Source: an uncultured Aequorivita sp.
Lineage (GTDB): Bacteria; Bacteroidota; Bacteroidia; Flavobacteriales; Flavobacteriaceae
Length of the DNA stretch: 64,000 nucleotides
Direction: 5' to 3'
NCBI GenBank assembly: GCA_937125455.1
Contig: CAKZLK010000061.1
Span: forward strand, 51,836-115,835
Both the position numbers and the translations under genes were made by a program. Positions 1-64,000 of the stretch are shown in pieces. Within the stretch, counting starts at the first letter, position 1. Each line of letters opens with the position of its first letter. A model generated the notes under the pieces. That model was given only the letters and a program-made list of their open reading frames with translations, was not told the DNA's origin and did no database searches.

Positions 1-309
1 GACTTTATTTATAACATAAAAAAAGAATTTAATAATGAAAACATTACTATTGAAGAATTTAATATACTAATTGCACTTTTGATTCATAAACAGTTTCTCC
101 CAAAACATCCAAACATGAGTGCAATACACGATGTGTTTGTTCCAGCTTTAGATGTAAAGAAATTTACCAAGTCACATTTCCGAGATGAGCAAAAAAATTA
201 TAACGATTTTTTAAATTTAAAGATAAAACCTGACCCTTATACAAAGCAAAGGATTGATAGTGTTAATCAAAAAATTAGAAACGCAAAAGATTCTGTTGGA
301 TTACAATAG
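1..309 (+). CDS. C-terminal end of an unrecognised protein (5' truncated by window edge)
   Basis: The reading frame is open from base 1 to the stop at 307-309, so this is the C-terminal part (about 102 residues) of a gene that begins outside the window; the TTG at 79 used by the ORF track is probably internal. The visible part is hydrophilic and lysine/asparagine-rich with no motif I recognise. It is co-directional with the HTH and helicase genes that follow and probably belongs to the same mobile element. No function is proposed. Confidence 0.55.
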   Translation, partial: DFIYNIKKEFNNENITIEEFNILIALLIHKQFLPKHPNMSAIHDVFVPALDVKKFTKSHFRDEQKNYNDFLNLKIKPDPYTKQRIDSVNQKIRNAKDSVGLQ

Positions 310-428
310 TTGCGCTAATTAATAGCACATTTGGTGCAAGTAATTAACCCCCTAATCATAATTTAAGAGCATAAATACCTCCATAAGTTTGCCATAGAAA
401 ACGAATAACAAATCAAAATTCGATCGCT

Positions 429-698
429 ATGCAAACTATAGAATTTAAACTTCCCGAGAGCCTTACCGATGAGATTAAGGCATTGAAGAAAGAACTTCAA
501 GAAATAAAAGACAATTTCATACCCAAAGAACAAACAAAATACCTTAGTAGAAATCAGGTAGCAGAAATGCTTGGAATAAATGTTTCAAGTGTTCATAATT
601 GGACGCAAAAAGGTATTCTTCAAGCATACCAAATTGGCGGTCGGGTTTACTATAAACGTAAGGAATTGGAAGCAGCAATTGTAAAGCTTCAAAAATAA
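429..698 (+). CDS. Excisionase-like helix-turn-helix DNA-binding protein
   Basis: An 89-residue protein with an N-terminal coiled-coil-like stretch (residues 10-35) and a MerR/excisionase-type winged HTH (about 42-85): the pattern LSRNQVAEMLGI..SSVHNWT..G.L.AYQIGGRVYYKRKEL is typical of the HTH_17 (AlpA/Xis-like) family. Such proteins in Bacteroidota mobile elements act as excision or replication regulators. It ends 6 bp before the SF3 helicase gene, so the two are probably co-transcribed. The family call is firm; the exact role (excisionase or transcription regulator) is inferred from context. Confidence 0.85.
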   Translation: MQTIEFKLPESLTDEIKALKKELQEIKDNFIPKEQTKYLSRNQVAEMLGINVSSVHNWTQKGILQAYQIGGRVYYKRKELEAAIVKLQK

Positions 699-704
699 TA
701 GGCT

Positions 705-2180
705 ATGAAAGGAAACAAAAAACATAGCCTTCCAAAAAAATCAAAAAAGAAAGCATCTAACAACGTTTCAAAGTTTCAGGAACTGAAATTTTGGCTATTT
801 AATAGTAAAAACGGAAAGCATATAATAGACCCTGCTTTGTTGTCTGATTTTTTAGAAAAAAACAATTTTTACAATGTTAGTTATTTCGGAACTCGTTTAA
901 TTGTTAAAGTAGATTATAACATTGCTAAAATCCTAAAACCACAGGAAGTCTATAATTTTGTTATCGAGTATGTGAAACAACAAAAAAAGAATGATCTACG
1001 CTCCCAATTTATTAAGGATGGTGAAGCCCTTCTCATAAGCAAAAAAGCGATTTTGGGCAGTTTGCAAGAACTAACATTAAAGCGATTCAAAGACACAAAA
1101 TACTCAGGAATATTCTTTTTCAAAAATATATTTGTCGTAATAAATAAAGCTGGATTTAAGTCCTATGAATACTCAAAACTTAGCGAGGTTATAAAGGGAT
1201 ATTTTATTTTTGAAAGCCAAATTATAGACAACACTTTCCAACCTCAAAACGACTACAAGAAAAGCCAGTTTTATGAGTTTTTGAAACTTTCTACCAATGA
1301 AAAAACCCACCTTAAAAATGTAATTACTTCCCTTGGGTACATATTGCATAGGTACAAAAACCCAAGTGTCGCCAAAGCAATTATTTTAAGTGATATTTTG
1401 AGTCAAGCCACCAATACCGCCAGCGGTCGAAGCGGAAAGGGTTTAATGATAAAAGCATTAGCGGAAGTTTTAAATGTGGTTGAGTATAACGGCAAGAACT
1501 TAGATTTAAGTAAGGATAAATTTGTTTTCCAATCAATTACACCCCAAACGGATTTATTTGTATTACAGGACGTGGAACAAAGTTTCAGTTTTGAAGCTCT
1601 CTTTGCCGTGCTTACCGATAAAATGAATATCGAAAAGAAGCACCAAGACAAAATTACTCTTGATTTTGAAAGTAGTCCTAAAATTGCCGTAACAACAAAT
1701 TACACGCTATCTGATAAAGGCGGAAGTTATACAGATAGGAAACACGTTGTTTTACTTAACAACCACTTCAACAGCACCAACAAACCCGAAAACCATTTTA
1801 AGAATTTGTTTTTTATAGAATGGGATGATAAAGAATATCAACGATTCTACTCCTTTATGATTTTTTGCCTAAAAAAGTATTTCAAAAGTGGCTTGATTAA
1901 TTATGACAGTCCCGAACTGCGTTTGCAAAAATTAGAGGTTGATACAAGCAAAGATTTCCTAAAACTTATGAAATCGACTTACGGCAAATTAAATGAAAAT
2001 TACTTATTGAAAGATATAGCGAAAGCCCTTGGCGATTCAATTAACAGCAATAATGGAAGTGTTAGGAGTCGGGTTGCAAGTGGATGGATTAATATTTGGG
2101 CAGATTTTAAAGGCTATAATGTTGAAAGACTTGAAAGTGGTGGGATTGTTAAGTTTGGTTTTACCAAAAAGAAAAGTTAG
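705..2180 (+). CDS. SF3-type helicase / primase-helicase of a mobile element
   Basis: A 491-residue protein. The central region carries an SF3-like ATPase: a Walker A-like NTASGRSGKGLMIKAL (about residues 235-250), a Walker B-like DLFVLQDVEQ (about 284-293), and a motif-C-like KIAVTTNYTL (about 325-334). This arrangement matches the primase-helicases that replicate Bacteroidota integrative or plasmid-like elements. The C-terminal 80 residues resemble a winged-helix tail. It follows the HTH gene by 6 bp and is followed by a gene-free region with direct repeats that could be an origin. No separate primase motif was recognised in the N-terminus. Confidence 0.75.
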   Translation: MKGNKKHSLPKKSKKKASNNVSKFQELKFWLFNSKNGKHIIDPALLSDFLEKNNFYNVSYFGTRLIVKVDYNIAKILKPQEVYNFVIEYVKQQKKNDLRSQFIKDGEALLISKKAILGSLQELTLKRFKDTKYSGIFFFKNIFVVINKAGFKSYEYSKLSEVIKGYFIFESQIIDNTFQPQNDYKKSQFYEFLKLSTNEKTHLKNVITSLGYILHRYKNPSVAKAIILSDILSQATNTASGRSGKGLMIKALAEVLNVVEYNGKNLDLSKDKFVFQSITPQTDLFVLQDVEQSFSFEALFAVLTDKMNIEKKHQDKITLDFESSPKIAVTTNYTLSDKGGSYTDRKHVVLLNNHFNSTNKPENHFKNLFFIEWDDKEYQRFYSFMIFCLKKYFKSGLINYDSPELRLQKLEVDTSKDFLKLMKSTYGKLNENYLLKDIAKALGDSINSNNGSVRSRVASGWINIWADFKGYNVERLESGGIVKFGFTKKKS

Positions 2181-2516
2181 CCAAGTGAGTGATTTTGAAA
2201 TAAAAACGCAAAGAATAATTGTAGGGTTAGGAATTCGGCACCCCCCTTGAGGTGGGTCAGTAGGCTTATTTTAAAAAAGGGTATGCAAGAAAAGGCGATA
2301 AATATTTACATAAACTCAAATATTAAGCACCTGACCCTAGAAATTGGTGGGTCAGTAGGGTAATTTCTGGTATTACGCAGACGAGGAAAAAAACATATAT
2401 ATAAAAGAAGGTAACAATTTACCCCCCTAACCCTCAGACAGCTTAAATAGCAAAAAATAAATAATTAAACAAGTGGCAGTTGTTGGTTAAACATTGCAAC
2501 TATAAATTTTAAAATA
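2181..2516. repeat. Gene-free region with a 14-bp direct repeat (possible origin or regulatory region)
   Basis: This 336-bp gap after the helicase has no convincing ORF; the track ORF 2029-2250 is a shadow. GGTGGGTCAGTAGG occurs twice, at 2251-2264 and 2346-2359. Placement next to an SF3 helicase would suit a replication origin or iterons, but two copies are weak support. Confidence 0.35.
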
Positions 2517-3224
2517 ATGAAAGACAAAGTAAAATTAGATTTTGACCAAAATGGTTACGATAGCTTAAAAAATTATGTATTGGAAACTGGCGAAATAATC
2601 TTAAAAGCTAAAACCATATTAAACAACCTTGAAGTTAAATGCAATACCAAGGATTTAATTGATGGCGAGTTCATTTCAAGATTTCACGAACACCACAAAA
2701 ACGCTCACCAAAATGAAACCGATGGTTTTGCAAAAAGGTTAAGCTACGAAAAGTATATTGAAATGCTTGAGCTTGATACAACGCCATTAATAGAGCTGGA
2801 AAGCACCTACAAATCAAGGGTTGAAAGATCTTATGAATTTTATTCTAAGAATAATAGCTTTTATAAATATTGTGAGTTTAGAGCTCCAAGGAGTGCATTT
2901 TTGAAAGATTTTTTAGATGATGCTCCAAACAAAATATCAATATTACTGAAAGACCTTTTTAAAATTTCAAGGGATAAAGTGATAATAAATATTAATGAAG
3001 AACTTTTTACACTTTATACCACAAACAGCAAACAAATTTTAATTATAAATACAGTTCGAGAATTAATTAAGAATTGTGAAATGCTTGGAAAAAAGGTAGA
3101 TGAGGTACGGCCGTTAATTAAAGAATATCTTGTTGAGGGAAATATTCTAAGCGAAAAAATAGGTTTGAGCAATGATATGAAAACAATAAATTTTAATAAT
3201 AATAAAATACTTACAATCAAATGA
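2517..3224 (+). CDS. Hypothetical protein of mobile element
   Basis: A 235-residue hydrophilic, mostly helical protein of unrecognised family, without a signal peptide or membrane segment. Its TGA stop overlaps the ATG of the next gene (ATGA at 3221-3224), so it is translationally coupled to a 49-residue protein and heads a run of small genes. No function is proposed. Confidence 0.7.
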   Translation: MKDKVKLDFDQNGYDSLKNYVLETGEIILKAKTILNNLEVKCNTKDLIDGEFISRFHEHHKNAHQNETDGFAKRLSYEKYIEMLELDTTPLIELESTYKSRVERSYEFYSKNNSFYKYCEFRAPRSAFLKDFLDDAPNKISILLKDLFKISRDKVIININEELFTLYTTNSKQILIINTVRELIKNCEMLGKKVDEVRPLIKEYLVEGNILSEKIGLSNDMKTINFNNNKILTIK

Positions 3225-3370
3225 AAACAGAATATAACACAATGGTTGTAGTGGCAGACACAAGAACCAAATTAGAGAAAAAAATAGTCGATGAATTTCA
3301 CAAAGGTCATGAACCTTTATCGGATGTAATTGAAGCGGACGGTCAATTTCAAATCGAACTAACTAATTAA
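3221..3370 (+). CDS. Small hypothetical protein (49 aa)
   Basis: This ORF, too short for the track, starts at the ATG of the ATGA overlap with the upstream gene and encodes 49 residues beginning MKTEYNTMVVVADTR and ending at TAA 3368-3370. It is charged and soluble. The overlap with the previous gene and the 4-bp gap to the next make it credible as a real coupled gene. No family was recognised. Confidence 0.6.
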   Translation: MKTEYNTMVVVADTRTKLEKKIVDEFHKGHEPLSDVIEADGQFQIELTN

Positions 3371-3374
3371 ATTT

Positions 3375-3521
3375 ATGGAGGAAAAAATAAAAATTTTAGA
3401 AAGCAATTGCACGCCAGAATTTGAAAAAACAATTAATGAGTATTTAAAAAAAGGATGGAAAATCAAAGGCAATTTGCTAAATAACAACGGCTGTTTAACG
3501 TTAATGATAATCAAAAAGTAA
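3375..3521 (+). CDS. Small DUF1737-like protein (48 aa)
   Basis: A 48-residue ORF with an AGG-like signal absent but tightly packed behind the previous small gene. The pattern FEKTINEYLKKGWKIKGNLL....LTLMIIKK resembles DUF1737-type small proteins, which keep a V/INE.L.+GW.+.G core followed by a beta strand. The role of that family is unknown. It is the last gene of the 2517-3521 cluster. Confidence 0.55.
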   Translation: MEEKIKILESNCTPEFEKTINEYLKKGWKIKGNLLNNNGCLTLMIIKK

Positions 3522-3640
3522 GTTTAGCCTTATTTGATTATTGAGGGATGGTTTGTCATTTTACCATCCCTTTTTTTACGCTTAAATCTGAAATAAATTA
3601 TATTAAATGGAAATATTCCATATTTTTGGAATTTATCCAA

Positions 3641-3901
3641 ATGGTTTATACAGATTATTTTTCAAGATATATTAAAGAATGTGGAGTACCACCATTATCC
3701 AAGGAACAATGGCAACGGCTGTTAAATATTGTCTATATGGAAGCGTTGGTGACTGCTACTTCCGAATGTGGTGAGCGACGTATAAAGAATTACCAGACTT
3801 ATAGGCATACAAAATCCCTTAATGAATTAACTGGGAGAAAAAAACCATATTATTTGATAGGAGAAATGCTTAAATTGTCGGATCAAAAGCCAGTCCGATA
3901 A
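3641..3901 (+). CDS. Hypothetical protein (86 aa)
   Basis: The track ORF starts at 3548, but its first 31 residues look like translated intergenic DNA. The ATG at 3641 gives a coherent 86-residue protein, MVYTDYFSRYIKECG..., which is helical and basic at the C-terminus. No family was recognised. Its stop TAA at 3899-3901 overlaps the apparent beginning of the next small lipoprotein ORF. Confidence 0.5.
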   Translation: MVYTDYFSRYIKECGVPPLSKEQWQRLLNIVYMEALVTATSECGERRIKNYQTYRHTKSLNELTGRKKPYYLIGEMLKLSDQKPVR

Positions 3902-4086
3902 AACACTTTCTATTCATATCTTTTCTTTTCCTCGGGTGTAGGGATGCGCCAAAAGAAAACTACGAGCTAAACCGTGAACTGCAACAAACAAAAGCAGAAA
4001 TACAAAGATTGGAAAGACTTAATGATAGTCTTAGCGAGCAATTGGAAAAATGCGATGACTGGGTGAAAATGTTGGAACGTGATTAA
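3898..4086 (+). CDS. Putative small lipoprotein with non-canonical start
   Basis: From ATA at 3898 the frame encodes about 62 residues with a lipoprotein-like signal (KHFLFISFLFLGC, lipobox LFLG|C), then a charged coiled coil (ELNRELQQTKAEIQRLERL). This is the layout of short coiled-coil lipoproteins such as the lysis spanin/Rz1-like or Lpp-like type. No ATG, GTG or TTG exists in this frame after the upstream in-frame stop. Initiation would be at ATA (overlapping the previous TAA as ATAA) or a neighbouring rare codon, or there is a sequencing difference. The coding character is convincing; the start is not. Confidence 0.45.
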   Translation: MKHFLFISFLFLGCRDAPKENYELNRELQQTKAEIQRLERLNDSLSEQLEKCDDWVKMLERD

Positions 4087-4407
4087 ATCCTTTGGTAATT
4101 TATATATACCATCCCTTTTTTGTTATGAAAATCAAGTAGCACCCCTGAAGCCTTAAAAATATTGGGTTTTGAAACAATACATATTTATTAAAATTTGGAA
4201 AAACTACAATTCACAACAAAAACCATAACAAGATGTCAAATCTGTGTAACGTATATGTGCTTTGGGGGGCGTAACATATTGTACTAAAAATAAAGTTAGG
4301 GGAAAGTACCTTTTTCTTTCCTTAAAAAATAAAATTATATATTTAAAATCACGAATAAGCAATTGGAACAAAAAATTTATATAAATAATATTCAAAATTT
4401 ATAATAG
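4087..4407. other. Intergenic region without a recognised gene
   Basis: A 321-bp gap. The minus-strand ORF at 4204-4395 has low-complexity AT-derived composition and is not believed. A G-run (GGGGGG near 4266) is flanked by GTAACGTATA and CGTAACATAT, which form a short imperfect repeat. Probably the promoter region of the NACHT gene, but no clear TAnnTTTG box was found. Confidence 0.3.
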
Positions 4408-7400
4408 TTGAAAAATAAATTTCTTTTAAGAATATCTCTAATGATTTTATATTTGTGTGGACTATCTATTTTTGCACAAAATAATATTGTAACTACCCCC
4501 CATGACAATTCGAGAGAAGATTTAGCCTTCTATTATTTCATGAAGGATGTCAGCAATGAGAAAGCAAGCTCCATTGTTAATGATTTTCTTATAAAAGATA
4601 GTGAAACCGCTCTCTTATATCAAAAATTATCAGAAGATTTTTTAAAAAAACAAGATACTATAAGATATATAATCTTATCTAGTAAATTAGTGGAAAGTGG
4701 TTTCAATTTTCCAAGAAAAAAGCCACTTATTTATTTTTTAGCATCTAATCGTCATGATTTAATAAATCCTAAGTCTTTAAAAAAGTTAGTTGAAAACACT
4801 AAATGGAATAAAGAAGAAACGGAATTATTAATAGACTTATTTTTTAAAAAAAATAAGTTCATAGATCAACAAAACCATGAAAACATTATTATTCTATATC
4901 AAAATCTGGAAATCAGCAGTAAAAATATTACGAAGATAATAGAGAAATTAAAAAGCTATAAAATCTCCCGAGAAGACATTAATCTCAATACGATTAAAGG
5001 GAGAAAATACAGAACATTAGTCACTGTTTTATTTAACAAAAAATTGAACAAAGATAATTTACAAAATTTATTGAAAATTTTAGATACTAATTATTTACCC
5101 AACGTAGTTGTCATGAGTAGTTCTAATTTCAAAAAAATAAGCAGCTATAAAAATCGACACGATTATTTAGGCAGAACTGCTAGACGTATTTTATATAGTT
5201 ATGACGGAAATTCAGAAAATTTAGATTTTTTACTTGATCTCACATTAAATATCAATGCAACAAATAAAAAGAAAAATGATTACCTGAGAACTCTCAATTA
5301 TGGGTTTAACAAAATTTCAGACTCAAATTTCTTAAAATACACGAGTTTATTTTTGAAGGAACCGTATTTATCCAATAAAGCTCAAGAATTACTTTATCGT
5401 CCCCAAATTTATAATATTTCACCAGTTTTGGATTCTGAATACATCCAAAATGTTATAAATAAACTCCCCTTAGATAATAAAAATCTAGAGAATATCACTT
5501 TAACAAAACTGAGCAGCTCTATTAATAATGAAAAATCTGCTAATATTATCTTAGAATATATAAAAAAAAATAATTTAGAAAAAAAGGAAGCAATAAAAAA
5601 AAATCTTAGAGCAAAAGGGTATTTTGATGAATCTTTAGATAAAATAATTTCTTCAATAATTGAAGAAAACAAAGAGCTTATTGACATTCAAAAAACACAC
5701 ACAGGTTTAAAAACTTTAAATTGGTATAATTTCAATCGACCAATTTTAAGCCACGAACAAATAGATCGAATATTAAATGCTTCTGATTTTATTCAGAATA
5801 CCCAAGTATATTTTATCCTTCTAGAAAATCAAAAATTAACTCAGAATCAACTAGATTTTTTATTTCAAATTATTGAAGATGGAAATCTAAAAGTTGCATC
5901 TTTTTTTTATAATACATTTAAAAATAATAAACTCAATGAAATTAATACACATAAATTTTTAAAGCTCTATTCTAAAGAAAATTTAAGGAAACTATATGAT
6001 GCGGTGGATGATAGAGATGCAAACTTATTGCCAAATTACAGAACACATTATTCAGTTTTTTTTGAGGGATTAGACCCTAAAGTTTTACAACCTTTTATTC
6101 TAAATGAATATTTTGCTTCAATATACGAAACGACACCTTTTTATAACATAGGTGATAATGCGCAAATTTATAGACAATTGTTATACCACAGTTTAATATA
6201 CCAGTACTCAACTCATGATGAAAATTTACTTCAAATTACGAGAATATCAAACAAAGACAAGAATGATGTTAAACTCTATTTGAAAAATCTTGATTTAAAA
6301 AACAATAAACAAATTTCAAAAAATTTATTGTTAAATCTAATTAATTATTTATCCGATAACAGAGATTTATTGGATAAGAAAAACTTTATATATTATTCAG
6401 ATATATCAAAGCTTATTATTGAAGAAACTTCTTGGGAATATAATGACATAGGGTTTTTAGAAAAATTGACAGAACTAATGAGTTACGGTGGTAATTCAGA
6501 AATAACAAAGTCAAAAATAAAAACTCTTAAAGAAATCAATTATAAGAATCAAAAAATTATAGATTGGGCTCTGCCATTTATTATTACATTTTTACTTTTT
6601 TCATTGGTGGTAATTACATTTTCAATTGTTATTTATATTAAAGGAAATAGTTTTTCACTTGAAAATACTATAATGGATTGGAAATTCGAAGTAGGTAAAG
6701 TGAATATAATGGCACGAACCCCAATAATTGGATTTATTAAATTAATAAGACCTTTCAGAAATAAAATCTTAAATCAAAACAAACCTTATTTATTAAGAGA
6801 GCTTAATATTAATCTTGGTAAAAACATTTATGACAAATTAAATGTTAATGATAAAAATATTGTTACCAATAAAATATATGAAACCTTGAATTCACAAATG
6901 GATTTTAAAATGATATTAGGTGATTCAGGCACAGGTAAAACAGTTTTACTATCAAATTATATCCTAAATTCAGATAAGCACATCATATATTTAAAGGCAA
7001 ATGAAATTGATGAGAAAATTATCAATACTATTAGCAAAAGAGTTGATGGTTTATTGAAAGACACAAAATTTATTACTTGGTGTTTAAAAAAAGGTGAAAT
7101 TCAATTATGTATAGATGGATTAAACGAAATCAATATAATTAAACAATCAAAAATAATTGAGGAGATTAAAGATTCTAAGTTTTCAGACATCATTATTTCT
7201 TCACAAAAAACTAGAGCAATATCAAAAGACAAATTTTACTTAGAATTAAAAGGAATTCATGAAGACAACTTAAAAGACTTTTTAAACAAGTATGAAAGAA
7301 GTGAAAATTATCAAAATAATCTAGAAACTTTCCTTAAAAACAATCAAAAGGATAATAAATCACATTTAACTAATACTATGGATTTATTTGTAATTTCTGA

Positions 7401-7893
7401 ACTATTAAATCGAAATATCGAAGTTGATCTTTACAATATTTATAGCCAGCAAGTGAATGCCGCAATAATGAATTACCAAGAAAATAATAATGGAAAATTT
7501 CCGTTAGATCAAATTACTTCACAAGCGTACAAATTAAAGTCTGAGGGACTATCAAGAATTGATTCTACGGGAATTGAAGAAGCTCTTGAGTCATTGTTAG
7601 AATATAAAGTTGTTAATAAAAGAGAATTAGAAAAATCCAAAAACTGGAATTTTAGACACGATAAAATTGAAGATTATTTTGTTTGTGAACACTTTTCAAA
7701 AAATAAAAAATTAATTTTTAATCATCTTGGAGATATTGAGTTTATTGGTGTTTATGCATATATAGCAAAAAAACCCACGGAATTTGATATTAAGAAGATT
7801 AATGCTGCGTTATATGCAAAAGCTGATGAAATGCAGGATTGGACAATTCACAGTTCCTTTTGGAATAAATTAAATCAAAATCGAGACACTTAG
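4408..7893 (+). CDS. Membrane-anchored NACHT NTPase with large exported N-terminal domain
   Basis: A 1161-residue protein. The TTG start at 4408 is chosen because it gives a complete signal sequence (MKNKFLLRISLMILYLCG..., ending SIFAQ). About 690 residues of helical, Asn/Leu/Lys-rich repeat-like sequence follow, then one strong membrane segment (ALPFIITFLLFSLVVITFSI, about residues 720-745). The cytoplasmic C-terminus is a NACHT-type ATPase: Walker A GDSGTGKT (about 840), Walker B-like LCIDGLNEI (about 905), and the NACHT-associated RHDKIEDYFVCEHF near the end. Known bacterial NACHT proteins are antiphage STAND sensors, usually soluble. Here the putative sensor would lie in the periplasm and the switch in the cytoplasm. 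It stands alone, convergent with the NACHT-TOPRIM gene. Confidence 0.7.
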   Translation: MKNKFLLRISLMILYLCGLSIFAQNNIVTTPHDNSREDLAFYYFMKDVSNEKASSIVNDFLIKDSETALLYQKLSEDFLKKQDTIRYIILSSKLVESGFNFPRKKPLIYFLASNRHDLINPKSLKKLVENTKWNKEETELLIDLFFKKNKFIDQQNHENIIILYQNLEISSKNITKIIEKLKSYKISREDINLNTIKGRKYRTLVTVLFNKKLNKDNLQNLLKILDTNYLPNVVVMSSSNFKKISSYKNRHDYLGRTARRILYSYDGNSENLDFLLDLTLNINATNKKKNDYLRTLNYGFNKISDSNFLKYTSLFLKEPYLSNKAQELLYRPQIYNISPVLDSEYIQNVINKLPLDNKNLENITLTKLSSSINNEKSANIILEYIKKNNLEKKEAIKKNLRAKGYFDESLDKIISSIIEENKELIDIQKTHTGLKTLNWYNFNRPILSHEQIDRILNASDFIQNTQVYFILLENQKLTQNQLDFLFQIIEDGNLKVASFFYNTFKNNKLNEINTHKFLKLYSKENLRKLYDAVDDRDANLLPNYRTHYSVFFEGLDPKVLQPFILNEYFASIYETTPFYNIGDNAQIYRQLLYHSLIYQYSTHDENLLQITRISNKDKNDVKLYLKNLDLKNNKQISKNLLLNLINYLSDNRDLLDKKNFIYYSDISKLIIEETSWEYNDIGFLEKLTELMSYGGNSEITKSKIKTLKEINYKNQKIIDWALPFIITFLLFSLVVITFSIVIYIKGNSFSLENTIMDWKFEVGKVNIMARTPIIGFIKLIRPFRNKILNQNKPYLLRELNINLGKNIYDKLNVNDKNIVTNKIYETLNSQMDFKMILGDSGTGKTVLLSNYILNSDKHIIYLKANEIDEKIINTISKRVDGLLKDTKFITWCLKKGEIQLCIDGLNEINIIKQSKIIEEIKDSKFSDIIISSQKTRAISKDKFYLELKGIHEDNLKDFLNKYERSENYQNNLETFLKNNQKDNKSHLTNTMDLFVISELLNRNIEVDLYNIYSQQVNAAIMNYQENNNGKFPLDQITSQAYKLKSEGLSRIDSTGIEEALESLLEYKVVNKRELEKSKNWNFRHDKIEDYFVCEHFSKNKKLIFNHLGDIEFIGVYAYIAKKPTEFDIKKINAALYAKADEMQDWTIHSSFWNKLNQNRDT

Positions 7894-8170
7894 TATGATT
7901 TATTAAAGAATTTATAATGTCATATTAAATCGTGAAATTGAATTCATGAATAAGGCCTTGAATGACTTTATTTACTAAATCTTCTTTGTGTATGTTCGTT
8001 AATTTCTCCAACTGCTTGGATTGAGTGTTTTTCAAGAAACTTGAAATATATGAAGGAAATAAGCGGAGTTTTGTGTCAAAGTCTTTTGAAGCTCTTTTAC
8101 CTATCCAACTCTTAAAAGTAAAGCATCTTCAATAGCTCAAATGTTAACTCTGTATATATTCCTTTTGCCA

Positions 8171-11086
8171 TTAATTAATATAGTTAATATTTTTATTACA
8201 GATTTTATCTATTTCTTCAAAAAGAGTGATAAAATTAGAATATAGTTCTACGTCAACTTCATTTAAAATATTTTTATAGAATTTAGTCTTATCTCCCGTT
8301 ACTTCATATACACCCTCAATTCCCGTGTCAGATATCATTTTTTGATCTTCGAGGTATTCTTTAGAGAAATAATGTTCAACTTCAAAAAATTTAAACACTT
8401 GTTTCTTTTGATTGAATGATATTAACTCTTCTGGTATTGGTAATAAAACAGCATATATATTAAGCGTCCTATGTTTCTTAATTATACCATTAGTTATAAT
8501 AAAATCATTTCCTAGACTTCCATTAAATTCTTGAAATCCTTTTGCATCATTATCAAACAATCCTATTATAATTTTGCGTTTATCACCTTCTGTTTGAATT
8601 TTTTTAGATAACATCACTAAATGTTCTGCTAATTGTTGTGCTCCACCAGCTTTTGCGGAAATCACATCTTCAATTGATGTTATGTTCCAATAAGGCTCTT
8701 CATTCATTGTACAAACTCGATATGCGTGACTAATGATTGAAGCATCTGATTTACCCTCAGTGAATATTTCAACATTTTTAGAGATTTGTAATCTTTCAAA
8801 AGTTGTGTGCCTAATTTCAGATGCATTGTGATCTAAAAGAAATCTAATTCCGTTATAATGTTTGCGTTTTTTTGACTCTAGTTTATAATCCTTTCTAATT
8901 TGCGCTTGATTATTATATTCAAGAATTTCAATTGCTTCATTAAAAAGGAAGAAAAACAAAGGTTTAGAAAGAATTTTGTCCTCATCAAATAGAACATTTA
9001 ATTTAGAATCATCAGCAACTCTACCTGTATTCAACGTTGCACCAATGCAGAATAACTTATACAGTTCAGTTGTCAAATCACTTTCAAATAACGTTCCTTT
9101 TAACTTTTGTGCTTTTAAATGTAATTCATCGAATGCGAGAATTAGAGGGTCTCTTAATGTAATTGAATTATAGTGAATGTAGAACCAACTTAAATTTAGA
9201 AGGGCTATATCAACATCCCTAATCCCTTTGAAATAGGGAAACTCCTGTTCAGCCATTTGTTTAACTCCTTTATCTGCTTTCATTAATAAGTCAAGAGCTT
9301 TAACGACTGCATTTTTTCGTTCTTTGGAGTCTGTCATCCACAAAGATTGAAGCACATAACCTAAACCTGATATTGCCAATAATTGGTCTGGTAACTTACT
9401 ATAATCATCAACCCTTTTAACAAGTTTATCCAAAAATTTAGACATTTTTCTAGTTCTACCTGTATAAAATATAGCTGTGTTTTGCCAATTATATTCTGTG
9501 AACTTACTAATTACTTCGTTCTCTAAATCTATTCTATTTTCACTATTGAAAATCTCACGTGAAGCATAGTATTCTAAAAAGTGGTCGTGCTGAAAAGTTA
9601 CAAAACCTTGTTCATCAATGCAAAGAACACCTGTTCCATCGGTCATACCTTTAATCAATTGCGGAATAACTCCTTTCTCTATCGTTATAGATTGTCCTTT
9701 AAAATAATTTACTAAATAATCTATAAAATCCTCTTTCTCCATACGACTCCTATTAGGTGTCTGTATAATCTTCAATGCATACATTTCAAGTATTTGCTCT
9801 TTTAAATTAATTTTTAAAAAATCAAGTTTTGAGTTAACATTTAGTCTTCCAAGTAAAAATGTATTAAAATTGTCATAGACATCTGTTAAAGTAGCTGGGA
9901 CTTCATAACCATTTTCATCATAAAGAATTGATAACAATGAAATAGTTAGCGGTGTAGCTGGAACTTTATCAAGAATTTTATTCTCTAACAGACTATCCCA
10001 AAGCTCATCAGATTTTTTTAAATCTTGTTTAAAAAATGTTGTTAAATATTGCTTAACCTGTCTTAAGTCAAAGTTTGAAATAAATGTTAGTAAGTGAGAG
10101 GGAACTTCGCATTCATTAGTTAGGGTTTCATGATTTCTTGTAGCCAAGATGAAGTTAGTATTTTCATTTTTTGTAAAAATGGTTAACTCTTCGAAAATAC
10201 TATTCTGTTTTTGTATCTCAAATTCATCAATAGAGTCAATAAGAATAAGCACCCTATAATCATCAAAAACTTTATCGAAATTCTCTTTCCCAACAAATTC
10301 TGTAATTTGACTAGTTACCGAATCAGCAATGCTATAATTTGAGGAAACAATAAGACTTGTTTTCAATCTAATAGGTAATATTTTTTCTGTCGTAGTATCA
10401 TTCAACTTTACAGCTAATCGCCCTATTTCTTTTAATAATGTGGTTTTACCAGTTCCTGCATCACCAGTAATTATATAATTACCTTTTAACAGATAACTTT
10501 CTATCTTAAATCTAACCCTTAAATGTCTTTGGGTTTCAGCATCTTCTTTAAAATAAAATATCTTCGGTTCAATAAAAAAGTTAAGCGATTTTTCAAACTT
10601 ACCATCTAATTTGAGAATTTGATTCAACTCAGATATTCCTTGAGTTGACTTAAGAAAAGCATCTTCAAATGCCTTTAAAAAAACGTCATTATGTCCCCAA
10701 TATTCAGATAATTTATCATCTATTATTTTTGATACTTTAATTGCATCCCAAAACTCAATTTTGTCAGTATTCAAGCTTTTTAAAATCCACTTTTGGAAAT
10801 ACTGAGATATTTTTTTTCTATGACTTGTTAAGATTATTACATTATCATCTTTAATATAATTTTTTTGAATTGTTTCTAGTACAAATGGAATCTTACCATT
10901 TAACTCACTCAAAAAACAAAAAACTTTAAATGGCCTTTTATTTACTATACCGTCTTCAAATGCAAATATGGTGTACTGGTCTATAATTTTTACTTCCTTA
11001 AAACCTATTTTTTCTAAAAGTATAGCAGTCAACGTTATTAGACTCTCCGTATCTTCAATATTTTCTAATCTATATTTTTCACTCAT
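8171..11086 (-). CDS. NACHT NTPase with C-terminal TOPRIM-like domain (putative antiphage protein)
   Basis: A 971-residue soluble protein. Residues 1-150 resemble a degenerate Mrr-like/restriction fold. A NACHT ATPase follows: Walker A GDAGTGKTTLL (208-218), Walker B VLILIDSIDEF (about 275), and the terminal FQHDHFLEYYASREIF signature (about 505). After a helical sensor-like region, the last 200 residues look like an OLD-type TOPRIM domain: VEIFTEGKSDAS supplies the glutamate and GLFDNDAKGF the DxD motif. In the OLD family this domain is a nuclease. A C-terminal TOPRIM effector on a NACHT core suggests an NLR-like defence protein. The gene is alone on the minus strand between other defence genes. 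Confidence 0.75.
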   Translation of the reverse strand: MSEKYRLENIEDTESLITLTAILLEKIGFKEVKIIDQYTIFAFEDGIVNKRPFKVFCFLSELNGKIPFVLETIQKNYIKDDNVIILTSHRKKISQYFQKWILKSLNTDKIEFWDAIKVSKIIDDKLSEYWGHNDVFLKAFEDAFLKSTQGISELNQILKLDGKFEKSLNFFIEPKIFYFKEDAETQRHLRVRFKIESYLLKGNYIITGDAGTGKTTLLKEIGRLAVKLNDTTTEKILPIRLKTSLIVSSNYSIADSVTSQITEFVGKENFDKVFDDYRVLILIDSIDEFEIQKQNSIFEELTIFTKNENTNFILATRNHETLTNECEVPSHLLTFISNFDLRQVKQYLTTFFKQDLKKSDELWDSLLENKILDKVPATPLTISLLSILYDENGYEVPATLTDVYDNFNTFLLGRLNVNSKLDFLKINLKEQILEMYALKIIQTPNRSRMEKEDFIDYLVNYFKGQSITIEKGVIPQLIKGMTDGTGVLCIDEQGFVTFQHDHFLEYYASREIFNSENRIDLENEVISKFTEYNWQNTAIFYTGRTRKMSKFLDKLVKRVDDYSKLPDQLLAISGLGYVLQSLWMTDSKERKNAVVKALDLLMKADKGVKQMAEQEFPYFKGIRDVDIALLNLSWFYIHYNSITLRDPLILAFDELHLKAQKLKGTLFESDLTTELYKLFCIGATLNTGRVADDSKLNVLFDEDKILSKPLFFFLFNEAIEILEYNNQAQIRKDYKLESKKRKHYNGIRFLLDHNASEIRHTTFERLQISKNVEIFTEGKSDASIISHAYRVCTMNEEPYWNITSIEDVISAKAGGAQQLAEHLVMLSKKIQTEGDKRKIIIGLFDNDAKGFQEFNGSLGNDFIITNGIIKKHRTLNIYAVLLPIPEELISFNQKKQVFKFFEVEHYFSKEYLEDQKMISDTGIEGVYEVTGDKTKFYKNILNEVDVELYSNFITLFEEIDKICNKNINYIN

Positions 11087-11298
11087 TGTTAACTGCTAAT
11101 TTTATTTTTATAATACTCGAATATAGAACATATATATAAATCGTATTAATTCGCTTAACATGCCCTAAAATATTATTGTGCTTTCTTATCTAAATCTCTA
11201 TGATTATTTTCTTTTGTCTAATTTAATGATATTTAAATAACATTTCTTATTCAGTTCTTGTAGTTAGATATTAATTCCAGAAAACAAGGTTGTTAATT

Positions 11299-12444
11299 TC
11301 ATAACTCTTCTAAGTATTTGTTAATATCAAAATCCTTAAATTCTTTAGAATAAGAAACATATAAAGGATGTCTAGGATGTCCATATTTAGTAGTATCGTC
11401 ATAATGAAGCCATCTATATGAAGCATCGAAATTTTTAGAAAGTTCTTCTAAACAATCTTTAAGAAAAGGACGATGCTCAATGGTAGTACCCCAAGCAGCC
11501 CAAATGTCTTTAAATTTATACATTTTAAGAACTTCTTGAATAGCTTTGTTATTTGCTTTAATACCATCATCATTACTGACCAAATCAATATTATTAGGAT
11601 AAGTGTCACGCTGGGGATAAATATTGAGCATTAACCATCCATCGTAGCCGTTTAACTCAGCAATCCTGTTTACTTTTTTTAAAGTTGAATCAAGTCCTTC
11701 TGGAGTGGCAGTGCTCGGATTAATTCCTATACAAATGAGATTTCGAGTACCTATCCGCCCTAAAGTATACCTACTACTATTATCTTCATTATGTTCATAA
11801 ACCCATTTATATTTATTGGACGACAATTTTAAAAAATAGTATCTCCCAACAGTAGTCCAATTGAAAACATAACTACCTCTTAAATTAATATCTACATCAT
11901 ATCCACCAATTGGAGTGTTTAGAGTAATTCCATTAGTAAATGATTTTCCATCAGAAATATCAAAGTCCCATTTCTTACCTAATTTTTTTTGAGGAAAAAC
12001 CAAACGTTTTAAATCTGTCATAACTAATACAATACCATCAATATAATTTTCAGTAAATGAATAGTGCTCTAGTAATTGAAGATCCTCATAAACGTCTTTC
12101 ATAAATATATCTGAAGCACCCCGTTTACCACCACTAGAAGCATATTCTTTATAGCATTTCATTTCAATAGGTAAAAAACACTTCTTGTCACCCTTCACAA
12201 TTTCAACAACAATATCACACTCTCGCATTCTACCATTTAAAGGAATTCCTGTTTCAAGCTCCAACTCCACTGATTCATCATCATTATAAACAACAAGATC
12301 TAGAGTATTTTTGAGTAAATATGCAAACTGCAATTGCATAGAGGCCTCCTTATTAATTGAAATAAGACCACACCCTACTTTTGCTGAAAAACTATCCCAA
12401 CATAGGTCAGTTGTTTTATGAACTCTATTAATTAATGCTTCCAC
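11299..12444 (-). CDS. PD-(D/E)XK-like domain fused to DUF1643
   Basis: A 381-residue protein in two parts. The N-terminal ~150 residues contain RECDIVVEI followed by LPIEMKCYKE, a spacing typical of a PD-(D/E)XK nuclease-type fold. From about residue 215 the protein matches DUF1643: IGINPSTATPEGLDST, NIYPQRDTYP and WAAWGT. DUF1643 is a widespread family of unclear biochemistry, often found in defence or mobile contexts. Its start overlaps the end of the 88-aa gene by 13 bp, so the two form an operon. The fusion is seen; a defence role is inferred from neighbours. Confidence 0.65.
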   Translation of the reverse strand: MEALINRVHKTTDLCWDSFSAKVGCGLISINKEASMQLQFAYLLKNTLDLVVYNDDESVELELETGIPLNGRMRECDIVVEIVKGDKKCFLPIEMKCYKEYASSGGKRGASDIFMKDVYEDLQLLEHYSFTENYIDGIVLVMTDLKRLVFPQKKLGKKWDFDISDGKSFTNGITLNTPIGGYDVDINLRGSYVFNWTTVGRYYFLKLSSNKYKWVYEHNEDNSSRYTLGRIGTRNLICIGINPSTATPEGLDSTLKKVNRIAELNGYDGWLMLNIYPQRDTYPNNIDLVSNDDGIKANNKAIQEVLKMYKFKDIWAAWGTTIEHRPFLKDCLEELSKNFDASYRWLHYDDTTKYGHPRHPLYVSYSKEFKDFDINKYLEEL

Positions 12445-12698
12445 TTAATTTCATCTTGAACTTCAACTAAATATGTGAACTCATCAGAATCGGGTAAATA
12501 AATATTCTCAAATTCACCAATTTTCAAATACACCTCTTGCGAATTCGTATCTATGTTATTTCGTCTATCGACAATTATTTCTTGTCCGTTCCAATTGGTT
12601 TCATAGACAGTATTTCCTTTTAATTCCCATTCAAGCAGTCCATCTTTTGAAGCTTGTAAAAGTTCTGTAAAGTGTTCAATAATTTTTTCAATTTCCAT
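12432..12698 (-). CDS. Hypothetical protein (88 aa), partner of the DUF1643 fusion
   Basis: An 88-residue acidic protein (MEIEKIIEHFTELLQAS...) rich in predicted beta strands. No family was recognised. Its 3' end overlaps the start of the DUF1643 fusion gene by 13 bp, so it is the first gene of a coupled pair and may be an antitoxin, immunity or specificity subunit; that is speculation from the arrangement. Confidence 0.6.
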   Translation of the reverse strand: MEIEKIIEHFTELLQASKDGLLEWELKGNTVYETNWNGQEIIVDRRNNIDTNSQEVYLKIGEFENIYLPDSDEFTYLVEVQDEIKWKH

Positions 12699-13373
12699 TT
12701 GCTTTTCTCTGATTTAAAACTTCTTCTATCACATCAATTTTACCTCTGACTAAATCTAATTTAAGGTAGTTTAGTATTCTTTTAGATATTTGATTTCTTT
12801 CCTTGTGGTTCTAATAGTTAAATCAAATTCAAATTTATCATTGATAAATTCAATAATTTTATGTTACTCATTAAAACTTGAATATTGATAAACAATTCAT
12901 AATATTTGGCTATATACCCGACTTTAAGCACTTGTTTCTTAAATAAAACATTTTTGAAATAAAATCCGATTCAATATAAATTTTATAATAGTATTAATTT
13001 AATTTGTTCAAATTAAACCTTATGAAAGTTATACCATTTTGAAACGCTAGCCACTCAATTTAATCAAAAATTAAAGTTCTACCAATTTTACTTTCGCAAG
13101 TAAGCAGCAACTCGCCTTTCTTTGGAAATTCATTTTTGATAATCTCTTGATAGTTTCCTCTGGGAGTTGCATATTACATTGAAATTATGGTGTTGGGAGA
13201 ATACCTTTTTTTGATGTTGGAGGCCTAACTACCTCTTTGTAAACGAACGAACGAGAGAACGCACGACATTAACCCAAACAATAACTATGAGGGGGTATTA
13301 CAAAGATGATAATAATTGGAAAAAAGGCAGTTATGAATATTAAATCATATAAAAAAAGTATTTTTAGCCCATT
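12699..13373. other. 675-bp intergenic region between divergent operons
   Basis: No convincing gene is seen. The track ORF 13306-13518 overlaps the ABC-3C nuclease gene out of frame and is a shadow. The region must hold the divergent promoters of the 88-aa/DUF1643 pair and the ABC-3C operon. GGAGG at 13218-13222 is not placed upstream of any likely start. Confidence 0.35.
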
Positions 13374-14327
13374 ATGGCGAGAGATTTTGATTATTTACTT
13401 AAAAAACATGGTCGTGAAGGATCACGACAGGTTTTTGAGGATTGCTGTGCTAAAGCACTTTCGAGTGAGTTTAAAGATGCCTATCCTATTGAATGTAATC
13501 CTGGAGATGAGGGCATAGATGTATTTGTCGGTGATTTTACAGAAGAAATAGATGTTTATCAATGTAAATGTTTCTTTTATGAAATTGGGGATAGTCAAAT
13601 AGCTCAGATTAATTCTTCTTTTAAAAAATCTATCGAATCAAAAACATACAAATTAAAAAAATGGATTTTATGCGTTCCAAAAAGTCTTACAATAGATGAA
13701 GTTAAATGGTGGAGTAAATGGAAGAAAAGTAAAGAGAAAAAATTTAAAGTAGAGATAGATTTAATGGATAGCATTAAATTGTTGAACCTCATTACAAAAC
13801 ACAATTTACATTTAGAATTATTTGATGAGGAAGAGTTAAATAAACTTGACCAAGTATTGGAGCATTTGGCTGAAAAAAAACAATCGCTAAAAGAAATATT
13901 TGACTTACCGTTAGATATGGATTATTCCGAGAAACTTTTTACACTAAAACTTCAATCAGCTAACATAAATGAGCATTTAGATGTATTTAATAAGCAGTTT
14001 TTTAATGCCGAAATTTTGACTAAAGAAGTAGAAAGTCGCAATATTGTGAATGAATTAAAAGAATTGAAAAGCCTCAGGTCTGTATTGAATGAGGTTTGGT
14101 TAACCCAATATATGTTATATGAAGATCAGTTTGATGGAAATAAGCTTTTGGCTATTTTAAATAAAAGAATTGAAGATTTAAATGGTACTGAGACATTAAG
14201 AACAAAGCTTGATGTTAGTTCCTCTGAAAAAAAAGGGATTTTGCATCAATTGGCAGATGAATGTACAATAGGCTGGGTAAGAAATTATAAAGATAGGCTC
14301 ATAGAATTTTTAGAAGAAAACAAATGA
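13374..14327 (+). CDS. ABC-3C system: Mrr-like restriction endonuclease component
   Basis: A 317-residue protein starting at ATG 13374 (MARDFDYLLKKHGREGSR). The N-terminal half has an Mrr-cat/PD-(D/E)XK signature: NPGDEGIDVFVGDF then DVYQCKCFFYEIG (D...QxK, about residues 43-70). The C-terminal half is helical. It overlaps the next gene by 4 bp (ATGA). Nuclease, small middle component and SMC-like ATPase in this order is the layout named ABC-three-component (ABC-3C), a predicted antiviral conflict system. The nuclease is the probable effector. Confidence 0.75.
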   Translation: MARDFDYLLKKHGREGSRQVFEDCCAKALSSEFKDAYPIECNPGDEGIDVFVGDFTEEIDVYQCKCFFYEIGDSQIAQINSSFKKSIESKTYKLKKWILCVPKSLTIDEVKWWSKWKKSKEKKFKVEIDLMDSIKLLNLITKHNLHLELFDEEELNKLDQVLEHLAEKKQSLKEIFDLPLDMDYSEKLFTLKLQSANINEHLDVFNKQFFNAEILTKEVESRNIVNELKELKSLRSVLNEVWLTQYMLYEDQFDGNKLLAILNKRIEDLNGTETLRTKLDVSSSEKKGILHQLADECTIGWVRNYKDRLIEFLEENK

Positions 14328-14797
14328 TAGCCATTGGTGAAAAATACGAGCTTGTAATAAGTTCAATGAGGGTTTTAAATTTGCTTGAAGCATTTAAGAA
14401 TAATAAAACCTATCAAATGACCTTTGATAAAATTATTTTATTTGATTTCTATATGAAGTTTCCTCAAACAATGATTAGAGAGGGTAATGATATATCAAAT
14501 TTCGATTTTGAAGAGCTTTATTCTTTTTTTCACGCTCACCCCGATAGAGATAGTTATCACAGAATATTAAATTTTGTTCGATCTAAAAGACTTGTTTCTA
14601 AAGAAATTTTAAACTCTTCATTTATTTATAAAATCACTGAAGTGGGAATTGAGATTGTTAATGATATTGAAAATCCATTTGCTGAAAGAATGAGGGCAAA
14701 TGCTCTTTTAATCAAAAAGAACATATCTAAACTGAGTGATACAAAAATTAAGGAGGAAATAAATTCGAAAAGCTTAAACAATATACATCTTTTATGA
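14324..14797 (+). CDS. ABC-3C system: middle component
   Basis: A 157-residue protein beginning MIAIGEKYELVISSMRVLNLLEAF, with the pattern KIILFDFYMKFP.TM typical of ABC-3C middle components, thought to be winged-helix adaptors linking the ATPase to the effector. It overlaps both neighbours by 4 bp, so the three genes are tightly coupled. The assignment rests on the operon layout as much as on the sequence. Confidence 0.7.
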   Translation: MIAIGEKYELVISSMRVLNLLEAFKNNKTYQMTFDKIILFDFYMKFPQTMIREGNDISNFDFEELYSFFHAHPDRDSYHRILNFVRSKRLVSKEILNSSFIYKITEVGIEIVNDIENPFAERMRANALLIKKNISKLSDTKIKEEINSKSLNNIHLL

Positions 14798-16707
14798 GAT
14801 TAAGATTAAATAAATTAACGCTAATAGGAGACGACAAGCACTACGAAGTTGTATTTAAAGATGGGTTAAATTTTATCACTGGCCCTATTTCAACAGGAAA
14901 ATCTACAATTCTTGAACTAATCGATTATTGTCTTGGCAAAAAACGTCATAAAAACTACGAAGAAGTAAGATTAAAAAGCAAATATGCTGCTTTAGATCTT
15001 TATTTAAATGAAAAAAGGTTTTTAATAGAACGCCCTCTATTTTCTTTTGATTTACCAGTTAAGATTTATAATTGGAATGAAGAAGAAAATAGGTTTGATG
15101 ATGATTTTGATTTTTTTATAGTTACAAATCCAAAAGAAGAAAATTCATTAGCCAGGTTTTTACAAGAGAAGCTCGAAATACCTGATATGAAACTATCAGG
15201 GCAAACATTTAGTTTTAGAGATTTATTTAAATACTGTTATATTTCTCAAACTAATATTGATAGCGAAAATTTGCTTGACGAGAAGGATTACGCTAAAGCT
15301 TTTAAGAGAAAACCTACGTTAGAAATTATACTCAATTCTTTGAATCAATTATTAAATGAATTGAAAAACGATAAAAAGGAGCAAAGGCAATTCATCTATG
15401 AACTTTTAGACAGAAAAGAAGCGATTGTAAAGTTTCTTAGAGATGTAGAGTTGTTTTCTACAAAATCTGAAAATGAAGATAGAAAAGCTGCATTGATAAT
15501 AAAAAGAACTGAATTTTTATCGGAACTAATTGATGTAAAAAATAATGGAAAACTTAAAGATGATAATACAAAATCTTTGGAGTATCAATTGTTTAAATTG
15601 AGGGATGAAATTGAAAGTCTTAAAGAAGAAGAAAGTGAGATTAGAAAATATATAAGTAAACTAAAATTGTTATCAAATCAGTATTCTAATGAAATAATTA
15701 AATTAGATTATCTAATATTATCTAACGGAAAATTACAAAGCATTGAGTTTTATTCATGCCCTTCTTGCAGTGCTGAAATAGATAAAAAAGAACATAAAAA
15801 TTGTGATTTATGTGGAAATATATTAACGGAATACAATGAAGATGAGGAAAAGGCTATAAAATTAGAAAGGAAAAGATTAAATATAAGATTAAATTCTCTT
15901 GACAATTTTATTGAAGAGCAAAATGATTTACTTTATGAAAAAAATAAATTAAAGGAAAATAAAATAAAACAGATTGCAGGAGTTGAAGATAAAATTGACA
16001 CTATACAAAATCAATATATCAGTCCATTTATAGAAAAAATAGAGCTGCTAAATAGAAACATAGGAGAATTAGATAAAAAAATTGAAAATTTCGAATTAAG
16101 TACGAATGTTCAAGAAGAGTTGACAATGTTATCAGATAATATCCAGAAAAATGAGAATAAGCTGAAAGCTATTTTAGATCAAATTGCAGATATAGAAAAG
16201 GATAGCACGGATTTTTCAAATATCATTAATAAACTCAGTAAGATATTCAGTAATATTTTGAAAAATTTTCAATTCCCAAAATTGAATAACGCTTATATAA
16301 ATGATAAAAATTATTTGCCTTATGTTAGAGGAACCAAATATGATGAGATTGGAAGTTTGGGGGCTGTTACTTTAGTTAATATAGCATATTTTTTATCCAT
16401 TTTAGAATTAAGTTTAGAACTAAAAAAATCATATCACCCAAAAATACTACTTCTTGATACTGTGGGTAAAAACCTTGGAACTAGAGAGGTTGAAGATGGT
16501 GATGATGAATTTAGAGATACTAAAATATTCAAATCCCTTTTCAAATACTTAGTAGAGTTTTCGGAAAAATATAAAAGTCAAATGCAATTATTTGTTATAA
16601 ATAATGATTACACAGAAGATATAGTGGAATCTGATATTATTATAAAATTTGATGGAGATGGTACGAAGGGCATCAAATATGGTTTGATTGATGATGTAGT
16701 AACTTAG
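14794..16707 (+). CDS. ABC-3C system: SMC/Rad50-like ATPase (DUF3732-like)
   Basis: A 637-residue ATPase. The N-terminus reads LRLNKLTLIGDDK.. followed by Walker A GPISTGKST (about residue 33-41). Two long coiled coils (about 170-300 and 345-460) flank a zinc hook-like insert, CPSCSAEIDKKEHKNCDLC (two CxxC pairs, about 325-343). The C-terminal head has YDEIGSLGAVTLVNIAYFLS (signature-like) and PKILLLDTVGKNLG (Walker B-like). This matches DUF3732-type RecN/SMC relatives of ABC-3C systems, which are predicted to sense invading nucleic acid and trigger the nuclease. Last gene before the tRNA remnant; a terminator follows 48 bp after the stop. Confidence 0.8.
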   Translation: MRLRLNKLTLIGDDKHYEVVFKDGLNFITGPISTGKSTILELIDYCLGKKRHKNYEEVRLKSKYAALDLYLNEKRFLIERPLFSFDLPVKIYNWNEEENRFDDDFDFFIVTNPKEENSLARFLQEKLEIPDMKLSGQTFSFRDLFKYCYISQTNIDSENLLDEKDYAKAFKRKPTLEIILNSLNQLLNELKNDKKEQRQFIYELLDRKEAIVKFLRDVELFSTKSENEDRKAALIIKRTEFLSELIDVKNNGKLKDDNTKSLEYQLFKLRDEIESLKEEESEIRKYISKLKLLSNQYSNEIIKLDYLILSNGKLQSIEFYSCPSCSAEIDKKEHKNCDLCGNILTEYNEDEEKAIKLERKRLNIRLNSLDNFIEEQNDLLYEKNKLKENKIKQIAGVEDKIDTIQNQYISPFIEKIELLNRNIGELDKKIENFELSTNVQEELTMLSDNIQKNENKLKAILDQIADIEKDSTDFSNIINKLSKIFSNILKNFQFPKLNNAYINDKNYLPYVRGTKYDEIGSLGAVTLVNIAYFLSILELSLELKKSYHPKILLLDTVGKNLGTREVEDGDDEFRDTKIFKSLFKYLVEFSEKYKSQMQLFVINNDYTEDIVESDIIIKFDGDGTKGIKYGLIDDVVT

Positions 16708-16755
16708 AATAGACCTCAAGCATAGTACAATTATAGTACAAGTTTAAAACTAAAA

Positions 16756-16790
16756 AAAGCTAACCTATTAATTATAATAGAGTTAGCTTT
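16756..16790. terminator. Intrinsic terminator, possibly bidirectional
   Basis: AAAGCTAAC (16756-16764) pairs perfectly with GTTAGCTTT (16782-16790), with an A-run before and a T-rich tract after. It can end the ABC-3C operon on the plus strand and, in the opposite direction, the original tRNA-Leu transcript. Confidence 0.75.
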
Positions 16791-16798
16791 CTTATTTG

Positions 16799-16856
16799 TA
16801 CAGGCGGATAGACTCGAACTCTCACACCTCACGGCACTAGATCCTAAGTCTAGCGT
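16799..16856 (-). pseudogene. 3' half of a tRNA-Leu(UAG) gene, split by element insertion (attL side)
   Basis: The minus strand reads from the anticodon loop (CTTAGGA) through the variable arm and T arm (GTTCGAGTC) to the acceptor 3' strand CGCCTGT plus discriminator A. It differs from the intact tRNA-Leu at 43021-43102 in ways that match the separate 5' half at 43137-43175: anticodon stem CTAGA/TCTAG and acceptor pair A-U at position 3. Joined, the halves (43175-43137 plus 16841-16799) give 82 nt, exactly the length of the intact gene. One T-stem mismatch (CTATC against GAGAG) suggests decay after loss of function. Confidence 0.85.
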
Positions 16857-16953
16857 ACATTTGCCTAAATGTCACCAAAGTCATTCATTTTCAATTAATT
16901 ACTAAACATTTAATTTTTTATAATATCATCTAAAATTAATTGATTTCAACATT

Positions 16954-17047
16954 TGTTGTACCTATGTTGTACCTATAAAACCTAATTAAATTGTATCTTT
17001 AGGTTACGTAAACATTCAAAAATGAATGTTTTACCTATGTTGTACCT
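16954..17047 (+). repeat. Left-end integrase arm-type repeats
   Basis: TGTTGTACCT occurs at 16954-16963, 16965-16974 and 17038-17047; the first two are tandem with one base between. The same tandem pair recurs at the other end (42941-42961). Repeats of this kind between att core and integrase gene are the usual arm-binding sites of tyrosine recombinases. Confidence 0.7.
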
Positions 17048-17079
17048 GATTTGACTTTCGTGAGAAAAACAGGCTAACA

Positions 17080-18294
17080 ATGTCTTCTAATGCAAAAATA
17101 ATACTTCGTAAAAAACCGAATAAAGAGGGGCTTTTCCCCCTTGCTATTCGAATTACAAAAAATCGCCGATCTTCCTATCGATTCTTCGGGCACTATATTG
17201 AACTGGAGGATTGGGACGAAAAAAACATTCGGGTCAAGAAGTCCCATTCAAATTCTGATCACTTAAACAGTCTGCTCTCGCAAAAACTTGCCGAAGTGAA
17301 TAAAGCCTTAATTACACTCCAAACTGAAAAAAAGGATGCTTCAGCAAATCAAATAAAGAGAGAAATCTATTCCTCAAGCAAAAAGGGAAGCTTCTTTGAT
17401 TTGGGACAGGAACACCTTGATAACCTAAAAATTTCAAAAAAGCTAAATCGCCTTTCCTGTGACAAAGCTTGGATAGGATTTGTTCTAAAATTTCACAAGT
17501 CAAAGCAGTTATCGTTTCAAGAAATTGATGAACGGTTTTTAAAAAAACTAACATTATACCTACGCACAACGTACACACTTTCCGAAACATCTATAATGAA
17601 CATTCTAGTCATTATTAGGTTATTATTTAATAGAGCCATTAAACAAAAAATTGTTAGTAGTGAACTATACCCTTTTGGATCAGACCAAATTAGAATCAAG
17701 TTTCCCGAGACTTCCAAAATCGGATTAAATATTGAAGAAATTAGAAAAATAGAACAATTAGAGAATCTTTCATTACAGGAGGAACATACTCGGAACGTTT
17801 GGCTATACAGCTTTAATTTCGCCGGAATGAGGGTTTCAGATGTATTAAAATCTAGGTGGTCTGATATATATGATAACAGGCTACATTATAGAATGAACAA
17901 AAATTCAAAAATGTTATCACTTAAAATACCCGTTAAAATATCTGAAATTTTAGAATACTATATTTTAGAAAAGAGAGAAGAAAATGATTTTATATTTCCC
18001 GAAATGAAAAAGGCGAATCTCGACGATGCAAGAGATGTTTTCAATAAAATCAAAACAGCAACAAAAAAGTTTAATGATAACCTTAAATCTATTTCAAAAA
18101 AGGCGGGAATAAACAAAAAACTAACGATGCATATTGCTCGGCACAGTTTTGGGAATATTGCAGGGGATAAGATCCACCCTTTAATGCTGCAAAAATTATA
18201 TCGCCATAGCGATTTAAAAACAACATTAAATTATCAAGCTAATTTTATACATAAAGATGCTGACGAAGCATTGGATAGTGTTATAAATTTCTAG
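17080..18294 (+). CDS. Tyrosine integrase of the tRNA-Leu element
   Basis: A 404-residue phage-type integrase of the Bacteroidota/CTnDOT-like class: N-terminal Arm-DNA-binding domain (MSSNAKIILRKKPNKEGLFPLAIRITKN), a SAM-like core-binding domain (about 110-205), and a catalytic domain with the first Arg in FAGMRVSDVL, Lys near KNSKMLSLKIP, HIARHSFG (H-x-x-R), and a C-terminal Tyr in TTLNYQAN. It sits 224 bp from the attL core with arm repeats between, so it is the recombinase that recognises the tRNA-Leu anticodon-loop site. No excisionase gene was found next to it. Confidence 0.93.
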   Translation: MSSNAKIILRKKPNKEGLFPLAIRITKNRRSSYRFFGHYIELEDWDEKNIRVKKSHSNSDHLNSLLSQKLAEVNKALITLQTEKKDASANQIKREIYSSSKKGSFFDLGQEHLDNLKISKKLNRLSCDKAWIGFVLKFHKSKQLSFQEIDERFLKKLTLYLRTTYTLSETSIMNILVIIRLLFNRAIKQKIVSSELYPFGSDQIRIKFPETSKIGLNIEEIRKIEQLENLSLQEEHTRNVWLYSFNFAGMRVSDVLKSRWSDIYDNRLHYRMNKNSKMLSLKIPVKISEILEYYILEKREENDFIFPEMKKANLDDARDVFNKIKTATKKFNDNLKSISKKAGINKKLTMHIARHSFGNIAGDKIHPLMLQKLYRHSDLKTTLNYQANFIHKDADEALDSVINF

Positions 18295-18690
18295 AAAAGA
18301 TTTAATTTTTACATTTAAAATTTTAAATCTAAAGCCAATTGTTCTTGTGACCGTTTTTTTTGCTAATCACGATTTTTAGCTTGAACCCAAAGATCTTGAT
18401 TTATACACTATTACTATTAATCACATGTTAAAGTGACTATATTAGGTAAAATTATACACGCAAAAATGCATTGTTTATAAATTTATTTTTTAGTTTTATT
18501 GCTCAAGTTATTCTCCCCAGTTAAAACTTGCATTATACCATTAGTTAATGGTGTTACAGCTTACAAACTGTATTCGTGCAAGTATCTTAATTTTTTTTTA
18601 ATTCGTATTGTAATCATTAGTTACAAAACTATTGTGTCTTTATAATGGCAGAGTAAAAGTTTTGTTCTAAAGATAATCAATTGACTTAGC
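18295..18690. other. Intergenic region with a palindrome upstream of the XRE regulator
   Basis: This 396-bp gap has no credible ORF. ACCATTAGTTAATGGT, near 18536-18552, is an almost perfect palindrome and could be an operator. AT-rich tracts upstream of 18691 probably include the regulator's promoter, but no clear -33/-7 pair was found. Confidence 0.35.
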
Positions 18691-19056
18691 ATGCTGGAAA
18701 TAGGACATAAACTGAAACAGATTCGTGAAGACAAAAAAGTATCACAGCAGGAGGTGGCATACTACCTTAAGGTATCGCAAAAAACCTACTCCAATATAGA
18801 GGCCAATAAATCGTCTTTATCGATTATACAATTATTTAAGCTCGGGACATTTCTAGATTTCAATATAATGGAATTTTTAAAGGAACAACAATTTGTTTTC
18901 AACAAAGTCAATAATTTATCTCATAAGGAAAATGACAATACCTTACCAAAAAAACTTCTTGAACAGTATGAATATCGAATAAGAGAAAAAGAGCAACTTA
19001 TCGTGCTCTTAAGGGAAAAAATAACCTCGCTTCAAATAAAATCCAATGAGAAGTAG
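18691..19056 (+). CDS. XRE-family regulator with C-terminal coiled coil
   Basis: A 121-residue protein. Residues 5-60 form a Cro/CI-type HTH (LKQIREDKKVSQQEVAYYLKVSQKTYSNIE), and the C-terminus (about 85-115) is a charged coiled coil likely to dimerise. Similar small HTH proteins stand at the head of many Bacteroidota bacteriocin clusters. The next gene is the RiPP precursor, and the spacer holds repeated TTAGTAAAAT motifs, so it may control the RiPP operon; that is inference. Confidence 0.85.
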   Translation: MLEIGHKLKQIREDKKVSQQEVAYYLKVSQKTYSNIEANKSSLSIIQLFKLGTFLDFNIMEFLKEQQFVFNKVNNLSHKENDNTLPKKLLEQYEYRIREKEQLIVLLREKITSLQIKSNEK

Positions 19057-19075
19057 ATAAAATTTTTTTAGTAAT

Positions 19076-19140
19076 ATTTTACTAAATTTTAGTAAAATCG
19101 GTATAGGTTTAAAACCAAATATTTAGGACTTTAGTAAAAT
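19076..19140 (+). promoter_or_regulatory. Repeated TTAGTAAAAT operator-like sites upstream of the RiPP precursor
   Basis: ATTTTACTAA (19076-19085) and TTAGTAAAAT (19089-19098) form an inverted repeat; a further TTAGTAAAAT lies at 19131-19140, 42 bp (about four helical turns) after the previous copy. The spacing and symmetry suit a regulator-binding site between the XRE gene and the precursor gene. Confidence 0.5.
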
Positions 19141-19207
19141 CTTTATTAAGAAAAGGCGTAAACCGAAAAGCCATAAAAGAGTAGGTGAAAATTAAAAGTT
19201 TTTAATC

Positions 19208-19390
19208 ATGAATTTATTGAAAAAATTTGAACCAAAGAAAATCGAAAATCTAAACGCAATTCACGGTGGTGGTTGGTATTACACTGGTGGATCAAATAAT
19301 GGCTACAGAGACGATATGAACGTAAATGGAAATTTATTATGTAGCAATGGAGACGGAACCTACTCACCAGCTCCAATTGCAGGAAATTAA
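19208..19390 (+). CDS. RiPP precursor peptide with double-glycine leader
   Basis: A 60-residue peptide. The leader MNLLKKFEPKKIENLNAIHGG has the KK.E.LNAI.GG form used by C39-peptidase exporters in Bacteroidota. The core after the Gly-Gly is rich in Gly, Asn, Tyr and Asp (GGWYYTGGSNNGYRDDMNVN) with one Cys. Asp, Ser and Thr residues could supply ester or amide cross-links of the graspetide type. The C39 ABC exporter and ATP-grasp and SPASM maturases follow downstream. A terminator-like hairpin right after the stop fits high expression relative to the maturases. Confidence 0.8.
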   Translation: MNLLKKFEPKKIENLNAIHGGGWYYTGGSNNGYRDDMNVNGNLLCSNGDGTYSPAPIAGN

Positions 19391-19414
19391 ATATTTCGAA
19401 TTTACTTATCTTAA

Positions 19415-19448
19415 AAAGAGCGTTAATTTTTATCGCTCTTTAATTTTT
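19415..19448 (+). terminator. Hairpin/attenuator between RiPP precursor and maturation genes
   Basis: AAAGAGCG (19415-19422) pairs with CGCTCTTT (19434-19441), followed by AATTTTTTT. It would end most precursor transcripts while letting some read-through reach the downstream genes. Confidence 0.75.
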
Positions 19449-19453
19449 TTATT

Positions 19454-20278
19454 ATGTCTATATTATCAAGAATATTTTTTATAATCTTAAGTTTCACCTG
19501 TTTCTCTTGTCACAAAAAAATGGATACAGTTGATGTACCCTGGTTTATAAGCCTGGAAGATGGTGAATTGGATAGTTTTAATATATCTGATAGTTTAAAA
19601 AAGTATAGAGATATTAATCCAAATAATCTTATCAACAAAGCACAGTTTCTATCTTACAGATCAAACTTGAATGCCTTTGGTAAAGATTCTATTAATTCAA
19701 GAAAATTTATTGCCCAATCATTTAAAACAGATTCAATAGCTATTTGTAAGAATTTGATTCTTCCAATTAATAATTATTTGATAGAAGATAGACCCGACAG
19801 GGAAAAATCCATACCCCCAATCTTAGATTATAATCTTGATTATATTATTGATCTTATTGATTTATGTGATTGTAGAATACCTAAAAGAATGGATATTAGA
19901 TCAGAAAATAAAAGAAATTTCTATTGGTTGAAATATATTATTCTGAGGGATCAATGGTATCGTGTGCCAGAACGAAAAGAGAATTGGCAGAGCCAAACAA
20001 GGTTAGATATAGAGAATCAAAAATTACTAGACCGCTTATTTCCAAAGAAGAAATATCCAAAAGGTCAATTTTTTAAAGAAGTTTTACAAGTTTTATTACT
20101 TCATTCAAGTGAGCCAGAGTGGACAGAAAACTGGTTAAAAACATATTTAGAAATTTTTAAAGGTGATTCACAAACACTACCCTTTCTTTCACATTTTATG
20201 CAGAGAAGTTATGTTTCGGATGACCTTAATATAATTAAGATTGTAGAAAGTTATAAAAAGAGCAATTTTGAAGAATGA
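19454..20278 (+). CDS. Putative lipoprotein of the grasp-with-spasm cluster
   Basis: A 274-residue protein with a lipoprotein signal (SRIFFIILSFTCFSC, cleavage before Cys about residue 19). The mature part is hydrophilic and acidic with many Trp/Tyr. No family was recognised. It lies between precursor and ATP-grasp gene and overlaps the latter by 11 bp, so it is part of the operon. An immunity lipoprotein or accessory export factor is plausible from position only. Confidence 0.65.
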   Translation: MSILSRIFFIILSFTCFSCHKKMDTVDVPWFISLEDGELDSFNISDSLKKYRDINPNNLINKAQFLSYRSNLNAFGKDSINSRKFIAQSFKTDSIAICKNLILPINNYLIEDRPDREKSIPPILDYNLDYIIDLIDLCDCRIPKRMDIRSENKRNFYWLKYIILRDQWYRVPERKENWQSQTRLDIENQKLLDRLFPKKKYPKGQFFKEVLQVLLLHSSEPEWTENWLKTYLEIFKGDSQTLPFLSHFMQRSYVSDDLNIIKIVESYKKSNFEE

Positions 20279-21212
20279 AAATTTGTTAATTTTATGCACT
20301 AATGATGATCCTTCCGCAAATGAATTATTAATGTGGGCACAAAAGTTCAATTATAATAATATTTTGCGGTTAAATGATGAGGACATCATTACAGATTTAA
20401 AAATAACACTTAACAATAATTCTCAAGAATTTTTTATAAATGGGAATAATATTCTTAATTATAAAAATATTTGGATCAGAAATGGGCAACTTCCTTACAT
20501 AAAAATTAAAAACAATTTAGAAGAATCTGAATTTAAAGTTATAAAGGATTTTATTTTATTTAATTTAGAAAAATTCAAGAACTGCATTGGATCAATCTCG
20601 GAAGATTTAAATCATAATAAATTAATTGATCTTCAATATGCCAAAAAAGTTGGTTTGGATATCCCAGATAATTGGATTATTAATCACAAAAAAGACTTGC
20701 AATGCATTTTTAGTGATATAAATATTGAGGTTTTAATAAAACCTTTAAAAAATTATTATATCGAAAAAGAATTTGAATTTGAATATATATTAGATCTTTT
20801 TGAGTTAGATAAGCTACCGAAATCTCTTGAAAAATCATTTTTTCCTTCTCTTGTTCAGAAAAAGATTCCAAAATTATTTGAAGTAAGAGTTTTTTTTCTC
20901 AAAGATAAATTTTACTCAATAGCTATTTTTTCTCAAAAAAATAAAAAAACTCAATTATCTTTCAAGTTTATTGACAAAAATTTAATGAATAGAATGGTAC
21001 CTTTTAACCTTCCACCATTTCTTAAAACTAAATTAATACAGTTTTTCGAATTAAAAAAAATGAATACAGGTTCGATTGATTTAATTTATAGTACAGATAA
21101 AAAATTTTATTTTTTAGAAGTGAATCCCATTGGCCAATTTAACTGGCTGTCCAAAGTAGCTAATTATCAAATTGAAAAGGAAATATTATCTCATCTAAAT
21201 TATATTAAATGA
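20268..21212 (+). CDS. gwsG: Grasp-with-spasm ATP-grasp peptide maturase
   Basis: A 314-residue ATP-grasp ligase of the MvdD-like peptide maturase group: N-terminal pre-ATP-grasp (LLILCTNDDPSANELLMW), a SISEDLNHNKLIDLQYAKK nucleotide-binding start, VLIKPL, the substrate-facing QKKIPKLFEVRVFF, and metal-binding FYFLEVNPIGQFNWL. Such enzymes form ester or amide cross-links between Asp/Glu and Ser/Thr/Lys side chains of the precursor. Pairing with the SPASM protein two genes on identifies the grasp-with-spasm type. It is translationally coupled to both neighbours. Confidence 0.88.
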   Translation: MKNENLLILCTNDDPSANELLMWAQKFNYNNILRLNDEDIITDLKITLNNNSQEFFINGNNILNYKNIWIRNGQLPYIKIKNNLEESEFKVIKDFILFNLEKFKNCIGSISEDLNHNKLIDLQYAKKVGLDIPDNWIINHKKDLQCIFSDINIEVLIKPLKNYYIEKEFEFEYILDLFELDKLPKSLEKSFFPSLVQKKIPKLFEVRVFFLKDKFYSIAIFSQKNKKTQLSFKFIDKNLMNRMVPFNLPPFLKTKLIQFFELKKMNTGSIDLIYSTDKKFYFLEVNPIGQFNWLSKVANYQIEKEILSHLNYIK

Positions 21213-21397
21213 ATAAAATGAATAAATCATTACTGTTTCTTAATAGAAAACAAATTGATACAGATGTCAAAGCTAAAATTGATAAAAGGAAAACCGTTTC
21301 AGTAGATGTGTTGCAATCAACTATGGTAGAAGTTTTCGGTATTAATAAGCCAATTTCAAAATGTATAGAATTTAAAATAAAAAGAAATGAATATTGA
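21209..21397 (+). CDS. Small protein between the two maturases (62 aa), possible second precursor or partner
   Basis: A 62-residue basic peptide (MNKMNKSLLFLNRKQIDTDVK...) overlapping the ATP-grasp gene by 4 bp and the SPASM gene by 11 bp. It has no Gly-Gly site, so it does not look like the exported precursor at 19208, but it could be an alternative precursor or a leader-binding accessory. No family was recognised with confidence. Confidence 0.6.
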   Translation: MNKMNKSLLFLNRKQIDTDVKAKIDKRKTVSVDVLQSTMVEVFGINKPISKCIEFKIKRNEY

Positions 21398-22481
21398 TAA
21401 TCTCTACCCGGTTTTATTTGAATGTTGTAGGATTACAAAAGGTATAAACAAATCAATTATTTGTGATTTACAAAGAAATGAATATTATAATATACCATCA
21501 GATATTGTTGATTTATTAGAAGCATGCAATACTAATTCAGTTTATTCAATTAAGGAGAAATATGATTTTCGCTTTAATGATATAATTGAAGAAAATTTAA
21601 GGTTTTTGGAAGAAAAAGAAATTATTTTTTTTTGTGATTATCCGGAGTGGTTTCCTCAATTATCATTATCATGGGATAATCCTTCTCATTATACAAATGC
21701 TCTCTTAGACTACTCTAATGTATTATCTGAAAATTTGGAGAAAATAATTGATGAGTTGGAAAAGTGCGGATGTCAACATGTTCAAATCCGGTTTTTTGAA
21801 AATGTACTCCCTGAAGAATTAGAAAATTTTTTGAAAAAATTTCACAACAAAAATATTTTATCATTAGAGCTTATTGTAAAATATGTTGACGACTTTCATT
21901 TAGCTTTTTTTAAAAAACTTTTTGACATCCATCCACGAATATTTTCGATTTTAGTTCATTCTTGCCCGAAGTCTGAGCAATTTAACAAAATGAGTTTTGA
22001 AAACGGACCTCTATATTTTTCTGATAAAAGTTTAAATGATGAAACTTGCTGTGGAAATATTTCTGAAAATTATTTTTCTACGAATTCTGATTTTTTTATT
22101 GAATCACAAAATTATAATAATTGTTTAAATAGAAAAATTAGTATAGATCGAAACGGTTTTATTAAAAATTGTCCTAGTATGAAAAAAAGTTTTGGTCATA
22201 TTTTAGATGTTGAATTAAATCAATTAATATTCGATGTAAACTTCACTAAGATTTGGTCTATAAATAAGGATCAAATTTCCATTTGTAAAGATTGTGAATT
22301 CAGATATATCTGCTCAGATTGTAGGGCTTATGTGGAAAACCCACAAGACATTTATTCAAAACCTTTAAAATGCGGTTATAATCCATATACTAACGAGTGG
22401 AATGAATGGAGTAAAAATCCATTAAAAAAGAAAACAATTAATTTTTATGGAATAGAAGGGTTGTTATCTAATGATTATTAA
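21387..22481 (+). CDS. gwsS: Grasp-with-spasm SPASM-domain peptide maturase
   Basis: A 364-residue protein. The C-terminal SPASM-like domain shows the cysteine cluster NCPSM..., CKDCEFRYICSDCRAY, and LKCGYNP, which bind auxiliary iron-sulfur clusters. The N-terminal part lacks the CxxxCxxC radical-SAM motif, as expected for the grasp-with-spasm subfamily. It overlaps the 62-aa gene and ends 2 bp before the exporter gene. It likely acts with the ATP-grasp enzyme on the precursor; the chemistry is not deducible from sequence. Confidence 0.85.
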   Translation: MNIDNLYPVLFECCRITKGINKSIICDLQRNEYYNIPSDIVDLLEACNTNSVYSIKEKYDFRFNDIIEENLRFLEEKEIIFFCDYPEWFPQLSLSWDNPSHYTNALLDYSNVLSENLEKIIDELEKCGCQHVQIRFFENVLPEELENFLKKFHNKNILSLELIVKYVDDFHLAFFKKLFDIHPRIFSILVHSCPKSEQFNKMSFENGPLYFSDKSLNDETCCGNISENYFSTNSDFFIESQNYNNCLNRKISIDRNGFIKNCPSMKKSFGHILDVELNQLIFDVNFTKIWSINKDQISICKDCEFRYICSDCRAYVENPQDIYSKPLKCGYNPYTNEWNEWSKNPLKKKTINFYGIEGLLSNDY

Positions 22482-22483
22482 TA

Positions 22484-24673
22484 ATGAATATATTTCCTTA
22501 TTATAAACAACCTGACAGCAAAGACTGTGGGCCAACTTGCTTAAAAATTATTGCCAAATACTATAAAAAAACTATTCCACTTCAAGAGCTCCGGGTAATT
22601 TCAGAAACCCAAAGAAATGGAAGCAGCATGCTAAATCTAAGTGATGCAGCAGAAGAAATAGGTTTTAGAAGCCTGGGCGTAAAAATCAATCTCAAGGATT
22701 TATCTCAAGCCCCCCTTCCCTGTATTCTCCATTGGAATAATAATCACTATGTTGTCCTTTACAAAATAAAAAATGAAAAATATTTTTTAAGTGACCCAGC
22801 TTATGGTTTGGTAAAATACTCACAAGTCGAATTTCTTAAGAATTGGATAGGCAATAATGCCAATCCAGAAACTGAAGAGGGTATTTCACTACTATTGGAG
22901 CCAACTCCGAAATTTTACAGTAATCATTTCGGTTCAGATGAAAAAATTCTTGGTCTAAGGTTCCTTTTTACCTATCTCTTAAAATATAAGTCGTTCATTA
23001 TACAGCTTATTATTGGGTTATTAGCGGCAAGTGTATTACAATTAATTTTTCCGTTTCTTACACAGAGTATTGTTGATGTGGGTATAAAAAATCAGGATCT
23101 CCATTTTATTTACTTGATACTCTTTGCACAAATTTTTCTATTTATAGGTAGAACTTCCATTGAAGTCATTCGAAGTTGGATTTTATTACACCTAAGTACC
23201 CGTATCAACATTTCCCTTATCTCAGATTTTTTCATAAAATTGATGAGCCTACCCATAGCCTTTTTTGATACAAGAATGACAGGCGATATTTTACAGCGTA
23301 TTAATGATCATAGGCGAATAGAACAAATCTTAACAACCTCTTCTTTAAACGTGCTATTTTCATTGGTCAACCTTGGTGTATTTGGTATTGTGCTGGCGTA
23401 TTACAGCTTATCCATTTTTGCTATTTTTCTAATTGGCAGTGTTTTATATTTCTTATGGATAGCCATCTTTTTAAAAAAGAGAAAGGAATTAGATTATAAA
23501 CGCTTTTCTCAGGTTAGTCAGGAACAGAGCAAGGTTATTGAGCTAATTAACGGCATGCAAGAAATAAAACTCCACAACGCAGAAAAGCAAAAGCGTTGGG
23601 GTTGGGAGTTTTTACAGGCACGTCTTTTCAAAATATCCATTGCAGGGCTTGCATTAGAACAGTACCAAAGTGTGGGTTCTGGTTTTATTAATGAGCTTAA
23701 AAATATTTTAATTACGGTACTGTCGGCAAAATTGGTAATAGATGACGAAATCACTTTGGGTATGATGCTGGCAATAAGCTATATTGTTGGTCAGTTAAAC
23801 TCCCCTATTTCGCAACTTATCAATTTTGTACGCGAGGTACAGGATGCCAAAATATCGTTGGACAGGCTGTCGGAAATCCACAATAAAGAGGATGAAGAAA
23901 AGCACGATGGCCAAAATATAACAGATATTCCAAAAAATTCAAATATCAGTCTTTCGGGTGTTTCATTTAGGTATATTGGTTCAGACCTAATGGTTTTAAA
24001 GGATTTGGATTTAGAAATACCTTCTAATAAAGTTACCGCAATTGTTGGTGTGAGTGGCAGTGGCAAGACCACTTTAATGAAGATGTTGCTCAAGTTTTAT
24101 GACCCAATTGATGGAACAATCAAGATAGGCAATTACGATTTAAAAAATATTTCACAAAAAGCGTGGCGCAATGAGTGCGGTGTAGTAATGCAGGAAGGCT
24201 ATATTTTTAACGATACCATCGCCAACAACATTGCCGTAGGCGAAGATTATGTTGACAAAAAAAAACTCGCCCACGCCGTGGACGTTGCCAATATCAAAGA
24301 ATTCATTGAAACCCTGCCCCTATCCTACAACACAAAAATAGGGATGGAAGGAGTAGGACTTAGCACAGGTCAAAAACAACGACTGCTTATTGCAAGGGCA
24401 GTTTATAAAAATCCAAACTTTCTCTTTTTTGATGAAGCCACTAGCGCCTTGGATGCCAACAATGAAAAGACAATCATGGAAAAACTGAATGTTTTCTTTG
24501 AAAACAAAACCGTGGTAGTCATCGCCCACCGTTTAAGCACTGTAAAAAATGCCCATCAAATCGTAGTCTTGGACAAGGGAAAAATAATTGAAAAGGGTAC
24601 ACACGCGGCCTTGGTAAAACAAAAAGGAGAATATTTTCACTTAGTAAAAAACCAACTGGAACTAGGAAATTAA
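22484..24673 (+). CDS. Peptidase-containing ABC exporter (C39 type)
   Basis: A 729-residue transporter. Residues 1-130 are a C39 peptidase: YKQPDSKDCGPTCLKII with catalytic Cys, HWNNNHYVVL with the His, and the DPA Asp. Six membrane segments follow (about 160-430), then an ABC ATPase with Walker A GVSGSGKTT, signature LSTGQKQRLLIARA, Walker B FLFFDEATSALD and IAHRLST. It removes the leader after Gly-Gly and exports the mature peptide. Codon and GC use here is higher than in the maturases upstream, hinting at a different origin for the export module. Confidence 0.95.
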   Translation: MNIFPYYKQPDSKDCGPTCLKIIAKYYKKTIPLQELRVISETQRNGSSMLNLSDAAEEIGFRSLGVKINLKDLSQAPLPCILHWNNNHYVVLYKIKNEKYFLSDPAYGLVKYSQVEFLKNWIGNNANPETEEGISLLLEPTPKFYSNHFGSDEKILGLRFLFTYLLKYKSFIIQLIIGLLAASVLQLIFPFLTQSIVDVGIKNQDLHFIYLILFAQIFLFIGRTSIEVIRSWILLHLSTRINISLISDFFIKLMSLPIAFFDTRMTGDILQRINDHRRIEQILTTSSLNVLFSLVNLGVFGIVLAYYSLSIFAIFLIGSVLYFLWIAIFLKKRKELDYKRFSQVSQEQSKVIELINGMQEIKLHNAEKQKRWGWEFLQARLFKISIAGLALEQYQSVGSGFINELKNILITVLSAKLVIDDEITLGMMLAISYIVGQLNSPISQLINFVREVQDAKISLDRLSEIHNKEDEEKHDGQNITDIPKNSNISLSGVSFRYIGSDLMVLKDLDLEIPSNKVTAIVGVSGSGKTTLMKMLLKFYDPIDGTIKIGNYDLKNISQKAWRNECGVVMQEGYIFNDTIANNIAVGEDYVDKKKLAHAVDVANIKEFIETLPLSYNTKIGMEGVGLSTGQKQRLLIARAVYKNPNFLFFDEATSALDANNEKTIMEKLNVFFENKTVVVIAHRLSTVKNAHQIVVLDKGKIIEKGTHAALVKQKGEYFHLVKNQLELGN

Positions 24674-24680
24674 GTTTAAA

Positions 24681-25973
24681 ATGTCAGAAACATTAGATAA
24701 AATAGAACTCCGTAGCGAAGAAGTACAGGAAATCTTGACCAAAGTACCCCATTGGATGATACGTTGGGGCAACGTTCTGTTTCTTTCGCTGATTGTTCTA
24801 TTGCTCATTATGAGTTGGTTTATAAAATATCCAGATATAATTTCCTCAAAAGCAATTATTACCACACAAATACCCCCACAAAAAGAGTATGCTAAAATAA
24901 CGGGTAAATTGTCAAAAATTCTGATCAAGGATCATGAAGCTGTAACTAAGGACGAACCGTTAGCAATACTTGAAAATACAGCCACATATCAAGATGTACT
25001 GCTATTGCAATCAATTATCGACACCATAAAAATTAATAACAAATCATTTGATTTTCCCATTGAAAATATACCAGTCCTTTTTTTGGGAGAAGTAGATTCA
25101 GATTATGCACTTTTTGAGAACAGCTTTCTTCAATATGCACTCAATAAAGATTTAAAGCCGTTTTCAAATGAGGCAATGGCAAACAGGTTTTCATTATCAG
25201 AACTAAATACACGGCTTGCTAATATGAAATCCCAAAAAGATTTAAACCAAGCTGAACTCGCTTTTAAGAAAAAAGATTTGGAACGCAACCAAACCCTTTA
25301 TGATAAAGGCGTTATTTCTGCAATGGAATTTGAAAGCAAACAACTTGACTATTTACAGGCAGAACGTAGTTATACGAATATGACAGCTTCCGTTTCCCAA
25401 TTACGTGAGGCTATAAGCAATGCCAACAGCACTTCAAGAAATACAGAAATTAACAAAACAAAAGAGAACATTACTTTATTGAAAACCGTAATACAGTCTT
25501 TTAACCAACTCAAAACAAGTATAAAAGATTGGGAATTGCGTTATTTATTAGAGAGCGATATGGATGGCAAAGTGTCTTTTCAAAAACCGTGGACAGAGAA
25601 CCAAACCGTAAATCAGGGAGATTTAGTGTTTACAATAATCCCAACAGAAACTTCTCATTATGTAGCAAGGTTAACAACTCCTGCGCAAAATTCAGGTAAA
25701 ATAAAAGTAGGTCAAAAAGTAAATATTAAACTGGACAACTACCCTGATACGGAATTTGGAATGTTAACAGGGACAGTAAAGAATATTTCTCTTATTCCTG
25801 ATAGTGAGGGCTTTTACCGTGTGGATGTAGATTTACCATCAAGATTAGTAACATCCTATAATAAAGAAATAACATTTAAACAGGAAATGGGTGGCACCGC
25901 AGAAATTATTACAGAGGATTTAAGGCTACTTGAACGCTTTTTCTACCAATTTAAGGATGTTCTTTCAAGGTAA
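24681..25973 (+). CDS. HlyD-family membrane fusion protein of the exporter
   Basis: A 430-residue adaptor with one N-terminal membrane anchor (about 30-50, VLFLSLIVLLLIMSW), biotinyl-lipoyl-like segments (about 70-95), a long coiled-coil hairpin (about 165-265) and a beta-barrel region near the end. It starts 7 bp after the ABC exporter gene and forms the periplasmic link of a type I export system for the RiPP; the outer-membrane partner would be a TolC encoded elsewhere. Last gene of the cluster. Confidence 0.92.
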   Translation: MSETLDKIELRSEEVQEILTKVPHWMIRWGNVLFLSLIVLLLIMSWFIKYPDIISSKAIITTQIPPQKEYAKITGKLSKILIKDHEAVTKDEPLAILENTATYQDVLLLQSIIDTIKINNKSFDFPIENIPVLFLGEVDSDYALFENSFLQYALNKDLKPFSNEAMANRFSLSELNTRLANMKSQKDLNQAELAFKKKDLERNQTLYDKGVISAMEFESKQLDYLQAERSYTNMTASVSQLREAISNANSTSRNTEINKTKENITLLKTVIQSFNQLKTSIKDWELRYLLESDMDGKVSFQKPWTENQTVNQGDLVFTIIPTETSHYVARLTTPAQNSGKIKVGQKVNIKLDNYPDTEFGMLTGTVKNISLIPDSEGFYRVDVDLPSRLVTSYNKEITFKQEMGGTAEIITEDLRLLERFFYQFKDVLSR

Positions 25974-26213
25974 TTCCCGCAATATAAATTATAGATAATT
26001 CACTTAAAAGTATTGATCTTAATGTCACATCCTAAAATAAACTTATTAAAAAAAATTAAAGAAATATTCTGCAAGTAAAGGTTTCTTTTCTCCAAAACAA
26101 AGATGCATAGCTCTTGACAATATATTTATCCAAATGTCGAACACTTTCAGGCTGAATTTCTTTGCTCTTAGATTGTGTTTCGTATCTTTAAGAATGAGAC
26201 TTTCAATTGGAAA

Positions 26214-29168
26214 TTATTCCTCATTTTCATGAAAAAGCTTTTCCATATCCCTTTTAAGTAATTTATACACCCAATTTCTAAGGACACAAAACTCATCAAT
26301 TTTTGGAGTTCTAATTCTATCTATGGTCTGGACAGGAAAATGAATAAAGTCTTGTATATGAAGAATAACGTCAAGTGAGAGTGATCTTAAACTCAAAACC
26401 TCACCTTTTTCAAATGCCTTTCCGGATTCATCAATATTTCTAAAATGAATTTCAAATTTACCAGTTTGAGATGCCCTATAACCAAAACTCCCCCACTTAA
26501 GTACATCTGAATCCTTCATGTAAAAAAAGTACTCATGTGGAAGTGTTTTATAAAAAGAAAAATCATCTTTAAGAGTTGGAAAACATTCTTCAACAAATTC
26601 TTTGTAGCACAACTCTAAATGCTTAAAAAATTCGGTAATATATAAAATTGCTTGTTTTTTAGTGTATTGAGCAATCCTAACGTAATGAATATTTTCTTTG
26701 CGATTTTGCTCGTAAAACTCTTTGGCTTCTATTATCGATTTATCGGGATATGGTAGATAATGCTCTTCAATACTATTATAACCTTTATGAATTAATATGT
26801 CTACAACCTTCGATAATTCTTCAAGAGGGGGGACATCTCCAATTCCATTATATTTTGGTATCTCAACATTATCTCTAATCGTATTTTCAACCAACTCTTG
26901 TATGAGGTTTCGTTCTATTCCTTTTCTTTTATAATATTCTGTAATTCTATACTTTTTTATTCTCTCTCTTAAGTTTTGCAAGTCTAATGGATAAATTAAG
27001 TGAAATCTAGGGAGGTAGTAGTCTTCAATGAGAAAATCATAATCTAGTTTTTTATAATAATAATAGACGATTAAAGACACTTTCTCCATAAGGAGGATAT
27101 CAGAATCATAAGCACTGATTCTACCCTTTTCAATTATTTCTTCAAGCTGCTTAATAATATCCTTTTTAATAACCTTGTCCTGATCTTGAACGAGCATGGA
27201 AGTATTACTTCCATATATTGTGTCAACTCCAATTTGAAATATACGACTCTCGTGGTAACGACCAGAAAACTCTAAACTTTCATACAGAATTATATTAGAT
27301 GAATTTGATTTCAATGGAAATAGTGCATAGCCGTCTTTCTTTAAAACATTAATTGGCAATACTATTCCTATTTCACCTTCAGTTTTAGGAATGAACTTAT
27401 TTTTAAAAGAACTAAAGTTATTATCTAAATAAGAATTATAACCGATCACGTAATTTAAGGCTTTATCCTTTTTGAACTTTATTAATGTATTTTGATGTGA
27501 AGTACTTGCATTTTCGATATAAAAAGCAATAGCACTCTGACCAATATAGTTTTGATAAAAACCTTCCAGTACATTATAAAATTCATTATCGCTTAATTTA
27601 TCTAGTTTGTAGGTATTAAAGCATATTATATAATCCCGGATTTTAGAATAGTAGAAGGAAATATTGTACGAATCTTCCTTATTGGATTTAATGAGTATAT
27701 TTCTATCAAATAAATCTTCTGGTAAATGTTCATCAATTGAAAAATTTAATTTTTCAAGCAAATCCTCCACATCAACACCCTCCTTTTTAAAAACTTCTAA
27801 AGAACTATACTTCCTATTTATAATAACTTGACCGATTTTCGATAGGATTCTCAAGCCAAATTGAGCGCCAATATTTGTTTTTTCAAGAGATTGTTTAATA
27901 TATTTCCTAATTAGCTCTTTATCATCTATTGTTTGTGGTATTTTTTTATGACTATATACTTCACTGAATATTCTTAAAAAAAAACCATTTCGAAGTTCAT
28001 TAAGTAATTGATCAGAAATTTCACCTTTAAAATCAAAAGTGCGTTTGTACAAAGGAATTATACTTTTTAGTTCTTCACTAGTAAAATCCTCGAGTAAAAA
28101 TCCAGGGCAATTATCAACGCTTGAGGTTAACAAGTGAGATTTATCCAACTCTTCGAATAAATGATTTTTAGTGTCATTAATCTTTAAAAAGTTTTTCCAA
28201 ATATTCGATTTGCAACTAAGACAAATCTTGACCTTATCTAAATTTCTTATTTTAAGAGCGATTTCACTTAATTCAAGAGAAATATTTGAATCAACACTTT
28301 CGTCTATTGCATCAATAAATATTAGAACATTTTTATTTAAAAATCTTCCTAGTTCATCAAGCTTTTTTAAAACTCCATCACTTTCGCTAATACTGGAAAA
28401 AAACCAATTTAGGTCTTGGGCTATATGATCTAAAGGTGATTTATTGATTATAGCGGCATTGTAAAAGAATACAAATTTATCTTCTAAGCTTTGGAGTGCT
28501 AATGAGCACATAGCACTTGTCTTGCCAACTCCAGCAGATCCAACTATACCAAAAATAGATGAATCTGAATGGATAAAATCATTAAAAGCATACTGAAGAT
28601 CTTTTCTTTGAACATAAAGTTCTTTCACAAATTTTGAATAAGGATTATCTATATTGCCAATAATAGGTCCCATCCTATCTCGAACTTGATCTTCACAAAA
28701 TCGCTTCAAATTTTCAGGAGAAAAGGAAACAAAATTTTTGAGTGCCTCATACCTAATTCGTAGGTCAATGTCGGCCGAAAGAGTACAATCATTTTGCCAA
28801 AAGGAGGATTGTTCAGAAAGCTTTGTTCCTGTTAATTCTTTTCTTGATATTGAATCAAAAATCTTTGTTGTTTTTCCATTTGTTACTACTGTGAAAGGCG
28901 CAATATCTTCTAGCAACCGGGCGTATGAAATCCCTTGGTCTATATCATCTTGAGTAATTGATATTGAATTATTTTTTAATTCTATTATGAACAGATTTTT
29001 TCCATTTCTTTTACAAAGAATATCTGATCTGCCGTTAATAATATGTTTGGTCTTCCCAAGTCTAATAGAGAAAGATGTTTCTAATGAAATCTCGGAAATA
29101 TCAAATCCTAAATCTTTTAGATAAGGTAACAATATTTTACCTCTTATCTCTTCTTCGTTTATTAGCAT
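26214..29168 (-). CDS. HSDR_N-like nuclease fused to STAND/NACHT-type ATPase (putative defence)
   Basis: A 984-residue protein. Residues 1-115 resemble the type I restriction HsdR N-terminal nuclease fold: NGRSDILCKRNGKNLFIIELKNN (D...ExK). A P-loop ATPase follows with Walker A GSAGVGKTS (about 208) and Walker B VLIFIDAIDES (about 285), then a long helical C-terminal region without recognised repeats. Nuclease-ATPase-sensor order is that of bacterial STAND (Avs/NLR-like) immune proteins. It lies in an inward-facing minus-strand defence block with the TIR-TM and Mrr-like genes. Confidence 0.75.
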   Translation of the reverse strand: MLINEEEIRGKILLPYLKDLGFDISEISLETSFSIRLGKTKHIINGRSDILCKRNGKNLFIIELKNNSISITQDDIDQGISYARLLEDIAPFTVVTNGKTTKIFDSISRKELTGTKLSEQSSFWQNDCTLSADIDLRIRYEALKNFVSFSPENLKRFCEDQVRDRMGPIIGNIDNPYSKFVKELYVQRKDLQYAFNDFIHSDSSIFGIVGSAGVGKTSAMCSLALQSLEDKFVFFYNAAIINKSPLDHIAQDLNWFFSSISESDGVLKKLDELGRFLNKNVLIFIDAIDESVDSNISLELSEIALKIRNLDKVKICLSCKSNIWKNFLKINDTKNHLFEELDKSHLLTSSVDNCPGFLLEDFTSEELKSIIPLYKRTFDFKGEISDQLLNELRNGFFLRIFSEVYSHKKIPQTIDDKELIRKYIKQSLEKTNIGAQFGLRILSKIGQVIINRKYSSLEVFKKEGVDVEDLLEKLNFSIDEHLPEDLFDRNILIKSNKEDSYNISFYYSKIRDYIICFNTYKLDKLSDNEFYNVLEGFYQNYIGQSAIAFYIENASTSHQNTLIKFKKDKALNYVIGYNSYLDNNFSSFKNKFIPKTEGEIGIVLPINVLKKDGYALFPLKSNSSNIILYESLEFSGRYHESRIFQIGVDTIYGSNTSMLVQDQDKVIKKDIIKQLEEIIEKGRISAYDSDILLMEKVSLIVYYYYKKLDYDFLIEDYYLPRFHLIYPLDLQNLRERIKKYRITEYYKRKGIERNLIQELVENTIRDNVEIPKYNGIGDVPPLEELSKVVDILIHKGYNSIEEHYLPYPDKSIIEAKEFYEQNRKENIHYVRIAQYTKKQAILYITEFFKHLELCYKEFVEECFPTLKDDFSFYKTLPHEYFFYMKDSDVLKWGSFGYRASQTGKFEIHFRNIDESGKAFEKGEVLSLRSLSLDVILHIQDFIHFPVQTIDRIRTPKIDEFCVLRNWVYKLLKRDMEKLFHENEE

Positions 29169-29318
29169 TGGTTATAGCTTGAATTGTCATTGTTAATTTA
29201 AAGAACAGCTAATAGGAATTCATTGGAGTATAAATAAATTGGAGAAATAATTTTATACTTTTATAAAGCTGTAATCCTATCTTTGGGTATTTTATTCTCC
29301 TGTATTTAATATATTACT

Positions 29319-29792
29319 TTATTCATCTGACAACAATTTAATAATTGCGAGAGCAGCAATTCCACCTAATATCCATCCCATAGCACTGTTATTTTCAGAG
29401 TTTCTTTTTGAGTTTCTGATTGTTGCTTTAATCTGTTCAATTTGTTGGTTTGGATAGTGGCGATTAAACCTCACAACATTTGGATGACTCATTAATTCCG
29501 GTGCAATATTTACAGAATCCTCTAGAAGTAGCAAACTTGGAATTTTATAATTTAAAGCAACTTTCCATTCGTTAAATACATTTTGGTTTCTATCTCCATA
29601 TTGAGTTATTAATCCTATAAATAAAGAAGATTTTATAATATTACTATGTGTAGCCCTTTGAACTAAATAACTATAATCATCATAACTCGAGTTAATTGAA
29701 TAGCCTTCATCTCTCAATAAATTTGAAAGTAATGTAAGAACAAATTGCTCGTTATCTTTTAGTGCATATGATATGAAAGCTATTTTTATCAT
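29319..29792 (-). CDS. TIR-like domain protein with C-terminal membrane helix
   Basis: A 157-residue protein. Residues 3-115 have TIR features: an opening beta strand and loop KIAFISYALKD, SSLFIGLITQYGDRN, and NEWKVAL with a glutamate placed as in catalytic TIR NADases. Residues 137-153 (GWILGGIAALAIIKLL) form a single membrane helix. Its start shares one base with the stop of the Mrr-like gene upstream (TAATG), so the two are coupled. TIR domains in defence consume NAD or make signal nucleotides; a membrane-tethered one is unusual. Confidence 0.75.
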   Translation of the reverse strand: MIKIAFISYALKDNEQFVLTLLSNLLRDEGYSINSSYDDYSYLVQRATHSNIIKSSLFIGLITQYGDRNQNVFNEWKVALNYKIPSLLLLEDSVNIAPELMSHPNVVRFNRHYPNQQIEQIKATIRNSKRNSENNSAMGWILGGIAALAIIKLLSDE

Positions 29793-30310
29793 TAGTCCAG
29801 TTTTATTTTTCCAAGCCTTAAATCTCTTTCTTTGGAATATTCATAATATTTTGGAAAATATTGATTATGTAATGTGCCGACAAATCCAAGGATTTGTCTA
29901 AAATGATTTCCATTCCAGATTTCATATGAAATTCCATTTTTGTCATTACACCTTAGCTTTTCAAAAGATTCAGTAACTCCAACGTGCACGGAACTTTTGG
30001 CTATGAGTAAATAACCACAAGCTCCATATTCACTTATAAGTGTAGGTATGTTAATTTTGTCCATATGACTTTTTAAAAGATTATCATAGAATTTGCATTG
30101 AACAACCCATTTTCGTTCGTAAGTAACAATTGTATCATCAATTAAAAGGGAAACCAAAATATCTCTTCCACCATCTGGTCCATTACCAGAAGGTTCAACT
30201 CTCACATTAGTAATTTGATTTGTATCGAGCTTTTTGATTTCTCGAAAATAATCAGCAACAAGGTCTTCAAATTCTTCCCAATTTGCTATTTCGTTAAAAT
30301 CAATTTTCAT
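29792..30310 (-). CDS. Mrr-like restriction endonuclease-fold protein
   Basis: A 172-residue protein whose motif run GPDGGRDILVSL....VVQCKFYD is the D...QxK core of Mrr-cat nucleases; the remainder (LISEYGACGYLLIAKSSV) is also typical of this fold. It is short and has no separate DNA-recognition domain. It is coupled to the TIR-TM gene, and together they may be a two-gene defence unit, possibly acting with the STAND ATPase. Confidence 0.75.
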   Translation of the reverse strand: MKIDFNEIANWEEFEDLVADYFREIKKLDTNQITNVRVEPSGNGPDGGRDILVSLLIDDTIVTYERKWVVQCKFYDNLLKSHMDKINIPTLISEYGACGYLLIAKSSVHVGVTESFEKLRCNDKNGISYEIWNGNHFRQILGFVGTLHNQYFPKYYEYSKERDLRLGKIKLD

Positions 30311-30511
30311 TTCTCTTAATTCTTAGGTCCTGTTGTTATGGCAATAAATAGGCACGTAATTATAAGTTTCACTAAAGCTGACTCTTTTAAGTTTATTATT
30401 ATTTGCCTTCAAATAACCAAATCAAAAGATTTGAAGACTATCAAATATACCGAAACTTTGGTTTAAATAATATCACACTTATTACTTCTAAAAGTGTTTC
30501 ACAACCGACAT

Positions 30512-31441
30512 TTATTTCGCGTTTTCAATCATTGGTTCAATAAGTATTCTTAAAAATTTTGCCCCAATAATAACATCCAGATACCAAATCATTTTATGCG
30601 AATATGTAGAATTGTCAAATAAATTTATATCGTGTTTTATATCTAATGCCCAAGTAAAGTAACGCTTCATTGCAATTTGATGTAAACAGATTTCGGATAA
30701 TGATTGCTCCATTTCTATCCATTTCCCACCACTAATTGATGGGACAAATTTATTATGGCTAATTTTTTTTAATGAATTGATTACATTGTGATAGAAATTA
30801 CCATGTGCGCTCTCCGAGAGTTTGGTGTAGTGATCTTTTCGAATGGCGTTCCAATAAATATCAAAGGCTTCTTTTGAGTTTTGCTTACGACCCAGAGATT
30901 TGCCTATTTCTCTCATTACAGATTCCGACATTCCTTCAATAGTTTTGTTCTTAGGCGAAATAAATGGATTTCCTTCTTTCTTATGATTTGGCTTTATATG
31001 ATTCTCAAAAAAATCCTTTCGATATAATATGCATAGGGCTAAATCGGATATTTCAATTGAGTTCCGATATACTGTTTTTGCTTGAGTATCGAAACCCAAC
31101 TCATATAAATATTTTACAGAAAAGAGATTATTTGTCAGAAGGATTAAGAGTTGAGTAAAATATCCCTTTTGGGTATATTCTGAATCTGCTTCAGATTTTA
31201 ATTCAGGAGATTCTTCTAACATTATCAGGGTTATACTGATATTCCAAATTATTAATGCATCTAGAGTTAAGCTATAGATACTATATTCCTTCTCGAAAAA
31301 CTCCTGATTTTCCGATTGGATCTTTTTAGATTCAAACCAACTTTCAAAGCTTTCTAATGATTCTTTGAGTTGTTCCTTGGTAAACCTATCCTCTGGAATC
31401 ATTTTTATATTCTCAATTAATAAGTCTTTAATTTTTTGCAT
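30512..31441 (-). CDS. DUF5677-like protein
   Basis: A 309-residue all-helical protein. The segment LLTNNLFSVKYLYELGFDTQAKTVYRNSIEISDLALCIL and later SESAHGNFYHNV resemble DUF5677, a family found next to defence genes and of unknown activity. No membrane anchor. It is alone between intergenic gaps and co-directional with the TIR/Mrr genes. Confidence 0.6.
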   Translation of the reverse strand: MQKIKDLLIENIKMIPEDRFTKEQLKESLESFESWFESKKIQSENQEFFEKEYSIYSLTLDALIIWNISITLIMLEESPELKSEADSEYTQKGYFTQLLILLTNNLFSVKYLYELGFDTQAKTVYRNSIEISDLALCILYRKDFFENHIKPNHKKEGNPFISPKNKTIEGMSESVMREIGKSLGRKQNSKEAFDIYWNAIRKDHYTKLSESAHGNFYHNVINSLKKISHNKFVPSISGGKWIEMEQSLSEICLHQIAMKRYFTWALDIKHDINLFDNSTYSHKMIWYLDVIIGAKFLRILIEPMIENAK

Positions 31442-31601
31442 TTAGGTGGTTTGAGTGTTAAAATAGAGCTGAAAACAGAAACTATCCATTCGGTTAATCA
31501 CAAGCCAAATTTTCAAATTTGGCGACTCGAAAAACCACCTTTAACCTGAGATTAAGCAACTAATTGCCCTATTATTTTGTAGGTCTATACATGCAGCATA
31601 T

Positions 31602-32171
31602 TTAATCGAACTCGATTTGTTTAATTCTATCTAGCAAAGATTCTTCCTCAGGAAACTGATATCTTGCCATAAAATTTTCGAAATTTTTGTTTTGAACTAA
31701 TCCATTATTATATATATTAAATTCTATTACAGGTGACGAAAATTTACGACCTACATACTTAGTTAAGTTAGAATAATCCGATAGAGTAGGCGAAAAAATT
31801 ATAGTCCCTTTACTTAACTTTCTGTTTTTTATCTTTTCAATTTTTTCCAAGTCGACATTAAACACGATAAGTTCATTTCGTACTGAGGTATTAGGATAAA
31901 CATCTTTAATTGCTTTAAAGAAAATTTCGTCAATTCTGTCGTTTGGATAATTTTCCTGTTTAGGATATTCATTAATTAAGCAACTTATCCTATTTTCAAT
32001 TGAATTATCTTCTGCTTCGGGCTGGCTAAACTTGTAATCATCAGAAAATTTACGTTTATAGATTATACTTAAATTAGGAAATCCATTGAATTTTGCATCC
32101 GTACTAATTTGAATATGTTTTAAAATTCGAAATTCTTTCAATTCAAGTGATGTGATTGTTTTTACTTTCAT
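31602..32171 (-). CDS. Hypothetical protein (189 aa)
   Basis: A soluble 189-residue protein (MKVKTITSLELKEFRILKH...), mixed alpha/beta, with no motif I recognise. It lies in the block of minus-strand cargo genes of the tRNA-Leu element, flanked by about 160 and 290 bp of non-coding sequence. No function is proposed. Confidence 0.6.
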   Translation of the reverse strand: MKVKTITSLELKEFRILKHIQISTDAKFNGFPNLSIIYKRKFSDDYKFSQPEAEDNSIENRISCLINEYPKQENYPNDRIDEIFFKAIKDVYPNTSVRNELIVFNVDLEKIEKIKNRKLSKGTIIFSPTLSDYSNLTKYVGRKFSSPVIEFNIYNNGLVQNKNFENFMARYQFPEEESLLDRIKQIEFD

Positions 32172-32458
32172 TTTGTTTTTTTAAATTGCTTGTAACAAGC
32201 AGGCATGATTAGCTGTTACATTTATATATACATATATGGTTTATCTTGTTTAACTTCAAATATCTGAGTAATTCAAGGCAAACCAATCTGGAAAACCGAA
32301 TTGCAAATTTTTTAATCGGAGAGAATACCAAATATATGGAATAAATTTTAACTGTTGAACAATCATGTTTAATCTCGTAATGTGGTTTATCATATGACGA
32401 AGAATTGGTATTAAAAACTGAACTTAAATTTTTTTTAACTCTTTGTTGACAATAGGTT

Positions 32459-33046
32459 TTATTCTTCGATAAGACGAATTTTTAGAATTTTAATAAGAGT
32501 ATTTATTTTTTCTTTATACTCTGTGTTAATTAGTTTTTTTAGGTTTTCGTTTTGTATTTTTAAAAATGTATCCAATTCGCTTTGATCTAGGAAATTTTTG
32601 GGGAAATCATCAATTTCAATGCTTGAATAATTATATATATTGTCTATTGCAGATTCTAGTTCAGAGTTAATTTTGAAGCAAGTTTGGATTAAACCAAGGG
32701 TTTCGAAAAATTGCATTTGATAATTTGAAACATCTTTAATCAAGGATAATGCTCTTTCATTTTGTTTCCTTGCTTCATTAAAATCATCGATATTGTTTGA
32801 AAATTGTAAAAAGCGAGTTTCGTAAAATTCACATAGTAATTTGGCTTCTCCATTCGTTTGGACAGATTGAATCCAAGGAATTTTTAATGCCATAACTTTA
32901 GAATAAGCAATTCTCCTGCTATCATATATTTTTTGTCTTTTGTAAAGATTATATGAATTTTTATGGTTGACATAACTACCTACTAATACACCAAAAATTG
33001 TAAAAAGAGCTGGTATTAAAATTTGCATTAACATTCCTGTTTCCAT
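32459..33046 (-). CDS. Hypothetical membrane-anchored helical protein
   Basis: A 195-residue protein with one N-terminal membrane helix (MLMQILIPALFTIFGVLVGSY, about residues 5-25) followed by a long alpha-helical cytoplasmic domain. This resembles the many single-TM helical proteins of unknown role in defence islands. No family was recognised. Confidence 0.6.
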   Translation of the reverse strand: METGMLMQILIPALFTIFGVLVGSYVNHKNSYNLYKRQKIYDSRRIAYSKVMALKIPWIQSVQTNGEAKLLCEFYETRFLQFSNNIDDFNEARKQNERALSLIKDVSNYQMQFFETLGLIQTCFKINSELESAIDNIYNYSSIEIDDFPKNFLDQSELDTFLKIQNENLKKLINTEYKEKINTLIKILKIRLIEE

Positions 33047-33249
33047 TTTTTAAACTATTACCAACTTATTTAATAATTACTATTTTATTTTATCAGAAAT
33101 AAAACAAACATAAATCCACATATAATGGAAAACTATAAAAAGGCATTTTCTTAATCGGGGAGAAGATCAAATATAGTAAATTTCAATTATCAATTGGCAA
33201 TTAACGAATTGGAGAGTTGGATGTGAACATTTTTTTTCACTTTTTTATT

Positions 33250-33510
33250 TTAATTCTTTGGAAAATCAAAATCAAATAAATCTCTGGGATGAACATCTAG
33301 CCCTTTAGCAAGCTCGAGAATAGTAGGTAATTGTATTTTTATAAGTCCTTTTTCAATTTTACTTATATCACTATAGTCCACATTACACCTTTGTGCTAGT
33401 TTTCTATAACTTAGATTTTTAGATTTCCTAAGTTTAGAAATTCTCTCACCAAAAGCTTTTAAAAATAATTCAGCTTCTTCCACTGCCATAAAACTTATGT
33501 TTGACGACAA
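33250..33510 (-). CDS. XRE-family HTH regulator
   Basis: An 86-residue Cro/CI-type DNA-binding protein: SKLRKSKNLSYRKLAQRCNVDYSDISKIEKG is a complete HTH_3 motif, and LDVHPRDLFDF is the usual end of this family. It is divergent from the sigma/dCas12f operon. The 398-bp spacer between them contains a promoter box and a strongly structured RNA candidate, so it may regulate that locus. Confidence 0.88.
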   Translation of the reverse strand: MSSNISFMAVEEAELFLKAFGERISKLRKSKNLSYRKLAQRCNVDYSDISKIEKGLIKIQLPTILELAKGLDVHPRDLFDFDFPKN

Positions 33511-33589
33511 TTTGAAAATTTCATTTCAAAATAATGTGGGCTTATTAGCCCACTATTAAAATATTATTCATATATTTGGTTCAGAATTA

Positions 33590-33597
33590 TATATTTG
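33590..33597 (+). promoter_or_regulatory. Bacteroidota -7 promoter box upstream of the sigma/dCas12f locus
   Basis: TATATTTG matches the Bacteroidota TAnnTTTG -7 consensus. The nearest upstream TTG (33576-33578) is closer than the usual -33 spacing, so the promoter call is moderate. Transcription would start a few bases past 33600 and run through the structured leader into the sigma gene. Confidence 0.5.
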
Positions 33598-33666
33598 CGA
33601 TACTTCTTAAAGTAAAATAGTAGAAGCATTCGCTTTGAATCTCGGACAGAAAACTGGTACTTTTTA

Positions 33667-33771
33667 TACGACGAGAGGATAAGTGTAAATGCTCACGACC
33701 CGGGGCGTGGGCTTACTTATTGTCGTAGGGTATACCAGTACCTCTGTTCGGTAAGTTGAGTCTCCACGCCC
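33667..33771 (+). ncRNA. Structured leader or small RNA upstream of the sigma gene
   Basis: GGGCGTGG (33703-33710) pairs with CCACGCCC (33764-33771), with CTTAC/GTAAG (33712-33716 / 33751-33755) stacked inside. TACGAC (33667-33672) can pair with GTCGTA (33722-33727) and AGAGG with CCTCT (33741-33745), making a pseudoknot. CTTTTTG after the stem looks like a terminator. It could be an independent RNA, an attenuator or a control region that includes the guide-like target at 33705. Confidence 0.5.
33705..33723 (+). promoter_or_regulatory. Guide-like sequence upstream of the sigma gene (candidate autoregulatory target)
   Basis: This stretch matches the putative guide at 35871 in 14 of its first 17 positions (mismatches at 7, 10 and 11) and is preceded by G, the minimal target-adjacent base reported for dCas12f-sigma systems. 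It faces the sigma/dCas12f genes, about 185 bp upstream of their first codon. The match may instead reflect shared ancestry or chance. Confidence 0.35.
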
Positions 33772-33907
33772 TTTTTGTTTGTTAAAAACAGGCTGGATTC
33801 ACAGCTCTTTTCAAGGCCATCTTCTCTTAAACATTCGAAAGAGCTCGCTTTAGTTATAAACAATAATCAAGTTAATGTTGTTGCAACTATTCATTAAATG
33901 AGGTCTT

Positions 33908-34684
33908 ATGTCAGATGATACATTTATACAATTAAAGAAAGGCTGTCCCGCCGCCTTTGCGCACATACACGCAAAGTACAGCAGGAACATCTTCTGGGTG
34001 GGCAAGCGGCTTATTGAGAATGAGTTCGTTATAGAAACCTTGGTACAGGATGCTTTCTTAAAACTGTGGCTCCATAGGGACACGTTGGAATCACCCAAGC
34101 ACGTCTTCTTTTTTTTAAGGTTCGTGATGAAAAGGGAATGCATATCCTACTACACCCGCCCCAGAAACAAGTTTTCCAGAAACATCCATTCGCTCGAACG
34201 GTTCGAAAATTACCAGGATTATATGGCGGGCTATGACCCTGTTGCTGAGGCAGAAGATCTAAAAGCCCAAAATATGAACCAAGAGGAATTGGAACAAATC
34301 GAAAAAGTATTGCCTCTACTCGATACCGAAAGTCACCGTTTTATAGAACTCTGCTTAAAATATGGCTTTCAGTACAAGGCCATTGCAGAGGCGATGGGGA
34401 CGAGCATTAAAGAAACAAGCAACAAGATTAAAAAAGCCATTGGGGAAATCAGAAACATAATCCATCAATGTGAGAGCTTTGAAAAACCTACGGTCAAATT
34501 GAAAGTTGAGGGGGTCATCACCGATCAACAGGCAGAGGTGCTGAAACTTCGTTGTGAGGAGAAATATTCGTTTGCCGATATTGCCACGGCGCTCAACCTT
34601 TCACAAAAGGAAGTTCACAGTGAGTTTATGGTAGCCTATAAGCTATCCCGTGACGGATACCAACAGCAACCCCAATCTGCATAA
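33908..34684 (+). CDS. ECF-type sigma factor linked to nuclease-dead Cas12f
   Basis: A 258-residue sigma-70-like protein. Region 2 spans about residues 9-85 (CPAAFAHIHAKYSRNIFWVG, ETLVQDAFLKLW, VFFFLRFVMKRECISYY), and region 4 about 125-180 (VLPLLDTESHRFIELCLKYG, YKAIAEAMGTSIKETSNKI). The extra C-terminal 70 residues look like a second region-4/HTH copy (LKLRCEEKYSFADIATALNLSQKEV), so it is longer than ordinary ECF sigmas. It ends 1 bp before the dead-Cas12f ATG. Such pairs were reported to form an RNA-guided holoenzyme that starts transcription without promoter motifs. No anti-sigma gene lies next to it. Confidence 0.85.
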   Translation: MSDDTFIQLKKGCPAAFAHIHAKYSRNIFWVGKRLIENEFVIETLVQDAFLKLWLHRDTLESPKHVFFFLRFVMKRECISYYTRPRNKFSRNIHSLERFENYQDYMAGYDPVAEAEDLKAQNMNQEELEQIEKVLPLLDTESHRFIELCLKYGFQYKAIAEAMGTSIKETSNKIKKAIGEIRNIIHQCESFEKPTVKLKVEGVITDQQAEVLKLRCEEKYSFADIATALNLSQKEVHSEFMVAYKLSRDGYQQQPQSA

Positions 34685-34685
34685 T

Positions 34686-35783
34686 ATGGAAAAGGCCACA
34701 ATGAAACTGACACGAAAGATTCAGCTCTTGGTAGACCTCCCTTCCCAAGAAGAAAGGAAGGAGGCACTGGACACGCTATACCAATGGCAGAACAGGTGTT
34801 TTAGGGCGGCCAACCTCATCGTTACCCATCTGTATGTGCAGGAAATGATAAAGGAATTTCTTTACCTATCGGCAGGTGTACAATATAAACTGGCCGATGA
34901 AAAAAAAGATGAGGATGGAATCCTCCAACGTTCCCGAATTAATACTACCTATCGGGTGGTATCAGATCGTTTTAAGGGCGAGATCCCCACGAATATATTG
35001 TCCACCCTCAACAAGACCTTGATTACTTCCTTTAATAAAAACAGGCCTGAGTACTGGCGGGGCGAATGCTCCCTTAAGAACTTCAAAAGGGATATGGCGT
35101 TTCCGTTCAGCATGGAATTGGTAAGCGGACTACATTATGACGATGAGAAAAATGCCTTCTGCTTTAGTCTGTTCCAGATCCCCTTCCGCACCTATCTGGG
35201 GAAAGACTTTACGGACAAGAAAAAACTATTGGAACGTGTCGTAGCGGGAGAGACAAAGCTCTGTACCTCACATATCAAATTAAAGGATGGCAAGATTTTC
35301 TGGCTTCCGGTTTTCGAAATTGAAAAGGATGAACATCATCTTAGACCCGAAGTAATCGCCGAGGCTTCCCTTTCGTTGGAATATCCGATAATAGTAAAGA
35401 CAGGCAACAACAAGCTCACCATTGGCAGCAAGGAAGAATTTATGTACAGAAGGTTGGCGATACAGGCAGCCAGAAAACGGGCACAGGCTGGGGCGACCCA
35501 TTCCAGATCGGGTAAAGGAACCAATAGAAAATTAAAGGCCGTGCGCTCTTTCCATCAAAAGGAAAACAAATATATACGGCACCGTATCCATGTCTACAGC
35601 AAAAGACTCATAGACTTTTGTATCAAACATCAGGTGGGCACGTTGATATTGGTCAACCAGGAGGATAAGATCGGGATAGCCAAGGCAGAGAAATTTGTTC
35701 TACGGAACTGGAGCTATTATGATCTGATGGTCAAAATAAAATATAAGGCCGAAAAGGCAGGCATCGAGCTTTTGGTCGAATGA
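34686..35783 (+). CDS. Nuclease-dead Cas12f/TnpB-like RNA-guided protein (dCas12f)
   Basis: A 365-residue protein; ATG 34686, one base after the sigma stop, is chosen over the GTG at 34650. The C-terminal half has the TnpB/Cas12f RuvC layout: a RuvC-I strand (ASLSLEYPIIVK, about 227-238), the basic bridge helix (YRRLAIQAARKRAQ), RuvC-II (GTLILVNQEDK, about 318-328) and NWSYYDLMVKIKYKAEKAGI, which aligns with the TnpB W..F...L.YKAE.yG helix. The RuvC-I Asp position is Ser, the RuvC-II Glu position reads Asn, and the protein stops before RuvC-III and the zinc ribbon. DNA cleavage is therefore not expected. No transposase or CRISPR adaptation genes are nearby. Confidence 0.85.
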   Translation: MEKATMKLTRKIQLLVDLPSQEERKEALDTLYQWQNRCFRAANLIVTHLYVQEMIKEFLYLSAGVQYKLADEKKDEDGILQRSRINTTYRVVSDRFKGEIPTNILSTLNKTLITSFNKNRPEYWRGECSLKNFKRDMAFPFSMELVSGLHYDDEKNAFCFSLFQIPFRTYLGKDFTDKKKLLERVVAGETKLCTSHIKLKDGKIFWLPVFEIEKDEHHLRPEVIAEASLSLEYPIIVKTGNNKLTIGSKEEFMYRRLAIQAARKRAQAGATHSRSGKGTNRKLKAVRSFHQKENKYIRHRIHVYSKRLIDFCIKHQVGTLILVNQEDKIGIAKAEKFVLRNWSYYDLMVKIKYKAEKAGIELLVE

Positions 35784-35790
35784 TAAACTG

Positions 35791-35890
35791 ATTGCGAAAC
35801 GAGGGTGCTTGTACACCCGTAAGGTGAGGTCACTTTAGAACACTCACTAAATGTAAAGAGCATATACAACGCGTGGACTCTCTTATTTTA
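35791..35890 (+). ncRNA. Cas12f-like guide RNA (scaffold plus putative guide)
   Basis: Starting just after the dCas12f stop. Hairpin 1: GGGTG (35803-35807), loop CTTGTA, CACCC (35814-35818). Hairpin 2: GTGAG (35824-35828) with CTCAC (35843-35847) around TTTAGAAC. The loop bases TTGTA (35809-35813) can pair with TACAA (35865-35869) in CATATACAAC, a pseudoknot like that of the Un1Cas12f1 sgRNA (GGCTGCTTGCATCAGCC loop with the ATGCAAC repeat end). The 20 bases after ACAAC, GCGTGGACTCTCTTATTTTA (35871-35890), are the expected guide. Only one repeat is present, with no CRISPR array. Confidence 0.75.
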
Positions 35891-36080
35891 AATGAGGGCA
35901 AAATTTTTATCGAATTAAAAAAACTGTCGGGAATTATCGATCAATTTCCGAGTGGGCAAAATTGGCATCTTACTAAAAAATCCGTGAAAAATTTGCCTGT
36001 TAATAGGCTGTCCGAAGGTTTTTCACGAAAATTTACTAAAAAATAAATTTGCAATATTTTATAAAACCCTTTAAATAAAG

Positions 36081-36133
36081 AATTTGTAAAACTATAACAT
36101 CGCGCAGCGTGTTATCCTCTTGCTTTACAAATT
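36081..36133. terminator. Strong nested hairpin, terminator-like
   Basis: AATTTGTAAA (36081-36090) pairs with TTTACAAATT (36124-36133), ATAACA (36094-36099) with TGTTAT (36110-36115), and CGC with GCG around a GCA loop. A T-run follows. It is a likely transcript end for the sigma/dCas12f/guide unit, or an independent structured RNA. Confidence 0.55.
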
Positions 36134-36420
36134 TTTTCCGCTCCGCTCCAAAAAAAGTAAACAAAATCAAACTAAAACAAACATAAATTTATAGCCAAAC
36201 ATTTTATTTTTTTAATATCAATTACCTTTTAACTTTAGAGAATAATCAAAGAAAGGGAGTTTATTTTTAGATCAAACCCAAACGATTTACTTATTATATC
36301 TTGAGCGTTTTCCTTTCCTTTTTGATTTATAGCAGAATCTTACAGACAATAGGATTCGCTACCCTAAAAACAGACACCATCCCCATCCTATTCTCGATTT
36401 ACTTCCCATAGCGCCATCGC

Positions 36421-36543
36421 GTTACCTTTCCGATACTGCTCCATTTTAAAATTTAAAATTAGAAAAGAACTTATAAAAGGGAGCTTGCGACCGGTTATGC
36501 AGTTCTCTAATTTTAAATTTTATACCTTTTATCGGAAAGGTAA
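36421..36543. repeat. Long imperfect inverted repeat (MITE-like) in gene-free DNA
   Basis: TTACCTTTCCGATA near 36422-36435 pairs with TATCGGAAAGGTAA (36530-36543); inside, AAAATTTAAAATTAGA (36448-36463) pairs with TCTAATTTTAAATTTT (36506-36521) and AGAACT with AGTTCT. The whole forms a stem of about 45 bp around a loop containing GCTTGCGACCGG. The surrounding 35.9-36.8 kb has no credible gene; ORFs 36570-36801 are not believed. A miniature element or a structured RNA are both possible. Confidence 0.55.
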
Positions 36544-36789
36544 TGGGATGTTGGGATTTATCAATTTAAATGGGACGTTTTGGAATTTTACTTTGGAAAC
36601 CTGCACACCAAATCAATCAGGATGAAGCGGACTCAATTTCAAAATTTTATATACCGAGATTTATTTCTTTCAATAACCTTCAAATTAAATTTTGGGATTT
36701 GTGTCCAAGACCATTTAGTGAAGCGCATTTCCCGGAATGCAATGGAGCGGGAATGGGCTGGAACGGGGGAAGGTTTTATCAAAGTTAAA

Positions 36790-37782
36790 TTACCAATTTA
36801 ATTGGTGTATCCTTTCTTGCAAAATAGTAAGTCGTCTCAAAATATCATCCCAAGAAAGAGATTCACCCGCAAACATACTCTCTTGCATTAAATTATAGTC
36901 GGCAGCATACTTTTGGATAACTGAAGGAGGTGGTATCACTTGAATTGAACTTGGCTTATGCTTGGTATAATCTATTCCTTTTAAGGGCGAAAAAGCACTG
37001 CGATGTTCAGCTATATGGTAAAATAGATCTGCATCTTTAAAAGCTTTTTTTGCGTGGTCAGTGTCCATTAATCTTTCTAGATCATAGAGATGCCGACTTA
37101 AGCGTTCTACTCTAATACTATCTTTTTGCCATTCCTCGTGTAGCAGGAATATTTTTTCTAAAAAAGTTCGTTGCGGTTCCACAGTTCTTACAGCAAATGC
37201 TGGATTTGTAAAAGGCTCTTCATTAAATTCTCTGTCCACAACGGAATTTACAGGAACATCCTCGAAAGGCTCACGAAGAGATCTACAACTTACTTCCAAT
37301 AGTATTCTTGGTTTTAAATAATCGCTATGTTTTGTCAAGGGATCATACGTAATAAAAATCCTTAGAGGATCAGTATCAGAATCTTCAAATGGTTCCACAC
37401 CCATAGAGTTAATCGGGAGTTTTCTTTTTTTTACTGCTTCTGTTAAATCCGCAAGCAGTTCTGTGCTGATGAATTTGGCACTTTTCTTCCGAAGTTTCTG
37501 TATTTGTGTTCGGGACAATTTACCTTCCATATTAAAAAATGAACGGTCAATTGCCAAGTCTATATCTTCAGAAAAGCGATTTATTAAGTTATAACCTTTG
37601 CTTAAAGAAGTACCGCCCTTAAATACGAATGCTTCCGCATAGGGTAAAGAAAATACAATCCGAAGCATTTCTGTTACCCACCAATCCTTTTCTATTGCAT
37701 ATGCTGGGAGTCCTGCTCTTACACCAGTTTGGGTGAATATTCTCAATTTCTGTTCGTCGGCAAGGTCTATAAAATCACTCAT
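36790..37782 (-). CDS. abiEii: AbiEii-type nucleotidyltransferase toxin
   Basis: A 330-residue protein from ATG 37782 (MSDFIDLADEQKLRI); the longer track start is unlikely because it runs back into the antitoxin gene. The AbiEii/AbiGii nucleotidyltransferase core is clear: YAIEKDWWVTEMLR, FKGGTSLSKGY (GS motif) and RFSEDIDLAID (DxD). Members act as GTP- or CTP-using transferases that block growth, in some cases by modifying tRNA. The ATG overlaps the end of the antitoxin gene by 8 bp. Together they form a type IV toxin-antitoxin and abortive-infection system. Confidence 0.92.
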   Translation of the reverse strand: MSDFIDLADEQKLRIFTQTGVRAGLPAYAIEKDWWVTEMLRIVFSLPYAEAFVFKGGTSLSKGYNLINRFSEDIDLAIDRSFFNMEGKLSRTQIQKLRKKSAKFISTELLADLTEAVKKRKLPINSMGVEPFEDSDTDPLRIFITYDPLTKHSDYLKPRILLEVSCRSLREPFEDVPVNSVVDREFNEEPFTNPAFAVRTVEPQRTFLEKIFLLHEEWQKDSIRVERLSRHLYDLERLMDTDHAKKAFKDADLFYHIAEHRSAFSPLKGIDYTKHKPSSIQVIPPPSVIQKYAADYNLMQESMFAGESLSWDDILRRLTILQERIHQLNW

Positions 37783-38401
37783 AATAATACATAAGTAGGT
37801 CCCCAAAAATATCTGCAATCCATGATGGAGCAAGTTTCATATCGTGATATATATTTTCAGTTTCTTCTTTTTTTAATTGTTCTTTAATCTTTAAAATATC
37901 GTTTTGAGACACTTTTTCTTTTCCAATTTCTTTTAGTGCCTGAATAGCAAGTCCACTTAACCGACCCTTGGCGGCTAAATTTTTTGGGCTGGTTTTTTTA
38001 AACTTTATTCTGCGTTTACCAATGATTAGGGTTCGTGGTGACCCATCAGTTAGAAAAACGGCATTTAATGGAATTTGTGTTGAAAGTCCGAGCAGGTTTA
38101 ACGCCTGTATTCCGGTAGGAATAATACGAGCGTTGTCGCGTAGCGCTATTTCTTCCGCGATAGTTTCTATGTCCGGATATATTACGCCTAATAATTCGTC
38201 TCTCTCGGGATATAGATATATCCCTCGCGCTAATCGTGCTAAAAAACCATCATTTGTCAGTCGCAATAATGATTTTTTTGTATTCTCTACGCCATATTTT
38301 CTTTCAAATTCAGATGGCAAAACTATTTTACCTTTTTTCCCGACTTGAATTTCATCTTTTATTTTGTCCTTTACAGATTTCACAACTTTAATTTGTCCCA
38401 A
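37775..38401 (-). CDS. abiEi: AbiEi-like antitoxin / DUF6088 regulator
   Basis: A 208-residue protein with an N-terminal winged HTH (about residues 20-70; LLRLTNDGFLARLARGIYLYP) and a C-terminal domain containing ALRDNARIIPTGIQALNLLGLSTQIP, the DUF6088/AbiEi pattern. It represses its own operon in characterised systems and neutralises AbiEii. It is directly upstream of the toxin, overlapping by 8 bp. Confidence 0.88.
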   Translation of the reverse strand: MGQIKVVKSVKDKIKDEIQVGKKGKIVLPSEFERKYGVENTKKSLLRLTNDGFLARLARGIYLYPERDELLGVIYPDIETIAEEIALRDNARIIPTGIQALNLLGLSTQIPLNAVFLTDGSPRTLIIGKRRIKFKKTSPKNLAAKGRLSGLAIQALKEIGKEKVSQNDILKIKEQLKKEETENIYHDMKLAPSWIADIFGDLLMYYYE

Positions 38402-38544
38402 ATATATATCTTTTTTGGGACAAATTCAACTGTTTTCCCTCAAATATCCTTTAAAATACACACAATAACAAAAAATTCTATTTTTTTGTGTGTTTAATTA
38501 TTTTTTGTATTTTTGTATAAATGTTTAACTAGCAAAACTTATAT

Positions 38545-39651
38545 ATGGAACTTGGAAAAAGAATAAAACACTTAAGGCAAAATGCAGGTCTATCCCAGCA
38601 GGAATTTGCCGATTACACAGGGTTTTCAGTTTCTTATATCCAAAAATTTGAAGAAGGAAAGCGAGAAATGAAAACCAATCATTTAATACGTTTTTCCAAG
38701 GTACTAAAGCTAAAGCCATTCGATATTATAAATACCGAAAGTACTAATTTAGAATATCTTAATACCGATAAGTCTGCATTTTCAATGACCAATATTGAGT
38801 ATCGTGAAAAACAAGATTCGTATAAAATTTTTGAAAATGAAATTATAGAAACCATTTCAAGTGATTTCTTCAATATTATAGAACTGGAAAATATAATGAA
38901 CGATAAAATCAAGTTCAAAAATCCAGTAGAGAATATTGTGATAAGTAAAGGCGCTGATGTTGAAGATGCAGTTAAGTTAATCCGTAAAAAATGGAAACTT
39001 GGTAATAACCCCATATACGATGTGATTCACCTTTTGGAAAACAAAGGGGTTAAAATCTTTGAGGTTGAAAAGCCGAATAGCTTTGTTGCATTTTCAGGTT
39101 GGGCAGGTGAAGTCCCTATCATTGTACTTAACGCAATAAACTCAGATGTAGCAAGAAGGCGTTTTACAACCCTACACGAACTGGCTCATTTAATTCTTGA
39201 TTTTGATATCGATGATCATAAAAAAATCGAACGCTTTTGTGATCATTTTGCAGGGGCGATGCTTCTCTTTGAAGATGTGCTTTATGATCACTTTAATAAT
39301 GAAAGAAATGGAATTACCCTTGAAGAACTAAAAAACATCAAAGCTGCATACGGAATATCCATTTTGGCAATCATAATTCGTGCTCTTACCCTCAAAATAA
39401 TTAATTGGGACACCTATCACTCGTGGAAGGAAAAGTATGACCAATGGCGAGAAAATGATGATACTTCATTAGGGGAGTATCACGGTGTTGAAAAGCCAAA
39501 ACGGTTTTTTAGCCTTTTGGCTAAAGGATTGAATATGGACAATCAAGAAGGCAAGTCCCTATTGTCGCCAGCAAAAGCGGCAGAATTGTCAAATATGACT
39601 ATAAAAGACATTAATGCCAGGTTTGGCGGAAAAAACTTTATGCGAAACTAA
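38545..39651 (+). CDS. HTH-ImmA/IrrE metallopeptidase fusion
   Basis: A 368-residue protein. Residues 3-60 form an XRE HTH (LRQNAGLSQQEFADYTGFSVSYIQKFEEG), and residues about 165-290 an ImmA/IrrE-type zinc peptidase with HELAHLILDFD (HExxH) and a downstream glutamate region ERFCDHFAGAMLL. Such fusions cleave partner repressors or act as antitoxins. The next gene starts at the base after its stop, so they are coupled. Confidence 0.93.
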   Translation: MELGKRIKHLRQNAGLSQQEFADYTGFSVSYIQKFEEGKREMKTNHLIRFSKVLKLKPFDIINTESTNLEYLNTDKSAFSMTNIEYREKQDSYKIFENEIIETISSDFFNIIELENIMNDKIKFKNPVENIVISKGADVEDAVKLIRKKWKLGNNPIYDVIHLLENKGVKIFEVEKPNSFVAFSGWAGEVPIIVLNAINSDVARRRFTTLHELAHLILDFDIDDHKKIERFCDHFAGAMLLFEDVLYDHFNNERNGITLEELKNIKAAYGISILAIIIRALTLKIINWDTYHSWKEKYDQWRENDDTSLGEYHGVEKPKRFFSLLAKGLNMDNQEGKSLLSPAKAAELSNMTIKDINARFGGKNFMRN

Positions 39652-40065
39652 ATGTATATATTCAGCGACATAGAATTTTTGCTTCTTTTGGACAGTCTAA
39701 GAATTTTGGACAGTTCATCAGATTCATTTTATGTTACTGAAATGGCCCTTGAATCCCCTTGTTATGATTACGTGCAGCGAAATCACTTAAATCGGTTAGT
39801 GGAAGAAGGTAAAATACACACATATTCGCTCAAAGGTGAATTTTTTAAGTTTTGCTGCAAAGAAAGTATAAATTTTGCCGGACTGCAAATTATGGATTTT
39901 GCCGCTATTTATTATTGTAAAACTATAAATGGCGTTCTCGTAGAAAGAAATGAACTTATAAAAGAATGTGCCGAAAGCAATGGAGTAAATGCCTTATCGG
40001 TTAATGAAATATTGAGCACTATTGTTAAAGAAAAAAAGTATATGGAATTTATAAAAGCACTTTAA
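39652..40065 (+). CDS. Partner protein of HTH-ImmA (137 aa)
   Basis: A 137-residue protein starting on the base after the HTH-ImmA stop. It is alpha/beta with MYIFSDIEFLLLLDSLRIL at the N-terminus and DFAAIYYCKTINGVLVERNELI in the middle, somewhat like PIN-domain toxins that travel with HTH-ImmA proteins. The acidic residues needed for a PIN nuclease are not all obvious, so the family is unconfirmed. It is probably the toxin or substrate of the pair. Confidence 0.6.
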   Translation: MYIFSDIEFLLLLDSLRILDSSSDSFYVTEMALESPCYDYVQRNHLNRLVEEGKIHTYSLKGEFFKFCCKESINFAGLQIMDFAAIYYCKTINGVLVERNELIKECAESNGVNALSVNEILSTIVKEKKYMEFIKAL

Positions 40066-40069
40066 AAAA

Positions 40070-40094
40070 AGCTGATATCAATTTGATACCAGCT
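40070..40094 (+). terminator. Intrinsic terminator after the HTH-ImmA pair
   Basis: AGCTGATATCA (40070-40080) pairs with TTGATACCAGCT (40083-40094) with one mismatch, preceded by an A-run and followed by a short pyrimidine tract. Confidence 0.6.
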
Positions 40095-40282
40095 CTCTAA
40101 TTTACTTTAAGATAAGATTGGAATATTATCTATAAAGACTTTGTTTTTGACGACACAAATATACCGTTTATTTCGGTATCTACAAGTCTTTCCCGCATAA
40201 TCTTCCCTTTTCATCTAGAGTTATACCTCACTACCAAAATGGTAATAGAAACCTATTTGTTTAATTATTAATATTAACTATT

Positions 40283-40459
40283 ATGGCAAAGAACAAACCT
40301 TATGGTGACAACGCAAGAAAAGGGGCCGTAAAAAATCGTTCCCAAGTACTAAACCCTAAAACCGGGCTTTACGTCAAAATTAATTCCAACTCTGGTAAAT
40401 TTATGGATGTAAAAACCAGCGGCGGAAAGTTTAAAGGGATTACCGATAAAAGTAGGTAG
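40283..40459 (+). CDS. Small conserved basic protein (58 aa)
   Basis: An ORF below the track cutoff, from ATG 40283 to TAG 40457-40459, encoding 58 residues beginning MAKNKPYGDNARKGAVKNRS. The KPYGDNARKGAV+.RSQ..NPKTG pattern recurs in small Bacteroidota proteins of unknown role, so the coding call is firm while the function is not. It is basic and probably nucleic-acid-associated. It lies alone upstream of the Pycsar operon. Confidence 0.75.
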   Translation: MAKNKPYGDNARKGAVKNRSQVLNPKTGLYVKINSNSGKFMDVKTSGGKFKGITDKSR

Positions 40460-40511
40460 TACTTCAGCGAAACCCAAATGCTGTGAACTTGGGCTATTTT
40501 AATTTTTGAGA

Positions 40512-40664
40512 ATGAGATATTCATTTCAAAACGACAAGTTGAGTCTTTGCGAAAAAGACACTTGTCTGCATTTAAACGGGGATAACGCCAAAGTTATTTC
40601 CACACTTATTACTGTTATAACATTTGTAGCAGCTGTATCAGCTATTGCAAAGCTTATTAAGTAA
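40512..40664 (+). CDS. Small membrane protein (50 aa) upstream of the Pycsar operon
   Basis: ATG 40512 to TAA 40662-40664. The first half is hydrophilic with two Cys (LCEKDTCLHLNGD) and the second half is one membrane helix (VISTLITVITFVAAVSAIAKLI). It could be a small toxin-like peptide or an accessory of the Pycsar effector; a terminator-like hairpin follows at once. The ORF is plausible but short. Confidence 0.45.
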   Translation: MRYSFQNDKLSLCEKDTCLHLNGDNAKVISTLITVITFVAAVSAIAKLIK

Positions 40665-40666
40665 TC

Positions 40667-40698
40667 AACTAGGCTGGCTCGTTGGAATCAGCCTAGTT
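40667..40698 (+). terminator. Hairpin before the Pycsar effector gene
   Basis: AACTAGGCTG (40667-40676) pairs perfectly with CAGCCTAGTT (40689-40698), followed by AT-rich sequence. It may end the small-ORF transcript or attenuate the operon. Confidence 0.6.
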
Positions 40699-40713
40699 AA
40701 TAATTTATTTATT

Positions 40714-41208
40714 ATGGAAAAAGAAAGATTAGAATACACAGTTAATCGGCTAGACCACTATTACGATAGCGTTAATAATAAAACGACTGTTTACATAGCC
40801 ATTAATACATTTATAACAGGTGGTATTATTACGCTCTTAACTCAAATACAAGACCTTCTCGATAAAGAAAACTGGCTATTGATTTTTTTAGCGGCTATTA
40901 TTGCATTTGGAGTGTGTAGCCTCATACTGTTGGCATTAGCCAGTATGCCCTACTTTTCTAAAAAAACGGAAATAGAGTCCTTGTATTATTTTGCTAGTAT
41001 CGGACAAAAAAAATCTCAACATTTTTGTGAACTATCAAAAAATCAGGACAAGAAGGCTGATGTGAAAGACTTAAGAAATCAAGTTTATGTTCTTTCAAAA
41101 GGCTTAATATCAAAATTCAGAAAGCTTAAATGGGCTTGTATTCTTTTAATCATACAATTTGTGCTTTTAGCACCTGTAACATACATATTAATCAAAATAA
41201 CTTCCTAA
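40714..41208 (+). CDS. pycTM: Pycsar effector, membrane protein (PycTM-like)
   Basis: A 164-residue protein from ATG 40714; the track start at 40645 runs through the upstream hairpin. It has a DUF5706/PycTM-like layout: N-terminal helix (TVNRLDHYYDSVNNKTTVYIAINTF), two adjacent membrane segments (about 28-47 and 58-85), a cytoplasmic stretch and a third segment (about 140-162, CILLIIQFVLLAPVTYILI). In Pycsar immunity the effector opens the membrane on binding cCMP or cUMP. It ends 1 bp before the cyclase gene. Confidence 0.85.
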   Translation: MEKERLEYTVNRLDHYYDSVNNKTTVYIAINTFITGGIITLLTQIQDLLDKENWLLIFLAAIIAFGVCSLILLALASMPYFSKKTEIESLYYFASIGQKKSQHFCELSKNQDKKADVKDLRNQVYVLSKGLISKFRKLKWACILLIIQFVLLAPVTYILIKITS

Positions 41209-41209
41209 A

Positions 41210-42196
41210 ATGAACTTATTCGAAAATTACAAAAATGTCATCCGAAAAGCGGTTGAAAACGACCCTACTAGATCAAATAAAATTTACGGTCTAAGTGAAT
41301 CCATAGTGGATAGCAATCGTGAATATCTTAAATTGTTAAGAAATGAGCTTCCTGGTAAAGAACTATCACCCGAGATGAAAATGTTTGCAAAAGAAATGGG
41401 TGTACAACAAACATTTGATTACCAACCACTGGGAAGCCATCCTGATTTCGTTTACCTAAAAGGTACAAATTTGGTTGAAGAGCATTGGATAATATCTGGA
41501 TTTATAGACGTAAAGAAAAGCACTAAACTCTTTAATAACTTTACAAAGGGCACAGTAAGATTGATAACAGAAAGTATCATCCGAGCTTCAATTTTTGCAG
41601 TAAATCTCTGTGGCGGATATGTGCATCGAATACAAGGAGACGGCCTCATGGTTTATTTTGGTGGGAAAAATATCGAAAAACTTAAGGCCGTGGAGGATGC
41701 TTTAAAAGCCTTTTCTATGATATCATATTTCGTCAAAAATGACCTTAAAAGCTTTTTTGAGGAAAATGGAATTCAAGATATTCATACAAGAGCAGGGCTG
41801 GATTTGGGGCATTCAAAACAAGTAGATTGGTTTTATTCTGGCACGGGTGAATCAGGGGAGGTTACTACTTGTAGCCTACATACTAGCCTTGCCCCCAAAA
41901 TGCAAAGTAATGCTATAAACAGTGGGATTGTTGTAGGTCATAATATAACGACTCAACTAAGAAAAGATAAGTATTTTGAAAAACGAAGTAAAGAAATACA
42001 TGATTATGAGGACGGAAGAAAGTACTATCAATATAATTTTGACTGGGAACGCTATTTGGTTGATAACAATTTGGCCGTGCAGAACGATATGGGGGTTTTG
42101 ATTCTAACCATAAATACATCGCCAGATCCACATAGAAATAGCCGTGATTTGTATCCTATCGCTTCAAAAAGCAGGCCTTATTTCAATTATGATTGA
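41210..42196 (+). CDS. pycC: Pyrimidine cyclase of a Pycsar system (PycC-like)
   Basis: A 328-residue protein with a class III adenylate/guanylate cyclase-type domain (about 95-270): GFIDVKKSTKLFNNF carries the first metal-binding Asp, HRIQGDGLMVYFGG the second, and TRAGLDLGHSKQ a conserved beta strand. An adjacent PycTM-like effector identifies it as a PycC-type cyclase that makes cCMP or cUMP upon infection. It overlaps the next gene by 8 bp, so a third gene belongs to this operon. Confidence 0.88.
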   Translation: MNLFENYKNVIRKAVENDPTRSNKIYGLSESIVDSNREYLKLLRNELPGKELSPEMKMFAKEMGVQQTFDYQPLGSHPDFVYLKGTNLVEEHWIISGFIDVKKSTKLFNNFTKGTVRLITESIIRASIFAVNLCGGYVHRIQGDGLMVYFGGKNIEKLKAVEDALKAFSMISYFVKNDLKSFFEENGIQDIHTRAGLDLGHSKQVDWFYSGTGESGEVTTCSLHTSLAPKMQSNAINSGIVVGHNITTQLRKDKYFEKRSKEIHDYEDGRKYYQYNFDWERYLVDNNLAVQNDMGVLILTINTSPDPHRNSRDLYPIASKSRPYFNYD

Positions 42197-42865
42197 AAAT
42201 AACCTCAATATTGATATTGATAGCTTTTTGAATAAATACTATTCTTTCAAAGAAGGGGAAAGCCAAAAAGCAGGTTATCTTGCCCTTGAAGGAAAAATTA
42301 GTATTCTCGACAAGCAATATAAACTTTGGGGACATTTTGAAATCATCATATTTATAAATGAAAAAGAATACCCATATACCATACCTATCGTAGTCGAGAA
42401 AACCAAAGTAATTAATAGAGATTGGGATTTTCATATTTCAAAGGACGGTGTTTGTTGTTTAGACATTCCGCACAAACTATTGAGAAAAAAAGACAAGGAA
42501 TACAATTTGAAGAATTTTACAGGGAAGTTATATATCCATTTTTTGCCAATTACCACTACAAGGAATCAACTGGTGAGTACGCTAATGGGGAATACAAACA
42601 TCATTTTGAGGGCATAACTCAATTTTATAAAGAAGAATTTGACCTTGAGAATTTTGAAGACATTATTTTACTTTTGGAAACTGCGATAAGTGGCACCAAG
42701 TATCAACCAAATAATGAATGCCCAATATGTGGGAAGCCTAAATACAAAAAGTGTTGCAGAAAGATAGTTTATAGCTTAAGAGCATATGATTTACAGCAAT
42801 TAAAGGTAGATTTGACTCTATTTAGGCAATATCAACTTAAAAGGAAGGAAGTTTTAAGCAATTAG
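42189..42865 (+). CDS. E2-like / SEC-C protein downstream of Pycsar, read with a -1 frameshift
   Basis: Two overlapping ORFs make one protein. ORF1 from ATG 42189 runs MIENNLNIDIDSFLNKYYSF to HISKDGVCCLDIPHKLL, an E2-like strand-and-Cys region. ORF2 (-1 frame) continues FEEFYREVIYPFFANYHYKE, GEYANGEYKHHFEGI and a SEC-C zinc motif CPICGKPKYKKCCRK, ending at 42865. The frames meet at A7 (42485-42491), where ORF1 codons read A AAA AAA, a -1 slippery heptamer. The full product would have about 225 residues. Alternatives are a homopolymer indel or a pseudogene. It overlaps pycC by 8 bp, implying a role with Pycsar. Confidence 0.6.
42485..42491 (+). promoter_or_regulatory. Slippery A7 tract (possible programmed -1 frameshift)
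   Basis: Seven A residues positioned as A AAA AAA in the zero frame, exactly where coding sense passes from the 42189 frame to the 42422-42865 frame. No stable stimulatory structure is evident within the next 15 nt. Confidence 0.45.
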
Positions 42866-42940
42866 TCCGTTTACGATAGTTATAATTGTAAATGAAATTA
42901 ATAAACACCAAAACTTATTTATCAATTAAAAAACCCTAGA

Positions 42941-42961
42941 TGTTGTACCTATGTTGTACCT
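42941..42961 (+). repeat. Right-end integrase arm-type repeat pair
   Basis: TGTTGTACCT at 42941-42950 and 42952-42961, one base apart, identical to the tandem pair at 16954-16974 on the left end and in the same orientation. Confidence 0.7.
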
Positions 42962-42992
42962 GACATTTTTTTGGAGTGAATTATAAACAGAA

Positions 42993-43018
42993 AAAGCCGA
43001 AGATTTCTCTTCGGCTTT
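42993..43018 (-). terminator. Terminator of the tRNA-Leu gene
   Basis: AAAGCCGAAGA (42993-43003) pairs with TCTTCGGCTTT (43008-43018), immediately 3' of the tRNA on the minus strand and followed by T-rich sequence in that direction. Confidence 0.8.
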
Positions 43019-43020
43019 AG

Positions 43021-43102
43021 TACGGGCGGAGAGACTCGAACTCTCACACCTCGCGGCACCAGATCCTAAGTCTGGCGTGTCTACCAATTCCACCACGCCC
43101 GC
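43021..43102 (-). tRNA. tRNA-Leu (anticodon UAG), intact, carried by the element
   Basis: 82 nt without CCA: acceptor GCGGGCG/CGCCCGT, D-arm TGGTGGAATTGGTAGACAC, anticodon stem-loop CCAGA-CTTAGGA-TCTGG (anticodon TAG), long variable arm TGCCGCGAGGTG, T arm GAGAG-TTCGAGT-CTCTC, discriminator A. It lies inside the element, between the arm repeats and the attR core, so the element supplies this tRNA to replace the gene it splits. CCA is not encoded. Confidence 0.93.
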
Positions 43103-43136
43103 ATTTTAAAATTTTAACGCTTTATATTTGCATAGC

Positions 43137-43175
43137 TCCTAAGTCTAGCGTGTCTACCAATTCCACCACGCCTGC
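43137..43175 (-). pseudogene. 5' half of the split tRNA-Leu(UAG) gene (attR side)
   Basis: The minus strand reads GCAGGCGTGGTGGAATTGGT and continues to CTAGACTTAGGA, the 5' acceptor strand, D arm and anticodon stem-loop. The 3' half at 16799-16841 completes it: GCAGGCG pairs with CGCCTGT and CTAGA with TCTAG. The 15-bp core repeat 43137-43151 is the recombination site. Confidence 0.88.
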
Positions 43176-43278
43176 ATCAAAATCCTTTACAACACTTAGG
43201 ACATATTGTAAAAGGAGTGCAAATATAAATAATACTTCTAAATGTTCGCTAACTTATTCCAAAAAAATTTTGCGGCAT

Positions 43279-43773
43279 TTATTCCCGAAGCCAAGTCTTC
43301 ATTTTTGGGAATGCATGTTCTCCTTCCGCATCGGCCAAGCCCATCCATTGTAGTAGTGGGAGTCCAATATATTTCCCACTTTCAAATTGTTCCCTCAGCC
43401 ATTTTGCCTCTCCTTTATAACCTTTGTCATGAAAAACGACCTCCGTTTCCAAGCCAATTTTTTGAGCAGCGGCAAAAGACCATATTAAAACCGCCATTTC
43501 ATCTCCAGCTTTTTCACTATTGTTTTCAATAATATTGTCATTGAGGCTTTCGCGATCTGTGGAACATGACACTGCAATATGTCCTGCTTCGTGGAGCAAA
43601 TCACCAGGATATTTTAGTTTTTCTAAATCAATTTGCAAGACTCCCTTTTTGATTTGAATACCTGGCAAAAAAGTGTCATCCCCTATTTCATTCAAAGTGA
43701 AAGGAAGTTGTATTTCCTCCAAAAAATCAAAAATCTTCATCAAAACAACCTCGCGATCCATCACTTTTTTCAT
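43279..43773 (-). CDS. Hypothetical protein with HEAGH motif
   Basis: A 164-residue protein. GDLLHEAGHIAV contains a HExxH zinc-peptidase-like motif, but the rest (FAAAQKIGLETEVVFHDKGYKGEAKWLREQF) does not match a peptidase family I know. It is soluble, and its start overlaps the stop of the Asp/Asn hydroxylase-like gene upstream, forming an operon. It is the first chromosomal gene beyond the tRNA-Leu element. Confidence 0.7.
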   Translation of the reverse strand: MKKVMDREVVLMKIFDFLEEIQLPFTLNEIGDDTFLPGIQIKKGVLQIDLEKLKYPGDLLHEAGHIAVSCSTDRESLNDNIIENNSEKAGDEMAVLIWSFAAAQKIGLETEVVFHDKGYKGEAKWLREQFESGKYIGLPLLQWMGLADAEGEHAFPKMKTWLRE

Positions 43774-44465
43774 TAAAGTTCTTTTTGTAATTGTGCTATC
43801 ATTTCTCTAGAAATTTCGGTATCCATTAATTTTAACTGTTCAATCATTTGTAATTTTGTTTCATTAGAATATTCAGGCTGGTTATTTTCTACTTCAAAGT
43901 TATAGCCACATTCTAAAAATAAGGCATCAGACCATTCATTGCGCAGACAGTCTACCACCAAATGGACTCTATCTGTTTTTCCATTATTTCGAACACTATG
44001 TGACAAGTTGAAATTTCCATACCAACATTCACTTGGAAGCATTTTCACTTCTTTGGAATCGATAAAAAAATGGACATCTTCATTTGTAGTAATAGGAATG
44101 TGAATTCTGAAAACACCGTCTTCGTAACCTAGGTTATAATCCGTATGTTCTTTTATAGCACTACCAGGTTTTAAATTCAGAAGTCGAATGGATTCTTTTT
44201 CACATTTAAGGAAATCAACAACCTCTTTAAAATAGTTGCATTTCAGGAGAAGCTCGGTGTCTTTATATTTTTCTTCGCCATATGGAAGGGCAAAAATATT
44301 GTTCATTTCACCGTTTTGCGAACGCAAAGCAATGGAAGTCCATTCACCCGAATAATCATTTTGGTTATAATGGGAGATAAAGCTATATTCTTTGCAAATT
44401 CCTAATTCGTTCAAAAGTTTTTCTTCTGAAAAGTAAAAAGGCAACTTTAAAAAAGCGTTTTGCAT
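43773..44465 (-). CDS. Aspartyl/asparaginyl beta-hydroxylase-like 2OG-Fe oxygenase
   Basis: A 230-residue protein with the Asp/Asn beta-hydroxylase fold: IRLLNLKPGSAIKEHTDYNLG supplies the His-x-Asp metal ligands, FRIHIPITTNEDVHF the core strand, and NLSHSVRNNGKTDRVHLVVD the distal His and the Arg that binds 2-oxoglutarate. The protein substrate is unknown. It is the first gene of a two-gene minus-strand operon with the HEAGH protein. Confidence 0.82.
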   Translation of the reverse strand: MQNAFLKLPFYFSEEKLLNELGICKEYSFISHYNQNDYSGEWTSIALRSQNGEMNNIFALPYGEEKYKDTELLLKCNYFKEVVDFLKCEKESIRLLNLKPGSAIKEHTDYNLGYEDGVFRIHIPITTNEDVHFFIDSKEVKMLPSECWYGNFNLSHSVRNNGKTDRVHLVVDCLRNEWSDALFLECGYNFEVENNQPEYSNETKLQMIEQLKLMDTEISREMIAQLQKEL

Positions 44466-44537
44466 AAAAATGAAAGCGTTGATTCAGCCTACAAATTACT
44501 GTATTTTTAGTACTTTTAGAAAAAAAAATTATTTATA

Positions 44538-45926
44538 ATGAAAAGTGCAAAACCTTATATTGAAAAAAACAAAGAACGATTTTTAGACGAATTGATAGAA
44601 CTGTTGAAAATACCTTCCATCAGCGCCGATTCAGCCTATAAAAAAGATGTTCTGAAAACCGCAGAAGCCGTAAAAACACAACTTAAAAAAGCAGGTTGCG
44701 ATTCAGTAGAAATCTGTGAAACACCTGGGTACCCAATTGTGTATGGCGAAAAGATAATCGATAAAAAATTGCCAACTATTTTAGTGTATGGCCATTATGA
44801 CGTGCAACCCCCAGATCCAGTAGATTTATGGGATAGCCCACCATTTGAACCAGTTATAAAAAAAACAGAATTACATCCCGAAGGTGCCATTTTTGCCCGT
44901 GGAAGTTGTGACGATAAAGGCCAGATGTATATGCATGTAAAGGCCTTGGAATATATGACAGAGACCAATCAATTGCCTTGCAACGTAAAATTTATGATTG
45001 AAGGCGAGGAAGAAGTGGGAAGTGAAAGTCTAGGATGGTTTGTGGAAAGAAATCGCGAAAAATTAGCAAACGATGTAATTTTAATAAGCGACACAGGAAT
45101 GATCGCACCAGACGTACCTTCCATTACTACTGGATTGCGCGGACTAAGTTATGTGGAAGTGGAAGTTACAGGGCCAAACCGTGATCTTCATAGTGGATTG
45201 TATGGGGGTGCCGTGGCAAATCCAATTAATGTCCTGACAAAAATGATAGCCTCGCTTCACGATGAAAATAAACATATCACCATTCCGGGTTTTTATGATG
45301 ATGTGGAAAATCTTTCGAAAACGGAACGTGATAAAATGGCCGAAGCACCTTTTAACCTTGAAAAATATGAGAAAGCAATCGGCATTAATGCTGTGTATGG
45401 CGAAAAAGGATATTCAACAAATGAAAGAAATTCCATCAGACCTACTTTAGACGTAAACGGAATTTGGGGCGGTTACATTGGTGAAGGCGCAAAAACTGTA
45501 ATTGCCAGCAAGGCATACGCCAAAATAAGTATGCGTTTGGTGCCAAACCAGGATTGGAAAAAGATTACAGAACTTTTCACAAAACATTTTGAAAGCATCG
45601 CGCCAGCAGGGGTTCACGTGAAAGTAAAACCACATCACGGCGGACAAGCTTATGTTACACCCATAGACAGTTTGGGCTATAAAGCAGCTGAAAAAGCGTA
45701 TGAAGAAACTTTTGGCAAAACCCCAATCCCACAACGCAGTGGGGGAAGTATTCCGATTGTTGCACTATTTGAAAAAGAATTGAAAAGCAAAACTATTTTG
45801 ATGGGCTTCGGCTTAGACAGCGACGCCATCCACTCGCCAAACGAACATTTTGGGATTTGGAATTACTTAAAAGGAATTGAAACCATTCCGCAGTTTTACC
45901 ATTTCTTTACGGAGATGAGTAAGTAA
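44538..45926 (+). CDS. M20-family dipeptidase
   Basis: A 462-residue cytoplasmic metallopeptidase of the M20/ArgE-DapE-CPG2 clan: VYGHYDVQP (His and Asp ligands near residue 92), ARGSCDDKGQM with the bridging Asp, MIEGEEEVGS with catalytic Glu and metal Glu, a lid dimerisation domain (about 190-350), and DAIHSPNEHFG with the last His. It matches carnosinase-like dipeptidases that hydrolyse short peptides. Normal length; a strong terminator follows. Confidence 0.93.
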   Translation: MKSAKPYIEKNKERFLDELIELLKIPSISADSAYKKDVLKTAEAVKTQLKKAGCDSVEICETPGYPIVYGEKIIDKKLPTILVYGHYDVQPPDPVDLWDSPPFEPVIKKTELHPEGAIFARGSCDDKGQMYMHVKALEYMTETNQLPCNVKFMIEGEEEVGSESLGWFVERNREKLANDVILISDTGMIAPDVPSITTGLRGLSYVEVEVTGPNRDLHSGLYGGAVANPINVLTKMIASLHDENKHITIPGFYDDVENLSKTERDKMAEAPFNLEKYEKAIGINAVYGEKGYSTNERNSIRPTLDVNGIWGGYIGEGAKTVIASKAYAKISMRLVPNQDWKKITELFTKHFESIAPAGVHVKVKPHHGGQAYVTPIDSLGYKAAEKAYEETFGKTPIPQRSGGSIPIVALFEKELKSKTILMGFGLDSDAIHSPNEHFGIWNYLKGIETIPQFYHFFTEMSK

Positions 45927-45979
45927 ATTTCTATTGATCTGACCCATAAGATTTCCTAGATCTTTCGGGAATTTTTAGA

Positions 45980-46020
45980 AAGACCTGCAAGAAAGCCATC
46001 GGCGAAATCTTGCAGGTCTT
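45980..46020. terminator. Intrinsic terminator between convergent genes
   Basis: AAGACCTGCAAGA (45980-45992) pairs perfectly with TCTTGCAGGTCTT (46008-46020), followed by TTTTTTAG. It serves the M20 dipeptidase gene and, from the other side, the DUF4476 gene. Confidence 0.88.
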
Positions 46021-46041
46021 TTTTTTAGTTAAATTCGTTCG

Positions 46042-46944
46042 CTACCAACGGTAGTTTGCTATATATTCATTGAGTTCTTCCACGGAGCTTTCAAAATCGA
46101 AAGCTTGGCTCACTTTGAAATAATTCCCTATGTCGTAGGTATATGGATATGCGAATTTTGCAAGCTCCAACTGCGTATCATCAAAACTCATCAATTCCAC
46201 CAAATCACGGACTTGATCCGCGAACATACAATTGGACTGGATAATCTGTTTTGCAAGACCTAACCTTGTATCGTCAAATGCTTTGTCCTTTATTGTTTTT
46301 TTCGCTTCTTGGAAATCCGCGTCGGTCAATGGCCAAGGGCATCCTATTTTCCCGTTATAGCCGTCCATTACATAAACATCCGTTACAGTAGTGTTAGTTA
46401 TAGTAGTTGTGGACGTGGTTTGTTCATAATAACCATCATTACCTCCAACATTTACAGAAACATTTACTCCTACTCCATCACCATTTACGTCCATATGCAT
46501 ACCAGTATTATTTCCTCTGGTGGTGGTAGTTGTTGTACTTTGTACCACAACCGGCACTGTAGCGTATGGTACTACAATAATATCTGGGTGGGCGCTTACT
46601 GGAAAATCCTCTTGCAAGGCAACAGAACTAAAGAACCTTACTTTAACACCCTTATTTGTATTCTTTATTTGATATACTATTTCTGAAGATTCCTCTGGCA
46701 TATAGAGTGTTTTTGTAACCGCATCACTATTATCTTCAAAAGTTAATTGCAATTTTAGCACTGGCTGTTCAAAACCTTCAATACGAACATTTTTAGCAGG
46801 AGCTGCATGTTGTTGAATACCATTGATGAAAATTGTAAACGGTGCAGTTTCTTGAGTAAAAAATTCAAGGTTATAACTGTTTTGTCCTATGGCACTGTTA
46901 AGCATAAAGACCGAAAAGAGAACGAAGTAGTTTATTGTTTTCAT
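46042..46944 (-). CDS. DUF4476 domain protein, secreted
   Basis: A 300-residue exported protein. The signal peptide is MKTINYFVLFSVFMLNSAIGQ. The middle has a Thr-rich low-complexity stretch (TTTTTTRGNN, TTSTTTITNTT). The C-terminal ~95 residues are DUF4476 (CPWPLTDADFQEAKKTIKDK, QIIQSNCMFADQVRDLVELM), a helical domain frequent in Bacteroidota surface proteins. Function unknown. Confidence 0.88.
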   Translation of the reverse strand: MKTINYFVLFSVFMLNSAIGQNSYNLEFFTQETAPFTIFINGIQQHAAPAKNVRIEGFEQPVLKLQLTFEDNSDAVTKTLYMPEESSEIVYQIKNTNKGVKVRFFSSVALQEDFPVSAHPDIIVVPYATVPVVVQSTTTTTTRGNNTGMHMDVNGDGVGVNVSVNVGGNDGYYEQTTSTTTITNTTVTDVYVMDGYNGKIGCPWPLTDADFQEAKKTIKDKAFDDTRLGLAKQIIQSNCMFADQVRDLVELMSFDDTQLELAKFAYPYTYDIGNYFKVSQAFDFESSVEELNEYIANYRW

Positions 46945-46988
46945 ACTAGTTTATTTACCCAAGCATTTTCAAAGATTGTGCCACCAGA

Positions 46989-47564
46989 TTATATTTTCTT
47001 TACAAAATCTGTAATAATTACTATCTGTTGCCCATCAACTTTACCTTCAATGTATTTTTCGTTTTCGTGATCTAGTGAAATTCTTCGAACGGCAGTGCCT
47101 TGTTTGGCTACCATACTACTTCCCTTCACCTTCAAATCTTTTATTAAAACCACAGAATCTCCCGCTTCCAAAATAACACCATTACTATCTCGGTGAATAA
47201 CTGCTTCACCTTGACTTTCTGCAACTCCAGCTTTTGCCCATTCTTTGGTTTCATCTTCAAGATACATCATGTCCAGTAAATCCTGTGGCCAGCCTTCCGT
47301 TTTTAAACGGTTCAGCATACGCCAAGCCATAACTTGTACGGCAGGAACTGTGCTCCACATACTGTCGTTTAAACAACGCCAATGGTTTGCCTCAACTTTT
47401 TCTGGATCTTCTATTTGTTCTTTACAAGTGTTGCAAATATAAATGCTAGTTTCTGCCACATCCGTTGGAGAATTAGGCACTTCATACACACTTAGATTTT
47501 CCTCCGAACCGCAAAGTTCACATTTGTTACCACTTCTTTCTTGTAGGTCTTTTTCTGAATTCAT
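46989..47564 (-). CDS. PhnA/YjdM-family zinc-ribbon protein
   Basis: A 191-residue protein with an N-terminal zinc ribbon (CELCGSEENLSVYEV....YICNTCKEQI) and the C-terminal PhnA domain (DSNGVILEAGDSVVLIKDLKVKGSSMVAKQGTAV). Despite the historical name, its link with phosphonate use is weak. Ordinary chromosomal gene. Confidence 0.9.
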   Translation of the reverse strand: MNSEKDLQERSGNKCELCGSEENLSVYEVPNSPTDVAETSIYICNTCKEQIEDPEKVEANHWRCLNDSMWSTVPAVQVMAWRMLNRLKTEGWPQDLLDMMYLEDETKEWAKAGVAESQGEAVIHRDSNGVILEAGDSVVLIKDLKVKGSSMVAKQGTAVRRISLDHENEKYIEGKVDGQQIVIITDFVKKI

Positions 47565-47657
47565 TTAATTAAAATTTATACTCCTTCACTAAGGCTATGG
47601 AGAATGAGGTTGCAAATATAAACTATTCAAAAACATATGATTTTAAAAAATTCAGCC

Positions 47658-47699
47658 TCTACATTTGTAGAATTAAAATATTTGTTCTACGTTTGTAGA
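47658..47699 (+). promoter_or_regulatory. Two BlaI/MecI-type operators upstream of the BlaI-like gene
   Basis: TCTACATTTGTAGA (47658-47671) and TCTACGTTTGTAGA (47686-47699) are near-identical TACA/TGTA dyads 28 bp apart, as expected for autoregulation by the BlaI-like repressor that starts at 47722. Confidence 0.75.
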
Positions 47700-47721
47700 G
47701 TTAATTATAAGAATTAAAGAA

Positions 47722-48087
47722 ATGACGCTCTCAAACGCCGAAGAACAATTAATGCAACTCCTCTGGAAAAAGGAGCGTGCTTTTATGAAAGATTTAGTGG
47801 AAGCCTATCCCGAACCAAAGCCCGCCACAACAACAGTCGCCACGCTTTTAAAACGTATGCAGGACAAAAATTTTGTAGATTACAAACAGCAGGGACGTTC
47901 TCGAGAATATTTCCCTTTGGTAAAAAAGAAGGACTATTTTTCAAAACACGTTAATGGATTGATCAAAAATTTCTTTAATAACAGTCCTTCTCAGTTTGCT
48001 TCGTTTTTTACCGAAGAAACCAATCTCTCCAAAAAAGAATTGGAGGAATTGAAAACGCTTATAGATTCTGAAATTAAAAAGAAATAA
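47722..48087 (+). CDS. BlaI/MecI/CopY-family transcriptional repressor
   Basis: A 121-residue winged-helix repressor: LSNAEEQLMQLLWKKERAF, TTTVATLLKRMQDKNFVDYKQQGRSREYFPLV is the recognition helix and wing, and a C-terminal helix dimerises. It is followed after 2 bp by the M56/BlaR1-like sensor, which in related systems senses a signal and promotes repressor cleavage. Operator dyads lie upstream. Confidence 0.93.
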   Translation: MTLSNAEEQLMQLLWKKERAFMKDLVEAYPEPKPATTTVATLLKRMQDKNFVDYKQQGRSREYFPLVKKKDYFSKHVNGLIKNFFNNSPSQFASFFTEETNLSKKELEELKTLIDSEIKKK

Positions 48088-48089
48088 GT

Positions 48090-49667
48090 ATGGAACTCTA
48101 TCTCTTAAAATCCGCAGCTTGTCTCGCCCTGTTCTTTGCATTTTACAAACTTGTTTTGGAAAACACTTCCATTCACACTTTTAAGCGATTTTACTTATAT
48201 GGAAGTTTATTGGCTTCTTTTTTAATTCCGCTCATCTCTTTTACAACCTACGCTGAATTTTCGCCAGTTATTGCAGTTGCTTCGGAAGACGCCCCACAAA
48301 TAATTTTTACGCAAGTAGAACAAACCACCAACTACTGGGCGTATATTTTATGGACGATTTATGGTTTGGGCGTTTTGTTTTGTAGCGTGAAATTTTTTAG
48401 GAATCTTTTCAGTTTAATTCAACAAATACAAAAGAACCCGAAATACCGAAACAGTAGTTTTATACAAGTTCTTTTAAAAGAAACTGTAATTCCGCATACT
48501 TTTTTCAGCTATATTTTTCTGAATAAACGGCAATTTGAAGACAATGAAATACCAAGTGAAGTATTGCTTCACGAACAAGCACATGCAATTCAAAAGCATA
48601 GTTTGGATATTCTATTTGTCGAATTTTTGCAAATTATATTTTGGTTTAATCCGCTGTTTTATTTCATAAAAAGGAGTATAAAACTGAATCACGAATTTCT
48701 AGCAGATCGCGCCGTTTTAAACGCTGGTGCAGAAACCTCAGCCTATCAAAAAATATTATTGGCATTCTCATCACATGCATCTACGCCAGCTTTGGCGCAT
48801 TCAATCAATTATTCATCCATCAAAAAACGTTTTACAGTTATGAACACACACACCTCAAAAAGAAGTATTTGGCTTAGAAGCTTCTTAATTTTTCCGCTAC
48901 TATCTCTATTGATTTTTGGCTTTAGCACGAGAGAAGTTGTAAAAAAGGAAATTCAATCAGAGATTATTCAACAAAAAGCCACTGAAGCAGAGCTTGCTGA
49001 ATACAACAAACTGGCAAAAAAATACAACGCAGTCGATATTGAAAAGAGAATCATTAAAAAGAAAGATTTAGAGAGCCTAGAATCAATTTACCGTAAAATG
49101 ACCGATGCGCAAAAGGCAAATGCCGAACTGTTTCCAGAATGCGTTCCACCTCCTCCTCCATCTCCAAAAACACCGCCAACCCCTCCAAATAAAAATGGCA
49201 GTGAATTAAATATTTCGAGATCTAGAGAAACTGGCTTTCATTTTAATACTCAAGCGAGGTTAGATAATACAACGTATTACTACAATGACAAGGTTATTAC
49301 TTTAGATCAAGCAAACGATTTACTTAAAAAGAATAAAGGATTAACAATCAATGTCTTCAAAGAAAATGTTGGGAACGGAAAAGTAATTTTGTCTGACAAA
49401 CCGATTTTAAGCCTTAAGGAAAGTAAAATGAAAGCTCCCAAAGCACCTTCCGCAGAAAATGGAAATTTATATATGGCTGCCGAAGCACCTCCCGCTCCGA
49501 ATTCAGATCCTGTGGAATATATAAAGGAATTGGGGAAACGCGGAGCCACTTTTTATATTGGTCCCCATAAATACAGTACAGATGAAGCCATTGAATTAGT
49601 GCGAAAAAGTAAAAAAGCAACGATTGATGCAAGCAAATATCCAGAAGTGCATTTGGGCGGTTGTTAA
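48090..49667 (+). CDS. M56/BlaR1-like membrane metallopeptidase
   Basis: A 525-residue integral membrane protein. About four membrane segments lie in residues 1-280; the peptidase site is HEQAHAIQKHSLDILFVEFLQIIFWFNPL (HExxH, about residue 161) with the downstream NHEFLADRAV glutamate. The extracytoplasmic C-terminus has a proline-rich segment (PPPPPSPKTPPTPPNKN) and two small repeat-like domains (YYYNDKVITLDQANDLLKK, FYIGPHKYSTDEAIELVRK) that share a pattern and may be sensor repeats. It pairs with the BlaI-like repressor. Confidence 0.9.
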   Translation: MELYLLKSAACLALFFAFYKLVLENTSIHTFKRFYLYGSLLASFLIPLISFTTYAEFSPVIAVASEDAPQIIFTQVEQTTNYWAYILWTIYGLGVLFCSVKFFRNLFSLIQQIQKNPKYRNSSFIQVLLKETVIPHTFFSYIFLNKRQFEDNEIPSEVLLHEQAHAIQKHSLDILFVEFLQIIFWFNPLFYFIKRSIKLNHEFLADRAVLNAGAETSAYQKILLAFSSHASTPALAHSINYSSIKKRFTVMNTHTSKRSIWLRSFLIFPLLSLLIFGFSTREVVKKEIQSEIIQQKATEAELAEYNKLAKKYNAVDIEKRIIKKKDLESLESIYRKMTDAQKANAELFPECVPPPPPSPKTPPTPPNKNGSELNISRSRETGFHFNTQARLDNTTYYYNDKVITLDQANDLLKKNKGLTINVFKENVGNGKVILSDKPILSLKESKMKAPKAPSAENGNLYMAAEAPPAPNSDPVEYIKELGKRGATFYIGPHKYSTDEAIELVRKSKKATIDASKYPEVHLGGC

Positions 49668-49704
49668 CTTTAAGTGCTTAGTTCTCGACTGCGCTCGAAC
49701 GGAC

Positions 49705-49751
49705 AAAAAAAAGACACCTCCAAACTTTAAAGTTTAGAGGCGTCTTTTTTT
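49705..49751. terminator. Intrinsic terminator between convergent genes
   Basis: AAAAAGACACCTCCAAACTT pairs with AAGTTTAGAGGCGTCTTTTT with two mismatches, leaving T-runs on both strands. It ends the M56 gene and the M1 peptidase gene. Confidence 0.85.
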
Positions 49752-49765
49752 AAACTTTTAATCTT

Positions 49766-51703
49766 TTAAAGTTTATTCCAAGTATCATTCAAAACATTCA
49801 CATCTGGCAACATTTTATTAGGGTCTAAAACCACACGTTTTACTTGTTTTGTAGTTTTCAAAAGGTGAGTCCAGCTATTTCCACGTTGCCAAATTTCTAC
49901 TGGAAGCTCAATATTTTCAGTGGTATCGTCTGAATAAATTACTTGCAGATCTACAGGCATCGGGATTTGCCCATCGTTTTCAACTGTAATTAGATAATTG
50001 CCCAAATAGGGTTTTACTTCAGTTATACCCAAATCTATATTGCCATTTCCATAAAACCAGCCTTTCCAAAACCATGCAAGGTCTTCGCCTGCTACGTTTT
50101 CAATGTGATTAAAAAAATCATTTGGTTGCGGGTGTTTATATGCCCAAGTATGTATGTAGCTTTTAAAAGCATTGTCAAAACGTTCAGGCCCGAGAATGTA
50201 TTCGCGAAGCAGAAAGAGTCCAACAGCAGGTTTATAATAGGCGGTATATGCAAGATTTCTTGCGTCTGCAACATCTGGATAGGTATCAATCCCTTCTCGG
50301 TTTTCATAGGTAAGATATTGCACCAAGTTACGTGGATTGTCTTGAGAGGAGACAAATACACCATTGTCGAAATCTTTAGTGCTATAATGGTTTATAAAAG
50401 TATTGAAACCTTCATCCATCCATGGATAGCGGCGCTCGTTGCTACCGACAATCATCGGGAACCAGTTATGACCAAATTCGTGATCGGTAACGTCCCAAAG
50501 ATCGGCTGCCCCCCTATTTTTATATTCGCAAAAACTAACACCCGGATATTCCATTCCGCCAACGCTGGCGGCTACATTGATAGCATTTGGATAAGGAAAA
50601 GGAAAATAGGTTTTAGAGTAAAATTCTATAGATGCCTTTGTATATTCCGTAGAACGTGACCACGCAATTTCTCCATCACTTTCTTTAGGATATACCGATT
50701 GAGCAAGCGCAGTTTTTCCCTCGGGAAGGTTAATTTTTGCTGCGTCCCAGATAAATGCTTTTGAAGATGCCCAAGCAACGTCTCTAGTGTTTTCCATTTT
50801 AAAATGCCAAGTAACCATCCCACTGGTTTTGGTGTGAGCGGCTGGTTTACCAACCTCCTCTGGTTTTATAATGTAGACTGTCTTGTCGCTTTTAGCAGCC
50901 GCTGCTAAGCGTTCCTGTTGCGTTTTGGTCAAAACTTCGTTTGGGTTTTCCAACTTACCTGAACAGATTACGGTTTGGTCTGCTGGAGCAGTAATTTTCA
51001 CGTCGTAGTTTCCGTATTCGCAATAAAATTCACCTGCGCCCAAATAAGGATCCGTATTCCAGCCTACCACATCGTCAAAAACACAAACTCTCGGGTACCA
51101 CTGTGCAATGGCGTAAATAGTGCCGTCTTTTACATCAAGCCTACCCATTCGGTCCATTCCTTCTACTGGAACTTTAAACTTGAAATTCATTTTTATATCA
51201 ACTTCGCCTCCTTTTGCCGCTAACGGTTTATCTAGCCAAAGTTGCATACGGGTATCTGTGATTAAATATTTTGAAGACGTACCCGTTTTGGTTTTTGCAG
51301 AAACATTACTCAATTCAAAACCGCCTTCTACGTCTCCATTATAGCGGTTTCCTTGAACAGGTGTTGTAAGCGTTCCACGGGAATTTTCGGTGAAACGATC
51401 CTGTTCCAAATAAAGCCAAATAAAATCTAATGTTTCAGGACTATTGTTTGTATAGTGAATTGTTACATCCCCAGAAACGGTATGGTTTTTATCATCTAGG
51501 GTTGCTTCCAAACTATAATCTGCAGAATTCTGCCAATATTCAGGACCTGGTTTTCCAGAGGCCGAACGGTAGACATTTCCTTGTCTGTATGAAAAGTTAT
51601 CGAAAAGATGTTGATTGTCTGGGATTACTTCCTGTGCTGAAATTACAGCAGAGAAAGCGAAAAGGAGCAGCGATAAAAGAAAGCTGCTTTTTGAGTATGT
51701 CAT
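49766..51703 (-). CDS. M1-family metallopeptidase, exported
   Basis: A 645-residue protein with a signal peptide (SSFLLSLLLFAFSAVISAQ). It has the N-terminal saddle domain of M1 enzymes, the exopeptidase motif GGMEYPG, the zinc site HEFGHNW with downstream Glu in YPWMDEGFNTF, and a catalytic Tyr region (NLAYTAYYKPA). It probably trims peptides in the periplasm. Ordinary chromosomal gene of normal length. Confidence 0.92.
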   Translation of the reverse strand: MTYSKSSFLLSLLLFAFSAVISAQEVIPDNQHLFDNFSYRQGNVYRSASGKPGPEYWQNSADYSLEATLDDKNHTVSGDVTIHYTNNSPETLDFIWLYLEQDRFTENSRGTLTTPVQGNRYNGDVEGGFELSNVSAKTKTGTSSKYLITDTRMQLWLDKPLAAKGGEVDIKMNFKFKVPVEGMDRMGRLDVKDGTIYAIAQWYPRVCVFDDVVGWNTDPYLGAGEFYCEYGNYDVKITAPADQTVICSGKLENPNEVLTKTQQERLAAAAKSDKTVYIIKPEEVGKPAAHTKTSGMVTWHFKMENTRDVAWASSKAFIWDAAKINLPEGKTALAQSVYPKESDGEIAWSRSTEYTKASIEFYSKTYFPFPYPNAINVAASVGGMEYPGVSFCEYKNRGAADLWDVTDHEFGHNWFPMIVGSNERRYPWMDEGFNTFINHYSTKDFDNGVFVSSQDNPRNLVQYLTYENREGIDTYPDVADARNLAYTAYYKPAVGLFLLREYILGPERFDNAFKSYIHTWAYKHPQPNDFFNHIENVAGEDLAWFWKGWFYGNGNIDLGITEVKPYLGNYLITVENDGQIPMPVDLQVIYSDDTTENIELPVEIWQRGNSWTHLLKTTKQVKRVVLDPNKMLPDVNVLNDTWNKL

Positions 51704-51817
51704 TTCTTAAAAATTTAGAAGAGTATGCGAAGTTAATAAATGAGATGTAAAAATCTTGTTAAAACATTGGACGATTAAAAGTGGACGAGTCACCCAGAAA
51801 AAGGAAACAATTCTGAA

Positions 51818-53083
51818 TTAATTTTGAGAATTTTGATTTGATTCTTGGGGAATCAATCTTTTAACCATTTTACCTACAGAAAGTCCCTGTGCTAAAATTG
51901 AAAATACCACGACCACATAGGTTATAACCAAAAATAACTCACGGTGCATAACTTCGGTTAGTCCGAGTGCCAATGCTATGGAAATTCCTCCGCGAAGGCC
52001 GGCCCAAGTCATAATTTTTGCAGTGTGGGGAACAAAGTTCAACTTTCTTTTAAAGAAATTTACGGGTAAAATTAAAGATGTATATCGGCTAATAAGTACC
52101 ACAGGAATAGCGATGAGCCCTGCCAAAATATAGATTCCCTTAAACTCCAGTGCAAGCATTTCCATACCAATCAAAACGAACAAAATGGTATTAAGTAGAA
52201 TATCCATAAGCTCCCAAAATTTGTCCACATAGGTTTCTGTTAGTTCACTCATTGCTCCCTGCCTTACAATATCATTACCAATAAAAAGGCCAGCCGTTAC
52301 CATTGCCAAGGGAGCGGAAACGTGAAGGCGTTCAGCCACAACAGTTCCGGCCATTACTGCAGCTAAGGTAATAATCACTTCAATGTCGTAATCATTAATA
52401 GTTTTTAAAAGACGGTACGTAACCCACCCTAAAAGTAAGCCTAGTGCAATTCCGCCAATTACCTCAGTTCCAAATAGCTTTAAAACACCTAAAGTGCTAA
52501 CATTTTCAGCCCCCAAATTTGCGATTTCAAAAATGGTGAGAAAAACCACTACGCCCACCCCGTCATTAAATAGTGATTCGCCAACAATTTTAGCTTCCAG
52601 GTTTTTTGGCACTTTAGCTTTTTTCATGATTCCCAATACCGCTATAGGATCGGTGGGAGATATTAATGCTCCGAAAAGGATACAGTATAAATATTCCACT
52701 TCCAATCCCGTAAATTGAAGGAGTATATATAAAAATGTGCCGACGAGAAAAGTGGAAACCACAACCCCTAAGGTGGAGAAAATTAAAATTGGCCAGCGCT
52801 GTACCTTTAATTGTTCAAAATTTGTATGGAGTGCTCCCGCAAAAAGAAGGAAGCTAAGCATTATATCCAGCAGGGTCGTTCGAAAATCTATTTTGGTAAT
52901 TATATATTTTTCGGCATTTAAAAGCGTAGGATTAACATAGCTCAATGCAAAAATACCGAAGGTAAACACAATTGTTATAAGCATAAGCCCAATGGTGTTC
53001 GGCAGTTTTAAAAATCGCACATTTATATAGCCGAATGTTGCCGCAAGCGTAATTATGATGGTGATGATCAGGAAATAATCCAC
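51818..53083 (-). CDS. CPA1-family sodium:proton antiporter
   Basis: A 421-residue membrane protein with about 12 hydrophobic segments. CPA1 features are [39 protein letters not shown] (the ND ion-binding pair), and [15 protein letters not shown] near the C-terminus. It exchanges Na+ or K+ for H+ across the inner membrane. It precedes the tRNA-Met remnant and is the last clear chromosomal gene. Confidence 0.93.
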
Positions 53084-53135
53084 AGCATTTATTTGGTTAA
53101 ATATACCTTTAAAATTACAGAATTTATAAATAAAA

Positions 53136-53161
53136 AAAGCCCCAAGTAAACTTGGAGCTTT
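53136..53161. terminator. Hairpin next to the tRNA-Met remnant
   Basis: AAAGCCCCAAG (53136-53146) pairs with CTTGGAGCTTT (53151-53161) with one mismatch around TAAA. On the minus strand it is the terminator of the original tRNA-Met gene. Confidence 0.75.
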
Positions 53162-53164
53162 GTT

Positions 53165-53207
53165 GTAGCGGGAACTGGACTCGAACCAGTGACCTTCGGG
53201 TTATGAG
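53165..53207 (-). pseudogene. 3' half of a tRNA-Met(CAU) gene (att site of a second element)
   Basis: The minus strand reads from the anticodon loop CTCATAA through CCCGAAGGTCACTGGTTCGAGTCC to CAGTTCCCGCTAC. The 5' half is missing: upstream of the loop the sequence is unrelated (TTGAGAG). This is the pattern left by a tyrosine-integrase element, so an element starts here and extends rightwards. The other att site was not found in this window. Confidence 0.75.
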
Positions 53208-53269
53208 CTCTCAATTAATTCATTTTTTATGAATTTTAGCGAGCTTTGGAACCTATATATTATGGGTTG

Positions 53270-53301
53270 TGTTCAAAAACGTGTTCAGCGTCGTGTTCAC
53301 T
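53270..53301 (+). repeat. GTGTTCA direct repeats beside the tRNA-Met att site
   Basis: GTGTTCA occurs three times in about 30 bp, in the tract TTGTGTTCAAAAACGTGTTC and the following GTCGTGTTCACTC. The position just inside the att site is that of integrase arm-type sites. Confidence 0.5.
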
Positions 53302-53344
53302 CAATTAATACTAATTTACAGTGCAATATATAAAAAAATTGCCA

Positions 53345-53475
53345 GTTGCATTTCGGTCACAAACCTTTTCAATACCCGTTGCATTTCCCGTTGCGATAAC
53401 CGTTGCAATGACGTTCAATAAATTACATTTCGGTTGCATTTCGGCCACAAAGCGTTCCAATACCCGTTGCTATAA
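53345..53475 (+). repeat. Two imperfect ~39-bp repeats rich in GTTGC
   Basis: GTTGCATTTCGGTCACAAA and a later GTTGCATTTCGGCCACAAA are each followed by a variable hexamer and CAATACCCGTTGC, about 90 bp apart. More CCGTTGC and CCATTGC words lie between and after. The block separates the att site from the zinc-ribbon gene; a protein-binding or origin role is possible. Confidence 0.55.
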
Positions 53476-53485
53476 CCATTGCAAC

Positions 53486-53854
53486 TTACTTCTCCATAAA
53501 TTTTTGCCATTTAATTAAAACATACTTTTCTTTCCCATTGTCCTTAATTCGGAAAAAACCGAATTCATAAACAAAGAGATATACGTCCCCTTTTTTGTTT
53601 TTCCAAAAATGAGTGAAATAATTCGGGTTAAATCCCGCCTCAACCAAATCCGTTGCGCGTATAGTTGATTTCCCTGCTTTGTTGTAGTGTTTCAACAACT
53701 TTCGGTTTAATTTTAAATGACGATCAACCTTTTTGAAGAAACTAGGAGTTTCCTCCTTGGATTTTTTGTAATGGTAACTGCTCTTGCAATAAACATCACA
53801 AAATTTTTTATCAGATCGGCCATTAATTTCTTTTTTGCAAAAAAGACACTTCAT
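53486..53854 (-). CDS. Zinc-ribbon protein beside the recombinase
   Basis: A 122-residue protein with an N-terminal zinc ribbon, MKCLFCKKEINGRSDKKFCD followed by VYCKSSYHYKK (CxxC...C..YC), and a basic helical body with AGKSTIRATDLVEAGFNPNYFTHFW. Similar small zinc-ribbon proteins occur beside mobile-element integrases in Bacteroidota. It is divergent from the recombinase and might be its accessory or regulator; that is inferred from position. Confidence 0.75.
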   Translation of the reverse strand: MKCLFCKKEINGRSDKKFCDVYCKSSYHYKKSKEETPSFFKKVDRHLKLNRKLLKHYNKAGKSTIRATDLVEAGFNPNYFTHFWKNKKGDVYLFVYEFGFFRIKDNGKEKYVLIKWQKFMEK

Positions 53855-53947
53855 ATTACATTATTAAAAGCGTATTCTATACGTATAATATACGCATAAT
53901 CAACAACTAAGATACTCAAAGTGGGTATCTTAATCAAAAATGTATAT

Positions 53948-55078
53948 ATGAAATTGGATAGGTTTATAACATTGAGACATCTATTTATCTCAAACAAAAA
54001 ATACATTGGTCTAGATTTTAAGATGGATAAGGTTCTGGTGGCACTGACCAAAGGATTGCCAGACATAGCTTGGGATAAACAAAATTCCATTTACCTACTT
54101 CCGAACACAGGCCAAAATATTGATGCCATTTTTAAGACGTTTAAAGGTGTGGCTTGGATCAACTGTAGTTATTTCTTTGAAAAAACAAGGTCAAAACAAT
54201 TGAACGAGGTTTTTGATATCCAATGGATAAAAAAAAGAGAATTGCCCTTAAACCATAGAACCTGCCCAGAAGAATATATAGAAAAACTAAAGCTTAAAAA
54301 ATATTCAAACAACACGGTAAGAAGTTATGTTTCGTGCTTTGAGAAATTTTTAAACCACTTTAAAAATGTAGAAATTCGGGATATAAACGATAGAAATATT
54401 CGTGAGTATTTGGATTTTCTGATCAGGAACAATAGCTCAGATTCATATATTAACCAGGCTATAAACAGTATAAAGTTCTATTATGAAGTTGTTCTGGGCA
54501 TGCCCAATACATATTATGATTTGGAAAGACCGAGAAAGAAAAAAACACTCCCTATTGTATTGTCAAAGGATGAAGTTAAGCGAATGATTTCAACAACAAA
54601 AAATCTAAAACATAAATGTATTATCAGCACCTTGTATTCAGCGGGATTAAGGAGAAGCGAACTGTTGAATCTGGAGTTGGGGGATATAGATAGTGAGCGG
54701 ATGGTTATACACATCAAAGATGCGAAAGGAAACAAGGACAGATATACATTGCTTTCAGCAACCTTATTGGAAGATTTGAGAGTGTATTTTAAACAATATA
54801 GACCAAAAAAATATTTGTTTGAGGGAGTTGGCGGTATTCCGTACAGTACATCCAGTGTAAGCACAATAGTAAAAAGAGCTGCAAAAAAAGTTAAGATTGC
54901 CAAAACAGTAACACCGCATACATTAAGACACAGTTTTGCCACACATCTACTTGAGTCTGGAACAGATTTAAGATATATCCAACTATTACTGGGTCATAAC
55001 TCAACAAAAACCACAGAAATTTACACACATGTATCTACAGCCAGTTTTAATTCAATAAAAAATCCTTTAGATTTGTGA
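53948..55078 (+). CDS. Xer-like tyrosine recombinase at the head of the cassette array
   Basis: A 376-residue recombinase if started at ATG 53948 (MKLDRFITLRHLF); the track GTG at 53921 is possible. An extra N-terminal domain of about 100 residues precedes a SAM-like domain (PEEYIEKLKLKKYSNNTVRS). The catalytic domain has Arg in YSAGLRRSELLNLE, Lys in KDAKGNKDRYTLL, HTLRHSFATHLLESG, LLGHNSTKTTEIYTHV with the Tyr, and a terminal KNPLDL. The roughly 35-residue insertion that defines integron IntI proteins is absent between LRVYFKQYRPKKYLF and the following strands. It lies immediately upstream of, and in line with, the cassettes, so it is the likely cassette recombinase. Confidence 0.88.
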   Translation: MKLDRFITLRHLFISNKKYIGLDFKMDKVLVALTKGLPDIAWDKQNSIYLLPNTGQNIDAIFKTFKGVAWINCSYFFEKTRSKQLNEVFDIQWIKKRELPLNHRTCPEEYIEKLKLKKYSNNTVRSYVSCFEKFLNHFKNVEIRDINDRNIREYLDFLIRNNSSDSYINQAINSIKFYYEVVLGMPNTYYDLERPRKKKTLPIVLSKDEVKRMISTTKNLKHKCIISTLYSAGLRRSELLNLELGDIDSERMVIHIKDAKGNKDRYTLLSATLLEDLRVYFKQYRPKKYLFEGVGGIPYSTSSVSTIVKRAAKKVKIAKTVTPHTLRHSFATHLLESGTDLRYIQLLLGHNSTKTTEIYTHVSTASFNSIKNPLDL

Positions 55079-55099
55079 AGATATAATGGGAATAAATGC

Positions 55100-55129
55100 A
55101 ATATTGTATTTATCCACATGTTGTAAAAC
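55100..55129 (+). promoter_or_regulatory. Putative attI-like junction preceding the first cassette
   Basis: The first cassette begins at GTTGTAAAAC (55120-55129), which is the exact reverse complement of its own R'' box GTTTTACAAC (55486-55495). The sequence just upstream, after the recombinase stop, is therefore the attI-equivalent insertion point. Confidence 0.6.
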
Positions 55130-55145
55130 ATTAAGAAAAACGAAG

Positions 55146-55400
55146 TTGATAAAATCAAAAAATATATCTGATAAGAAATTGAAGTTGGCAACAAAAATCC
55201 TGATTTCTATTTCTGTATTATTTGTGATGCTTCCTTATACAACTTTATTTGGATTGCCATTTTATATAATCGGGTTGATCTTGTTGTGGAATTCAAATCT
55301 GACCAAAAAACTTAAATGGAAATGGACATTTGTTCCATTATTGATTGTTGGACTGATTTATATAATAATCGCATTAATTATTTACATTTTTAAGCTGTAA
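55146..55400 (+). CDS. Cassette 1: small membrane protein
   Basis: The track starts at ATG 55086, which is upstream of the inferred cassette boundary (55120). TTG 55146 would give an 84-residue protein wholly inside the cassette, so it is preferred; ATG 55086 could be used as a fusion start. Two or three membrane segments are visible (LISISVLFVMLPYTTLFGLPFYIIGLILLW and FVPLLIVGLIYIIIALIIYIF). No family was recognised. Confidence 0.55.
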   Translation: MIKSKNISDKKLKLATKILISISVLFVMLPYTTLFGLPFYIIGLILLWNSNLTKKLKWKWTFVPLLIVGLIYIIIALIIYIFKL

Positions 55401-55485
55401 AGTATTGGCATTTGAGGATAAAAAATAACAGAATAAGAAATTAGAAAAATCCGATTCTTATTTACTCAAAGGAAACATAAAAAAC

Positions 55486-55617
55486 GTTTTACAACAACGT
55501 ATAAAAACAATGCTTAAACCTGTCTCAAATCGAAACTCCATGCTCGCTTGCTTAGCGGATTGTCCTGCGGACAATCACGCTCGCCCGCTCGCACTGTTTT
55601 TATACGGGACGTTGCCA
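55486..55617 (+). repeat. attC-like site 1
   Basis: R'' box GTTTTACAAC (55486-55495) and R' GTTGCCA (55611-55617). L boxes GTATAAAAACA and TGTTTTTATAC are perfect inverted repeats. An internal stem GATTGTCCTGCGGACAATC lies between. The site follows the cassette 1 gene. Confidence 0.8.
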
Positions 55618-55637
55618 GTAATACAAAAAATACTCGA

Positions 55638-56060
55638 ATGACTAAATATCCACATCTGATTTCGATAATATTATCAATAATGGTTTTTAGCCAATGCAAA
55701 GCGCAATCTGAAAATATAACTGACCAATCTAAAAGCACAATAGAAGTTAGAGCTGACATTGCGGAAAAGAAGACTAAATCAAAAATAGAACTCGAAAAAA
55801 CTTATAATGAAAGTGTTAGATTTCTTGACAGTATCGGTAATTCCGATGCAGAGAATTACAAATCATTTCTGATTGACAGCCAAAACGGATGGGAAATTTA
55901 TTGTGAAGGAAAATGCAAAATAATTGAATATCAAAGTAGAGATGGAGCACAAGGAGGTTTACCTTTCTATAATATTTGTATAACTGAACAAAATGATATG
56001 CGAACGACGGAATTAAAAAACTGGATGGCGGAATGGAAACGTGAATTTGAGGATGACTAA
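55638..56060 (+). CDS. Cassette 2: small lipoprotein
   Basis: ATG 55638 is chosen because the longer track start lies in the attC stem. The 140-residue product has a lipoprotein signal (LISIILSIMVFSQC) and a hydrophilic domain containing NGWEIYCEGKCKIIEYQS and MRTTELKNWMAEWKREF. It is reminiscent of lysozyme-inhibitor-like lipoproteins but the family is not established. The cassette runs from GTT 55611 to 56209. Confidence 0.65.
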   Translation: MTKYPHLISIILSIMVFSQCKAQSENITDQSKSTIEVRADIAEKKTKSKIELEKTYNESVRFLDSIGNSDAENYKSFLIDSQNGWEIYCEGKCKIIEYQSRDGAQGGLPFYNICITEQNDMRTTELKNWMAEWKREFEDD

Positions 56061-56082
56061 TTGCAATAGCGTGTAGAAGTAC

Positions 56083-56216
56083 TACTGGCAACAATGTATA
56101 ACCGCAATTATGGCGGATTCGACTGCGTCCGAATCCACGCGTAATTGCTAACGTCAGTGCTTAACCGAAAAACATTAACTTTAATCCCGTAACTTCGGTT
56201 ATACTAAACGTTGTGC
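56083..56216 (+). repeat. attC-like site 2
   Basis: R'' TACTGGCAAC (56083-56092) is the reverse complement of the cassette 2 start GTTGCCAGTA (55611-55620). Outer inverted repeat GTATAACCG/CGGTTATAC, internal stem GGATTCG/CGAATCC, ending in R' GTTGTGC. The body is nearly identical to attC sites 4 and 6. Confidence 0.85.
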
Positions 56217-56238
56217 AACATTGAAAAAAAATTAAGTA

Positions 56239-56946
56239 ATGAGATTTAAAATTGTTTTTTCAATATACTTTGCAATTTTGGTTTCTTGTCAAACACCGAT
56301 AATAATCCAAAATAACAAATCTGACTATTCAACTGAAAGACTCAATAAACAGGCATTAATTAATGCTAAAAATCAAGACAATAAAAATAGATTTGTTAAA
56401 GTAGACACGAGTTACAATCCATTGCATAATAGAGTTGTTAGTGGTCATTATATGGAATTAAACAAAAAAAATAATGAGCGAACTTACATCTCGTGGGGAG
56501 ATACTTACGCCACAAAAAAAGTTTTGAAATCAGGAGATTCAATAATCAGATATTCACATTTTTATGGCAACGGAAATTTAAAATCATCTTATAATAAATT
56601 TGTAGGTAAAATAAATATCGATGAAAATGACAATTTAATATATAATGCAGGATATAATGTTGTGATTGGCAAACTATATGACTATGATGAAGAAGGAAAT
56701 TTAAAGAATATTTATGATTATGACTTTACCTTTTCTATTTTTGATTTGAGGAACTTTTTAGAAAAAAAATATGTAACTGATGCTAACAAAGTTGCGATAA
56801 GACAATTTAGAGATTTCGAAACCCAAGAAATTCTATGGGAGGTTGTTTACGAAGATGATTCTAAAAACTATCCACAATTATTAATTATAGATAGTAAAAC
56901 AGGAAAAGTCCTTGAGAAAAAAGATTATATCGTAAAAGAAATGTGA
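56239..56946 (+). CDS. Cassette 3: lipoprotein
   Basis: A 235-residue lipoprotein (FKIVFSIYFAILVSC signal). The body has repeats of the form YGNGNLKSSYNKF and YDEEGNLKNIYDYD, like the MORN/toxin-antitoxin immunity repeats of Bacteroidota. Function unknown. The cassette begins at GTTGTGCAAC 56210. Confidence 0.65.
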   Translation: MRFKIVFSIYFAILVSCQTPIIIQNNKSDYSTERLNKQALINAKNQDNKNRFVKVDTSYNPLHNRVVSGHYMELNKKNNERTYISWGDTYATKKVLKSGDSIIRYSHFYGNGNLKSSYNKFVGKINIDENDNLIYNAGYNVVIGKLYDYDEEGNLKNIYDYDFTFSIFDLRNFLEKKYVTDANKVAIRQFRDFETQEILWEVVYEDDSKNYPQLLIIDSKTGKVLEKKDYIVKEM

Positions 56947-56953
56947 GAACAAC

Positions 56954-57152
56954 GTTGCACAACACTGTATAAAAAAAATAGGGCAAGTAAGTGCTAAACC
57001 CAATGTTTTGGCACATTTGCGAGGTCGCCAAATCTTTTGATTTGGCTTTTATAAAAATAATTTAAAACAAAATGCAAAAGATTTGGCTTGTTGATAATCC
57101 GAAAGGTAATTGCCTATTTTCAGCCCTACTTCTTTTATAATAAACGTTGTGC
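56954..57152 (+). repeat. attC-like site 3
   Basis: R'' GTTGCACAAC (56954-56963) is the reverse complement of the cassette 3 start GTTGTGCAAC (56210-56219). L boxes TGTATAA/TTATAAT-like, a long body with GAGGTCGCCAAATC and GATTTGGC, and R' GTTGTGC at 57146. It belongs to the same family as site 5. Confidence 0.8.
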
Positions 57153-57177
57153 AACATTTGACAAAAACCAAATCTGA

Positions 57178-57522
57178 ATGAGAAAAATTGTAAATCTGAC
57201 CAAACCGAAAGACGGAATTGTGAGACTTATGATTTTTAATGACGATTATGGAACTTACCTATTCGGATATAAAAAAAATGAGGATTGCCGAGCAGAATGG
57301 GACGAATGGTATGAAACGGAATATGATGCATTGGAATCTGTTTTGACAGAATACGGAGTTCAGAAATCGGAATGGAACGAAATTCCAAATCCAGAGCCGA
57401 ACTGTCAACACGATTGGATAAATCCTGTCCGAGTTAAAGGACGTGAAAACGGAAATCCTGAATTCGGAAAACTGGAAAAGCTGATTAACGGAAAATGGAC
57501 AGAGTTTGAGCCGGCTAAATAA
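57178..57522 (+). CDS. Cassette 4: small soluble protein
   Basis: A 114-residue protein with many Trp and acidic residues (GYKKNEDCRAEWDEWYETE), resembling immunity-protein-like cassette products. No family was recognised. The gene lies within a cassette starting at 57146. Confidence 0.65.
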   Translation: MRKIVNLTKPKDGIVRLMIFNDDYGTYLFGYKKNEDCRAEWDEWYETEYDALESVLTEYGVQKSEWNEIPNPEPNCQHDWINPVRVKGRENGNPEFGKLEKLINGKWTEFEPAK

Positions 57523-57527
57523 AAAAC

Positions 57528-57661
57528 GTTGCACAACAATGTATAAGCGCAATTACGGCGGATTCGACTGCGTCCGAATCCACGCGTAATTGCTAACGCT
57601 GGTGCTTATCCGAAAAACATTAAATTTAATCCCGTAACTGCGGTTATACTAAACGTTGGTG
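57528..57661 (+). repeat. attC-like site 4
   Basis: R'' GTTGCACAAC (57528-57537) is the reverse complement of the cassette 4 start GTTGTGCAAC (57146-57155). Same body as site 2 (GTATAAGCGCAATTACGGCG, internal GGATTCG/CGAATCC), R' GTTGGTG at 57655. Confidence 0.85.
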
Positions 57662-57671
57662 GTAATGTAAA

Positions 57672-58301
57672 ATGACAAAAGAAATCGAATTCAAAATATT
57701 TACTAAAAACAAAGGATTTAAATTGTCAGTGAATATTGTTGTTTATTCATTGTTATTTATTGGTATAGGAATCGCATATTTAGCCAGAGAATATCTTGGC
57801 AATAGCACAATTGAAAATCTTGGTCAAGGAGTTGGAATTTTAGCTTGTATGCTAATGATATATTTTAAAATCACTCAAGCGTCAAAACGAAAATCACTTA
57901 ATGGAAATCTAAACAAAAAATTGAGGTTCAGAACCCGTGAAATCTTAATTGATGACATAAAGATTGAACTAAATGAAATTAAGAAAATTGAGTTTTATAT
58001 AAATGATTATTTTGATAAATGGGAATCCCAAGCGCCAGGAGACTTTGCTCCAGGAAGAACAAATGGAACATCTAACATATGTGAGTTAACCCTAATCAAC
58101 GGACATAAAACTAAAGTGAATTTTCAACTAATGTATGAGAATGAATTCTTAAAAATGAGAGAACTATTACTACAATATTACTCTGAAAATAAGATTCATT
58201 TTTTAAAATTGATTGAATATTTGGGAATTGAGAAATACGAAGAAATACAAGAATTCAAAAAAACACTACCACCAACATTAGCTATAAGCAATGCGGGATA
58301 A
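57672..58301 (+). CDS. Cassette 5: membrane protein
   Basis: A 209-residue protein with two N-terminal membrane segments (VNIVVYSLLFIGIGIAYLA and GQGVGILACMLMIYF) followed by a PH/YcxB-like soluble part (FRTREILIDDIKIELNEIKKIEF). Its last codons read through the R'' box of attC site 5 (LPPTLAISNAG), so the coding region overlaps its own recombination site. Confidence 0.65.
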   Translation: MTKEIEFKIFTKNKGFKLSVNIVVYSLLFIGIGIAYLAREYLGNSTIENLGQGVGILACMLMIYFKITQASKRKSLNGNLNKKLRFRTREILIDDIKIELNEIKKIEFYINDYFDKWESQAPGDFAPGRTNGTSNICELTLINGHKTKVNFQLMYENEFLKMRELLLQYYSENKIHFLKLIEYLGIEKYEEIQEFKKTLPPTLAISNAG

Positions 58302-58456
58302 GTGCCCAAACGAAAATCAGTTGTATATTTACGAGGTCGCCAAAACTTTTTGTCGATTTGAATAATAAGAAATTAAAGAACAAAAGTTTTGGCTTATTGC
58401 AAGCCCGAAAATGATTGCATTTTTGCCCCGCACTGCTCATAGCCGAGACGTTGTAC
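58267..58456 (+). repeat. attC-like site 5
   Basis: R'' TACCACCAAC (58267-58276) is the reverse complement of the cassette 5 start GTTGGTGGTA (57655-57664). The body contains GAGGTCGCCAAAAC and TTTTGGCTTATTG; R' GTTGTAC at 58450. Confidence 0.8.
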
Positions 58457-58462
58457 ACAATT

Positions 58463-59353
58463 ATGAAAAATACATTTAGCTCTTTGATTATTTTTCTATT
58501 TCTATTTAGTTGTCAAGAAAATAACGAAATAAGAACTAAGCTAAGTGATAGCGGAAATGTCATTGAGGAAAGATTTTATGACAATAAAGATAGCCTTATA
58601 AAGATTATTGAATACTACGACATAAAGCAATCACCTGAATATAAACTCACGTTTAAAAATACTGATTATGATAGTGTCGTTTATAAATATAACAATGGAC
58701 AAGTTTTTAAAACTGGAAAATTAAACTTGAATTCTCAAGTAATAGGCACTTGGAATTTATTTGATAAAAAAGGTAATAAGCGAGAGATAAGAGAATTTTA
58801 CATTTATGAAAATAAACCGATTTTAAATAGAGCTTGGTTCCTAAATGAAAAAGGTGATACACTTGCTTGGCGAGTAGAAGAGAACATATTTGACCAAAAA
58901 GAATTTGCAAATGATACTCTTGCCGTTCGGAACTCAAGCTATAATTTTTTTGAGTTTAATAAAGATACAGTTGACATTAATGAGCCAATTAGAGGAATTG
59001 CATATTGCTTTTCACCGCGTTTGGAAGAATACGGCTCAGAAATAAGGGTTTATCTCGATACCGAAAAAGAAAAATTCAATTCGGACTTTTCAAATGAGGA
59101 CGACATTTTAAAACAAGGATATCATGATCTTGAGAGAGATACCATCAATCAAAAATGGTTTCCGGATCTTGACAAAGAGGATTTGAAATATGTTGCAGTA
59201 TTCGGAAGTTGGTTTGAGAAACCCGGACCGAAAATATTGCGGGGTTATATGGAAGAATATGCTATCGGACCGTTTAACGATAATAAATCTGATAGTTTAA
59301 TCGCTCGTACATTTTTCGAAAAAAAAATATTTGTAAGAGATACAGTGGAATGA
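58463..59353 (+). CDS. Cassette 6: lipoprotein
   Basis: A 296-residue lipoprotein from ATG 58463 (TFSSLIIFLFLFSC signal); the track start is in attC 5. The body has MORN-like antitoxin-type repeats (NGQVFKTGKLNLNSQVIGTW, FDKKGNKREIREFY). The C-terminus is acidic. Function unknown. Confidence 0.65.
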   Translation: MKNTFSSLIIFLFLFSCQENNEIRTKLSDSGNVIEERFYDNKDSLIKIIEYYDIKQSPEYKLTFKNTDYDSVVYKYNNGQVFKTGKLNLNSQVIGTWNLFDKKGNKREIREFYIYENKPILNRAWFLNEKGDTLAWRVEENIFDQKEFANDTLAVRNSSYNFFEFNKDTVDINEPIRGIAYCFSPRLEEYGSEIRVYLDTEKEKFNSDFSNEDDILKQGYHDLERDTINQKWFPDLDKEDLKYVAVFGSWFEKPGPKILRGYMEEYAIGPFNDNKSDSLIARTFFEKKIFVRDTVE

Positions 59354-59358
59354 ATAAC

Positions 59359-59492
59359 TGTGTACAACAATGTATAACCGCAATTACGGCGGATTCGACT
59401 GCGTCCGAATCCACGCGTAATTCCTAACTTCCGTGCTTAATCGAAAAACATTAAATTTAATCCCGTAACTGCGGTTATACTAAACGTTGTGT
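59359..59492 (+). repeat. attC-like site 6
   Basis: R'' TGTGTACAAC (59359-59368) is the reverse complement of the cassette 6 start GTTGTACACA (58450-58459). Body as sites 2 and 4 (GTATAACCG/CGGTTATAC), R' GTTGTGT at 59486. Confidence 0.85.
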
Positions 59493-59504
59493 GTAATTTG
59501 AGAA

Positions 59505-59987
59505 ATGAACGTTATTGAGCCAAAATATAAGTATAAAGAAATTGAAAAGGTTTTTGAAAAACTGATTTCGGGCAACGAAGAATTGACTGAACATTTTGTG
59601 AAAGAAGTTGACCTTTCTGATTATAATCAAGAGGATAATATTCCTTATGTTGACATAGGCTCAATTTCAAGATATATTGTTGAAAATAAGCTCAAAAACA
59701 GAACTTCGGACTTCGAACTTTTCTTTAAAAATGTTGAGGAAGTTTATGTGAATGGAGACAGCGATGTTCAGAACTTTATTGTTGTTGGATTATTCGAGGG
59801 AATTCAAAACATTGGTGGAAAGGAAATTGAATATTATCGTTCATTCAATCAATGGCTGAAATCGGAAACACAAAAAGCGTGGAATGGAATAATTGACTAT
59901 TGGGAAGGAACTGAATGGAGAATTCCAAAAGATGAACGCGAAAAAAGAGAAAAGGAAATACAAAAAATACTGAATAAGAAAAAATAA
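59505..59987 (+). CDS. Cassette 7: immunity-like soluble protein
   Basis: A 160-residue acidic protein with VYVNGDSDVQNFIVVGLFEG and YYRSFNQWLKSETQKAWNGI, similar in style to SUKH/DUF-type immunity proteins of polymorphic toxin systems. The family is not confirmed. The cassette starts at GTTGTGTGTA (59486), and its attC is interrupted by the IS110 element. Confidence 0.6.
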   Translation: MNVIEPKYKYKEIEKVFEKLISGNEELTEHFVKEVDLSDYNQEDNIPYVDIGSISRYIVENKLKNRTSDFELFFKNVEEVYVNGDSDVQNFIVVGLFEGIQNIGGKEIEYYRSFNQWLKSETQKAWNGIIDYWEGTEWRIPKDEREKREKEIQKILNKKK

Positions 59988-59991
59988 AAAC

Positions 59992-60035
59992 TACACACAA
60001 CAACGTGTCCTATGAAAAGCACTAATCCCGTTCTT
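59992..60035 (+). repeat. attC-like site 7, first part (interrupted by IS110)
   Basis: R'' TACACACAAC (59992-60001) is the reverse complement of the cassette 7 start. The following CGTGTCCTATGAAAAGCACT has its partner (GACACGCCACAGCTCATA) on the far side of the IS110 element, near 61534-61551, with R' GTTACCA at 61561. Confidence 0.7.
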
Positions 60036-60134
60036 CAAAAATAATATTTTTATTTTAATTATCTCATAATGATGGATTTGGAGTGTTTAAATGTTAGCAA
60101 TCCTTTTCTGTCTGCTGATTGATTGTCAACATTT

Positions 60135-60300
60135 AAATACTTATAACTTGCTCGGCATCCTATATGTGGTCCATCGTCTAGCGCGGCCACCAGCATCTGT
60201 ATGATTATAAGTTATAATAAACCTGGCCACTTGCTATAAATGTGTGGTCCGTCCGCCTTGGGCGGAGGCCACCTACGGTGTTTTGTGATACAGGTTTGTC
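60135..60300 (-). ncRNA. Candidate bridge/seek RNA of the IS110-family element
   Basis: Two adjacent stem-internal loop-hairpin units lie 3' of the transposase gene. Unit 1: TTATAACTT (60141-60149) with AAGTTATAA (60209-60217), inner GTGG(TCC)/GGCCAC (60166-60190). Unit 2: ACCTG (60221-60225) with CAGGT (60291-60295), inner GTGGTCC/GGCCACC (60244-60273) and CCGCC/GGCGG. Two programmable loops are the hallmark of IS110 bridge RNAs; a location downstream of the transposase gene fits the IS1111-type arrangement. Confidence 0.55.
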
Positions 60301-60335
60301 TACTTCTATGTGAGCTTTGTTATCTGTTTATTATA

Positions 60336-61391
60336 TTATTCTATGACTCCTATCGCATAAGGAGTTTCTGTTTTTATGACTGCTAAAGTTCTGCTCAACA
60401 ATTTGCGGGCAATTTTTATGACAATCGTTTTTGAGTTCTTACCTATGTGTTTGCGATAATAGGTCTGCATTATAGGGTCTGTCCTGATGGCCTGCCACGA
60501 AGCTTCTATAAAATAACTTCGCATCAATCTATGGGCACGCATCGTAATTCCCGTGCTCTTTTGGTTGTCCCCACTCTGGTGGATCCCCGGCGCCAGGCCA
60601 ACATAGCCCGCCAAGTGTTTTATACTGTTAAAACGCCTGAGATCTCCAAGCTCGCAAATAATCCCACACGCTACAATCCCACCTATTCCCGGAACACTTT
60701 TTAAAAGATAGTAATCCTTTTTATAATGTTTGCGGCAATAGGCGCGCATCTTGGTGGAGACATCGCGCAGTTCTTGGTCTATGAACCTAAAACTTCGCAT
60801 TCTGCTGTCCAGCGTCTCACGCGCCGGGGGATATGCGAACGCGACTTCGTCCACCCAATCCCGGAATTTATGGCTCCAGTGGTCATTGTCAAATTCCTCC
60901 GGAATGGCAATACCAAAATACAGCAGCTGCATTTTTATAAAACTCTTTATGCGCCTGTAGTCCTTTACAAGGTCATTGCGCCTTCTGAAGAGACTGCGGA
61001 GCTGCTCACGCTCCACGTCCGGAACGTGGATACTCTCAAGCCTGCCATCTTTCAGTTCCCTGCTTATTAACTGGGCGTCTATTTTATCGGTCTTGGTATA
61101 TTTTTCTTTACCCTTGCGATGGATATCAGCAGGATTGACTACTAGGGAAGACCAACCATAAGTTTCAAAACTACGGTGGGCGTAATAGCCGCAACAGCCA
61201 GCTTCATAGGCTGTGGTGACTTCGTGTCCTGAAAAATGTTTCAACACGTATTCCTTTAAAACTTCTGGTTTTGGGGGCATCGCAAAGGACTTGCCGCCGA
61301 ACAGGTCGGTGGCGCAATGAACTTTCCAGCTCCGCTTGTGAATGTCGATGCCAATGTATAACTTTGGTTGGGCAGTGGGTTCTATTTTCAT
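60336..61391 (-). CDS. IS110-family DEDD transposase
   Basis: A 351-residue transposase. The N-terminal DEDD (RuvC-like) domain has YIGIDIHKRSWKV (first Asp), TTAYEAGCCGYYAHRSFE (Glu), and KTDKIDAQLISREL (two Asp). The C-terminal Transposase_20 domain has SVPGIGGIVACGIICELGD, AGYVGLAPGIHQSGDNQ and the Ser-bearing SYFIEASW segment. Full length and apparently intact. Its GC content is higher than that of the cassettes, showing recent arrival. Confidence 0.93.
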   Translation of the reverse strand: MKIEPTAQPKLYIGIDIHKRSWKVHCATDLFGGKSFAMPPKPEVLKEYVLKHFSGHEVTTAYEAGCCGYYAHRSFETYGWSSLVVNPADIHRKGKEKYTKTDKIDAQLISRELKDGRLESIHVPDVEREQLRSLFRRRNDLVKDYRRIKSFIKMQLLYFGIAIPEEFDNDHWSHKFRDWVDEVAFAYPPARETLDSRMRSFRFIDQELRDVSTKMRAYCRKHYKKDYYLLKSVPGIGGIVACGIICELGDLRRFNSIKHLAGYVGLAPGIHQSGDNQKSTGITMRAHRLMRSYFIEASWQAIRTDPIMQTYYRKHIGKNSKTIVIKIARKLLSRTLAVIKTETPYAIGVIE

Positions 61392-61469
61392 ATCTTATTG
61401 TTTTAGAATACTTTAAAGATACGAGACTCGCTGCTTTTTCATAGATGCTATAAGCTATGGCTTGGTCAC

Positions 61470-61567
61470 TCCACACTTGGAAAATCCTGCGGATTTTCCA
61501 ATGCCGGTTTCCATTTGGAGATGTTCGTGCCGAGACACGCCACAGCTCATATACAAAAACGTTACCA
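61470..61567 (+). repeat. attC-like site 7, second part
   Basis: Contains the palindrome TTGGAAAATCC/GGATTTTCCAA (about 61481-61505), GACACGCCACAGCTCATA, and R' GTTACCA (61561-61567). It is the right half of attC site 7 after IS110 insertion. Confidence 0.6.
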
Positions 61568-61587
61568 CACATTTGAAAAAATCACGA

Positions 61588-62016
61588 ATGACAACATTAT
61601 TTATTGATAAATTAGAAAAATATGATTTAGGTGGTTTTACTACCGATATAAGAAAAGCGGAATATATATTAGCTGTACACGGTCTTACATTTGAAAAAGT
61701 TCTATCAGATATGCCTAAAAACGCACCTGTACCGTCTGGAGCTTTTGCGACTGGAAAATATGTTTTAATGTTTAACATTGCGTGGGATTTAAGTAGTGTG
61801 AATTTTGGATTTATAAATCATAATACGGATTTAGATGAATATTTCGATGTGTTTGCAGACACTTTTTCACCTAAAGCAGTTGCAGGATTCCATAAATTGC
61901 GAGAGAAAATAAAATTAAAGAGCCAAGCCGAATTGAATAAAATCGAACTTTCCGATAACGATTCAGATTTTGTAATAGCTTACGGAAATTATATTGAACA
62001 TCGCAATCGTCAATGA
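61588..62016 (+). CDS. Cassette 8: soluble protein, cassette lacking its attC
   Basis: ATG 61588 gives 142 residues beginning MTTLFIDKLEKYDLGGFTTD; the longer track start lies in attC 7 and the IS flank. No family was recognised. The cassette begins at GTTACCACAC (61561), which predicts an R'' box GTGTGGTAAC after the gene. None is present before the opposing helicase gene, so the array is truncated here. The 3' end overlaps the end of the helicase frame. Confidence 0.6.
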   Translation: MTTLFIDKLEKYDLGGFTTDIRKAEYILAVHGLTFEKVLSDMPKNAPVPSGAFATGKYVLMFNIAWDLSSVNFGFINHNTDLDEYFDVFADTFSPKAVAGFHKLREKIKLKSQAELNKIELSDNDSDFVIAYGNYIEHRNRQ

Positions 62017-64000
62017 ATATAATTTCTGGAGTTTTAAGTTGTTTGAATTAACTTTAACGAAGCTTCGAACATCAACTTCCTTATTGAGCTCAGCATTAAA
62101 CAACACCGTTTGAACAACAGGCCTATTGGAAAAAGGAGTGAACTGAAAAATACGCCCTTTCTTATCTAAGTCTCTGAAGCCATTCGGTTTAGCCGTTTTA
62201 CCAGTCTTAGTGGCCATAACATACTTTCTTAGCGCGTTAAGAAAGTTACCGGATAGTGATAATGAAAGTGTGTGCTTTCCGTCAAAGGCAGAAAGTAACC
62301 ACGCAGCTAACTGACGCTTAAACTCCAATCTCTTGTACTTGTCATCTTGTTTATAGGTGTAGTCAGATAACTTTTTGTACCAAGCATCAAAAGTACTTTT
62401 GAACTCATCAATCAGCTCTTCACCACAAATGAATTCACTTAGCTCATCAAACACTTCAAATTTTACTTTTCTCAACTCAGCTCTTGTCTCGCGCAGGTTT
62501 ACTAATGTTTCTTTAGAGTCCAAATTTCGCGTGATTAGCTCAATCCCCAAATTTCTTGTTCCATCATTACAATACTTTCTCAAGAAAGGTTGGTTGTATT
62601 GTCCGACAATATTTTTATTTATACCGCTTGTCGCACTAAGTGCAATTACAGAGTTTGTCGTGTTGTGCAGCATACGAAGTAACGAAACTTCTGGCTGCTC
62701 TTTGATTAGGCTTAGAGAAAAGTTTACATAGGTAAGTTTCTCCAGGGAGGGATCTCTAAACTCTAAAAGTTTCTGAGGGATTAAAGAAAAAACAGTTTTT
62801 GGATGAAAATAGGTATAAAAGTGATCTATCTTAATTTCACTTCTTTCGTCTGGACGATCAAACATACTCTCTACTTCAGATGCGACCGTTCTAGCTTTTT
62901 TCATAAATTTATAAAGCGGATAATTTTGACTACTATCGCCACCTTGCTTTAAAGATTTCACAAATTCTGAAGACGACTTAAATTCGCTCGCTGCGGCAGC
63001 TAAAACCGCCATTGTTACTTGATAAACATCATGTAGTGATAGTGTTCTGTCTTCCAAATCTGTAGTGTAGTAAAGCTGACATGTACCTGTGCCATGAGCA
63101 AGCCTGACTCTAATTCGCTTCAAACCGTCTTCATTAAAGTACCTTTTTGGAGTGAAACAAAATGCATTCCTAGTTAAGTTTATGATTTGCTCAGCGTCTC
63201 CGTGCCGTATTTGGACAAAATCAATATTTCCGGAAAAGGTTGCCAACACAGTTTTTAAATTAAGGTCATTTGATAATTCACAATGCTCGCTAAGGTTCCT
63301 TCTGATCTTTTCGACAAAAGCAAACTTGTCTTCATAAAATGGCGTAAACTGAATATCCGCTTCAATAGTTTCAGTTACTTGCATATATATCCGATATACA
63401 CCAGCAAACACATGTGCAAGTTGGATTTCAGGTGTAATCAATGTGGTCGTAGCAGAGTCTGAAAAGAGTTTATGAGCTTCATGAACCTCATCAATTATGA
63501 CTGTAAAACTAATACCGTTCTCTCTAAAGTAGTTAGATGCATCGGCCTCGAAAAAGTCATTCTCTAAGAATTCTATTCTTTGTTCATGCTTATCCGACAA
63601 GTGCATACCAGTTCTTATATTAGAGTCTGTTAAGTGTTTTTTTCCACCAACAATGCAGTCAAACGGCATAGATTTAAAAGAAAATAACCCTTGAGGATTT
63701 TTTTGTGGCAGTCGAATATTCAGGTCAAACTTATTCGTGGTAGCAAGCATTATGCATGGTTTTACCATAGCTATAGCGAAAGGACAGCAATGTTTTACTA
63801 TCTCAGCTCTAAGGAGATCGAGGTCAGTTTTAGACTCAAATAAAGTGATAAGATCCGCCGCTTTAGCGTTGTAATTTAAGCAGGATAGCGATAAATCGAA
63901 CAAGGTTTTTTCCATATTTCGACGTTGCTCGGTCAACTGCGCTTTCAAATCACTTATTATCTCTGCATTGTCAGCCTCATACGTCTTCACTTCTGTATTA
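61963..64000 (-). CDS. SF2 DEAH-type helicase, partial (N-terminus beyond the window)
   Basis: At least 675 residues. FTVIIDEVHEAHKLF is motif II (DEVH) and VIALSATSGINKN motif III (SAT). Motif I is not present, so the start lies past 64000. No clear helicase C-terminal domain motifs (V/VI) were seen, and the protein ends SVSYYKI at the junction with cassette 8, so the C-terminus may be truncated. Composition is less AT-rich than the cassettes, suggesting another insertion that cut the array. Confidence 0.6.
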   Translation of the reverse strand, partial: NTEVKTYEADNAEIISDLKAQLTEQRRNMEKTLFDLSLSCLNYNAKAADLITLFESKTDLDLLRAEIVKHCCPFAIAMVKPCIMLATTNKFDLNIRLPQKNPQGLFSFKSMPFDCIVGGKKHLTDSNIRTGMHLSDKHEQRIEFLENDFFEADASNYFRENGISFTVIIDEVHEAHKLFSDSATTTLITPEIQLAHVFAGVYRIYMQVTETIEADIQFTPFYEDKFAFVEKIRRNLSEHCELSNDLNLKTVLATFSGNIDFVQIRHGDAEQIINLTRNAFCFTPKRYFNEDGLKRIRVRLAHGTGTCQLYYTTDLEDRTLSLHDVYQVTMAVLAAAASEFKSSSEFVKSLKQGGDSSQNYPLYKFMKKARTVASEVESMFDRPDERSEIKIDHFYTYFHPKTVFSLIPQKLLEFRDPSLEKLTYVNFSLSLIKEQPEVSLLRMLHNTTNSVIALSATSGINKNIVGQYNQPFLRKYCNDGTRNLGIELITRNLDSKETLVNLRETRAELRKVKFEVFDELSEFICGEELIDEFKSTFDAWYKKLSDYTYKQDDKYKRLEFKRQLAAWLLSAFDGKHTLSLSLSGNFLNALRKYVMATKTGKTAKPNGFRDLDKKGRIFQFTPFSNRPVVQTVLFNAELNKEVDVRSFVKVNSNNLKLQKLYSLTIAMFNIISVSYYKI

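Follow-up and report, generated by a model that had tools for sequence, protein, structure and literature searches.

Systems that pair a nuclease-dead Cas12f (dCas12f) with a sigma factor, such as the one encoded by an uncultured Aequorivita species, probably (at a probability of about 0.7) activate operons that carry one conserved leader RNA. The targets would mainly be susCD operons in trans, with the system's own operon as the cis member of this set. The locus described here lies in a stretch of 64,000 nucleotides (the window), to which all coordinates refer.

The Sigma-dCas12f Operon and Its Guide RNA

The open reading frame for an ECF sigma factor (33908-34684, plus strand) adjoins that for a nuclease-dead Cas12f of 365 residues (34686-35783, plus strand). 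In phmmer searches, the former matched 9n9q_C, an RpoE protein (E 3.1e-90), and the latter matched 9n9c, named "Nuclease-deactivated Cas12f" (E 1.5e-188), with an alignment to 9n9c_A that spans 364 residues, the full length. PDB entries 9n9c, 9n9m, 9n9o, and 9n9q represent the dCas12f-sigmaE system, which is of F. taeanensis origin. Directly downstream of dCas12f, a guide RNA scaffold ending in ...TATACAAC (35784-35870, plus strand) is followed by the natural guide GCGTGGACTCTCTTATT (35871-35887, plus strand), the boundaries of which were drawn from a comparison of 40 loci; both scaffold and guide are conserved among homologs. Just beyond the guide RNA lie two adjacent minus-strand genes (36790-38401) that, by eye, resemble AbiEii/AbiEi-type toxin-antitoxin genes.

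A Probable Guide Target Upstream of the Sigma Gene

The original prediction placed a guide-like sequence, preceded by G, upstream of the sigma gene. Indeed, GCGTGGGCTTACTTATT at 33705-33721 (plus strand) agrees with the guide GCGTGGACTCTCTTATT at 14 of 17 positions, differing at three, and the base before it (33704) is G. In dCas12f-sigma systems the target-adjacent motif (TAM) is reportedly a 5' G, and 33704 occupies its position. Besides the guide itself, this is the sole match with at most three mismatches in the 64-kb window, in which dinucleotide shuffles lead one to expect 0.11. Across the 3.7-Mb genome, other sites with at most three mismatches of 16 occurred at approximately the frequency seen with the reversed pattern, that is, near chance. 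Eight of these nine sites fall within genes and the ninth has no preceding G, leaving no second intergenic match behind G among them. Judged by sequence, 33705-33721 is the only plausible guide partner found in the genome, and it looks like a genuine guide target.

A comparison of 40 GCGTGG-type guides with 47 copies of the surrounding element, in which guide positions 1-6 were fixed by selection and positions 7-16 were free, revealed agreement from guide base 1 to near base 17. The element base preceding the match is G in 44 of the 47 copies, and neither the scaffold nor the sequence beyond the guide resembles the element in this comparison. Because agreement runs from base 1 to approximately base 17 behind a G and is absent from the scaffold and downstream sequence, the extent of the match reads as a guide-and-target footprint rather than a longer duplication. 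The suggestion of an ancestral duplication was thus abandoned, as similarity is confined to the guide and missing from scaffold and flanks. The alternative suggestion, that the site marks a control site, gained support, since conservation of the guide-like site, and with it the element, is widespread in front of sigma-dCas12f operons. A second sequence proposed as a possible control site, TTAAATGAGG, does occur exactly twice in the window (33894-33903 and 35888-35897); because a 10-mer shared between both stretches arises in approximately 2% of shuffles and just one of three close relatives retains TTAAATGAGG upstream of sigma, its sharing was treated as chance.

A Conserved Leader RNA With Alternative Pairings

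The guide-like site belongs to a conserved, covarying leader RNA element of approximately 175 nt (~33614-33791, plus strand; full match to covariance model R1), lies where conservation of the element is highest, and forms its switch strand. The predicted hairpin around the site is real by two measures: 33640-33800 outscores its shuffled versions in folding (z -3.2), and its helices covary. In an alignment of 93 copies, the nested helices show 240 double changes compared with 79 in shuffles, far exceeding the support for structures slid by one to three columns. The 5' arm of helix P2 (ACTGGTA, 33653-33659, plus strand) pairs with TACCAGT (33733-33739), with a compensatory change from U-A to C-G in 10 of the 93 copies. 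The 5' arm of the inner helix P5 (GCTCACG, 33691-33697, plus strand) pairs with CGTGGGC (33706-33712), and therefore masks the first bases of the guide-like site.

The opposite hairpin arm noted in the original prediction, a repeat of the first guide bases on the minus strand, is present as well: 33769-33763 of that strand reads GCGTGGA. In the RNA, this arm is the tail CCACGCC (33764-33770, plus strand), which is followed by TTTTT (33772-33776) and offers an alternative partner to GGCGTGG (33704-33710); tail and U-run together are terminator- or pseudoknot-like. In this alternative helix, 97.5% of cells are paired, with 13 double changes compared with 3.1 in shuffles. The two pairings open to GGCGTGG, with GCTCACG or with CCACGCC, are thus mutually exclusive and both backed by covariation. 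A candidate 3' helix around the tail, AGTTGAG/CTCAACT, was found in 25% of copies compared with 5% under the null in a crude test.

The element matches no known family: a search of 4227 Rfam models over 33480-33960 gave no match at E <=1, and a search of the element and guide RNA regions gave no credible one. Elsewhere in the window, 19153-19187 matches the DUF805b cis-regulatory RNA above the Rfam gathering score.

The -7 consensus of Bacteroidota is TAnnTTTG. A promoter-like motif of this kind, TATATTTG (33590-33597, plus strand), is conserved just upstream of element copies in the alignment, which suggests that transcription probably begins close to the first base of the leader, here near 33605. 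Divergent from the leader, a small XRE-type helix-turn-helix (HTH) gene occupies 33250-33510 on the minus strand (Pfam HTH_3, 5e-11). Between this gene and the promoter-like motif lies the inverted repeat GTGGGCT-TATT-AGCCCAC (33536-33553; 7-bp arms), likely the operator of the HTH protein.

Distribution of the Leader Element

Of 99 relatives, 31 proved to carry the element in a DNA search with 33610-33800, with one to six copies per genome and mostly without dCas12f nearby. By covariance model, 70 of the 400 Flavobacteriaceae genomes sampled have it, and it co-occurs strongly with dCas12f: 19 of 22 dCas12f-matching genomes carry it compared with 51 of the 378 others (p 4e-13). All 14 further dCas12f genomes searched also carry the element, several of them without a linked copy.

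Downstream of an element copy there is typically susC, an ECF sigma gene, or a sigma-dCas12f operon. Among 148 distinct copies, a set biased towards dCas12f because such loci were sought, 71 precede susC, 50 precede the sigma gene of a dCas12f system, and seven precede a FecI-type sigma gene; 19 are unclassified, many through too little flank. In the typical layout, a small HTH-like gene diverges from the element, which is followed by susC, susD, and then a peptidase or propeller gene. The HTH-like gene thus holds a position equivalent to that of 33250-33510 here; three such proteins from trans loci gave no Pfam match when scanned. In dCas12f-free genomes, element copies often carry the same switch strand, and the element stands before susC operons there too.

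In the present genome, the cis element is the only copy found. No trans copy was detected in its assembly of 63 contigs, and a role at susCD is therefore not visible here. Altogether, a cis copy alone was found in five genomes (G000, G135, G164, G382, and G031), this one included, all of them multi-contig drafts.

Guide Classes and Their Apparent susC Targets in Trans

Approximately half of 80 homologous dCas12f loci carry GCGTGG guides of the type GCGTGGGCTCTCTTATT, which match the switch strand of the element and are held across many genera. In most genomes with both kinds of copy, those before susC in trans match the guide at least as well as the cis copy, G324 being the exception. For example, the trans copy matches at 13 of 14 positions in G256 (cis, 11 of 14) and at 14 of 14 in G372 (cis, 12 of 14). 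In G466, two dCas12f systems (L142 and L149) match the same susC leaders (L277 and L315) at 14 of 14 bases, at two positions.

Other guide classes address other parts of the leader. The F. taeanensis-type guide, TTGTGGGATATACGC, does not match its own leader; guides of this type match element-bearing susC leaders in trans, approximately 350-380 bases in and downstream of the element, again behind a G. The Echinicola-type guides AAAAATCCGATCTAAT and AAGAATCCAATTTAAC (L161 and L164) match downstream parts of susC leaders in other genomes (L303 and L308) at 15-16 of 16 positions; these matches are preceded by C, and so lack the 5' G of the TAM. The classes CCTTCCCTTAAAG, CAAATTTTTCGGG, and others showed no leader match at the level tested. 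A CCTTCCCTTAAAG or GCCTTTCCCC guide is found at L190, L191, L193, L201, L205, and other loci, several of which have more than one guide RNA; a search for targets of the CCTTCCCTTAAAG class returned none.

Proposed Mechanism and Rival Explanations

We propose that an ordinary housekeeping promoter probably drives the leader and that the GGCGUGGGC strand would fold either against GCUCACG or against the CCACGCC tail beside the U-run; given two alternative folds, one of them beside a U-run, the leader may attenuate transcription. The dCas12f guide equals the family consensus of the switch strand, and the complex would bind leader DNA behind the 5' G. Bound dCas12f would then recruit its sigma factor and RNA polymerase, with transcription starting at a fixed distance downstream. 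In the F. taeanensis dCas12f-sigma system, the guide binds behind a 5' G and transcription reportedly begins at a set distance downstream of the bound site. Here, transcription starting in this way would begin inside the 3' half of the element or shortly beyond it, and the resulting mRNA would lack the 5' half of the leader. Without the strands needed for either fold, attenuation would therefore be bypassed. Several observations weigh against this account: the missing trans copy in the 63-contig assembly, the guide classes without a leader match, the Echinicola-type matches without a preceding G, and the three mismatches at the cis site, which may weaken binding.

The original prediction was positive autoregulation, to be checked by asking whether guide and upstream site covary across homologs. 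They do not: at 20 GCGTG-type loci, the guide agrees with its own copy at 13.80 of 17 positions and with the copies of other loci at 13.76 (permutation p=0.50), and covariation was accordingly discarded as proof of autoregulation. Moreover, 12 of 32 loci with an upstream element keep it unchanged despite an unrelated first guide (at one of them, L157, the second guide resembles the element), and conservation of the element extends to genomes that lack dCas12f. That the guide evolved specifically to bind in front of its own sigma gene, forming a dedicated feedback loop, is thus possible, if somewhat doubtful; in its favor are the near-constant distance between cis element and sigma gene at many loci, the five genomes with a single cis copy, and the lack of another plausible guide target in the present one. 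Autoregulation does not appear to be the conserved role, as the guide is not tied to its local copy, but the finding of the cis copy alone makes it possible in this genome. With five draft genomes, this one among them, showing the cis copy alone, cis control, which would amount to feedback, is a live possibility for this species.

The sign of such control could also be reversed. Leader-bound dCas12f might block polymerase arriving from the housekeeping promoter upstream of its own operon, a negative feedback consistent with the position of the site, which lies within the predicted leader and approximately 100 bp past the promoter-like motif, and with the repressor function of related RNA-guided dead nucleases such as TldR (PMC13418256). 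The pairing of dCas12f with a sigma factor, together with solved relatives that include an RpoE complex, makes this unlikely. We consider it highly improbable that the guide RNA acts on RNA, mimicking the switch strand and pairing with GCUCACG or CCACGCC to refold the leader in trans. The guide is indeed a strand with two alternative partners in the leader; however, a preceding G and spacer-like boundaries delimit the match, a G likewise precedes the different leader segment that the F. taeanensis-type guide matches, and the protein is closely related to a dCas12f with solved RpoE complexes. The occurrence of the element independently of dCas12f would fit a guide that was copied from it and now does nothing at the upstream site, but similarity that stops exactly at guide length and a guide held across many genera leave such an evolutionary leftover with very little probability.

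Activation of leader-bearing operons, mainly in trans, thus remains our preferred reading. A broader version of it, to which we give even odds, holds that a leader family absent from Rfam marks susCD operons and that dCas12f-sigma systems repeatedly gained guides to its segments: the switch strand of the element, a 3' strand downstream, and perhaps a 5' strand downstream as well. Transcription would initiate beyond the attenuator, and the system's own operon would stand under the same leader.

Relation to Known Systems

The Aequorivita system resembles the dCas12f-sigmaE (RpoE) system in its proteins, both full-length relatives in the same gene order, in the guide RNA directly downstream, and in having susC leaders as apparent targets. 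The two differ in where the guide points: TTGTGGGATATACGC hits a downstream segment of susC leaders and not its own upstream leader, whereas the Aequorivita guide corresponds to the switch strand of the element, which is present in cis too. TldR, a TnpB-like nuclease-dead repressor, is likewise directed to a regulatory site by a natural guide (PMC13418256). Both are nuclease-dead proteins of the TnpB/Cas12f kind; unlike TldR, which represses flagellin genes, the Aequorivita system is paired with a sigma factor and is presumably an activator. With attenuating leaders and riboswitches, the element shares a structured 5' position, two alternative pairings, and a U-run, but it has no Rfam family or known ligand, and a guide RNA apparently targets its DNA.

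Implications

The element is a conserved leader RNA outside Rfam, the alternative folding of which may control many susCD operons, even where dCas12f is absent. Most natural dCas12f guides would gain a concrete target family, namely a structured leader before outer-membrane receptor operons, and what dCas12f-sigma systems regulate, and why, becomes testable. If guides to this leader have indeed been acquired repeatedly, one conserved RNA control element would double as a DNA address for RNA-guided transcription.
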